A DNA stretch of 38,927 bases from positions 1 through 38,927 of the forward strand of contig CAJODY010000012.1 of NCBI GenBank assembly GCA_905233285.1, in the 5' to 3' direction. This document shows, in pieces, positions 1 through 38,927 of this stretch. Origin of the DNA: an uncultured Bacteroidaceae bacterium. GTDB lineage: Bacteria; Bacteroidota; Bacteroidia; Bacteroidales; Bacteroidaceae. The notes under the pieces were generated by a model that saw only the letters and a program-made list of their open reading frames with translations, made no database searches and was not told where the DNA came from. The position numbers and the translations under genes are program-made. The number at the start of each line of letters is the position of its first letter. Position 1 is the stretch's first letter.

Positions 1-188
1 TAAGGAGCCGTTCCCACCTTCATGTATTCAGGCAGATTCTGAACATATTCCCTTCCGTCAGCATTCGACTGACCAGCATACAGAAACACACTCTTCTTAA
101 CCGACTGAGCTATAGCAGGCATACATGCCACTAACAAAACTGCAATCCATATAAAGGACAAACGATTCATAAATAAAAGTTTTTTCAT
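1..188 (-). CDS. SASA-type (sialate O-acetylesterase-like) SGNH hydrolase, N-terminal fragment
   Basis: The gene runs off the left edge, so only about 62 N-terminal residues are visible. It starts MKKLLFMNRLSF, followed by a hydrophobic stretch and an AIA|QS signal peptidase I site, so the product should be exported to the periplasm or outer membrane. The mature protein opens with VFLYAGQSNADG. The GQSN block, with its nucleophilic serine, is the hallmark of the SASA/DUF303 carbohydrate-esterase family, which removes acetyl groups from sialic acids or plant polysaccharides. The substrate cannot be told from this fragment. A Bacteroidota promoter sits 37-64 nt upstream of the start. The family call is good; the specificity is open. 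Confidence 0.75.
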   Translation of the reverse strand, partial: MKKLLFMNRLSFIWIAVLLVACMPAIAQSVKKSVFLYAGQSNADGREYVQNLPEYMKVGTAP

Positions 189-224
189 AGTCTTAATTTT
201 TTGTGATAAGTAAATTTTCAAGTG

Positions 225-252
225 CAAAGGTACTCATAAGAAGCCCCTCAAA
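225..252 (-). promoter_or_regulatory. Bacteroidota-type promoter of the SASA esterase gene
   Basis: On the minus strand the -7 box TACCTTTG (232-225) matches TAnnTTTG exactly, with TTTG (252-249) 16 nt upstream as a -33 element. The spacing is slightly short. It would start transcription about 30 nt ahead of the ATG at 188. Confidence 0.5.
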
Positions 253-419
253 GCGATAAAATCGTACCATTTTATACAGAAATAGTATCAAAACCATCGT
301 TTTCATAAAAAAAACGAGTTAAATCGATTACTCGTTAACTCGTCAACTATAAACTATTATCTATAAACTATCAGCTCACTCCCATCACCCATTTCACCAG
401 GAGCATAATCACAGGTATA

Positions 420-689
420 GTGACAAACAGAATGCCAACGACATCCAAGGCAAAACGTCCCACAGCCAAATTCTACATCGTAGGTTCACTTCCTCCCGGC
501 AACATTCAGGCCGTAGCCTCCGACGACATAATCATCACCGGCTTTGTCGATGACCTTGAAGCCTTCCTCAGCGACGCCTGCCTTATGGACGACCCCACAC
601 TTCGCAACTCCATCGCTCAGAAAGGCTACGACATGGTGCGCCAGCACTACTCCTGGGAAGAAAAACTCCGAGGATACGAGAAGCTGTAA
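420..689 (+). pseudogene. remnant of a GT4-type glycosyltransferase (C-terminal pieces with internal deletion)
   Basis: The 89-residue reading frame joins two parts of a group-1 (GT-B fold) glycosyltransferase. Residues 17-53 (KFYIVGSLPP, then ITGFVDDLEAFLSDA) match the start of the nucleotide-sugar-binding domain. Residues 56-89 (DDPTLRNSIAQKG, then HYSWEEKL) match the extreme C-terminus. The roughly 60-residue block between them, with the conserved G-x-G and E-x7-E region, is missing, and no N-terminal acceptor domain precedes it. No ribosome-binding site is evident. The joined frame is best read as a decayed gene. A small intact protein is unlikely, because the catalytic glutamates are gone. 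Confidence 0.65.
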
Positions 690-817
690 CGATAGCCTTG
701 CTACGTCACGCGCCCGCCGTGATGCGAAATGGCAGGCGCATACTCACGAAGCGGCAGGCTCACGACGCAAACGCGGCAGGCGCGTGGAAAATTGAACATT
801 GCGGCTTTGTCGCGAAT

Positions 818-876
818 ATCGGCTGCACCTCAGCAATTCAAGCATGCTTGATTGCGTTCGGTTTGCACGATATTTG
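818..876 (+). repeat. dispersed extragenic element, copy A
   Basis: The block atCGGCTGCACCTCAGCA, then a self-complementary core tcaagcatgcttga, then gcgTTCGGTTTGCACG matches the plan of the copy at 9741-9804. The end of the element supplies TTTG (862-865), followed 17 nt later by GACCTTTG (883-890), a near match to the Bacteroidota promoter, so it may double as a mobile promoter module. Confidence 0.5.
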
Positions 877-909
877 AACATTGACCTTTGCCCCTGCAAA
901 CGCCTTAAC

Positions 910-1112
910 GCGTTACAGCGTTACAGCGTTACAGTTCGCGCGGGGGTACTGCATTTCCCTTCAACCACCTGTCATTCCACCCATCCCATTCTCTAACTTA
1001 CTGATACTTATATATTTATATATTTATATATATATAGATATAGAGTAAATAGTGAAGTTTTGGCGATTTCACTAACCTTGTTTGGAACTGTAACGCTGTA
1101 ACGCTGTAACGC
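910..1112. repeat. perfect 25-bp inverted repeat built of 8-mers
   Basis: Positions 910-934 are three head-to-tail copies of the GTTACAGC unit. Positions 1088-1112 are the exact reverse complement of all 25 bases. The arms enclose 153 nt that include a pure A/T stretch. Related 8-mers recur at 10612-10697, 27748-27775 and 29225-29253. Confidence 0.8.
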
Positions 1113-1307
1113 ACAACGGCATCCATTGGTGTATATCGCTGATTTTCAGAGGATAACATCACAAGCTATGTAAAACACATCCTAAAATTAGTACTTGCGA
1201 ATCCGTCAAAATCGCTGAAAACGGGCAAAATCATGCTTTTTCTCCTCATTTTCCGAGTTTGCAGCACCGAAAATAATCACACACGAAATTTTATAATCAA
1301 TGATTTT

Positions 1308-1340
1308 TTTGGGCATTTACATCGTTTATCCGTAAGTTTG
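1308..1340 (+). promoter_or_regulatory. promoter of the DUF1016-family gene
   Basis: TTTG (1308-1311), a 21-nt spacer and TAAGTTTG (1333-1340) match the -33/-7 consensus. A start site near 1346 leaves a roughly 20-nt leader to the ATG at 1365. This argues that the reading frame that follows was once an expressed gene. Confidence 0.55.
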
Positions 1341-1364
1341 CAAGCGAAAGAAATCAAACGGACG

Positions 1365-2352
1365 ATGGGCGATATAATGAAATATCAGAATGCGGTGGAG
1401 ATGGCTGGGAGGCAATTCATCAGTCGCAACTGATGGAAATGCATATTGAGGAGCGTTGGGGGAGAAAATTCTTCTCCGGTAGAAAATCAAATAGTTCCCC
1501 AAACTGAGGGACAATTGCCAGCACAAATTCTGCCACAAGTTGGAGCAGAATTATTCTCCATTCCTTGGGGACATCACAAGTATATCATAGATAAATGTTC
1601 GTCCGACCCTGACAAAGCCCTTTTCTATGTGCGCCAAACGCTAGAGAATGGTTGGAGCCGTGCTGTATTGCTCAATTGGCTGGACAGCAACCTCTATGAG
1701 CGACAAGGAAAAGCGATTACCAACTTCAAAGCTACTTTGCCAGATACCAATAGTGATTTAGCGCAGGAAATCACCAAGGATCCTTATAACTTTGCCTTTG
1801 CAGGAATCACAGGTAAATACAATGAGCGGAAATTGAAGGATGCCCTCTTGACCAACATCACACAGTTTCTGGTAGAGTTGGGTACGGGCTTTGCATATGT
1901 CGGCAAAGAATACCGTTTGCAGATAGGAGAAACAGAGAATTTCATCGACCTGTTGTTCTATAACCTGCGACTGCGCTGTTATGTTGCAATCGAGGTAAAG
2001 ATAGATAAGTTCGATTCCCGTGACATAGGGCAGTTAGGAACGTATGTAACGGCTGTGAACCATTTGTTGCGCGATGAACAGAAAGACAATCCCACAATAG
2101 GTTTGTTGATATGCAAGAGCAAGGACAGTACGCTGGCACAATACGCTTTAGAGTCTAGCAGCCAGCCGCTTGGCATTTCTGAGTATGAACTACAGAAACT
2201 TTATCCGGCTCAGTTGGAAGGCACTATGCCTACAGTTGAGGAGTTTGAAAGTAACCTGAAAAAGCTTGTCACCTCGGACGAAAGCCCTGCCGCCAAAGGA
2301 GGAACTGCAACGCGTATTTGAGGAGAGTAGCCGGAAGGAGGAAAAGGAGTAA
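1365..2352 (+). pseudogene. DUF1016/YhcG-type PD-(D/E)XK nuclease gene, interrupted
   Basis: The central 1434-2320 region is clearly a DUF1016-family protein. It shows SIPWGHHKYIIDK, NGWSRAVLLNWL, DPYNFAF and the catalytic FIDLLFYN...AIEVK (D and ExK of the PD-(D/E)XK fold). The N-terminus is damaged. Reading from ATG 1365 gives a short stretch (MGDIMKYQNAVEMAG) that hits an in-frame TGA at 1431. The segment up to IPWGHH is only about 65 residues, where family members have well over 100, so the DUF1016_N part is largely deleted. Downstream of 1433 no ATG is available, only a TTG at 1446. Near 2280 the frame slips: the annotated frame ends GGTATRI, while the neighbouring frame reads LPPKEELQRVFEE and stops at 2352. 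These proteins are often linked to restriction or defence loci; no such partner is nearby. Confidence 0.65.
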
Positions 2353-2358
2353 ACGGGA

Positions 2359-2391
2359 TGTCACTAATCTGTCTCAGTGACATATTGTTTT
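2359..2391 (+). terminator. candidate terminator after the DUF1016 pseudogene
   Basis: TGTCACT (2359-2365) and AGTGACA (2376-2382) form a 7-bp stem with a 10-nt loop, followed by tattgtttt. Confidence 0.4.
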
Positions 2392-2722
2392 CCCAATGAT
2401 GGAAGAAGGAGCCGTTATGGCAATAGTTGTTAAAGAGGAAATCAAGGGCTGTAATATATAATAAGGTACAGAAGAATTATGGTTTGACAGAGGGAGTCAA
2501 AGAACCTTTTCTTTTCAACATAGCCGTTGAAATATGTAAATCATAACACTAATATTTTCCGCGCTGAGCGATTAAAAACGCCCATGCAACTACGATTCCT
2601 TGACACACTTTCCTAACACTTTATATTAGTCAAAAGATAGACTTTTGCATTATTTCGCAGACAATATGCGTTAAGGATCTTTGGAGGAAACAAAACCAGT
2701 TTGTTGATTCATGGATACCATT
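2392..2722. other. intergenic region downstream of tatC
   Basis: No convincing gene. Short frames such as MMEEGAVMAIVV (from about 2397) look like debris. On the minus strand an AT-rich 6-bp stem (2689-2694 with 2700-2705) follows the tatC stop by about 18 nt and could weakly end the operon. Confidence 0.4.
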
Positions 2723-3544
2723 CTACTCCACCCATTTCATAACCCTGATGCTTACTTCGTAAAGCAAGTATAAGGGGATAGTAACAAGAATTAACGTCAT
2801 CAAATCAGGTGGCGTGATAATGGCTGCTACAAGCATAATGACAATAAATGCATGCTTACGATATTTGGAAAGAAGCTCAGAAGTAATAACACCCATCTTT
2901 CCAAGGAAATAAGCAATAACGGGCAATTGGAATACTATCCCCATGACCAGTGTCAACGAAGCAAAGGTAGAGATATAAGAATCGAGCGTAATGTTGCTTG
3001 TCACCTTTGTAGAAACGCTATAAGTACCTAAGAAGCGAAAAGAAATAGGAAATAGTATAAAATATGACATCAGCACGCCGAGGATAAACAGCACATAGAT
3101 AATCCCTGCCACCTGTACAGAATACTTTCGCTCATTTTCATAGAGAGCTGGCGATATGTAGCAGAACAATTCATAGAGGATATAAGGGGACGCTCCGAGC
3201 AAGCCAAGATACACTGCCGTCGTGATATGTGTCATAAACTGACTTGACAAATCGGTGGCAATCATTTCAACATGAAACTCGTCGAAATGAAAATCCAAAC
3301 CTATTGACTGGATAGCTGACTCTATCCAGCGATAGGTGCAGAAATCCCACTCACTCGGTGCAAGCAATAAACTCCATGTGGAGTCCTTAAAATAGAACAC
3401 CACTATGGAGATAATGCCGGCAACAGCAAGAATGCGGAAGAGCATTTGGCGGAGTACTTCCAGATGTCCGCCAAAAGTCATCTGATTCGGATTGGAATTA
3501 CTTTCCTGCTCCGTTGGCTTCTTTGCGTTCCGCTTCTGCTTCAT
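2723..3544 (-). CDS. tatC: Twin-arginine translocase subunit TatC
   Basis: TatC is the polytopic inner-membrane receptor that binds twin-arginine signal peptides and, with TatA, moves folded proteins across the membrane. The 273-residue frame shows MTFGGHLEVLRQ (family: hLxELR-like N-terminus) at 22-33, the conserved periplasmic/TM block ASPYILYELFCYISPALYENERK, and about six hydrophobic segments ending LYLLYEVSIRVMKW. The start used here (3544) overlaps tatA by 47 nt. The internal ATG at 3481 would remove the overlap, leave 16 nt between genes and begin exactly at the family's usual N-terminus, so it is a serious alternative. It is the last gene of the radical SAM/precursor operon. No tatB is present, so this is a minimal TatAC system. 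Confidence 0.93.
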   Translation of the reverse strand: MKQKRNAKKPTEQESNSNPNQMTFGGHLEVLRQMLFRILAVAGIISIVVFYFKDSTWSLLLAPSEWDFCTYRWIESAIQSIGLDFHFDEFHVEMIATDLSSQFMTHITTAVYLGLLGASPYILYELFCYISPALYENERKYSVQVAGIIYVLFILGVLMSYFILFPISFRFLGTYSVSTKVTSNITLDSYISTFASLTLVMGIVFQLPVIAYFLGKMGVITSELLSKYRKHAFIVIMLVAAIITPPDLMTLILVTIPLYLLYEVSIRVMKWVE

Positions 3545-3719
3545 CCTTCATCTCTTCCTGTTTAGATTCTTCAAGCGGTTCGTTCATGCCCTGCTTGAAA
3601 CTCTTAACACCTTTGCCTAAGCCTTTCATAAGCTCAGGCACTTTCTTCCCACCAAAAATGAGCAATGCTACACCTGCAATAAGCAGTAATTCTGTTGTTC
3701 CAATAAACAAAAGTGTCAT
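3498..3719 (-). CDS. tatA: Twin-arginine translocase subunit TatA
   Basis: TatA forms the translocation channel or membrane-thinning oligomer of the Tat pathway. From ATG 3719 the 73-residue protein reads MTLLFIGTTELLLIAGVALL, then IFGGKKVPELMKGLGKGVKSF. That is one short N-terminal transmembrane helix, the FG hinge and the amphipathic helix with PEL, followed by an acidic tail (EESKQEEMKDEAEAE). The frame extends 30 codons upstream, but that part is not TatA-like, so 3719 is chosen. It lies 138 nt downstream of the second precursor gene, on the same strand, with no recognisable TAnnTTTG promoter between them. Co-transcription with the precursors is therefore likely. No second Tat component gene (tatB) is seen. 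Confidence 0.93.
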   Translation of the reverse strand: MTLLFIGTTELLLIAGVALLIFGGKKVPELMKGLGKGVKSFKQGMNEPLEESKQEEMKDEAEAERKEANGAGK

Positions 3720-3857
3720 GATACGATTTTGATTATTTTTGATTTCTTTGTTGATGTCCAAGTGCCGTTCTCTGAAGAATTCTGCTTGGTACTTTAAAAC
3801 AAGAAACAATATTACATTATTTCATGACTCCCTAGATTGTATTCAATTCCTATTTTA

Positions 3858-4139
3858 TTACTTAGAAGTAGCATCTGAATAGTTTTGATAGTTATGATAA
3901 TTCCTGTAGTCTCTATAATTACCATAATTATAATAATCCTTATGATTTGAATAGTTATCATAATTTGTATAATCATTATAACACCTATCAACATATTTAT
4001 TGTCTACATAACCATCTGAATCCCTTGCCATTATGCTCCCATTGGGAAAAATTGATGCAACGGCAGCAACCATAGCTGTTTGAGCCATTCTTTTGAGTGC
4101 CTCTCGCCTGGAAATATTTTCCTTTTGTTTCATATACAT
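3858..4139 (-). CDS. Precursor peptide B: Tat signal plus Y-x-N/D triplet array
   Basis: This 93-residue protein (or 91 from the in-frame ATG at 4133) has a twin-arginine signal: ENISRREALKRM with RR at 11-12, a hydrophobic segment at 19-31 and a likely cleavage at SIMA|RD. The mature part is almost entirely period-3: two scattered YVD units (44-46, 49-51), one cysteine (53), then twelve contiguous triplets at 54-89: YND YTN YDN YSN HKD YYN and YGN YRD YRN YHN YQN YSD. It ends ATSK. One triplet has His in place of Tyr. Middle residues vary freely while Y and N/D are fixed, which is what a modifying enzyme that reads a three-residue motif would select. Its sister gene (precursor A) is 60 nt upstream; tatA follows. 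I infer a RiPP-like precursor; a structural low-complexity protein is the alternative. Coding was checked at nucleotide level. Confidence 0.75.
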   Translation of the reverse strand: MYMKQKENISRREALKRMAQTAMVAAVASIFPNGSIMARDSDGYVDNKYVDRCYNDYTNYDNYSNHKDYYNYGNYRDYRNYHNYQNYSDATSK

Positions 4140-4199
4140 AGATTTTTGAAATTCTTATTTAAATTATATTATTATTTCTACATAGCACATTCCAATTTT

Positions 4200-4460
4200 T
4201 CAATGGCAGTCAACATAGTCGCCATAATTACTATAGTTATGGTAATTTGAATAGTTTTCATAATTTGTATAGTTACTATAGTCACCATAATTTTTGTAAT
4301 TATCATAGTTTTGATACTTTTCAGTTGAGTTGCTATAGGCAATTGGATTGTTTGCCAGTGCACTCATCCCAGGGAATACAGATACAGCTGCAAAAGCCAA
4401 AGCTGCTTTCGACATTCTTTTTAAAGCATTGCGTCGGGAAATTTTCTCTTTTGTTTCCAT
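4200..4460 (-). CDS. Precursor peptide A: Tat signal plus Y-x-N/D triplet array
   Basis: This 86-residue protein has the leader KEKISRRNALKRM (RR at 9-10), a hydrophobic stretch AALAFAAVSVF at 19-29, and a signal peptidase-like SALA|NN site. After YSN (42-44) and STEK, residues 49-84 are twelve uninterrupted triplets: YQN YDN YKN YGD YSN YTN and YEN YSN YHN YSN YGD YVD. The C-terminus is CH, giving a single cysteine (85) directly after the array. The leader is nearly identical to that of precursor B (K-E-x-I-S-R-R-x-A-L-K-R-M), while the middle triplet residues differ. An AGGA-type ribosome site lies about 11 nt before the ATG. The stop codon of the SPASM maturase gene lies only 26 nt upstream. 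Proposed role: substrate of the three upstream enzymes, exported folded or cross-linked by TatAC. Confidence 0.78.
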   Translation of the reverse strand: METKEKISRRNALKRMSKAALAFAAVSVFPGMSALANNPIAYSNSTEKYQNYDNYKNYGDYSNYTNYENYSNYHNYSNYGDYVDCH

Positions 4461-4486
4461 AATAAAGTTCCTTTTGAGATTAATAA

Positions 4487-5581
4487 TTACGTGTATTTAA
4501 GACCTGTTATTGGTTCAAAGTATTTCTTTAAGAAATATTTAGTAGAATAGCACCATTCAGACTTCATTTGTATATCTCCTTTAACATTCCATCCATCCAA
4601 AGGACAACCTCCATGACAAATGGTAAAATATTCACAGCCTTTACATTCTCCATTCAATAATACTTTGTCTCTTTCCTGAAGTTTTTTTCGATACGGATGA
4701 TTAAAAGCTTCTTCTATTGAGATGTCTTTAATATTACCGATGTTGAACAAGTCCCACTCAGAGGATCTTCCACAATGGGATAATTCTCCAGAAGGGCCTA
4801 TATAAAGATGTGAGTAGGCACAATTAGAATCACTACAAACAAGTCCTTCATTTGTTTTGGTATACTTCTCATAATATGATTCAAATGGTTCAATACGGTT
4901 TAATACCTTTCGCTTCATCCACCACTCAGGACAAATCTGACCCAGAAAATCTGCAAACTCCTTGGCAGAGATTAACACATTATTAGGATCCTCGTGATTA
5001 ATACTATATACAGCATGAATGTTAAACCCTCTACAGCAAGAAAAGTTATGAAGAAGATTAAACACTTCTAAAGGTTTGTCCAAAACTTGTCGTGTGACAA
5101 CATAGATAAACCCCCAGTACATGTTATTCTTTTCAAGAAGTTCAATGCCTTTGAAAAAATTCTCATTATATAGTTTGCTATCTCTACTTTTTCCAAGGCC
5201 TCTTATGCCTTTGTACGGTTCAAATGATGTTCCTATCATAGTCATTCCCATCTCTTTAAAAACATCAATTAAATCCTGATTAATAAGAGTTAGGTTCGAT
5301 TGAACATTGAAATCAATTCGTTCACGAGTTGAAGTACAATGATTCTTTAAGAAATCTAAAACCCTTCTATAGAAATGGCTACCTACTATGCAAGGTTCTC
5401 CTCCATGCCATATTATCATCATTCTTTCATTAGGGAAAGCTGATAGATAATCATGCACTTTTGATAGCACTAACTCCAGCAAGTCATATGTGATTGTTAG
5501 TGGCTTCTTCCTCCTAATCACATTGCAATATATGCAATTTGAATTACAGGCTTCGGTCTCCTTGAATATTATTGTTGGCAT
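4487..5581 (-). CDS. Radical SAM/SPASM peptide maturase
   Basis: This 364-residue enzyme has the radical SAM cluster motif CNSNCIYC at residues 12-19, a GGEP motif (WHGGEPC), and a full C-terminal SPASM domain with CSDSNC, then C-x2-C-x5-C-x3-C (CKGCEYFTICHGGC), then a final EWC. SPASM radical SAM enzymes reduce SAM to a 5'-deoxyadenosyl radical and commonly modify ribosomal peptides or activate sulfatases in trans. The adjacent precursor genes favour peptide modification. The start at 5581 is chosen over an upstream ATG at 5701 because MPTIIFKETEACNSNC is the usual distance ahead of the motif. It also places the ATG one base after the previous gene's TGA (TGATATG), implying translational coupling. 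This is the best candidate for the triplet cross-linking enzyme. Confidence 0.85.
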   Translation of the reverse strand: MPTIIFKETEACNSNCIYCNVIRRKKPLTITYDLLELVLSKVHDYLSAFPNERMMIIWHGGEPCIVGSHFYRRVLDFLKNHCTSTRERIDFNVQSNLTLINQDLIDVFKEMGMTMIGTSFEPYKGIRGLGKSRDSKLYNENFFKGIELLEKNNMYWGFIYVVTRQVLDKPLEVFNLLHNFSCCRGFNIHAVYSINHEDPNNVLISAKEFADFLGQICPEWWMKRKVLNRIEPFESYYEKYTKTNEGLVCSDSNCAYSHLYIGPSGELSHCGRSSEWDLFNIGNIKDISIEEAFNHPYRKKLQERDKVLLNGECKGCEYFTICHGGCPLDGWNVKGDIQMKSEWCYSTKYFLKKYFEPITGLKYT

Positions 5582-5582
5582 A

Positions 5583-6407
5583 TCAGTAAAGCATTTCGTA
5601 AATTGTTGACATGACTTCTTGACAATCTTCAAATCTATTATGATATACACCAGAACATATTTTAAAATTGGGACATTTACTGCATCTGTCTTCAGCATCA
5701 AAATGGTTATAAAATCTCAACTTCTTGTATTCCAATGAAATATTATCAAAATCAATCCGCGAGAGTTCTTCAATTGTCCTACCAATATGTTTTTTTTGTT
5801 CAAATTCACTTCTGAGATATATTTCCCCATCAGGTTCTATATGAACAAAGATATCTGGCGAATTAAAGTAGAATTTATTGATGTCCACATATCTGCTTTT
5901 GTCCCCAATTTCTTGTTGAATAAATCCAAAAGGTTCTATGTGAGCATGTGGTACAGGTGACAAATATGAGTATGTTGCAAGTTCAATAAAATCGTCTTTA
6001 TCAATATTTTTGTCGTTATCAAATTGTAATCCAGACTTGTACCCACATGAAGATAGAATCTTCAATAAGATTACAAGATCAGGAGTATCTACAGAGAAAA
6101 GATATGTAATAAAAGATGAGTGATTTTGCTTCCCAGATTGTTCCAAAGCTTTTATAACCGATAACATGTCTCCATTGAACATACAATTTATATACATGTT
6201 TACGGAAGGATTAATATTCATATCTAGTAGCGCCACAACATCGATGTTATTCAATTCGCACAGAATTGATATACATTGACTTTGCTCTTTCGCAATCTCT
6301 AATGCATTATGAATCTGGGCAGCATCCTCAACTCTTATTACAAAGCGATAGTTTGCAATGTTTAGTTTGGGATATAATTCAATGGGTATTATTAGAACTG
6401 GTTTCAT
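5583..6407 (-). CDS. Degenerate radical SAM-like partner protein
   Basis: The 274-residue protein lacks any CxxxCxxC motif, so it should not bind the SAM-cleaving cluster. Its C-terminal region resembles a radical SAM auxiliary segment: HIEPDGEIYLRSEF (beta-hairpin like that before SPASM cysteines), then C-x2-C-x5-C (CSKCPNFKIC) with another Cys 11 residues on (EDC). I read it as a decayed radical SAM/SPASM paralogue kept as a partner, by analogy with the pseudo-rSAM proteins known in other Bacteroidales peptide-modification clusters. It may present the precursor, since no separate RRE-type protein is present. Its ATG overlaps the previous gene's stop as ATGA, and its own stop abuts the next start, so the three proteins are probably made in fixed ratio. 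The function is inferred, not recognised. Confidence 0.65.
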   Translation of the reverse strand: MKPVLIIPIELYPKLNIANYRFVIRVEDAAQIHNALEIAKEQSQCISILCELNNIDVVALLDMNINPSVNMYINCMFNGDMLSVIKALEQSGKQNHSSFITYLFSVDTPDLVILLKILSSCGYKSGLQFDNDKNIDKDDFIELATYSYLSPVPHAHIEPFGFIQQEIGDKSRYVDINKFYFNSPDIFVHIEPDGEIYLRSEFEQKKHIGRTIEELSRIDFDNISLEYKKLRFYNHFDAEDRCSKCPNFKICSGVYHNRFEDCQEVMSTIYEMLY

Positions 6408-7363
6408 GATTTCTTATTTATTACGTGAGAGATACAACCGGCTGTACACACATTTTTTTTACGATAATTGCAGGATGTGCAACTTTCATAAATTCCTTCA
6501 TTATTTCTCATTTCATACATTTTTTTAGTATAGAAGTCGTTGATTTCGCGCATTGAATCGAACTCAAAAACGCTTCTTCTGTTGATGCTAGATAGAGGAA
6601 AACAACTCCATACAGACATGTCTGGACCAATATCTATGGCTGGACCGCATTTAAATTCAAGACGGCCATTAGACCAAAGAAACATTTCCCCCAATTGTTT
6701 TTCTGTGAAAATACACAAGGGGAAACCGCAATCAAAACCAATCTCAATATTCTCTTTCTTATATTTCTCATAGAAATACGATAGTCTTTCCGCTACTTTA
6801 GGGAAATCAACAGGAGGAATGCAATGGTTCGGTTGATTGGGAATGGGATGAGCCAAGCCGAGTCGAATATGATTCTTCAATTTATATTTTCTAATATATT
6901 CAATAAGGAAATCAAAAGAGAAATCCAATTCGTAGATATTAAAACTCAGATTAGTTCGTTCTCCAAAAGTTTCCAAGAATAGATTTACCTTGGTTAGTTC
7001 ATTAGCTGGAGATTTCGCAGGATCATTAACGTTACAAATAAACTGATAATTTAAATCTTTATCTGATAGTTCTTTTTTAATAACCTCAAATTTTTTGTCT
7101 GTCGTAATTCCACTAGTAAAGATTGATGAATGAATTCCTCTTTTGGAGAGATAATGAATAAACTCTGAAAAATGCGGATGAAGAAGTGGTTCCCCGCCTA
7201 ATAGAGAAATATGGTGATCTCCAGACTTTAAAATAAAGTCAGCAAGATAGATAAGATTGTCCCAAGAAAGCATATCTTTAGGAGATACCTCACCCATATA
7301 CTTTTGTGCAAAGCAATAAGGGCATGATCTTACACAGAGTTGAGTTAGAAGAACATTTGCCAT
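6404..7363 (-). CDS. Radical SAM protein with C-terminal SPASM-like cysteines
   Basis: This 319-residue protein opens MANVLLTQLC, with the cluster motif CVRSCPYC at residues 10-17 and the SAM-binding LLGGEPLLHPHF block. C-terminal cysteines occur as C-x14-C (CGPAIDIG to WSC) and C-x2-C-x7-C-x3-C (CTSC to CTAGC), indicating auxiliary Fe-S binding. It is the first gene of the operon. Two catalytically competent radical SAM proteins plus a degenerate one imply either two chemical steps or an enzyme pair acting on different triplets. It is AT-rich compared with the housekeeping genes from 12 kb onward, as is the rest of the operon, consistent with acquisition. It does not resemble anaerobic sulfatase maturases closely enough to prefer that call, and no sulfatase is nearby. 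Confidence 0.85.
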   Translation of the reverse strand: MANVLLTQLCVRSCPYCFAQKYMGEVSPKDMLSWDNLIYLADFILKSGDHHISLLGGEPLLHPHFSEFIHYLSKRGIHSSIFTSGITTDKKFEVIKKELSDKDLNYQFICNVNDPAKSPANELTKVNLFLETFGERTNLSFNIYELDFSFDFLIEYIRKYKLKNHIRLGLAHPIPNQPNHCIPPVDFPKVAERLSYFYEKYKKENIEIGFDCGFPLCIFTEKQLGEMFLWSNGRLEFKCGPAIDIGPDMSVWSCFPLSSINRRSVFEFDSMREINDFYTKKMYEMRNNEGIYESCTSCNYRKKNVCTAGCISHVINKKS

Positions 7364-7427
7364 ATATGCAGTTATTTTTAAAAATCGATTCTATTAGCCT
7401 AGCATCTGATATTAGGGGCACAAAGAA

Positions 7428-7675
7428 TGGCGTGGACACTCTTATGCACTTACCTGAGGGGCGAGCCTAGGAATTGGAACCCCTGTCAACTTATAAGAAT
7501 GCTCCACGCCAAAGCGTGTGCATAGCATTATAGATGTTGACAGGAAATGCCCAGTTTAGGCCTTTCCCTCTGCTTCTTAAATCGAACTATTCCAAAAGGA
7601 GTTTCCTAGGCTGCTTCGGTAAGTGCGAAATAATAAGCTAATGCATCTGCGAATCGGGATTTCTCCCCGATTCCG
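7428..7675 (-). ncRNA. large structured RNA (6S-like rod or cis-acting leader of the radical SAM operon)
   Basis: Four perfect nested stems are visible: P1 7446-7454 with 7618-7626 (GCACTTACC), P2 7465-7473 with 7603-7611 (GCCTAGGAA), P3 7482-7490 with 7536-7544 (CCTGTCAAC), and the tip P4 7505-7509 with 7514-7518 (CACGC, loop CAAA). Between P3 and P4, TATAA/TTATA and ATGC/GCAT also pair. A separate 8-bp hairpin (7651-7658 with 7666-7673) lies at the minus-strand 5' end. A long rod, an asymmetric bubble and an outer closing stem resemble 6S RNA architecture. The strand is chosen from the good minus-strand promoter just upstream and the absence of one on the plus strand. Alternatively it is the 5' leader of the operon, since no separate promoter was seen before 7363. 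The identity is unproven. Confidence 0.5.
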
Positions 7676-7678
7676 CCG

Positions 7679-7710
7679 CAAAGATGGAGAAAAGAATTGT
7701 ATTTCACAAA
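7679..7710 (-). promoter_or_regulatory. promoter for the structured RNA and probably the radical SAM-Tat operon
   Basis: Minus-strand TTTG (7710-7707), exactly 20 nt, then CATCTTTG (7686-7679). This matches TTTG-N19-21-TAnnTTTG except for the first T. The predicted start is near 7675, giving a leader of about 310 nt before the first radical SAM gene. Confidence 0.5.
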
Positions 7711-7954
7711 CTTTTTCGAATAAAAAATGCATAATACATGGAAATCATAAGGATAGGATAAATGATGTAAGAGGGAAGATGTAAGAAGGAAGAGGGAAGA
7801 AGACCAATGGGCAACTATCAAGGTTTTCGTGAAATAAAAAAACCTCATATAGTTTATACATTTCCCCGATGTCTGTTTGCAGATGTCGGGGATTTGTTTT
7901 ATGTTGGCTTCGCCTAAATACTCTCGCTCGACAAAGAAAATAAATGAGATTTAT
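7711..7954. other. purine-rich intergenic stretch
   Basis: No gene is supported. 7764-7802 is an imperfect purine repeat (gatgtaagagggaa units), and a strong terminator hairpin follows at 7864. A minus-strand frame at 7606-7848 is not protein-like. Confidence 0.5.
7864..7900 (+). terminator. rho-independent terminator
   Basis: CCCCGATGTCTG (7864-7875) pairs with CAGATGTCGGGG (7880-7891), a 12-bp stem with two G-T pairs and a TTTG loop, then atttgtttt. It insulates the unknown two-gene cassette from upstream plus-strand transcription. Confidence 0.65.
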
Positions 7955-7985
7955 TTTGCTTTGTTCTCGCTTAACCGTATTTTTG
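7955..7985 (+). promoter_or_regulatory. promoter of the unknown two-gene cassette
   Basis: TTTG (7955-7958), 19 nt, TATTTTTG (7978-7985): a full match to the Bacteroidota consensus. The start of transcription should be near 7991, about 18 nt ahead of the ATG at 8009. Confidence 0.65.
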
Positions 7986-8008
7986 CAGTCGGAAAAATTT
8001 GATTTAAA

Positions 8009-8965
8009 ATGGAAAGAATAGTAAAGACTGCCAGCGAGATTTTGGCACAGATAGAGAAGGAATGTTTCAAGAGGGTGAATTTAAAGAAGGCGAGCCTCTT
8101 GAAGGGTGAGGAGCGCAGGACGTTCAGACTTGCGCAGGTGAATCGGCTGCTTGTGAAGCCGGAGTATGCCATGTGGTTGTCCGATAGGTTCTGGACGGCT
8201 GAAGAGGGCAGGAATGTAATGTATGAGGATGACCCTCTGACCTCGCCGCAGGGACTGAAGACGCTGACGAAGGAGGAAAAGGAACGGTTGAAACTGATTA
8301 TGGAGATAGCTGGTTTGTGCCACGACATTGGTCTTCATTTCAAGTTCGACCTGAAGAAGGCGTTTGGCATAAGGAATGATTTTCTTGTGACGAACAAGCA
8401 GTTGGTGGAATGGCTCCAGACTACGGAGTATGAGCATATAGCGATGCATACGGCTTATATTGTGAGGAAGCATGCCATCGACATATTTTATTATAGCTTT
8501 TACCAGCCAGCACAGGATGCGATGGCAAGACTTTATTCTTCGGAGTATGGTTGTCTAGTAGGCGAACCGGAATTTACGAAGATGCCTCCACGTGCATACG
8601 TGAAGGCAATCATTGATGAGTTGCTTCGGATTGAAAGGCATTGGAAGCGCGGACGCAGGCTGAAACTGAATCCCGAAGTGGTGATGCTGCACGATGAGAT
8701 TTATGGATTTGTGCCGGATAAGTTTAGCAAAGGTATAATTGAGGCGGCTCAGAAGCTTTATGATTATATGGATAAGGAGGTGAAGGGACATGGTGCCACG
8801 GATGAGGTACTGGATCGCTTTGCCGACAAGGTGTGTGAAGTGCGTGACAGGGATTTCGGCGAAGGTTGGATTGCAGATGACTCGCTGGCATTTGCATATC
8901 TGATGGCTCATGCCGAGAGATGCGGAGATGGTTGGTGGAACGGAGAGGAGGGTAAAGCCTTATGA
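8009..8965 (+). CDS. Hypothetical protein (318 aa), first gene of a two-gene cassette
   Basis: I do not recognise this protein. It is soluble, mostly helical in appearance, with no signal peptide. Residues 105-108 read HDIG in the context IAGLCHDIGLHF, reminiscent of the HD metal-binding motif. No upstream partner His is at the usual distance, so an HD-hydrolase assignment is not justified. Other notable stretches are FYYSFYQPAQDAMARLYSSE and the basic RIERHWKRGRRLK. The ATG follows a clear promoter. The 3' end overlaps the next gene by 4 nt (ATGA), so the two proteins are probably produced together. The pair lies just upstream of a DUF3987-type primase but is separated from it by a strong terminator. 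Confidence 0.7.
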   Translation: MERIVKTASEILAQIEKECFKRVNLKKASLLKGEERRTFRLAQVNRLLVKPEYAMWLSDRFWTAEEGRNVMYEDDPLTSPQGLKTLTKEEKERLKLIMEIAGLCHDIGLHFKFDLKKAFGIRNDFLVTNKQLVEWLQTTEYEHIAMHTAYIVRKHAIDIFYYSFYQPAQDAMARLYSSEYGCLVGEPEFTKMPPRAYVKAIIDELLRIERHWKRGRRLKLNPEVVMLHDEIYGFVPDKFSKGIIEAAQKLYDYMDKEVKGHGATDEVLDRFADKVCEVRDRDFGEGWIADDSLAFAYLMAHAERCGDGWWNGEEGKAL

Positions 8966-9591
8966 TGGATGACAATATTAATATGGATAGTGAACTTTCC
9001 AAGTGGCTTGATGACGTCAGAAATCATAAGTCGTGGAAAGATCGTTTGACCCAACTCGAAAATTTAGCACCTGAAGATTATGACAAGACATATCAGGAAA
9101 TTCTGGATAAGATTAGAAAAATAGCAAAGAACGAAGTAATTATTGAGTATTGGGAAAACAGTTTCCCAGACATAGGACCAGCAGCAGAGGCGGTTTGGGA
9201 AGGAGAATCGTCGCGTGCCGAAAAGAGATTGCTGACTGTTTTTCTGTTTGTATTGGAGTGGCTTGTGCAACAGAAGAAAGATAATATTTCGTCGGGACAG
9301 AACTATTTTGCCCCTACAAAGGAAACTCAAGAGGTGAAGGAAGAACTGTTTCATTTCGTTCATCCGGAGATTGACGATAAAGAGGCATGGCGTGTTCACA
9401 ATGTAGTGAAACGTCTTGTTGCCCGACAGGGTATTCAGGAGATATGCAGCTATCTGCTACAAATGAAGAAAGATGGAAAGGTTCTGTTGCCACAGAGTCC
9501 TTCGAGTGCATATAAAGAACTTGTACGGATGGGTATGCCGAACGGTGAGGGCTTCAGCGAAAAGACTTTTATGAAGTATTATGGGAATTAG
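8962..9591 (+). CDS. Hypothetical protein (209 aa), second gene of the cassette
   Basis: Not recognised. The start ATGATGGATGAC overlaps the stop of the preceding gene. The protein is acidic and helical (ELSKWLDDVRNHKSWKDRL, ending FSEKTFMKYYGN), with no membrane segment, signal peptide or obvious catalytic motif. The central WLVQQKKDNISSGQNYF and AWRVHNVVKRLVARQG stretches could be a helical DNA- or protein-binding module. It is followed at 9650 by a strong terminator, which closes the transcription unit. Base composition is similar to the first gene, so the two probably travelled together. Confidence 0.7.
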   Translation: MMDDNINMDSELSKWLDDVRNHKSWKDRLTQLENLAPEDYDKTYQEILDKIRKIAKNEVIIEYWENSFPDIGPAAEAVWEGESSRAEKRLLTVFLFVLEWLVQQKKDNISSGQNYFAPTKETQEVKEELFHFVHPEIDDKEAWRVHNVVKRLVARQGIQEICSYLLQMKKDGKVLLPQSPSSAYKELVRMGMPNGEGFSEKTFMKYYGN

Positions 9592-9649
9592 TCAGCGACA
9601 TTCGAAGAAAAATAGAGATTTTTAGAGAAATACAGAGAAAGTCAGAGAC

Positions 9650-9680
9650 GGGCATCTTCAAATCGAAGGTGCCCTTTTTT
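9650..9680 (+). terminator. strong rho-independent terminator of the cassette
   Basis: GGGCATCTTC (9650-9659) pairs with GAAGGTGCCC (9665-9674) around a 5-nt loop, one G-T pair, followed by six T. Confidence 0.85.
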
Positions 9681-9740
9681 AATGTATATACCTTTGCACT
9701 GTCGAAATCGTTCGACGGCGCCGTTGAGCTTCGCTCGAAA

Positions 9741-9804
9741 ATCGGCGGCGCCTCAACATAGCCCAAGCGAGCTTTCGCTCTGTATTCGGCTTGCACGCTC
9801 TTTG
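9741..9804 (+). repeat. dispersed extragenic element, copy B
   Basis: Plan shared with the copy at 818-876: atCGGCGGCGCCTCA, a hairpin core (caagcgagctttcgctctg), then TTCGGCTTGCACG. It is preceded by TACCTTTG-like promoter sequence near 9690 and a GC-rich block (cgacggcgccg). Confidence 0.5.
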
Positions 9805-10094
9805 AAATTGTGGAACAGAAAAGTGTATGCACTAACCTTAAACTGAAATCTAATACATGAAAAACGCACAACCAACATTATTAATTCTGAGTTGAAAGTT
9901 GAGTGAGGGAAGAGTACCAGGTTTAAAATGTCGACAACTAACTACTTCGCTCTTCAGACGACTCAACTAAAAATTCAGAAATTTATGAAACGTAACATTT
10001 GTCTTTTTAAATACAATCGAGAGAAATTAACGGTTGGAGGCATGACAGCCTTCGGCTATTGTTTAACAATCAAAAACGGAAAGGAGGTTCGCTT
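9805..10094. other. leader region of the primase gene
   Basis: No gene is seen. A very strong ribosome-binding site, AAGGAGG at 10081-10087, lies 8 nt before ATG 10095 and fixes the start of the next gene. I could not find a clean TTTG/TAnnTTTG pair. Confidence 0.5.
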
Positions 10095-12323
10095 ATGAGT
10101 TGCCACATTATCTATTATAAGGATGGCGCGAAGATGATGCGCTCTGTACTCACGAGAGAGGAGTATCTGAAGTTGCGCGACGGTGGACGCCAGAAGGAGA
10201 TTCTTGCTGCTGTAAGAGCCGGTAATGCCGAGATGAAGACGAAGCTGGTACAGATGAACTATTCGTGCATACCGGGTGAGGACGGACTGCTGAAGGGTTG
10301 CAAGACGGCTTCGATGTCGGTGGGCATGGATATCGACCACATTGCCCAGGAGGAGATGGAGCCGCTGAAGGAGCGCATCCTCGGGAAGAAGGACGAACTG
10401 GGTCTGCTGATGCTGGAGAAGAGTGCTCAAGGCTTAGGCTATCATCTTGTATTCCGTCGCAGGACTGACCTCTCGCAGGAGGAGAACCTGAAGTGGGCAA
10501 GTGAGTTGCTCGGTGTGAAGTTCGACGATGGTGCAAAGGATATCACAAGGGTGTTCTTTACAACCACTGCGGACGAAAGCAACCTGCTTTTCCTCGATGA
10601 TGAGCTATTCAGCGTTACAGCGTTACAGTGTTACAGTTCAAACATTCCTGACCAACAGCCTCCCGCGAGCTTACCGCTTACTGCTTACAGCTTACAGTCA
10701 ACTGACTCTCAACTTTCATACAACGGTATTCCGTATGCGGACATTGTGAGGAAGTACTGGGAGATGTTCAACGAGGGAAAGGAGCCGGTGGAGGGCGACA
10801 GGAATGTGAAGACGTTCGAACTGGCTGTGACTTTGCGAAGCATCTGCGACTATTCGTTGGAGAAGATGATGCAGATTGCGCCGAACTACTGGGGTGACAA
10901 CCAGGAGGAATGGCGCAAGACACTTGAGAATGCTCTGAAGGAACCTCGCAAGGGTATGCCTTACAGACTGAGACAGGTGTTGGCGGCTCTGAAATCGACA
11001 TGTGGGGTGAAGGCCTGTGGTGGTACGCTGACCACTCCCCCACCAATGCCTAAGCGTCTGCCCGCACTCATCAAGCACCTGACGAAGAATGTGCCTTGGT
11101 ACTACAAGCCAGCTGTGGCAAATGCGGTGTTCCCTGCTCTGGGTGCTCATCTGCACGGAGTGAAGTTCCTCTACATGGATAATAATGAACACGAGGGAAC
11201 TTTCATGAATGTGCTGATTGGTCGGCAGTCGGTGGGTAAGGGATGCATCAAGAAGCCTATCGAGTACGTTATGGAGGATATCCGCAAACGTGATATTCCG
11301 AACCGTAAGCGTGAGGCTGAGTGGAAGCAGAAGAACCCTACGGCAAGACAGAGGAAAGACCCGCGACCTACGGACATCTGTATCCAGATGTTGATTGACA
11401 ACATGACGGATGCTGTGTTCAACCAGCGTGTGGTGGATGCCCACAATAACGGTCAGCGTTACATCTACAGTATCGTGGATGAGATTGAGGCTCTGAAGAA
11501 GGTGACTTCGAAAGGTACGACCGATGAGGTGGGTCTGCTGATCAGAAAAGCCTTCGACAATTCTATGGCTGGTCAGGATCGTGTTGGTGCGGATTCGGTA
11601 TCAGGTATCGCTCCCCTGCGCTGGAATTTCAATGCCTCGACCACCCCACCCAATGCCCGAAAGTTCTTCTATAAGATGGTGAATGACGGAACGGTGAGCC
11701 GTCTCGACATTGCAACCATCATGATTCCTGAAGATGATGACTCTATCCCCGTAATGGGTGTCTATGACGAACAGTTTGCAGCAGAACTGAAACCTTACAT
11801 CGACCGTCTGGAAGCAGCCGGCGGACTGATTGAATGTCCGCAGGCAAAACGTCTGGCTCAGGAGATGGACAGGGAGAATAAGGATGTGTACAAACTGCTT
11901 GAGAGCGAAGCTTACAGGGTATTCTCCTATCGTGCCAACGTGATTGCATGGCTGAAGGGTATGGTGCTGTACGTGGCTCAGGGCTACAAGTGGGACAAGA
12001 CCATTGCCGAATTCGTAAGGTGGACTTATCAGTATAATATGTGGTGCAAGATGCTCTACTTCGGTCAGCAACTGGAGAAAGAGCAGAAAGAGGAGATTGA
12101 GATTATGCGCCAGTCGGGACCACAGAACCTTCTGGAACTCCTGCCCGACGAATTTACGAAGGAACAGTACAGGCAGATGCGAGCAAATCAAGGACGCGAC
12201 GGTAATGGTGACTCGACTATCCGCGTATGGCAGAAAAGAGGATATATCTGCTTTGACGAAGTATTCGGCACTTACTGCAAGACATCTAAGTACAAGGAGA
12301 AATACGAAAGTGTGATGAATTGA
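10095..12323 (+). CDS. VirE-N/DUF3987-type primase-helicase-like protein
   Basis: The 742-residue product matches a Bacteroidota family usually annotated as BT4734/VirE N-terminal plus DUF3987. Residues 1-170 hold the VirE-N part (SVGMDIDHIA, LGYHLVFRRRTDLS, DITRVFFTT). About 215-300 is a primase-C-terminal-like helical region (GIPYADIVRKYWEMF, then RKGMPYRLRQVLAALK). The rest is an ATPase-like domain with GRQSVGKGCIKK as the P-loop and IYSIVDEIEAL as the Walker B-like segment. Such proteins are thought to act in replication of phage-like or mobile DNA, but no integrase or relaxase is nearby. ATG 10095 is preferred over 10059 because of its AAGGAGG site. Residues about 172-208 are encoded by short tandem DNA repeats that look inserted between the first two domains. 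A strong terminator follows. Confidence 0.75.
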   Translation: MSCHIIYYKDGAKMMRSVLTREEYLKLRDGGRQKEILAAVRAGNAEMKTKLVQMNYSCIPGEDGLLKGCKTASMSVGMDIDHIAQEEMEPLKERILGKKDELGLLMLEKSAQGLGYHLVFRRRTDLSQEENLKWASELLGVKFDDGAKDITRVFFTTTADESNLLFLDDELFSVTALQCYSSNIPDQQPPASLPLTAYSLQSTDSQLSYNGIPYADIVRKYWEMFNEGKEPVEGDRNVKTFELAVTLRSICDYSLEKMMQIAPNYWGDNQEEWRKTLENALKEPRKGMPYRLRQVLAALKSTCGVKACGGTLTTPPPMPKRLPALIKHLTKNVPWYYKPAVANAVFPALGAHLHGVKFLYMDNNEHEGTFMNVLIGRQSVGKGCIKKPIEYVMEDIRKRDIPNRKREAEWKQKNPTARQRKDPRPTDICIQMLIDNMTDAVFNQRVVDAHNNGQRYIYSIVDEIEALKKVTSKGTTDEVGLLIRKAFDNSMAGQDRVGADSVSGIAPLRWNFNASTTPPNARKFFYKMVNDGTVSRLDIATIMIPEDDDSIPVMGVYDEQFAAELKPYIDRLEAAGGLIECPQAKRLAQEMDRENKDVYKLLESEAYRVFSYRANVIAWLKGMVLYVAQGYKWDKTIAEFVRWTYQYNMWCKMLYFGQQLEKEQKEEIEIMRQSGPQNLLELLPDEFTKEQYRQMRANQGRDGNGDSTIRVWQKRGYICFDEVFGTYCKTSKYKEKYESVMN
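10612..10697 (+). repeat. GTTACAG/GCTTACAG short tandem repeats inside the primase gene
   Basis: 10612-10636 carries three GTTACAG(C/T) units and 10670-10697 carries GCTTACC/GCTTACTGCTTACAGCTTACAG units. The same units are otherwise intergenic here (910-934, 1088-1112). The reading frame stays open, and the encoded stretch (VTALQCYSSN, LPLTAYSLQS) is unlike the flanking domains. Confidence 0.75.
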
Positions 12324-12335
12324 GGTGTCAAAACG

Positions 12336-12377
12336 AAAATCGGAGGTTTGCAGAAATGCATTCCTCCGATTTTTTTT
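12336..12377 (+). terminator. strong terminator of the primase gene
   Basis: AAAATCGGAGG (12336-12346) and CCTCCGATTTT (12363-12373) form an 11-bp perfect stem, followed by more T. The A-rich left side could also help terminate the convergent CotH operon, whose last stop is at 12420. Confidence 0.85.
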
Positions 12378-12419
12378 GTCAATTTCCAAAGCCGCCGCCT
12401 CGGGCTTTGAGGTTAGTCT

Positions 12420-14849
12420 CTACTGAATCGCTACTTTTCTGCCTCCCTGGATATAGATGCCTTTTCTTGTCGGCTTGACATCGAGCCGGCGCCCGTCAAG
12501 TGTGTACCAATGATTATCCGAAGTTTTGCGGGCATCCGATGTCACAGAGAAAACGCTCATGGCATCTTCCGAGAGCGGGGTGACGGTCAGTCGCTGACAC
12601 TCGGGCATGGTAAATTCATAGATGTCTCCAAGAACGGTCTCACTGGTAACCGAACCGGGCTCCGTTTCGGTATCAACCTGCCATGCTATGATTTCCTTAT
12701 CACCAATCTTGCCATTTAATGTCACATCGCGACCCTGGAAGTATTTTCCATCGAAAGTTCCTTCGCTGAGCTTCACCCCATTAAAGAATATCTCGTTGTT
12801 TTCTTCATCCACTGAATTCTTCTCTATAGCAAAGGGCACCAACGGTTCCAGGTTGTAATACTCTGCAAGGTATTGGTGGAATATGTCGGTGCGTGAGGCA
12901 ATCCAAGTCTTCGCCCAATACACTTGATTGTCGTAATTCGACGCAGTAGGAATAAGGGCACGATGATAGGGGTTTTCTGTCTTTATCATTTCATACATAG
13001 GGTCCCAAATTTTGTGTATTCCGCGTTTATTTAGGAAGTCGCCTGTATAAATCATGCAATGGTCTGTGAACATACGGAAGAAATCCTCATCCTCCATAAG
13101 GTTGCGGAAAAGCAGAGTGGCCTCCGGCCTGTTGCCCCGAGGCGCTAAATCATCATAATCATAGTCGTTCATCCAGGCTATGGTGTTGTATGTCACCGGA
13201 CGACCGTGCAAACCCATACCGAAGTCGGTGTCCTTGGCAATCCAGCGCCAACGTCCTCCCTCCTCGCTGGGGCGCCACATGACAATGTTTCCACCAGGGA
13301 AATCACGATTGTCGAAATAGAGATTCATAATCATAAGATTGGCAAACTCCTCGCAGTCCATCCATTCTTCATATTCTGCCAGAGTATGACCTTTCTCTGA
13401 ATAAAAACTCCTAAACGCACGACTTTGGTCTATTGTGCCACACTTCAGTTCGTACCAGTTTTCTATCATATCAATATCTTCCAGACCACCATAGTTGGTG
13501 TAGATATTATCATCGTTCGAACGCTCTCTGATATTTAATATGCCTGTGTATTCCCCGTTTATATATACTATAGCCGGACGCCACGCCTGCCAATCGAGGT
13601 CGGCATGAGTTGCCATAGTACGCTGGATAATAGCGTCGCGCATATACAGTGTGTTGAAATCGTTTCCCGCATTGCGCAATGTCACGGATTTGAAATCCAT
13701 CACTCCCGGGCGCTGATTGGGAAAGAATTCATAATTGAGCCGTTTCTCTCCGAAACGTTTATGGGCATATATACACAAAGACTTACGTTGATTAGCTCGG
13801 GTAGCCTTACCAGTGATACGGGTTTCCGTCAGCTGATTCAGGGCACTCTCCGTATTCATTTCCTCAAAGAACTCGAAATTGACAGGGCGTCTCCAATCGA
13901 AGTTGTAATTCATCTCTCCATTCTTATATGTCCCTTCCACATATATGCCGATTTTAGAATCGTAAAGATAGTCAGAATCTGTGACAATGGATATGACAGG
14001 CAAAGTCAAAGGACGGTTTGTCGGGAAAAACAAATAGGACTGCGTCAAGGAACGGGGAGAAAGATATCCCTCACAGAACAGTGTGGCACGAATCACGGTA
14101 TTTTCGCTGATAGTGAGCGGACCTGTAAAAACCGGACTGTCAGCTGTCGGCTCCGAACCGTCAAGGGTGTAACGCACCACGGTGCCGGACGGGGTCTTGC
14201 TTGGCAACGTGATGTCCAACGACAACTGTTCCCCTTCGTTCATCACTCGTCCCAGATAATTGAAGAAAGGCTGACCAAGTACCTTGTCGCATATCTCGCC
14301 GCAGTTGGCCTTTCCTGGTGTGGGGTAACGCATATAGCCCCACTCATTACTGCCGTCATTCTTTCTGCCATAGGCAATATTGGGAGCAGGCTGTTTCTTG
14401 AGGCCGACGACCTTATCTACCAGTGTATTACGCTTAAAAAGATATATCTCACACCCCTTACCACTTTCCAGACGGAAATCGGTATGGATACCAATATTGG
14501 AATTGTACCCTTCCTTGTCACAATATATGAGTACACGCTCGCCTGCATGAATCTTTCGGGCTGGTAATTCCCACGATGTGGAAACATCGCTGCTGATGCC
14601 TAACTTGTATCCACTGAGGTTAACCGCACTTTTTCCGTTATTGTACAACTCTACCCACGAGTCTGGAAACTCGTTGATATCATCCATAATACAGTCGATA
14701 TTAGACTGCATTATCTCATTTATAAGTATTCGGGAATAGCAATGTGCATAACCGATAAGCCCTATTACAACAAATAAGAATAGGCGCGTATGAATTAAAT
14801 GGTGTGTTAGTACGCTATTGAATAATGATGTAATAATTAATGCTTTCAC
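12420..14849 (-). CDS. Secreted CotH-kinase-family protein with lamin-tail and chitobiase-like domains
   Basis: CotH proteins are atypical protein kinases, first known for phosphorylating spore-coat proteins; bacterial extracellular versions have unknown targets. In the 809-residue product, after an N-terminal hydrophobic segment, residues about 40-170 form a lamin-tail domain (INEIMQSN, WVELYNNG, NLSGYKLG). About 215-270 is a chitobiase/HYR-like module (VRYTLDGSEP). About 310-690 is the CotH domain with YINGEYTGILNIRER and the kinase-type metal motif KDTDFGMG. The C-terminus, WYTLDGRRLD to KGIYIQGGRKV, is the Prevotella-style tail seen on exported proteins. The start is GTG at 14849, 2 nt after the stop of the TolC-like gene. 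This makes it the last cistron of the RND efflux operon, an unexpected partner. Confidence 0.82.
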   Translation of the reverse strand: MKALIITSLFNSVLTHHLIHTRLFLFVVIGLIGYAHCYSRILINEIMQSNIDCIMDDINEFPDSWVELYNNGKSAVNLSGYKLGISSDVSTSWELPARKIHAGERVLIYCDKEGYNSNIGIHTDFRLESGKGCEIYLFKRNTLVDKVVGLKKQPAPNIAYGRKNDGSNEWGYMRYPTPGKANCGEICDKVLGQPFFNYLGRVMNEGEQLSLDITLPSKTPSGTVVRYTLDGSEPTADSPVFTGPLTISENTVIRATLFCEGYLSPRSLTQSYLFFPTNRPLTLPVISIVTDSDYLYDSKIGIYVEGTYKNGEMNYNFDWRRPVNFEFFEEMNTESALNQLTETRITGKATRANQRKSLCIYAHKRFGEKRLNYEFFPNQRPGVMDFKSVTLRNAGNDFNTLYMRDAIIQRTMATHADLDWQAWRPAIVYINGEYTGILNIRERSNDDNIYTNYGGLEDIDMIENWYELKCGTIDQSRAFRSFYSEKGHTLAEYEEWMDCEEFANLMIMNLYFDNRDFPGGNIVMWRPSEEGGRWRWIAKDTDFGMGLHGRPVTYNTIAWMNDYDYDDLAPRGNRPEATLLFRNLMEDEDFFRMFTDHCMIYTGDFLNKRGIHKIWDPMYEMIKTENPYHRALIPTASNYDNQVYWAKTWIASRTDIFHQYLAEYYNLEPLVPFAIEKNSVDEENNEIFFNGVKLSEGTFDGKYFQGRDVTLNGKIGDKEIIAWQVDTETEPGSVTSETVLGDIYEFTMPECQRLTVTPLSEDAMSVFSVTSDARKTSDNHWYTLDGRRLDVKPTRKGIYIQGGRKVAIQ

Positions 14850-14851
14850 CG

Positions 14852-16285
14852 CTACTCAATCATATTAGTTGCACCGCCTTTAGCTTTGAGGTATTTGGTG
14901 TAGGCGAGCAGGTAGTTGCAACGGGCATCGACGGCTGAGGCGCAGGCTTGTTGCCATAGGGTCTGAGCCTCGAGGTAGTCGGAGAGGGGTTCGACTCCGA
15001 CGTCGTACTGCTTGCTGGACATGCGCATGTTTTCTTCTGCCTGGAGCACGGATTTGTTGGTGATGGAGATTTCGAGGGCTGCTTCCTGCAGCTGGTTGGC
15101 TGCCTGAAGGAGTTCGAGCTGCATCTTCTCGTTGAGTTCTTCCTGTTCCATCTGGGTTATCTGGTATGCTGCCTTGGCTGAGCGTACTTTGTGCTGCCAC
15201 TCGCCGAAGTGAAAGAGTGGTATCTTGAGCATGACGCCGACGGTGGCTGAGCCGTTTTTCAGGAGTTTTTCGCCTAGGAATTTCACGCCGTTGACGTAGC
15301 CGTAGGAACCGAAGACGGCGAGGTTGGGCAGGAATTCGCTGCGGGTGAGCTTGACCTGCAGGCGTGCCATCTCGGTCTTGTCGTTCAGAAGGTCGTATTC
15401 TGGACGCTGGCTGATGTCAAGTGATGGGTCAACCATGGTGTTGTTATCGACAGGGATGTAGATGCCGTCGGTAGTGACGTCGATGCGCTGTGTGAGCGGC
15501 AGTCCCACTATCTGGGCGAGGTTCATCTGTGCCAGACGGTAGGCGTTGTCGGCCTTTACGATGTTGAGTTCGGCTTCGTTGAGTTTCACCTGTACTTTCA
15601 GGGCGTCGTTCTTGGTGCGCATGCCGTGACGTACGGCGCTCTCAACGTTTTTCTGCAGTTCTTCGAGCAGGGTTCTGTAGCTGCGTGCCACATCGCCCAT
15701 TTCCTTTGCCTTGATGCAGAGGACGTATGCCTGGTCGGTGTTGAGGAGGACTTCCTGTTCGGTGAGGCGCACTTTGTTGCGTGCCATGGATACTCCTACT
15801 TTGTTCATTTTATATCCGGCTGTTATCTTTCCACCGGCATAGAGGGGCTCAACGACGTTGATGCCTGCTGCGAAGATGTTGCCTATCTTCACTTCGAGCA
15901 TGTCATCGGGTATGGCAAAGCCTTGGGCTATGCTTTGCAGACCTGCTACGAGGGGTGTGTAGAGAGGGTTGGCGGCCAGCGAGGCGAGTACGCTCTTGGC
16001 GTTTGCTATTCCTCCTGCAAAGACACCTGCCATGTCGGAGTTGGGGGTTATCTTGCCTGTGTTGTAGAAGTCGGCTGCATAGACTTTGAAGTTTGGCAGG
16101 AAGTTGGTCTTCATCGCCTTGAGTTCGTATTCCTGCTTCTGAATGAGGAGACGTGAGGAAACGAGCGATTTGTTGTATTCGAGCGCTTTCTCGCGGCAGG
16201 CCTGAAGGGAGAGGGTCTCGGCACTGGCGGGCAGGATGGCTGCAAATGCTGCTATTATATATATAATGTGACGTCGCATAATCAT
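14852..16285 (-). CDS. TolC-family outer-membrane efflux channel
   Basis: The 477-residue protein begins with a signal peptide (MIMRRHIIYIIAAFAAILPASAE, cut at ASA|E). It continues with the repeated coiled-coil/beta-barrel pattern of the TolC family: LSLQACREKALEYNKSL, then ITAGYKMNKVGVSMARNKV, LTRSEFLPNLAVFGSYGY and QYDVGVEPLSDYLEAQTLW. It should provide the outer-membrane exit duct for the RND pump encoded just upstream. Its ATG overlaps the pump's stop by 4 nt (ATGA), so translation is coupled. Length and motifs are normal for the family. Substrate unknown. Confidence 0.92.
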   Translation of the reverse strand: MIMRRHIIYIIAAFAAILPASAETLSLQACREKALEYNKSLVSSRLLIQKQEYELKAMKTNFLPNFKVYAADFYNTGKITPNSDMAGVFAGGIANAKSVLASLAANPLYTPLVAGLQSIAQGFAIPDDMLEVKIGNIFAAGINVVEPLYAGGKITAGYKMNKVGVSMARNKVRLTEQEVLLNTDQAYVLCIKAKEMGDVARSYRTLLEELQKNVESAVRHGMRTKNDALKVQVKLNEAELNIVKADNAYRLAQMNLAQIVGLPLTQRIDVTTDGIYIPVDNNTMVDPSLDISQRPEYDLLNDKTEMARLQVKLTRSEFLPNLAVFGSYGYVNGVKFLGEKLLKNGSATVGVMLKIPLFHFGEWQHKVRSAKAAYQITQMEQEELNEKMQLELLQAANQLQEAALEISITNKSVLQAEENMRMSSKQYDVGVEPLSDYLEAQTLWQQACASAVDARCNYLLAYTKYLKAKGGATNMIE

Positions 16286-19200
16286 TTCACTTTAAAGAAG
16301 AGTGCGTAGAGCACGGGGATAAATATGAGTGTGATGAGTGTTCCGACAAAGAGTCCGCCCATGATGGTGACGGCAAGTGCGCCGAACATGGCATCGGGCA
16401 GGAGGGGTATCATGCCGAGGATGGTGGTGAGACTGGCCATCATGACTGGACGCAGACGTGATTTGGAGCTGTCGATGAGTGCTTTGCGAGGACGCACGCC
16501 CTGGCTTATCTGCAGGTTTATCTCGTCCATGAGCACTATACCGTTCTTTATCATCATACCTATGAGTCCGAGCACTCCCACTATGGCAACGAATCCGAAT
16601 GCCTTGCCGGAAAGGACTACCGACGGTATGACTCCGACGAGGATGAGCGGTATGCAGCAGAAGATGATGATTGGTTTCTTGAAGTCCTTGAAGAGCATGA
16701 TGAGGATGAGTATCATGATGATGATAGCCATAGGGAAGGCGTTGAATAGATACTTCATGGACTGGTCGCTGGCTTTCTTCTCTCCCTCCCATGTGAGGGT
16801 GTAGCCTGCCGGCAGTTCTATCTTTTCTATATCTGCAGCTATTGCCTTGCGTGCATCTTCGGTACCTATGCCCGGGCAAGGACTGCACTGGAGGCGCTGA
16901 GTGCGCTGTCCGTTGTAGCGGCACACGACGGGTTCTTCCCAAAGAATATCTACTCCGTTGGCAACCTGCAGGAGAGGTGTGGTCTTCGTAAGGGCACGGA
17001 TGATGTCGGCCTTGGTCAGGTTACCGGTAAAGAGCTGCTGTATGGTTCCACGATTGATATACTGCCCCAGACGCGGTGTGATGCTGAAGAGTTCGGCACC
17101 ATCGAGCCGTCCGACATCGTTGCCGTCGGGGTCGGTACATTTTACATATATGTGTTCGATGCGGCTACCGTCGTAGAAACTGCCGACAGGAATGCCACCG
17201 GTGTATGCCATGAGCGAGAGGGACACATCGAAACGCGAGAGTCCGCTGCGACGAGCCAGGGGCTGACTGTAATCTACGGAGAGCACGGGTACCTTGGGCT
17301 CCCAGTCGGTAGTGGGCAGGAATACCTTGTCGCTACGGTTGACTATAGCCATGGCGCTGTCGGTAAGACGGTGGAGGACTGCCGGGTCGGGACCATGGAA
17401 ACAGGCCTCGATGGGGTATTTCTTGTACATCAGGTTGTAGCGCTTGAACTTGACGTAGGCATCGGGGAACATGCGGTCGATTTCCTTCTGCAGTTCGTCG
17501 ATATGACTGACGAGGTCGGCTGGCGAGGTGAAGTCGATAATCAGTTCGCCATAGGCAATGGAAGGAGTCGGCATGCTGCGCACGAGGTTGTAGCGGCTCG
17601 GAGCACCACCCATCGATGCCGTGATGTGGGTGATGTAGTCCTTCTGCTTGAGGTAGCGCTGTATGGAGTCGAGGTCGGCTTCGGTCTGTGTGTAGTTGTT
17701 GCCTTCGGGCAGTTTGTACTCCATGTAGAGCTGGTCGTATTCCATATCGGGGAAGAAGGCCTGATTGAGGAATCGGTAGGAGTAGGCACTGACGAGGAAC
17801 ATGCCGATGGCTATGAAGACCATAAGCCAACGATGGCGAATGCCGTAGCGCAGTATGTTTTCGAGTACGGTGTATGCTTTTCCCTTGTACAGGTCGTCGG
17901 CAGGGGCGCTGTTCGTCTCGATTTGCTTCAGGTTGTCGGGAAGTGCCGAATGGTGTTTGCCCTGAGGCAGGAGCCAGCGGTCGGCCAGGATGGGTACATG
18001 GACGAGGGCCAGTATCCAACTGAGCATAAGCGATACGGCAATGACGATGAAGAGGTCGCGGACATAGACTCCTGCCGTGTCGGGACTGAGGAAGATGGGC
18101 AGGAAGGCGAGTATGGCTATCAGCGTGGCTCCGAGCAGGGGCATAGCTGTCTTCTTTCCTATCGCCGTGAGTGTCTCGAGTCGTGACTTGCCTCGTGAAT
18201 GGTCAACCAGAATACCATCGACGATGACGATGGCGTTATCGACAAGCATACCCATAGCAAGGATGAAGCTGGCAAGCGATACGCGCTGGAGCGTTCCGTC
18301 GAAATTAAAGAGTACGAGCAGCGAACCGAAGACGATTATGATCAGGCTGAGTCCGATGATGATACCGCTCTTCAATCCCATGAAGAAGACAAGGATGAAG
18401 ACTACGATGAGAACGGACTCGACGAGGTTTATCATGAATGTACTCAGGGCTGAGTTGACACGTTCGGGCTGGAAGAACACCTTATGGGTGGTGACTCCGG
18501 CCGGCAGACGGCTCTCCAGTTCCTGCATCTTGGCATCTACTATTTTTCCAATCTTCACGACATCGAAACTGGAGGAGCAGGCAATGGATATACCCAGGGC
18601 ACGCTCTCCGTCGTAGGACATTTCGTTGCGTGTCACACTTTCATATCCTTCGTATATTTTTGCTATATCCTTCAGGAGGAGCTGGTCGTTCTCGTGTCCC
18701 TGAATGACGACGTTGGAGATTTCTTCGACGCTGTTGAGCTTGTCGCTCACCGTGACACGTACCCTGCGGTTGCCGTTGTTGTAATATCCGGCATAGCTGG
18801 TGCTGTTCTGATTGTTGAGGGTCTGGATGACCTCGATAGGCATGACGCCGAGGTGAGTCATGCGGTCTTCGAGCAGTTCGATGTTGATACACTCGTTACG
18901 GCGACCATAAATGCTGACACGGGTCACACCCTCGATGTCGCCTATCTCGCGCTTAATCAGCTCGGCATAGTCTGCTAACTCATAGTCGCCCATTCCGTCG
19001 CCCGTCAAGGCGTAGAACATACCGAACACATCGCCGAAGTCGTCTTTCACTATCGACGCGGAGGCACCCTCGGGCATTACGCTCTGGGCGTTTGCTACCT
19101 TACGACGCAGGATATCCCATTCCTGTTCAATCTGAGCGGGTTTCGTGGTGGTCTTCAGTTCGACGGTTATAAGGCTCATGTCGGCATAGCTCTTACTATC

Positions 19201-19440
19201 CACATAATCGACCGAAGCCATTTCCCTGATGGATTTCTCCAAGGGGTCGGTAACCTCCAGTTCAACCTGATGAGCCGATGCACCCGGGTAGGTCGTGACG
19301 ACCATTGCCTGACGCACCTTTATCTCAGGGTCTTCAAGTTTGCTCATCGAGGAGTAGGCTACGATACCGCCTACCATCAGGCAGAAGACCAGGAAGTTGA
19401 CAAGGTTACGATTATCAAGTGCCCATTTACTTATGTTCAT
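16282..19440 (-). CDS. RND (AcrB-type) efflux pump, inner-membrane component
   Basis: The 1052-residue protein has the twelve-helix RND layout. TM1 is NLVNFLVFCLMVGGIVAYSS, and the porter domain includes YPGASAHQVELEVTDPLE. TM4 carries the proton-relay aspartates (MGMLVDNAIVIVDG), and the second half repeats the pattern (FVAIVGVLGLIGMMIKNGI). It exports drugs or other amphiphiles using the proton motive force and works with the adaptor (19437-20558) and channel (14852-16285). It overlaps the adaptor stop by 4 nt and the channel start by 4 nt. CusA-type methionine clusters are not evident, so a drug/amphiphile (HAE-like) class is more likely than metal export. Confidence 0.93.
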   Translation of the reverse strand: MNISKWALDNRNLVNFLVFCLMVGGIVAYSSMSKLEDPEIKVRQAMVVTTYPGASAHQVELEVTDPLEKSIREMASVDYVDSKSYADMSLITVELKTTTKPAQIEQEWDILRRKVANAQSVMPEGASASIVKDDFGDVFGMFYALTGDGMGDYELADYAELIKREIGDIEGVTRVSIYGRRNECINIELLEDRMTHLGVMPIEVIQTLNNQNSTSYAGYYNNGNRRVRVTVSDKLNSVEEISNVVIQGHENDQLLLKDIAKIYEGYESVTRNEMSYDGERALGISIACSSSFDVVKIGKIVDAKMQELESRLPAGVTTHKVFFQPERVNSALSTFMINLVESVLIVVFILVFFMGLKSGIIIGLSLIIIVFGSLLVLFNFDGTLQRVSLASFILAMGMLVDNAIVIVDGILVDHSRGKSRLETLTAIGKKTAMPLLGATLIAILAFLPIFLSPDTAGVYVRDLFIVIAVSLMLSWILALVHVPILADRWLLPQGKHHSALPDNLKQIETNSAPADDLYKGKAYTVLENILRYGIRHRWLMVFIAIGMFLVSAYSYRFLNQAFFPDMEYDQLYMEYKLPEGNNYTQTEADLDSIQRYLKQKDYITHITASMGGAPSRYNLVRSMPTPSIAYGELIIDFTSPADLVSHIDELQKEIDRMFPDAYVKFKRYNLMYKKYPIEACFHGPDPAVLHRLTDSAMAIVNRSDKVFLPTTDWEPKVPVLSVDYSQPLARRSGLSRFDVSLSLMAYTGGIPVGSFYDGSRIEHIYVKCTDPDGNDVGRLDGAELFSITPRLGQYINRGTIQQLFTGNLTKADIIRALTKTTPLLQVANGVDILWEEPVVCRYNGQRTQRLQCSPCPGIGTEDARKAIAADIEKIELPAGYTLTWEGEKKASDQSMKYLFNAFPMAIIIMILILIMLFKDFKKPIIIFCCIPLILVGVIPSVVLSGKAFGFVAIVGVLGLIGMMIKNGIVLMDEINLQISQGVRPRKALIDSSKSRLRPVMMASLTTILGMIPLLPDAMFGALAVTIMGGLFVGTLITLIFIPVLYALFFKVK

Positions 19441-20558
19441 AGCATTCCTCCTACGTTACTTTTTGAAGCTGGCTGCATAACCTCTACTTTCTGTCCGTCG
19501 GTCAGACAGTGTGCTCCTGTGCGGACTACCTTCTCCCCTACTTTCAAGCCATGCGACACGGTAACAGTACCATCAGGATTGATGACTCCGACTTTCACTT
19601 CACGGATTCTTACTACGTTCTCTTTCTCGTCGAGAACAAACACATGAGGTGTCTCGTCGTCAGTAATCAAGGCTGAAGCCGGTATGATGATGTCGCTGGA
19701 ATGCGGGTCTTCGTCGAGATTGGCTACCAGTCTGTTGCCATAAACCATTGTTGACATGCCGGCTGTGATGCCCTTATGGCTGGCTGCATCCTTGAACTGC
19801 AGGAATACGGGGTAAAGCTGATTGGCATTTGCCTCGACACCGGTTCTGACCACTTTGAGTGGGAACTGGCGGGCACCCGTCACATTGAATGTACAATAGA
19901 AATCGGTATATTCATCGAGATGGAGAAACTCCTTTGCGGGCAGGTCTATCTCAATCTCTACCCTGTCAGATGTGCTCAACTCGACTACCGGCAGACCAGC
20001 AGCCACGGCTTCTCCACTCTCACGTAGCTTACGTTTAACGAATCCCGACATGGGAGCAAGGAGACGTGTGTCGTTGAGTTGGTTGGTATGATTGCCTAGT
20101 TTCTGAGTTATCTGCTCCAGTCCGTAACGAGCCTTGTCGTAGTTCTGGGCTGTAGTGCTACCATCCTGATACATAGCGATGACACGCTCGGCATCGGCTT
20201 TTATCTGCTCGTATTCAGCCTTTGTGGCATTGAGCTGTAGGCGATAGTCACGGTCGTCCATGACGGCTATCACCTGTCCGGCACGCACATGGTCGCCTTC
20301 CTTTACTAATACACGACTGATGGTACCACTGACACGAAATGCGACGTTTACCATATCAACCGAACGGGTAAGTCCGGAGAAAGAAGCAGGAGGCAAAGCG
20401 CTGGCATCCCTGCACTCTGCGATATTCACTGCTTTCGGAGTTTCCTCGCTTTGCTTTTTCCCACCGCTACAGCTGAACAGAATGATTGCTCCACAAAGCA
20501 CTGCGAAGCAAATTACGATATGTCTGGAATGAAACATATCATTTACATTATTTCCCAT
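19437..20558 (-). CDS. RND efflux periplasmic adaptor (membrane fusion) lipoprotein
   Basis: This is an HlyD/AcrA-type adaptor bridging pump and outer-membrane channel. It has a lipoprotein signal (CFAVLCGAIILFSC|SGG), a biotinyl-lipoyl half (VLVKEGDHVRAGQVIAVMDD), a short alpha-helical hairpin, the second half (TRLLAPMSGFVKRKLRESGE) and the beta-barrel (DRVEIEIDLPAKEF). Three in-frame ATGs exist, at 20582, 20558 and 20537. 20582 lies only about 10 nt from the predicted transcription start. 20558 (MGNNVND) is chosen for its leader length; 20537 (MFHSRH) would also give a good signal peptide. It is the first gene of the efflux operon, with a consensus promoter upstream. Confidence 0.9.
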   Translation of the reverse strand: MGNNVNDMFHSRHIVICFAVLCGAIILFSCSGGKKQSEETPKAVNIAECRDASALPPASFSGLTRSVDMVNVAFRVSGTISRVLVKEGDHVRAGQVIAVMDDRDYRLQLNATKAEYEQIKADAERVIAMYQDGSTTAQNYDKARYGLEQITQKLGNHTNQLNDTRLLAPMSGFVKRKLRESGEAVAAGLPVVELSTSDRVEIEIDLPAKEFLHLDEYTDFYCTFNVTGARQFPLKVVRTGVEANANQLYPVFLQFKDAASHKGITAGMSTMVYGNRLVANLDEDPHSSDIIIPASALITDDETPHVFVLDEKENVVRIREVKVGVINPDGTVTVSHGLKVGEKVVRTGAHCLTDGQKVEVMQPASKSNVGGML

Positions 20559-20598
20559 TTTCTCTGTTGTTTGTTTGTACATTATTAATTTACGGCTG

Positions 20599-20630
20599 CA
20601 AAGGTAAGGTTTAACGAAGATAATTACAAA
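20599..20630 (-). promoter_or_regulatory. promoter of the RND efflux operon
   Basis: Minus strand: TTTG (20630-20627), 20 nt, TACCTTTG (20606-20599): a perfect consensus. Its -33 box lies only 5 nt from the -33 box of the divergent promoter at 20636. Confidence 0.8.
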
Positions 20631-20635
20631 ATTTA

Positions 20636-20667
20636 TTTGTGCTTTTCCCTCCTTAATTGTACCTTTG
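20636..20667 (+). promoter_or_regulatory. divergent promoter of the 20694 gene
   Basis: TTTG (20636-20639), 20 nt, TACCTTTG (20660-20667): a perfect consensus. The predicted start is near 20673, about 20 nt before ATG 20694. Confidence 0.8.
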
Positions 20668-20693
20668 CACCCATAAAACGAACAAAATAACCA

Positions 20694-22577
20694 ATGGGAA
20701 ATAAATCATCAAAGTTGGAGATTGCAGAAAAATACCTGCCGTGGATTTGGACTCTGTGTTTCATAGCCATCGGGGGGTATTATCTGGTTTCGGAGAATAG
20801 CGATATGCTGTTCATGGCTCAAGAGAAGTCACATTTCTATGGCAGCCAAGTGTTTTTCAATGAATGTATGCAGCTGCCGGGCGGACTACTGTCGTACGCG
20901 GGCAGTTTCCTGACGCAGTTCTTCTATGTTCCAACACTCGGCAGCGCCATGCTAATAGCACTATGGCTGATACTGGCGTTCGTCATCAAGTTTGCATTCC
21001 GGGTAAAAGCAACGTTCCTGCCTCTGGCATTCGTAGTACCCTCATTGCTGCTGATATCAGTCATCGACCTCGGCTATTGGCTGTACTACATGAAGTATGT
21101 AGGCTATTTCTTTGCCCCCACCCTCGGATTTATCCTCGTTGCGCTTTGGGCTTGGGTACGACTCAAGAAGAAAGGGCTGTGGACTGTACTGCTTGCCCTC
21201 ACCTACCCTCTTTTCGGATTCTACAGCCTACTGGCAATGGCTGTCACAGCCCTGTGCGGAGTGAAAGGTACCCACGGCACAGAGGAGAAACTGCATACGG
21301 CACATGGAAAATGGTACGTCATGAATGTAGCGCTTCCACTGGTATTGTCGCTTGCTACACCTATACTCTGGTATCGCTTCTATTCTGAACTGGCACTGGA
21401 AAGGGCATGGACAGCAGGACTGCCGCAATTTGCCGCAGAAGAGGCCGTAAGCTGGACTCTTGAACTTCCTTTCATCTTCGCGGTCGTATGGCTGCTGGCA
21501 ATGGCATTGCCTGTACCCGTCAAGATAGAAAGCCCCATGAAACGCATATCATGCTTCGTTCTGGTTGCCTTGATTACAGTATTTGCAATCGACACGGCCA
21601 ATTTCGACAACTACAACTATCATGCCGAGATGCGTATGTACAGGGCTGCCGAGAATTTCGACTGGGATGAGGTGTTGCACGAATCGGCAAAACTGCCGGG
21701 CGATGCCACACGCGAGATGGTTATACTGAAGAATATCGCACTATTCAACAAAGGCACGGCCGGCACACAGTTCTTCCACTATAACAACATGGGAGAGAAG
21801 CCGTATGTACGCGATTCGCTGAAAGTGCACATGGTACAGACAGCTGCCCCACTGCTGTATTTGCACCACGGAAAAACCAATTTCTCAACCCGCTGGTGTA
21901 TTGAGAACTCTGTGGAATTCGGCTACAACTACGACAATCTGAAGGTTCTGGCTCTTTGCGCTCTCGTAAACGGGGAGTACAAACTGGCAAGGAAATATAT
22001 TGACATTCTGTCGAACACTATCTACCAAAATAAATGGGCTGAACGCTATCTGCCTGCTACAAGCCGACCATCGATGCTCAGCGAGAAGAACGTCGACAAG
22101 TATTATCCCGAACTGGCAAACATTGTTGAACTGCAGGGGCACATGGGTTCGGTACTCGACGGCGACAACGGCATACCTGAGATGTATCTTATCAACTACT
22201 TCTCGCACAGCATGAACAAGGATAGCAAATACTTTCAGGAGATGACTCTCGACTATGCCCTGGTTCAGAAAGACATTCAGTTGTTCTGGCCGCGTTTCAT
22301 GCAATATGCCGTGCTGAATGCCGACAAAGATATGCCTATGCACTACCAGGAAGCAGCATACCTGTACGGCAAACTGGAACCACAAAGCATGGATATCTCA
22401 CGCATGCCGTTCGACAAGCATCAGATAGTGGAACGCTACGACCGATTCAACCAAACAGCTCAGTCGCTCCTTAACAGCGGAATGACTTCTCCACAGGTCG
22501 GCGAGACCATGAAACCGACTTTCGGCGACACGTTCTGGTGGTTCTATTTCTTCTGTAGAGACATCACTTCTTACTAA
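20694..22577 (+). CDS. Polytopic membrane protein (DUF6057-like), paralogue 1
   Basis: The 627-residue protein has about eight or nine hydrophobic helices in its first 300 residues (WIWTLCFIAIGGYYLV, GSAMLIALWLILAFVI, LAFVVPSLLLISVIDLGYWL, LPFIFAVVWLLAMALP). A roughly 300-residue soluble domain follows, with alternating helices that look TPR-like (NFDWDEVLHESAKLPGD, GEYKLARKYIDILSNT). Signature blocks shared with the protein at 24108-25619 are FLTQFFY(V/Y)P(T/L)LGS near residue 80 and GDTFWWFYFFCRD / GDTYWWYYYFYTD at the very C-terminus. I believe this is the family called DUF6057, though I cannot check. Function unknown; the architecture suggests a membrane-anchored scaffold. Only 15 nt separate it from the next gene. 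Confidence 0.75.
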   Translation: MGNKSSKLEIAEKYLPWIWTLCFIAIGGYYLVSENSDMLFMAQEKSHFYGSQVFFNECMQLPGGLLSYAGSFLTQFFYVPTLGSAMLIALWLILAFVIKFAFRVKATFLPLAFVVPSLLLISVIDLGYWLYYMKYVGYFFAPTLGFILVALWAWVRLKKKGLWTVLLALTYPLFGFYSLLAMAVTALCGVKGTHGTEEKLHTAHGKWYVMNVALPLVLSLATPILWYRFYSELALERAWTAGLPQFAAEEAVSWTLELPFIFAVVWLLAMALPVPVKIESPMKRISCFVLVALITVFAIDTANFDNYNYHAEMRMYRAAENFDWDEVLHESAKLPGDATREMVILKNIALFNKGTAGTQFFHYNNMGEKPYVRDSLKVHMVQTAAPLLYLHHGKTNFSTRWCIENSVEFGYNYDNLKVLALCALVNGEYKLARKYIDILSNTIYQNKWAERYLPATSRPSMLSEKNVDKYYPELANIVELQGHMGSVLDGDNGIPEMYLINYFSHSMNKDSKYFQEMTLDYALVQKDIQLFWPRFMQYAVLNADKDMPMHYQEAAYLYGKLEPQSMDISRMPFDKHQIVERYDRFNQTAQSLLNSGMTSPQVGETMKPTFGDTFWWFYFFCRDITSY

Positions 22578-22592
22578 AATAACTTTTTACCA

Positions 22593-24104
22593 ATGAGATA
22601 TTTACACTTTTATTATTTATGTATAGCTCTAACGAGCATACTCCTATCTTGCGGACATCCCGAAGCGCCCGAATCATATATCGAGACACAGGAATTGCCA
22701 CACATCCGTCCGGACTATATCGAGGTGACAATGCCCGCAAACATATGTCCTCCGAACTTCACCGTTCTGCAAGGCACGAAGAACATTGTGGCACGACTGT
22801 CAGCCCCAGGTGGTCTTTCCTACACTTATGGCGACGACGCCAAGGTCATCATCGACGAGGAAGAATGGGCAGAACTGCGCGATGCAGCAAAAGGTAACGG
22901 CATCGCTGTAGAGGTTTTTGCCAAAGTAAACGAAGAATGGGTTCGTTTCAAGCCATTCAACATCTACATTGCCGAGGAAGACATCGACCCTTACATCTCC
23001 TACCGTAACATCCAGCCTTCGTATGTAGCATTCGAAAAACTGGCTATTCGTCAGCGTAACCTCACCAACTACGACGAGAACGACATCTACAATAACATGC
23101 CGTTGACAACTGAAAAGACGGGACAGTGCATCAACTGCCACTCTTATCAGAACTACAAGACCAGCCGCATGCTTTTCCACATGCGACAAGGTTATGGCGG
23201 TACGATGATTGTTGACAACGGAAGCATCAAGAAGGTTGACCTGAAGACAGATTCAACCATCTCGGCAGGAGTATATCCGTCGTGGCACCCTAACATCAAT
23301 GTCATCGCTTTCTCAACAAACAGCACAGGGCAGTCGTTCCACACAAAGGACGTACGGAAGATTGAGGTTCAGGACACTAAGTCGGACCTTATACTCTACG
23401 ACCCTGAAACAGACGAGGTGAGCATCATCGAGAACGACACGAACGAGCTCGAAGTATTCCCATGCTGGTCGGCCGACGGAAATACCCTCTACTATTGCTC
23501 TGCCCATTTCGAATACCACAACGACTCCATCGAAAAGGAGACTGAGATGATTCAGCGCTACAAGGAAGTGCATTACAACCTGTACGCCAAGAGTTTCGAC
23601 CAGAAGACACGCACGTTCGGAAAACCCGAACTCATCTTCAATGCCGATTCAATAGGTAAGTCCGTCACCCTTCCACGTGTATCTCCCGACGGACGCTACC
23701 TCGTCTTCTCAATGGCTGAATTCGGTTGCTTCCATGTATGGCATCCCGATGCCGACATCATGCTGATGGACCTCAAAACGAAGGAAGTACGCAGTCTCGA
23801 CGAACTGAATTCTCTGAAGTCAGAGTCCTACCCGTCATTCTCGAGCAACAACCGATGGATAATGACCGCTTCGCGACGCGACGACGGCAATTACACACGT
23901 CCCTACATCAGCTACTTCGACAAAGAGGGACGATGCCACAAGGCATTTGAGGTGCCACAGCGCGACCCCAACTTCTACACTTTCTTCCTACGCTCATACA
24001 ACCGTCCGGAATTCATGGTCGAGCCAGTCAAGGTATCCGTTCAGGACTTCGTCAGCATAGCAAGGGGCGATGCAAAGAAAGTAACCTTCAAATCAGTCAA
24101 ATAG
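22593..24104 (+). CDS. Lipoprotein with PD40/TolB-like propeller and a CxxCH heme-type motif
   Basis: The 503-residue protein has a lipobox at LTSILLSC20, so it is probably membrane-anchored outside the cytoplasm. Residues 179-183 read CINCH, the canonical covalent heme c attachment motif (DNA 23127-23141), embedded in EKTGQCINCHSYQNYKT with Met and His residues just after (SRMLFHMRQG) as possible distal ligands. The second half repeats PD40/TolB-type blades (AGVYPSWHPNINVIAFS, EVFPCWSADGNTLYYCS, LPRVSPDGRYLVFS, SYPSFSSNNRWIMTAS). A surface cytochrome-like sensor or electron-transfer propeller is possible. The motif could also be a chance zinc or disulfide site. It sits between two paralogous membrane proteins with 15-nt and 3-nt spacing, suggesting a three-component complex. 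Confidence 0.78.
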   Translation: MRYLHFYYLCIALTSILLSCGHPEAPESYIETQELPHIRPDYIEVTMPANICPPNFTVLQGTKNIVARLSAPGGLSYTYGDDAKVIIDEEEWAELRDAAKGNGIAVEVFAKVNEEWVRFKPFNIYIAEEDIDPYISYRNIQPSYVAFEKLAIRQRNLTNYDENDIYNNMPLTTEKTGQCINCHSYQNYKTSRMLFHMRQGYGGTMIVDNGSIKKVDLKTDSTISAGVYPSWHPNINVIAFSTNSTGQSFHTKDVRKIEVQDTKSDLILYDPETDEVSIIENDTNELEVFPCWSADGNTLYYCSAHFEYHNDSIEKETEMIQRYKEVHYNLYAKSFDQKTRTFGKPELIFNADSIGKSVTLPRVSPDGRYLVFSMAEFGCFHVWHPDADIMLMDLKTKEVRSLDELNSLKSESYPSFSSNNRWIMTASRRDDGNYTRPYISYFDKEGRCHKAFEVPQRDPNFYTFFLRSYNRPEFMVEPVKVSVQDFVSIARGDAKKVTFKSVK

Positions 24105-24107
24105 ACC

Positions 24108-25619
24108 ATTAAAACAATAAAGCGACATATCATCCCCATCGTCTTTGCAGTCGTGGCCTACATCCTACTCCTGAGCCACGCTGACTACTTGTATGCCTTG
24201 CAGGAAGAATCCCTGTTCGTTTCGGGGCATACATTTATGCAGGAGACACTGCTCTGTCGCAACGGACTTTGGGCATGGTTGGGCTGTTTCTTAACCCAGT
24301 TCTTCTACTACCCCCTGCTGGGCAGCACTATCATCATTGCCATGTGGCTGTTGTCATACTACAGCCTGCTATGGCTCATGGGATGGAAGGGCTGGCATCG
24401 TATCATTGCCATACTGCCTCCCTGCTTTCTGCTTTGGAGTCTGCTGTGTCTCGGCTACTGGATATACTACATCAAGTCGCCGGGTTATGCATTCATACCC
24501 ACACTGGTATTGCTATCCGTATCCCTCGGCAGTTTTCTGCTCGACCGGTTATTGCTCCGACTGTTCAAACGGGTAAACTGGTGGCAACCCTATACCGTAC
24601 TTATCGTACTCTTCGTGGCAACCCGTCCACAACTGAGGATATATTCACTCACCCTTCCCGACTCACGACTCTACAGCGAACTGCGCATGCAACGGGCTAT
24701 AGAGGACTGCCGATGGCAGGACGTAATCGACGAACACCTGAAAGTAAAGCAGCCTACCAACCTCATGGTTCTCTACAAAAACATATCCCTGATGCATAGT
24801 GGCAGGCTGAAGGAGATTTTCAAAACAAACAACTGCGGAGTCAACCCTCCCAGTCCGGTCAGTATTTTCCCCTCCGACACACTCCACCTGCATATCTCCA
24901 AACTGGCAGCCACTACAGCCTACTATCAGTACGGACAACTCAACTATGCCTATCGCTGGGCGATGGAAAACTCCGTGGAGTACAGGCCTTCTGTCCGCAA
25001 TCTCAAGACAATGGCACGTTGCGCCATACTCAATCAGGAATTTGACCTTGCAGAGAAATACCTTCTTATGCTACGCAACACCATGTTCCATAAGCCATGG
25101 GCTGACGAACAAAGCCGACAGATGCGATCCAGCACCCTAATCATGCAGTCTGCTGACTTCCAAAACATTGCGCCTCTATTCCTCGATGAAGGCAACACAC
25201 TGGACACCGACGGAGGATTTCCCGAACAATGGATTCTCAACCACTTCTCAGACCTCGCCCACGCTGCCAACCCCAAACTCGAAGAACTCATCATCACCAC
25301 ATCGCTTTGGACAAAGGACGAGTATGCCTTCGACATCCATTTCTACAAATATGTGAATGCTCATCCCAACGATGCCATTCCACTACTCTATCAGGAAGCA
25401 GCCATCATGCTCTGTACCAAGGAGAGTTCACCTATCCAACTTGACAATTTCCCATTTGATAATTTCATAGCCGACCGATACAACAACTTCGTCAGAGACT
25501 ACAACCAACTCTCCGAGATGAATCTTTCATCCGACGAGATGGCGGGCAGACTCCATGCCGTCTATGGCGATACCTATTGGTGGTACTATTACTTTTATAC
25601 CGACTTTAACATCTACTGA
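24108..25619 (+). CDS. Polytopic membrane protein (DUF6057-like), paralogue 2
   Basis: This is a paralogue of the protein at 20694: shared CFLTQFFYYPLLGS, CLGYWIYYIKSPGY and the C-terminal YGDTYWWYYYFYTDFNIY, with the same membrane half followed by a helical soluble half. No ATG lies near the 5' end. The GTG at 24153 would cut the first helix in two (AYILLLSHADY only). Reading from ATT 24108, 3 nt after the previous stop, restores the complete helix (IIPIVFAVVAYILLL) that aligns with paralogue 1. I therefore propose an ATT start, giving about 503 residues; GTG 24153 (488 residues) is the conventional alternative. Function unknown. Confidence 0.72.
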   Translation: MKTIKRHIIPIVFAVVAYILLLSHADYLYALQEESLFVSGHTFMQETLLCRNGLWAWLGCFLTQFFYYPLLGSTIIIAMWLLSYYSLLWLMGWKGWHRIIAILPPCFLLWSLLCLGYWIYYIKSPGYAFIPTLVLLSVSLGSFLLDRLLLRLFKRVNWWQPYTVLIVLFVATRPQLRIYSLTLPDSRLYSELRMQRAIEDCRWQDVIDEHLKVKQPTNLMVLYKNISLMHSGRLKEIFKTNNCGVNPPSPVSIFPSDTLHLHISKLAATTAYYQYGQLNYAYRWAMENSVEYRPSVRNLKTMARCAILNQEFDLAEKYLLMLRNTMFHKPWADEQSRQMRSSTLIMQSADFQNIAPLFLDEGNTLDTDGGFPEQWILNHFSDLAHAANPKLEELIITTSLWTKDEYAFDIHFYKYVNAHPNDAIPLLYQEAAIMLCTKESSPIQLDNFPFDNFIADRYNNFVRDYNQLSEMNLSSDEMAGRLHAVYGDTYWWYYYFYTDFNIY

Positions 25620-25620
25620 T

Positions 25621-27747
25621 ATGAAAACATACCTCTCTCTCCTTCTCCTTGGCTGCACAGTCAACCTCGCAGCACAAGGCACAGTCGAAGATTATAAGAA
25701 CGCCTTCGCTGTCCATGGAAAGTATTCCAAGAAAATGATAAATGGCAACGTCGATGCCCACAGCGGTCAGGACGGCAATTTCTGGTACTCCGTATATAAC
25801 GGCGACAGCACAGTCTTTTACAGCGTCGATGGCAAGACAGGTGCCAAGACACAGATTTCCGATCCGCGTCCCCGTCGCCATCCCCACCATCAGGGCCCAC
25901 AGCACCACTGGATGGAAGTGCTCGACGAGAAAGACGGACGTGCCGAATCGCCTACAATCAAGAACACATTCATCATTCATAAAGACGGCAACCTGTGGTT
26001 GTCAGACGAACGAAACGACAACGCAATAGAATCGCAAATCACATTCGACGGAGTGGACACATGCTACTACTCCTCATGGGGTCGCTGGTCTGACGATGGC
26101 AAATACTATGCCACCGTACTCATCAAACCCGCTCCGAAGCGCTTCGTCACCTATACACTCTCCTCTCCCACGGATCAGGTGCAACCACGCTATTCCCAAC
26201 AGGAATACGCAAAACCGGGCGATTCACTCAACTACCGCATACCTGTCATAGTAGATGTTGAGAACAAGAAAACCATTCGTCCTCAGTCACTTCAACTCTT
26301 CTTCAGCCAGTACCATGTTGACGCTCCGGTATGGGACAATGACTGCCAGACCGTCACATTCGAATTTAACGAACGCGGACACAAAACCTACCGAGTGCTA
26401 GAGATGAACCTCCAAGGCGAGGTAAAAACCCTTATCGAAGAAAAGAACGACAAGTATGTGGCTTACTCACGTAACCTCCGTCGCGATATCAATCCTAATT
26501 TCATCCTTTGGAAAAGTGACCGTGACGGACATGCTCACCTCTATCTTTACAATCGCAAAAACGGCAAACTCACCCAACTCACTCGTGGTGACTTCTGGGT
26601 ACGCAACGTTATTGCCCACGACTGCAATGATAAAGGACAAGGTTTTGTTATTTTTTCAGCCAACGGTATGAATTGCAAGAATATGGGTACTATAGCTTCA
26701 AGTAATGATAAAACCATCACACAAGAAGACCCATACAACGTACACTACTATCGTTTAGACCTCCGTTCAAAGAAAATCACAGCCCTCACTCCTGAGGAAG
26801 GCAACCATCGTGCCACTTACAACAACGACTCACAAACCATCATCGACACATACTCTACTCCACTTCTTCCTCCAGTCACAGTGCTGCGTTCTGCCATCGA
26901 CGGAAAAATCATCAGCACACTTGAGACAGCTGACATAAGCCGTTTGAAGGAGGCTGGTTGGACAGAACCCGAAGTATTCGTAGCACCAGGTCGCGACGGA
27001 AAGACTGATATGTGGGGACTCATACGCCGTCCTCGCAACTTCGACCCCTCAAAGCGCTACCCTGTCATCGAATACATATACTCAGGACCTGGTGACCAAT
27101 ATGTACCGAAGTCGTTCTCACCCGCACTCTACTACATGGATGCACTTACCGAACTTGGTTTCATAGTCGTTCAACTTGATGCCATGACTACTTCGTTCCG
27201 TTCACTCGATTTCGAACAGGTGTGCTACAAAAACCTGAAAGACGCCGGATTCCCTGACCGCATAGCATGGATAAAGGCTGCAGCACAGAAATACCCATAT
27301 ATGGACATCGACCGCATGGGTATCTATGGTTGTTCAGCCGGAGGTCAGGAAGCGCTCGGTGCCCTCCTCTTCCATGGCGACTTCTACAAAGTCGGCTATG
27401 CAGCCTGTGGATGTCATGACAACCGCATGGATAAAATATGGTGGAACGAGCAATGGATGGGCTACCCCGTTGACTCCAGTTATATCGAATGCAGCAACGT
27501 AGTGAATGCCAACCGTCTGCAAGGCAAACTCATGCTCCTCGTCGGCGAGATGGACGACAACGTCGACCCGTCATCATCATATCAGGTAGTCAATGCCTTG
27601 CAGAAAGCAAACAAAGACTTCGAATTCATCCTCCTTCCCGGAGCTCATCACACTATGGGTGAAACCTACGGCGAACACAAACGTTTCGACTTCTTTGTTA
27701 AAAACCTCCTTGGTATCGACCCACCAGCATGGTCAAATTTCCAATAA
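25621..27747 (+). CDS. S9 family peptidase, dipeptidyl peptidase IV-like
   Basis: The 708-residue secreted serine peptidase has a signal peptide MKTYLSLLLLGCTVNLAAQG. Residues about 30-440 form a DPP4-type beta-propeller (GQDGNFWYSVYNGD, VWDNDCQTVTFEFNERG). The C-terminal alpha/beta hydrolase has the triad in order: Ser in YGCSAGGQEA, Asp in VGEMDDNVDP and His in GAHHTMGE. Enzymes of this family release Xaa-Pro dipeptides in the periplasm. A His-rich stretch near residues 80-100 (RRHPHHQGPQHHWMEV) is a local oddity. ATG 25621 is chosen over 25555 because it follows the previous stop by one base and starts the signal peptide. Serine-motif context and length are normal for DPP4-like bacterial enzymes. 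Confidence 0.9.
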   Translation: MKTYLSLLLLGCTVNLAAQGTVEDYKNAFAVHGKYSKKMINGNVDAHSGQDGNFWYSVYNGDSTVFYSVDGKTGAKTQISDPRPRRHPHHQGPQHHWMEVLDEKDGRAESPTIKNTFIIHKDGNLWLSDERNDNAIESQITFDGVDTCYYSSWGRWSDDGKYYATVLIKPAPKRFVTYTLSSPTDQVQPRYSQQEYAKPGDSLNYRIPVIVDVENKKTIRPQSLQLFFSQYHVDAPVWDNDCQTVTFEFNERGHKTYRVLEMNLQGEVKTLIEEKNDKYVAYSRNLRRDINPNFILWKSDRDGHAHLYLYNRKNGKLTQLTRGDFWVRNVIAHDCNDKGQGFVIFSANGMNCKNMGTIASSNDKTITQEDPYNVHYYRLDLRSKKITALTPEEGNHRATYNNDSQTIIDTYSTPLLPPVTVLRSAIDGKIISTLETADISRLKEAGWTEPEVFVAPGRDGKTDMWGLIRRPRNFDPSKRYPVIEYIYSGPGDQYVPKSFSPALYYMDALTELGFIVVQLDAMTTSFRSLDFEQVCYKNLKDAGFPDRIAWIKAAAQKYPYMDIDRMGIYGCSAGGQEALGALLFHGDFYKVGYAACGCHDNRMDKIWWNEQWMGYPVDSSYIECSNVVNANRLQGKLMLLVGEMDDNVDPSSSYQVVNALQKANKDFEFILLPGAHHTMGETYGEHKRFDFFVKNLLGIDPPAWSNFQ

Positions 27748-27775
27748 CCTGTAAGCTGTAACCTGTAAGCTAATA
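27748..27775 (+). repeat. short tandem 7-8-mer repeat between genes
   Basis: cctgtaagctgtaacctgta plus agctaa: (T)GTAAGC/(T)GTAACC units filling the spacer between the peptidase and MATE genes, related to the GTTACAGC units elsewhere in the window. Confidence 0.65.
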
Positions 27776-27780
27776 ATTCC

Positions 27781-29229
27781 TTGCAAACAAAAAACAATAC
27801 AAAAGAACTGGGTACAGCCCCCGTCGGGTCGCTCCTGCTGAAATACGCTATCCCTGCCGTAGTAGCGATGACAGCCTCATCGCTCTATAACATCGTTGAC
27901 CGTATCTTCATCGGACACATACCCGTCGTAGGTACACTCTCGCTGAGTGGACTCGCGGTCACCTTCCCCGTCATGAACCTCGCTGCCGCTTTCGGAGCAA
28001 TGGTCGGAGTGGGAGGAAGCACATACATGTCCATAAAACTCGGACAACGCGACTACAAGGGAGCCGAACGTATTCTGGGTAACATCGTCACCCTCAACGT
28101 CATCATGGGACTGCTAGTCACCATCGTCGGACTCATCTTCATCCATCCACTGCTCACTTTCTTCGGTGCCAGTGAGAACACCTATCCTTATGCTCGCGAG
28201 TACATGACCATCATACTCCTTGGCAACGTGGTGCCCCACCTCTACCTCGGACTGAATGCGGCACTGCGTTCCACGGGACATCCCCAGGCGGCCATGGTAG
28301 CCACCATAGCTACCGTAGTAGTCAACTCCATGCTCGACCCCCTCTTCATCTTCGTCCTCGGAATGGGTATCCGGGGTGCTGCCATAGCCACGGTGCTTTC
28401 ACAGGTGTTTGCCCTCTGCTTTGTGGCTTACAAACTCTCTGACCCCCACGACCTCATCCATCTTCATCAGGGTATTTACCGTCTTGAATCTTCCATCACA
28501 CGAATTATACTCTCCATCGGACTATCCCCTTTCTGCATGCAACTCTGTGCCTGTCTCGTAGTCATACTCATCAATAAGGGACTGGCTATTCACGGAGGCG
28601 ACCTAGCCATAGCAGCCTACGGTATAGTCAACGGAGTAACCTTCCTGTCCGTCATGGTAGTTCTAGGCATCTGTCAGGGCATGCAACCCATAGCCGGATT
28701 CAACTACGGAGCTCGTCTCTATGACCGAGTCACGCAGGTACTGCGTCAAGCAATAGTCCTTGCTACCGTCATCATGGTCATCGACTTCGTGTTCTGCGTA
28801 TTCTTCCCAGAATATATCGTCATCGTCTTCACATCCGACCCAGTTCTGTCTGCAATGGCAGCACGAGGCATGCGCATCGTATGTCTCCTCTCTCCGGTAG
28901 TCGGGTTCCAGATTGTCACGGGCAACTTCTTCCAATCCATCGGAATGCCTAAACGAAGCATCTTCCTAAGCGTCAGTCGCCAACTCATATTCCTCGTTCC
29001 CTTCCTCATCATCTTCCCCGAGATACCCCTTTCCGACGGCACACTATGGGGAACTGACGGAGTATGGGCGTCGATAGCCACAGCCGACGGCATATCATCC
29101 ATCACGGCAGCCGTCATGCTCTGGCAATACTACCACGGCGGTGGTTCCGACCATCTGAAGAGCGAAGTACGCGGACAGAGCATACGCCACCGCATCGCTT
29201 ACTTCTTCCACAACCGCCTCACCCCGTAA
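27781..29229 (+). CDS. MATE family efflux transporter
   Basis: The 482-residue, 12-helix transporter exports cationic compounds using Na+ or H+ gradients. It shows the two-fold MATE pattern: LGTAPVGSLLLKYAIPAVVAM at the N-terminus, SLYNIVDRIFIGH, LNAALRSTGHPQAAM, then in the second half GICQGMQPIAGFNYGAR and NFFQSIGMPKRSIFLS. The start is TTG (27781), as no ATG is available at the right distance from KNNTKELGTAPVGSLL. Its stop lies inside a GTAAACC repeat that fills the spacer to truA. It is slightly longer than usual at the C-terminus. Substrate not predictable. Confidence 0.92.
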   Translation: MQTKNNTKELGTAPVGSLLLKYAIPAVVAMTASSLYNIVDRIFIGHIPVVGTLSLSGLAVTFPVMNLAAAFGAMVGVGGSTYMSIKLGQRDYKGAERILGNIVTLNVIMGLLVTIVGLIFIHPLLTFFGASENTYPYAREYMTIILLGNVVPHLYLGLNAALRSTGHPQAAMVATIATVVVNSMLDPLFIFVLGMGIRGAAIATVLSQVFALCFVAYKLSDPHDLIHLHQGIYRLESSITRIILSIGLSPFCMQLCACLVVILINKGLAIHGGDLAIAAYGIVNGVTFLSVMVVLGICQGMQPIAGFNYGARLYDRVTQVLRQAIVLATVIMVIDFVFCVFFPEYIVIVFTSDPVLSAMAARGMRIVCLLSPVVGFQIVTGNFFQSIGMPKRSIFLSVSRQLIFLVPFLIIFPEIPLSDGTLWGTDGVWASIATADGISSITAAVMLWQYYHGGGSDHLKSEVRGQSIRHRIAYFFHNRLTP

Positions 29230-29253
29230 ACCGTAAACTGTAAACCGTAAACC
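29225..29253 (+). repeat. GTAAACC/GTAAACT tandem repeat overlapping the MATE stop codon
   Basis: Four units of GTAAAC(C/T)(C/T), the first providing the TAA stop at 29227-29229. It forms the whole spacer between MATE and truA. Confidence 0.65.
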
Positions 29254-29258
29254 AAACA

Positions 29259-29990
29259 TTGCGTTACTTTATAACACTATCATACGACGGGGCCGCTTAC
29301 AACGGATGGCAGATACAACCCAACGCGCCCTCCGTTCAGGCCACCCTCCAACAGGCACTCTCCACCCTACTGCGCCACGACATCGAAATCGTCGGAGCCG
29401 GACGAACCGATACCGGAGTCAATGCCTCATACATGATTGCCCACTTCGACTACGAAACATTTGACGAGGCTCAGCTCCAGCAACTCCGTTACCGTCTTAA
29501 CAAACTACTGCCACGCGACATTGCCATCCATGACATACGTCCCGTAGCCGACAGCATGCATGCCCGTTTTAGTGCCACTTCGCGCACATACCATTACTTC
29601 ATAGTCACCTCGAAGACACCCTTCGAGCCCTATGCCTACTACTTTCCGCTCCCGCTCGATTTCCAACTGATGAACGAGGCATGCCGCATCCTTATGGAAT
29701 ATACCGACTTCACCTCTTTCGCAAAACTACATACCGACACCAAGACCAATATCTGTACCATCACCGAAGCCGGTTGGAGTCAGCTAAGTCCAATCAAGTG
29801 GCAGTTTACAATCACAGCCAACCGTTTCCTGCGCAACATGGTACGCGCCATCGTAGGAACACTCCTCGACGTCGGACGCGGAGCTATCACCCTCCAACAA
29901 TTCCGTGACATCATCGAACAGAAAGACCGCTGCGCCGCAGGTACCTCCGTCCCCGGCAACGCCCTCTTCCTTGCCGACATAAAATACTAA
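29259..29990 (+). CDS. truA: tRNA pseudouridine(38-40) synthase TruA
   Basis: TruA isomerises uridines 38-40 in tRNA anticodon arms. The 243-residue protein has YFITLSYDGAAYNGWQIQPN at the N-terminus, the catalytic aspartate in GAGRTDTGVNA, HARFSATSRTYHYFI, and the C-terminal RFLRNMVRAIVGTLLDVGRG. All key residues are present and the length is normal. The start is TTG 29259 (MRYFITLS). It precedes the EamA transporter by 4 nt, so the genes are probably co-transcribed. Confidence 0.96.
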   Translation: MRYFITLSYDGAAYNGWQIQPNAPSVQATLQQALSTLLRHDIEIVGAGRTDTGVNASYMIAHFDYETFDEAQLQQLRYRLNKLLPRDIAIHDIRPVADSMHARFSATSRTYHYFIVTSKTPFEPYAYYFPLPLDFQLMNEACRILMEYTDFTSFAKLHTDTKTNICTITEAGWSQLSPIKWQFTITANRFLRNMVRAIVGTLLDVGRGAITLQQFRDIIEQKDRCAAGTSVPGNALFLADIKY

Positions 29991-29994
29991 AAAT

Positions 29995-30912
29995 ATGTGG
30001 TTAATCCTTGCCTTCCTTTCCGCTGCCCTACTCGGATTCTACGACGTATTTAAGAAGAAGTCGTTGCGCAACAATGCCGTCATACCAGTGCTATTGCTCA
30101 ACACCCTCTTCTCTTCACTCATATTCCTGCCCTTCATCATCCTCAGCAACAAAGGCGTCATCCCCTCCGATTCCCTCTTCTTCACCCATAGCTACGGATG
30201 GGCAGAGCATCGGTACATACTGCTCAAAGCAGTCATCGTACTCTCCAGTTGGCTCTTTGCCTACTTCGGGCTCAAGAACCTTCCACTCACCATCGTAGGT
30301 CCCATCAATGCCACACGTCCCATCTGGGTACTTATCGGCGGTATCACCGTCTTTGGCGAACGGCTGAACCTATGGCAGTGGCTCGGAGTTACCATTGCCA
30401 TCATCGGACTTTACATGCTCTCGCGTTCCAGCAAGAAAGAAGGCATAGACTTCCGTCATAACCGCTTCATCATCTTCGTCATCCTTGCCAACATACTCGG
30501 AGCCATATCCGGACTTTACGACAAGTTTCTCATGGCATCGCCCCAGAACCACGGTGTGGGACTCGACAAACTGGCAGTTCAGTCCTGGTACAACATCTAC
30601 CAGTTCTTCATGATGCTCCTCATGCTCCTACTCCTCTGGTGGCCAAACCACAAGCGCACCACCCCCTTCCACTGGGACTGGTGCATCATCCTCATCAGCA
30701 TATTCCTCTCCGCAGCCGACTTCGCATACTTCTATGCCCTCGGCCACGACGGAGCCATGATATCCATCGTGTCTATGGTGCGTCGCGGCAGCGTCGTCGT
30801 CAGTTTCCTTTTCGGAGCACTCATCTTCCACGAGAAAAACCTCCGTTCCAAAGTCATCGACCTCCTGCTTGTACTCATCTCCATGCTTTTCCTCTTCCTA
30901 GGCTCAAGGTAA
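29995..30912 (+). CDS. EamA/DMT-family membrane transporter
   Basis: The 305-residue protein has ten hydrophobic helices in two EamA repeats: MWLILAFLSAALLGFYDVF, LPLTIVGPINATRPIWVLIGG with ERLNLWQWLGVTIAIIGLYML, then ISIFLSAADFAYFYALGHDG and VIDLLLVLISMLFLFLGSR. Drug/metabolite transporters export amino acids, nucleotide-sugars or drugs; the substrate is not readable here. It is four bases after truA and 28 nt before the DUF3109 gene. Confidence 0.88.
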   Translation: MWLILAFLSAALLGFYDVFKKKSLRNNAVIPVLLLNTLFSSLIFLPFIILSNKGVIPSDSLFFTHSYGWAEHRYILLKAVIVLSSWLFAYFGLKNLPLTIVGPINATRPIWVLIGGITVFGERLNLWQWLGVTIAIIGLYMLSRSSKKEGIDFRHNRFIIFVILANILGAISGLYDKFLMASPQNHGVGLDKLAVQSWYNIYQFFMMLLMLLLLWWPNHKRTTPFHWDWCIILISIFLSAADFAYFYALGHDGAMISIVSMVRRGSVVVSFLFGALIFHEKNLRSKVIDLLLVLISMLFLFLGSR

Positions 30913-30940
30913 TTGATAATTTCCGTAACGGTAAACTAAA

Positions 30941-31548
30941 ATGATTGAAATCAAAAACACTCTCGTCTCGCTCGACATCTTTCAGGTCCGTTTCTGCTGC
31001 GACCTCAGTCGTTGTCACGGCATGTCGAAGGTGATGCCGGTGCACCGGTAGCCCTCGATGAAGTCGCCGAACTTGAGCACGCCAAAGACATCGTCTGGGA
31101 CCGCCTCACATCCAAAGCCAAGGCAAAGATAGAGCAGCAGGGGGGCGTCTATCCCGATCGTGACGGCGAACTCGTTACCTCCATCGTCGATGGTAAGGAC
31201 TGTGTCTTCGTTCGTTATGGAAACATTTCGCCAGACGGTGGCAAGACACGTGGTCCACGTTGTGCCTTCTGCACTATCGACAGCGCCTTCCGCGAGGGTC
31301 GTCTCCGCTGGCAGAAGCCCATCTCCTGTGCCCTCTACCCCATCCGTATCAGTTCCATAGCCGGAGTACCCGCACTCAACTATCATAAATGGGACGTATG
31401 CCGTCCTGCACTCGAACTGGGCGAACGCCTCCAGCTTCCACTCTACCGTTTCCTTCGTGAGCCACTCATCCGTCGTTTCGGTCAGGAGTGGTACGACGAG
31501 TGCGACCTCGTCTATGGCGAACTCCTCAAAGCAGGCTACATCAAATAG
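30941..31548 (+). pseudogene. DUF3109 family gene with a frameshifting deletion in its Cys cluster
   Basis: DUF3109 proteins are about 190-residue cytoplasmic proteins with a YkgJ-like cysteine cluster, likely metal-binding. From ATG 30941 the frame reads MIEIKNTLVSLDIFQVRF, then CCDLSRCHG, and then runs out at a TAG near 31049. The remainder continues in another frame as VEGDAGAPVALDEVAELEHA through to GYIK (stop at 31546-31548), with the later CAFC and KPISCALYP motifs intact. The family normally has GACCVEGD at the join. Here about seven bases, coding for the paired Cys, are missing at 31018-31026. Both halves are otherwise well preserved, so the change is recent or an assembly/sequencing error. 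If real, the first Cys pair is lost and the protein is not made in full. Confidence 0.72.
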
Positions 31549-31591
31549 TGTGCTATAGTACAAAAGATACACAGAACTGGGACACACGGGG

Positions 31592-31699
31592 ATGAAAATC
31601 TCCCACCTGAGATTCGGTTCCTCGTCGCTGGGCAGCGTATTCCGTGCTACAAACGAGAAATGGCAACCAATGGAGCGCATCTTCCATCTCTATGACTAA
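31592..31699 (+). pseudogene. aldo/keto reductase N-terminal remnant
   Basis: A 35-codon frame begins MKISHLRFGSSSLGSVFRA and ends RIFHLYD. The FGSSSLGSVFR core is typical of the N-terminus of aldo/keto reductases (for example the L-galactose dehydrogenase type), but the remaining roughly 280 residues are missing. A 22-nt tandem array starts inside its last codons. Probably a remnant left by a deletion; a genuine small protein is less likely. Confidence 0.45.
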
Positions 31700-31780
31700 G
31701 GAAGAAAACTCTACGACTAAGAAAAGGCACAACGGCGACTAAGAAAAGACACAACTGCGACTAAGGGAAGGCACTTCCAC
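31692..31780 (+). repeat. four 22-nt tandem repeats
   Basis: Units start at 31692, 31714, 31736 and 31758, each (c/t)GACTAAG(a/g)(a/g)AAG(g/a)cac-like; units 2 and 3 differ at only two positions. The period is exact. Function unknown. Confidence 0.75.
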
Positions 31781-31820
31781 ATCCAATTAAACAATTCGTC
31801 ACGCCTCAGCGGAAAGAAAA

Positions 31821-31898
31821 AATCGCGAGGGGATTAATAATAATCGCAGGGGGATTTTTAAAAATTGCGATGGGATTAGTAAAAATCCCTCCGCGATT
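31821..31898 (+). repeat. phased 21-nt repeat array ahead of the HU-like gene, also a possible terminator
   Basis: Three direct 15-mers, AATCGCGAGGGGATT (31821), AATCGCAGGGGGATT (31842) and AATTGCGATGGGATT (31863), have an exact 21-nt period. A fourth unit exactly in phase (31884-31898) is inverted, AATCCCTCCGCGATT. The third and fourth units fold into a hairpin followed by a T tract, so the site can act as a terminator for upstream genes. Its T tract supplies the -33 box of the next promoter. Confidence 0.75.
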
Positions 31899-31899
31899 T

Positions 31900-31931
31900 T
31901 TTGTTTTTACTGAGAAAAGAATGTATATTTG
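31900..31931 (+). promoter_or_regulatory. promoter of the HU-like gene
   Basis: TTTG (31900-31903), 20 nt, TATATTTG (31924-31931): full consensus. A start site near 31937 gives a 30-nt leader with AGGAGG at 31955-31960. Confidence 0.75.
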
Positions 31932-31966
31932 CAGGCGAATAACAATTAATAAAAGGAGGAAACAGC

Positions 31967-32581
31967 ATGGATTATGTAATACAAGAGAACACAGGGATGT
32001 TCAACGACGAGAAGCGGCATTTCTTTCCACGTGCCGCAAGTACGCACCAGATTGGTACGAAGGAACTGATTCAGAACGCGACAGGACTGCGCCAGAGCGA
32101 AATGGAGGGTGTTGTTGCTGAACTGAGAAATCAGATTATAAAGTATGTAAAGGAGGGCCACACCGTGAAGATTGACGGTCTGGGTGTGTTCTCGCCTGCC
32201 CTGAAGTTTGAGGACAAGAGTATGAATTCGACGGAGATGATGAGCGATGAAGAGGTGAAGGAGTTCTACAAGAACAAGTCGGTGGTGTTCGACACGGTGA
32301 ACTTCAGCATCGATGCCGAATGGAAACGCGAAATGCGCCGCTACAAGCCTGTGAGCAAGCAGGGATTCATCTTCACGAATGGCGACAGAGGTTCGCTGGA
32401 GGACAGGATTGCGAAGACCAAGGCATATCTGGAACGCAAAGGATATATCACAATCGATCAGTATGCCACGCTGCATGGGATGCCTAAGTCGTCGGCTCAG
32501 AAGGAGATGCAGACCCTAAAAGAGAAGGCGAAATATGGGTTCCGTAAGGGAGCCGGTGGTCATATGGTATTGGCGCAATGA
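31967..32581 (+). CDS. HU-like (Bacteroidota long-form) DNA-binding protein
   Basis: The 204-residue protein resembles the HU-HIG group: an N-terminal extension MDYVIQENTGMFNDEKRHFF, an HU/IHF-type body (TKELIQNATGLRQSEMEGVV, then KEGHTVKIDGLGVFSPALKF at the beta-arm base) and a C-terminal helical domain (SLEDRIAKTKAYLERKGYIT) that looks like a small winged or helix-turn-helix unit. Such proteins bend or coat DNA and are abundant in Bacteroidales. A strong AGGAGG site precedes ATG 31967, and a phased repeat array with a consensus promoter lies upstream, suggesting autoregulation. Its stop overlaps the DUF4421 start by 4 nt. Confidence 0.82.
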   Translation: MDYVIQENTGMFNDEKRHFFPRAASTHQIGTKELIQNATGLRQSEMEGVVAELRNQIIKYVKEGHTVKIDGLGVFSPALKFEDKSMNSTEMMSDEEVKEFYKNKSVVFDTVNFSIDAEWKREMRRYKPVSKQGFIFTNGDRGSLEDRIAKTKAYLERKGYITIDQYATLHGMPKSSAQKEMQTLKEKAKYGFRKGAGGHMVLAQ

Positions 32582-33702
32582 ACGGCAAAGCCATAAGAGT
32601 CTTGTTTGCGGCCTTAATCCTCCTGACATATACAGATAGGATTGAGGCTCAGGATTCGTTGAAGATAGAGCCGGTGCTGGATTCACTAAAGACGGAGCCT
32701 GTGCTGGATTCGCTGAGAGCTATCCCAGTGACGCACTCGACAGATTCGATGACAAAGAAGGCAAGATGGAAGGAGAGTGCAATTGTGATGCTGAACACGG
32801 TGAAGACTTTGTTGTCGATAAAGCGTAGCAAGATAAATACGGATACGTTGTATATCATACGTCCGAAGACGAGTTGGACGATAAAGGGCAGACTGAATGT
32901 GTCGGGTGCGGACATAAAGACAGAAGGAAGAGACAACGAGTTGCATTACGCCACAGACATGAAAGCGGACATAAAATCGACGTTGAGTGTGGCTGTGGGT
33001 TATATGGGACTTACGTTGAGTTTTGCACTTAATCCTGCCAAGATGCTGGGCAAGTATCAGGATTATGAGTTTAACCTGAATTCGTACAGTAACCGATGGG
33101 GCTTCGACGTGATTTACCAGAGGGCATCGAATTTCAAGGGATGGGTAGAACGCGGAGACGGAAGTCATGTGGACACGGAGACGGACAAGCTGAAGTTGAG
33201 GACGATAAACCTGAATAGTTATTACGCTTTCAATTATAAACGGTTCTCCTACCCTGCCGCTTTCTCGCAGTCGTATATTCAGAGACGTTCGGCCGGCAGT
33301 TTCCTACTCGGACTGTCGATACAGGCTCAGAAGCTGACTGTGGAGGCATCGGAGAAGTTGGGAGGCCAGGAGATAGAACTGAAAACAAGCAACTACGGTA
33401 TCGGTGCGGGTTACGGATATAATTTCGTGCCGGGACGCAACTGGCTGCTACACATCTCCGCCCTGCCGACATTCATCATCCTAAGCACGACTTCGCTGTA
33501 TGTGAGTGATAACAAATTGTCGATGCCCTACCATTTCCCTCAGGTGATAATCGTGGGAAGAGGTGCGGTAGTGAAGCAGTTTGGCAATTGGTTCGCAGGA
33601 CTGACGATGGTGTATAATTTCACATCGATAGGCGACAAGGAACAACTGATGCTGCAGAACCAGAAGTGGAGAGCACGCCTGTTCGTAGGTTTCAGACTGT
33701 AA
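32578..33702 (+). CDS. DUF4421 family protein, probably outer-membrane
   Basis: The 374-residue protein has a signal peptide (MNGKAIRVLFAALILLTYTD, then RIEAQ|D). Three short repeats of the form DSLK-x-EPVL-like follow at residues 26-50, then alternating hydrophobic beta-strands typical of a barrel (LSVAVGYMGLTLSFALNP, YGIGAGYGYNFVPGRNWLL, WRARLFVGFRL with terminal aromatic/Leu). DUF4421 proteins have no known function. The gene is translationally coupled to the HU-like gene (ATGA), an odd pairing of a nucleoid protein with an envelope protein. Confidence 0.78.
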   Translation: MNGKAIRVLFAALILLTYTDRIEAQDSLKIEPVLDSLKTEPVLDSLRAIPVTHSTDSMTKKARWKESAIVMLNTVKTLLSIKRSKINTDTLYIIRPKTSWTIKGRLNVSGADIKTEGRDNELHYATDMKADIKSTLSVAVGYMGLTLSFALNPAKMLGKYQDYEFNLNSYSNRWGFDVIYQRASNFKGWVERGDGSHVDTETDKLKLRTINLNSYYAFNYKRFSYPAAFSQSYIQRRSAGSFLLGLSIQAQKLTVEASEKLGGQEIELKTSNYGIGAGYGYNFVPGRNWLLHISALPTFIILSTTSLYVSDNKLSMPYHFPQVIIVGRGAVVKQFGNWFAGLTMVYNFTSIGDKEQLMLQNQKWRARLFVGFRL

Positions 33703-33724
33703 GAAATTAATAATCAAAATACTA

Positions 33725-34438
33725 ATGAAAATGAAGAAAACTGTTATGTTTATGCTGGCATGCCTGATGGCTGCGAGCGCTGTGAATGCACAAGGCAAAT
33801 ACTCTGGCGAAGGTGTGCCGGAGAGTAAATATTCGAAAAGGTTCGGTAGCCACGACGTGCCTATCTATTTCGGTTTCAGAATTGGTCCTGCTTTTGCTTT
33901 CGTCAACAGCGACGACCCGATGCTGAACGGAGGAAGCATGAAGACGGGACTGAGTTTCGGAGGTGTGGTAGGTCTGCAACTGACGAACAGCGCACCCGTG
34001 TTCTTTGAGACAGGTCTGACGTTCGTGCAGAAAGGTGGCAGAGGATATGTAGAGACGGGCGAAACGGATGACAAAGGCAACCCGGTAAGGGCTAAGTTCA
34101 CGTTCAACCTGGGTTATCTGGAATTGCCACTCCTCATCAAGTACAGCTACGACATGGACGAGCACATGAGCTTCCAACCCTTCATCGGCGGATATTTCGC
34201 GCTGGGTGTCGGTGGTAAGATTCGGAACTTCAAGGACCGTCAGGCTTACGGCTCGTTCTCAAACAGCGACCACTCCTTCCGCCGCTTTGACGGAGGTCTG
34301 CGTTTCGGTTGCGGCTTCAGCTACGACCTGGCATATATCGAACTGGGCTACGACTTCGGACTGGCAAACATCGGTCGGGATGATTTCGATACAACTCATA
34401 ACGGATGTCTTTTCCTGAATCTGGGAATTAATTTCTAA
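33725..34438 (+). CDS. Outer-membrane beta-barrel protein (PorT/OmpA-like barrel)
   Basis: The 237-residue protein has a signal peptide MKMKKTVMFMLACLMAASAV ending NAQ|G, then an eight-strand-type barrel pattern: IYFGFRIGPAFAFVNSDDP, LSFGGVVGLQLTNSAPVFFE, LGYLELPLLIKYSYDMDEH, FIGGYFALGVGGKIRNF, LRFGCGFSYDLAYIELGYDF and the C-terminal CLFLNLGINF ending in Phe. This matches the outer membrane beta-barrel (OMP_b-brl_2, PorT) families of Bacteroidota. Role unknown; probably co-transcribed with the DUF4421 gene 22 nt upstream. Confidence 0.85.
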   Translation: MKMKKTVMFMLACLMAASAVNAQGKYSGEGVPESKYSKRFGSHDVPIYFGFRIGPAFAFVNSDDPMLNGGSMKTGLSFGGVVGLQLTNSAPVFFETGLTFVQKGGRGYVETGETDDKGNPVRAKFTFNLGYLELPLLIKYSYDMDEHMSFQPFIGGYFALGVGGKIRNFKDRQAYGSFSNSDHSFRRFDGGLRFGCGFSYDLAYIELGYDFGLANIGRDDFDTTHNGCLFLNLGINF

Positions 34439-34445
34439 GTAAGAT

Positions 34446-36035
34446 ATGTACGACAAGACAAGAGGAATGTATATTGCTCACTGCGAGTCGGGAGCATTAT
34501 CGATAACAGCGAAGATGGCTAACAGACACGGACTGATAGCCGGAGCTACGGGTACCGGAAAGACTGTGACACTTCAGGTGATGGCGGAGACATTCTGCCA
34601 GGCCGGAGTGCCTTGTTTCATGGCAGACATGAAGGGCGACCTGAGTGGTATTTCTCAAGCAGGACGCCTGAGCGGATTCATCGAGAAGAGAATGCCGGAG
34701 TTTGAGATTGAGAATCCGGAGTTTCAGCCCTGTCCGGTGAGGTTCTACGATGTGTATGGCGAACAGGGGCACCCGATGCGTGCAACGATTTCGCAAATGG
34801 GACCGCTGCTGCTGTCACGTCTGCTGGATTTGAACGAGACTCAGGACGGAGTGCTGAATATCGTGTTCCGCGTGGCCGACGAACGGGGTTTGCTCCTGCT
34901 CGACCTGAAGGACTTGAGGTCGATGCTCGACTATGTAGCAAAGCACGCAAAGGAATATACTTCGAAGTACGGCAATGTGAGCACGGCATCGGTAGGTGCC
35001 ATTCAGAGAGCCCTGCTGCAACTGGAGAATCAGGGTGCAGACAAGTTCTTCGGTGAACCTGCTTTCGACATCTACGACCTGATGCAGACAGACGGAGGCA
35101 AGGGTGTGATGAGTGTGCTGGCTGCCGACAAACTTATGATGCAGCCGAAGCTGTACTCTACGTTCCTGTTGTGGCTGATGAGCGAACTCTACTCTACCCT
35201 GCCCGAGGTGGGCGACTTGGAGAAACCGAAACTGGTGTTCTTCTTCGACGAGGCACACATGCTGTTCGACGGAACTTCAAAAGCTCTGCTCGACAAGATT
35301 GAACAGGTGATTCGTCTGATACGTTCGAAGGGTGTGGGCATCTACTTCATCACTCAGAGTCCGACGGACATTCCAGAAAATATTCTGGGACAGCTTGGCA
35401 ACCGAGTGCAGCACGCCTTGAGGGCATACACACCGAAAGACCAGAAAGCAGTAAAGACAGCTGCCGACACGTTCCGTGCCAATCCAAAGTTCAAGACCGA
35501 CGAGGCCATCATGAATCTGGAAACGGGTGAGGCTCTGGTCAGCCTGCTCGACGAGAAAGGTGCGCCACAGATGGTGGAACGTGCCAAGATTCTGTTCCCA
35601 CTGTCTCAGATTGGTGCAATAACTGAAGGACAACGACTCGACGCCATTAAGCAGAGTACGATTTACGGCAAGTATGACAAGGCGATAGACCGCGAGAGTG
35701 CATTTGAGGTACTGCTGGCAGAAAGTGAGGAACAGCCCCTACCTAACCTCCCCCATGATGGGGAGGAACTAGACAATGGGAAAGAAGGAAGAGGTAAGAA
35801 GGAGGAGAAGAAAAAAACGGGAATCATGTCGAAAGTCATGAAGGCCGTGCTTACAGCTATTACCTCGACGTTGGCTGCCATTCTGGGTACATACGTAAGT
35901 GATAAGGTGACGGGAAAGCAGACGAAGTCGCGCACCTCGAAGACGGGACGTGTAGTCAAGAATGCCACAAGTGCTGCGACCCGCACTATAACGAAAGAAC
36001 TGACCAGAGATATTCTGGGAAACTTGGTTAAATAG
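34446..36035 (+). CDS. HerA-like ATPase (DUF853 family)
   Basis: The 529-residue FtsK/HerA-superfamily ATPase has Walker A GATGTGKTVTLQ (residues 33-44), Walker B KLVFFFDEAHMLF near 265, GVGIYFITQSPTDIP as the sensor region, and LGNRVQHALRAYTPKDQKAV with the arginine-finger-type segment. DUF853 proteins are presumed DNA-pumping or remodelling ATPases. Residues about 430-455 (PLPNLPHDGEELDNGKEGR) are encoded by a palindrome-bearing stretch that looks like an in-frame insertion, just before a Lys-rich linker (GKKEEKKKTG) and a short hydrophobic C-terminal segment (AVLTAITSTLAAILGTYV). The gene converges on queC, with a shared terminator. Confidence 0.88.
   Translation: MYDKTRGMYIAHCESGALSITAKMANRHGLIAGATGTGKTVTLQVMAETFCQAGVPCFMADMKGDLSGISQAGRLSGFIEKRMPEFEIENPEFQPCPVRFYDVYGEQGHPMRATISQMGPLLLSRLLDLNETQDGVLNIVFRVADERGLLLLDLKDLRSMLDYVAKHAKEYTSKYGNVSTASVGAIQRALLQLENQGADKFFGEPAFDIYDLMQTDGGKGVMSVLAADKLMMQPKLYSTFLLWLMSELYSTLPEVGDLEKPKLVFFFDEAHMLFDGTSKALLDKIEQVIRLIRSKGVGIYFITQSPTDIPENILGQLGNRVQHALRAYTPKDQKAVKTAADTFRANPKFKTDEAIMNLETGEALVSLLDEKGAPQMVERAKILFPLSQIGAITEGQRLDAIKQSTIYGKYDKAIDRESAFEVLLAESEEQPLPNLPHDGEELDNGKEGRGKKEEKKKTGIMSKVMKAVLTAITSTLAAILGTYVSDKVTGKQTKSRTSKTGRVVKNATSAATRTITKELTRDILGNLVK
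35747..35766 (+). repeat. palindromic element inside the HerA-like gene
   Basis: CCTCCCC (35747-35753) and GGGGAGG (35760-35766) form a 7-bp stem with loop catgat, preceded by CCCCTACCTAA. The frame is kept open. It resembles extragenic palindromes and sits at a domain-linker position. Confidence 0.6.
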
Positions 36036-36070
36036 GATGCCTTTCGATAAAACAAAGCGATCCTTAAAAG

Positions 36071-36107
36071 CAGAATACGAGAGCTAATTGCTCTCGTATT
36101 CTGTTTT
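36071..36107. terminator. bidirectional terminator between the HerA-like gene and queC
   Basis: CAGAATACGAGAGC (36071-36084) pairs perfectly with GCTCTCGTATTCTG (36090-36103), a 14-bp stem with a 5-nt loop, then TTTT on the plus strand and a T-rich stretch on the minus strand. The last codons and stop of queC (36084-36103) lie inside it. Confidence 0.8.
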
Positions 36108-36740
36108 ATCTTCTATGCCGGCCAGACGAAGGGCTTCGCGCCGTTCAAGGCAGGTGGCACAACGTCCGCAGTGTACTGCCCCACCCTTGTAACACGACCA
36201 GGTCTCGGAATAGTCGATACCAAGACTCTTACCATGAGTAGCTATGTCGGCTTTCGTAAGGTTGGTATATGGCGCCCATACGGTAACGTGAGTGTCGGTA
36301 CCGTTGCTCATAGCCGCTGACATATCGCGGATGAAGTCGGGACGGCAGTCGGGATATACGTTATGGTCGCCTCCGTGGTTGGCTATCATGACACGACGGA
36401 GTCCATGGCTTTCAGCTATGCCACAGGCTATGGAAAGCATGATGCCGTTGCGGAAAGGAACGACCGTACTTGCCATATTGTCGGCAGAGTATTCTCCTTC
36501 GGGTATAGCGTCGGCTCCTTCGAGCAGCGATGAACGGAAATAGCGTGGCATGAAAGATAGTGGAATGACGATATGCCGAATGGCGAGTCGTTCGCAATGG
36601 ATACGTGCCAACGGAATCTCACGGACATTATGGTTGGAACCATAGTCGAAGGATATGGCGAGTGCGATGTCGGAAGCGTACTCGTGGAGCATGGTTACGG
36701 AGTCCATGCCGCCAGAAAGGATAAGTGCCGAGTCTTTCAT
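36084..36740 (-). CDS. queC: 7-cyano-7-deazaguanine synthase QueC
   Basis: QueC makes preQ0 from 7-carboxy-7-deazaguanine, ATP and ammonia in the queuosine pathway. The 218-residue protein has the PP-loop SGGMDSVTML (residues 9-18), FDYGSNHNVREIPLA, PFRNGIMLSIACG and the zinc site CYKGGAVHCGRCATC (Cys x4). All essential residues are present. The other queuosine genes (queD, queE) are not in the window. Its start codon lies immediately downstream of the pnp terminator, so it needs its own promoter; none was recognisable. Confidence 0.96.
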   Translation of the reverse strand: MKDSALILSGGMDSVTMLHEYASDIALAISFDYGSNHNVREIPLARIHCERLAIRHIVIPLSFMPRYFRSSLLEGADAIPEGEYSADNMASTVVPFRNGIMLSIACGIAESHGLRRVMIANHGGDHNVYPDCRPDFIRDMSAAMSNGTDTHVTVWAPYTNLTKADIATHGKSLGIDYSETWSCYKGGAVHCGRCATCLERREALRLAGIEDKTEYESN

Positions 36741-36777
36741 AAGAAAACAAAGTGAGCCAGTAAAAGTGCTGGCTCAC
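36741..36777 (-). terminator. rho-independent terminator of pnp
   Basis: Minus strand: GTGAGCCAG (36777-36769) pairs with CTGGCTCAC (36760-36752), a perfect 9-bp stem with an 8-nt loop, then TTTGTTTTCTT (36751-36741). It ends one base before the queC ATG. Confidence 0.85.
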
Positions 36778-36796
36778 ATTATATATAAATATGTAA

Positions 36797-38927
36797 TTAC
36801 TTCAAGAGGTCGTCGAGTGCGCTGAGTACCTCACCGCCTTCGTTTGCTTCAGGAGTTGCAGGAGCATCATGATGACGACGGTTGTTGCCTTCACGACGTG
36901 GACCACGTTCGCGCTGTGGACGTTCGCGACGTTCACGCTGAGGACGCTCCTGATAGCCTTCCGGCTTTTCGATGAGCACGCGGTGGCTCAGTTTGAACTT
37001 ACCAGTCTTCTGATCGATTTCCATGAGCTTGACATCGATTTCGTCGCCTTCGTTGATGCCAGCCTCTTCAACTGTCTCGAGACGGCGCCAGTCGATTTCG
37101 CTGATATGGAGCAGACCTTCCCTGCCTGGGAGGAACTCAACAAAGCATCCGTAAGGCATGATGCTGCGAACCTTAGCCTTGTAAACCTCACCAACCTCTG
37201 GAACGGCAACGATAGCCTTAATCTTAGCAAGTGCTGCCTCGATGGCATCGCGACCAGGAGCAGATACTTGTACCTTACCTACGCCATCTTCCTCATCGAT
37301 AGTGATGACGGTCTGGGTGTCTTCCTGAATCTGCTGGATAATCTTTCCACCCGGGCCAATGACAGCACCGATGTACTCCTTAGGAATGATAATCTGTTCG
37401 ATGCGTGGTACGTGTGGCTTGAGTTCAGGACGTGGTTCTGAGATGGTCTTCATCATCTCGCCCATGATATGTTCGCGACCAGCCTTTGCCTGCATGAGGG
37501 CTTTCTCAAGGATTTCGTATGAAAGTCCGTCACATTTGATATCCATCTGAGTCGCAGTAAGACCGTTCTTTGTACCTGTAGTCTTGAAGTCCATATCGCC
37601 GAGGTGGTCTTCGTCACCAAGGATATCGCTCAAGATAGCATACTTCTCTTCGCCCGGGTTCTTGATAAGTCCCATTGCAATACCTGCTACAGGGTTCTTG
37701 ATTGGCACACCGGCATCCATAAGTGCGAGTGTTCCCGCACATGTAGTAGCCATTGATGAAGAACCGTTAGACTCGAGGATGTCGCTTACGACACGGATTG
37801 TGTAAGGATAATCCTCTGGAATCTGTCCCTTGATACCACGCCATGCGAGGTGGCCGTGACCGATTTCGCGACGACCTACTCCGCGCTGAGCTTTTGCTTC
37901 GCCTGTAGAGAATGGTGGGAAGTTATAGTGGAGGAGGAACTTCATGTAGTAGCGCTCGAGTGCACCATCAACGAGTTTCTCGTCAAGTTTAGTACCCAGT
38001 GTGGCAGTAGCGAGAGCCTGTGTCTCACCACGAGTGAAGATAGCCGAGCCGTGAGGTCCGGGCAGTGGTTCAACCTCGCACCAGATAGGACGGATATCGG
38101 TAGTCTTACGACCATCGAGACGGATACCTTCGTCAAGGATGCAACGACGCATTGCATCACGCTCTACATCGTGGTAGTAGCGGTCAACAAGTGCGTACTT
38201 CTCAGCGAGCTCGTCCTCTGTGAGGTCGGTATGTGCTGCTGCGTATGCTTCCTTATAGTCTTCACGAATCTTCTCGAATGCTTCTGCACGTTCATGCTTC
38301 TCGAGTGCCTGCTTTGTTACGTCGTATGCCGGCTGGTAGCACTTAGCTGTAAGGTCAGCCTTCAGTTCGTCGTCATTCACTTCGTGGCAATATTCACGCT
38401 TAACGTCCTTGCCGAGTTCCTTCATCATCTCCTTCTGCAACTGGCATTGTGGCTTGATAGCTGCATGAGCTGCCTTGAGTGCCTCGAGGAGATCCTGCTC
38501 GCTCACTTCCTTCATTTCTCCCTCGACCATCATGATGTTCTCTTCGGTAGCACCTACCATAAGATCCATGTCAGCCTGCTTGAGCTGTTCGAATGTAGGG
38601 TTGATGACAAACTGTCCGTCGATACGTGCTACGCGAACTTCTGAGATAGGACCTTCGAAAGGAATGTCAGAAACTGCGAGTGCTGCACTTGCTGCAAATC
38701 CTGCCAAAGCGTCGGGCATGTCAACTCCGTCGGCAGAGAAGAGCATTACGTTAACATATACCTCTGCATGATAGTTGGATGGAAACAGAGGGCGGAGGGC
38801 ACGGTCAACGAGGCGGCATGTCAGAATTTCTTCGTCGCTTGCCTTGCCTTCACGCTTGGTAAAACCTCCAGGAAAACGGCCGTTAGCCGCATACTTCTCA
38901 CGATACTCTACCTGGAGTGGCATAAAA
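36797..38927 (-). CDS. pnp: Polyribonucleotide nucleotidyltransferase (PNPase), 5' end beyond the window
   Basis: PNPase degrades RNA phosphorolytically from the 3' end. The visible 709 residues start within the first RNase PH domain ([27 protein letters not shown]). A helical linker follows, then the second RNase PH domain with the catalytic region ([34 protein letters not shown]). After these come a KH domain ([19 protein letters not shown]), an S1 domain ([20 protein letters not shown]) and an Arg/Glu-rich basic tail ([15 protein letters not shown]) before the C-terminus. About 40-60 N-terminal residues should lie to the right of the window. The frame is open to the edge, so the ATG at 38923 is internal, not the true start. 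The basic tail may bind RNA or a helicase partner. Confidence 0.96.

Follow-up and report, generated by a model that had tools for sequence, protein, structure and literature searches.

Peptides matured by radical SAM enzymes are generally thought to leave the cell through ABC transporters provided with their own proteases. The GG-Bacteroidales system (TIGR04148/04150) unites, in Bacteroidales, a radical SAM enzyme, a pseudo-radical SAM partner and a Gly-Gly export leader, and the His-Xaa-Ser system (HxsB/HxsC) combines two paired radical SAM enzymes with a repeat peptide of period three; we know of no link between the latter and the Tat pathway. Our survey of the literature, in which subscription journals were thinly covered, found no published natural example of Tat export among such peptides. 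The authors of PMC5686179 mention that their preliminary attempts to use Tat with lanthipeptides failed. As for the chemistry, YxdB is described in PMC11002830 as linking Tyr C3 to the beta-carbon of Asp.

The window studied here, a 38,927-nucleotide stretch of DNA from an uncultured Bacteroidaceae bacterium of gut type, contains a rare operon whose radical SAM enzymes probably staple the tyrosine repeats of two small proteins, which a Tat gate of their own would then export. All seven predicted genes were confirmed on the minus strand, from position 7363 to 2723, and follow the order that an earlier note on this DNA had given: radical SAM gene, SPASM-tail partner, radical SAM/SPASM gene, precursors A and B, tatA and tatC. 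The close spacing of the enzyme genes described in that note is equally borne out by the coordinates, the radical SAM gene (7363-6404) and the partner gene (6407-5583) sharing 4 nt and a 1-nt gap separating the latter from the SPASM enzyme gene (5581-4487). Further downstream, tatA (3719-3498) and tatC (3544-2723) overlap as well. Promoter and terminator scans of the window gave no excess; Bacteroides-type -33/-7 matches numbered five against 0.8 expected, none of them directly upstream of the operon.

The first radical SAM protein (319 aa, above the Pfam cut-off) carries its CxxxCxxC motif at C10/C14/C17, and eight further cysteines, invariant in all seven aligned homologues, display what appears to be a SPASM-like spacing. 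In the partner (274 aa) the radical SAM motif CxxxCxxC is absent, its cysteines C242, C245, C251 and C262 are invariant in 7/7 aligned sequences, and a SPASM match of 23.3 bits remains below the cut-off of 27. A homology between this partner and the first radical SAM protein was rejected on comparison, and a homology with the CXXX maturase TIGR04119, as the cause of the parallel layout of the two systems, was dismissed for want of a profile match. The third enzyme is a putative radical SAM/SPASM peptide maturase (364 aa, above the Pfam cut-off) whose CxxxCxxC and eight SPASM cysteines are invariant in 7/7 aligned sequences. All seven members of its family match the DynA, DarE, OscB/GrrM, AmcB and YhhB models, for the window enzyme always below cut-off. 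None of the curated triceptide maturase families is reached by this enzyme, be it GrrM/OscB (119.5 of 310 bits), AmcB (98.2 of 425), YhhB (81.5 of 445), XyeB (53.7 of 450) or FxsB (56.3 of 370), and no specific curated NCBIfam peptide-maturase model attained its cut-off with the window proteins or their relatives. By comparison, a radical SAM RiPP-type system outside these curated maturase models is well supported, but Tyr-x-Asp cross-linking as such was already known from YxdB. AlphaFold models of the SPASM enzyme (pLDDT 30.5) and of the partner (pLDDT 39.2) were unusable. Viral contigs searched with the SPASM pair yielded two weak partial matches, and a plasmid search returned 211 records, every one below 60% identity.

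Precursor A (4200..4460, minus strand) and precursor B (3858..4139, minus strand, with an alternative start at 4133) both possess an S-R-R-x-A-L-K motif of Tat type (SRRNALK and SRREALK, respectively) together with a hydrophobic stretch, and 13 Y-x-N/D triplets; precursor A ends in DCH. The N-terminal twin-arginine motif and the period-3 Tyr-x-Asn/Asp arrays announced by the earlier note are thus present in both proteins, and the curated Tat-signal models TIGR01409 and TIGR02811 fell below cut-off or gave no match. Chance and simple DNA repetition can be set aside as origins of the arrays: 0 of 20,000 same-letter shuffles attained the longest in-frame runs (12 triplets in A, 7 in B), and the run of 12 in precursor A employs nine different triplets, the first six all differing. 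As a control, viral contigs were scanned for six Y-x-N/D triplets, which gave 84 stretches. The 80 loci examined contained 80 stop-free arrays, in 75 of which the first six triplets were of no more than two kinds; no array showed an RR motif close to the N-terminus, and tblastn with a threshold of 1e-5 matched none of the seven window proteins to these loci.

The same seven-gene cassette was found, in a different genomic context, in a Bacteroidales genome from sheep rumen (L003). Of the 26 triplets aligned between the precursor orthologues of these complete cassettes, 25 retain Tyr and all retain Asn/Asp, with 4 N/D swaps, while 18 differ in the middle residue. Judged from this alignment, the Tyr and Asn/Asp positions are under constraint. 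Ten further genomes, four of them outside the class of the window, carry this enzyme trio, whole or as far as it can be seen, bringing the trio loci to 12, several on contigs that end early. Precursors are visible at 11 of these 12 loci, and an RR motif of the form RR-x-A-L/I-K precedes the Tyr-rich array in 13 of the 14 visible precursors, the remaining one (L132) having KK instead. Beyond the two full cassettes, most arrays read YY(N/D/S) or YSS rather than strict Y-x-N/D, and one (L159) has a Tyr every six residues. In some relatives the repeat stands before an Lcl_C domain, an arrangement that points to a stalk; in one relative, the Lcl_C-bearing repeat protein is a retroelement-diversified target. 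A linked tatAC was seen at only two of the 12 loci and tatA alone at a third. The neighbourhood comparison suggested by the earlier note upheld the co-occurrence of the trio with predicted Tat-signal repeat peptides in distant genomes, and showed a linked tatAC at few of the loci. The association between the maturase trio and predicted Tat-signal Tyr-repeat peptides is well supported as a conserved one.

We infer that the trio acts in the cytosol on the Tyr-x-Asn/Asp arrays of both precursors, most likely by forming a bond between Tyr C3 and the beta-carbon of the Asn/Asp two residues on, as in the three-residue cyclophanes of triceptide chemistry. The N-terminal twin-arginine signal would direct export and perhaps serve as a leader too. 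The stiffened product would then pass through the TatAC of the operon, a route open to folded or cross-linked chains, unlike Sec, and would form a structural element, a rod or a stalk, outside the membrane. To this whole account, from Tyr-Asx cyclophanes made in the cytosol to dedicated TatAC export and a structural role, we assign a probability of roughly 0.6. Radical SAM maturation and Tat export could also go with another modification, such as a Tyr-Tyr or Tyr-ether link, epimerisation or oxidation at Asn/Asp, complemented by glycosylation where a GT9-like glycosyltransferase gene is present (7/12 trio loci). Besides this gene, the YY and YSS arrays of the relatives would suit such a reading, as would the first radical SAM protein, which matches mainly general models (viperin, MoaA, PqqE) in its N-terminal part, so that two different chemistries may act. 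However, the strict Y-x-N/D register and the N/D-only exchange of the window and sheep-rumen arrays fit C-beta chemistry at i+2, and several cross-link formers figure among the SPASM models to which all family members match; we regard a different modification as unlikely, though worth keeping in mind.

The export step assumed in the cyclophane account draws on the Tat pair itself. Both proteins score above the Pfam and NCBIfam cut-offs (for the latter, TatC 166.1 of 132.7 bits and TatA 61.6 of 53.9 bits), and the tatC of the operon is the second of two in the window genome. In our tree, the window and sheep-rumen TatC are sisters (support 100/98) inside a TatC2 clade of 11 proteins (support 100/99), and seven of its nine other members, from the window's genus, lie within CXXX-repeat radical SAM systems. 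Across this genus, TatC2 occurs in 8 of 10 genomes that have a radical SAM repeat-peptide operon and in 2 of 35 that do not (Fisher P 8.5e-6). These sequence comparisons lend good support to a specialised second copy, related to Tat pairs that belong to a different radical SAM system for repeat peptides, and place a second-type TatC in common with the CXXX systems. The "private" character ascribed to the pair by the earlier note agrees with the second, RiPP-linked tatC of the window genome but is not established in the sheep-rumen genome, in which no tatC besides the linked one was seen.

Sec or the general Tat machinery might otherwise export the peptides, the linked tatAC serving other cargo and being a neighbour by accident. 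At nine of the 12 trio loci, some of them truncated, neither a linked tatC nor a linked tatA is visible, one or more tatC genes occur in each trio genome, and the KK-bearing precursor lacks the twin arginine. Such a reading is nevertheless improbable in view of the motif shared by nearly all precursors, of the way TatC2 follows the distribution of repeat-peptide operons within the genus and of the position of both cassettes' TatC inside that clade. That the precursors are plain secreted Tyr-rich structural proteins, with radical SAM enzymes acting elsewhere, for example on sulfatases, is most improbable: the single best model of the SPASM enzyme is indeed the anaerobic sulfatase maturase TIGR03942, but its 137.2 bits lie far under the cut-off of 349.45, the residue after the third SPASM Cys is Gly271 (Gly in 7/7) where 4k37 has an Asp that we take to be catalytic in that maturase (plain sulfatase maturation was rejected on these two grounds), and a Tyr-rich precursor adjoins the trio at 11/11 loci with that side visible.

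Going further than stapling followed by dedicated Tat export, these loci might tentatively be seen as a new RiPP class, in which Tat-exported, radical-SAM-stapled Tyr-repeat rods serve as rigid extracellular stalks, a RiPP-dedicated Tat is exchanged modularly with CXXX systems, and distant relatives bear Lcl_C heads, retroelement-diversified in at least one genome; we put this broader proposal at somewhat less than even odds. If a Tat pair is indeed reserved for cross-linked peptides, it would explain the passage through the membrane of a chain that has been modified and stiffened beforehand, and would offer a natural means of putting stapled peptides on display. It would also suggest that the role of some radical SAM RiPPs is that of surface materials and not of small bioactive molecules.

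Among the known systems, the HxsB model scores 70.5 of 370 bits on the window proteins, and the His-x-Ser repeats of that system are absent. The enzyme pairing of the GG-Bacteroidales system resembles that of the window but the leader type differs, and TIGR04148/04150 gave no match above cut-off to the window proteins. Triceptides (YxdB, OscB/GrrM) share with the window a SPASM radical SAM enzyme and an aromatic-x-Asn/Asp motif, according to PMC11002830, the likeness to YxdB being drawn from this description rather than from sequence. A radical SAM/SPASM maturase likewise stands beside the precursors here, and the triplets of each offer an aromatic-x-x core with a C-beta acceptor at i+2. The window differs from triceptides by its two radical SAM enzymes and SPASM-only partner, its long arrays, its twin-arginine N-termini and its linked TatAC. 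A search of the window's genome with TIGR04115 at 1e-60 gave no match, and precursors A and B are devoid of a Cys array. The CXXX-repeat system (TIGR04115/04116/04117/04119) relies on Cys-x-x-x arrays and other enzyme families, whereas the window has Tyr-x-Asn/Asp arrays and a partner without profile similarity. To our knowledge, the TatC clade does not belong to the definition of that family. The two systems nonetheless have in common a repeat precursor bearing a Tat-type signal, a radical SAM enzyme with a SPASM-tail partner and a TatC of one clade, the latter seen with seven CXXX loci of the window's genus.

The seven genes of the operon (minus strand, window 7363 to 2723) follow the order, strand and spacing described in the earlier note: a first radical SAM protein, a partner (P0002), a radical SAM/SPASM enzyme, precursors A and B, tatA and tatC. 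TatA, TatC and both radical SAM proteins exceed the Pfam cut-offs; the middle protein P0002 lacks a CxxxCxxC motif and matches the SPASM domain weakly (23.3 of 27 bits). With an E-value limit of 1, searches assigned neither precursor to a named RiPP family, and Pfam reported no RRE domain in the window proteins. Each precursor carries 13 Y-x-N/D triplets, 12 of them in a single unbroken run in the core of A and with a longest run of seven in B, and none of 20,000 shuffles reached either run length. A YhcG/DUF1016-type PDDEXK nuclease gene adjoins the operon (window 1446-2321), and an ordinary RND efflux set of outer membrane efflux protein, AcrB-type pump and membrane fusion protein lies at 14852-20582.

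A single scan of GTDB genomes, which detects close relatives only, yielded one relative, a sheep-rumen Bacteroidales MAG (JAFXSR010000017.1, locus L003) with all seven genes in the window's order and in a different genomic setting. Identity with the window is 91% for the SPASM enzyme, 85% for the first radical SAM protein, 81% for TatC, 68% for the partner and 64% for precursor A. When the 26 triplets of precursors A and B were compared one by one with their L003 counterparts, the tyrosine proved conserved in 25, the exception being the first of B at the array edge, and the third position was Asn or Asp in all 26, with four swaps between the two; the middle residue differed in 18. Selection thus holds Tyr and Asn/Asp while leaving the middle residue rather free, a constraint that, judged from these sequences, would fit the demands of an i to i+2 cross-link.

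The trio formed by the first radical SAM protein, the partner and the SPASM enzyme represents a rare family that extends beyond these two genomes. A search for the SPASM enzyme at E 1e-40 came up empty in all 398 further genomes sampled within the window's family, as did one for the partner at 0.001 in the remaining 44 genomes of the window's genus. The first radical SAM protein was found in six other genomes of an order sample (392; E 1e-15), four of a phylum sample (394; E 1e-30), three of the six of family f13, one of them new, and four of the 86 of family f136, the same four as in the phylum sample. Ten of these genomes hold the trio or its visible part, giving with the window and L003 a total of 12 loci (L131-L135, L157-L161). 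Genome G548 (L136), with distant paralogues only, was left out; its cluster of three radical SAM proteins (L136:5695-10398) shows 22-32% identity to the first radical SAM protein, and neither a SPASM partner nor a repeat peptide was recognised there. By blastp the partner is detectable at nine trio loci, and at L157, L158 and L160 an ORF of 153-154 aa occupies its place. At 11 loci the SPASM gene can be seen (the L159 contig ends before it), and at 11 a precursor can (the L135 contig ends). Close to the SPASM gene, seven of the 12 loci carry a GT9-like, heptosyltransferase-type glycosyltransferase gene, assigned by PF01075 in L131 (4892-5779), L133 (5856-6755) and L134 (3634-4509) and by similarity in L157, L158, L160 and L161, which suggests that relatives glycosylate their repeat peptide; the window operon has no such gene.

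The association of the trio with Tat-signal repeat peptides, described for the window in the earlier note, extends across these loci: 13 of the 14 visible precursors carry an RR motif (S/N/T/E-RR-x-A-L/I-K type; L132 has KK), and a Tyr-rich region follows the signal in all 14. The array types vary, from mostly Y-x-N/E/Q/K in L132 and a mixture of YYN and YSYSD in L134 to YY(N/D/S) in L131, L133 and L161, chiefly YSS in L157, L158 and L160 and one Tyr per six residues in L159. The strict Y-x-N/D array is therefore a trait of the window and L003, with L132 coming close, and does not hold family-wide.

At L157, L158 and L160, all of f136 and thus of the window's phylum but another class, the Tat-signal precursors (L157:6788-7600, L158:4269-5144, L160:7160-8131) continue after the Tyr repeats with about 150-200 aa containing an Lcl_C domain, identified by a PF07603 scan in L157 and L160 and by near identity to L157 in L158. 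We take the Lcl_C fold to be lectin-like. Apart from indels that alter repeat length and a tight cluster of changes in the final ~130 bases, the genes of L157 and L158 hardly differ. A reverse transcriptase locus in the L158 genome (L167) has an AAC-rich template repeat (1062-1213) immediately upstream of the RT, and of the 27 positions at which the L158 tail departs from this template, 23 are adenines in the template (P 1.3e-9). The bias is weaker for L157 (27/43) and L160 (22/44); against the L164 template, from L157's own genome, the counts are 22/45 and 17/34, and no template turned up at the RT loci retrieved for the L160 genome. One precursor is thus well supported as a diversity-generating retroelement target, the 3' end of L158 probably being diversified in trans, and the Tyr repeat of the Lcl_C precursors looks like a stalk beneath a variable head. 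Precursors A and B have no Lcl_C-type head.

The description of the Tat pair as private was only partly borne out. The window's genome does hold a further tatC (L001), 43% identical to the operon's and adjoining a ribosomal-protein-S1-like ORF (named by eye), but tatAC is linked at only two of the 12 trio loci, the window and L003 (L133 has a linked tatA), and no tatC other than the linked copy was found in the L003 MAG, a genome of unstated completeness. No trio genome lacks a tatC. TatC is present in 39 of the 45 genomes of the window's genus; ten, the window's own included and fragments in G316, G183 and G197 left out of the count, have a near full-length copy at least 69% identical to the window's TatC, P0007 (TatC2), and all ten also hold a TatC of the 42-50% type. 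Seven of the other nine TatC2 copies belong to CXXX-repeat operons whose CXXX precursors bear Tat signals (loci L137-L143; TIGR04115, TIGR04116 and TIGR04119 in L137, the rest by similarity); a tatA ORF was called at three of these seven loci. No CXXX-repeat operon was seen beside the copies in L144, at a contig start, and in L145, where the matched stretch contains a stop, and these copies (L107/L144 and L108/L145) are possibly remnants. In a maximum-likelihood tree of 42 TatC, the window, L003 and nine genus copies form one clade of 11 (100/99) with the window and L003 as sisters (100/98), and long branches meet at flagged nodes, including the join of this clade with the rest. TIGR04115 was found in 9 of the 45 genus genomes. 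The operon (TIGR04115 or the window's) and TatC2 occur together in eight genomes, the operon alone in two, TatC2 alone in two and neither in 33 (P 8.5e-6, only a guide, given the relatedness of the genomes and the incompleteness of some). The operon-only genomes are G197, with a TatC2 fragment elsewhere, and G396, where no TatC was found.

Most likely, the trio would act in the cytosol to cross-link the Tyr arrays, after which the RR signal would pass the stiffened product to Tat, by which folded cargo travels (PMC10924467), and the product would work outside. No report of Tat-exported radical SAM RiPPs was found among the matches listed in a literature searched mostly without subscription papers, and the words 'Tat' and 'twin' are absent from the main text of a Bacteroidales RiPP survey (PMC10352776). 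As far as can be seen, the Tat coupling, the trio and the family are new.

The chemistry falls within known types. The enzyme alignments comprise seven members, those of f136 and L161 lying outside that of the SPASM enzyme. CxxxCxxC and eight further cysteines are invariant in all seven first radical SAM proteins, but this enzyme matches mainly general models, in its N-terminal part. All seven SPASM enzymes keep CxxxCxxC and eight SPASM cysteines in the arrangement of anaerobic sulfatase maturases, but have Gly where the maturase 4k37 has Asp after the third SPASM cysteine. The models matched by all seven include, best first, DynA, sulfatase maturase, DarE, DarW, TIGR04083, GrrM/OscB, AmcB and YhhB, none of them over cut-off for the window enzyme, and several represent formers of cross-links at aromatic motifs. 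Among known systems, YxdB makes a C3(Tyr)-C-beta(Asp) bond, OscB bonds Trp with the C-beta of an Asn or Asp and MscB bonds Phe with that of a Ser (PMC11002830), and Aro-Xaa-Asn is the motif of strained cyclophane RiPPs (PMC9062424).
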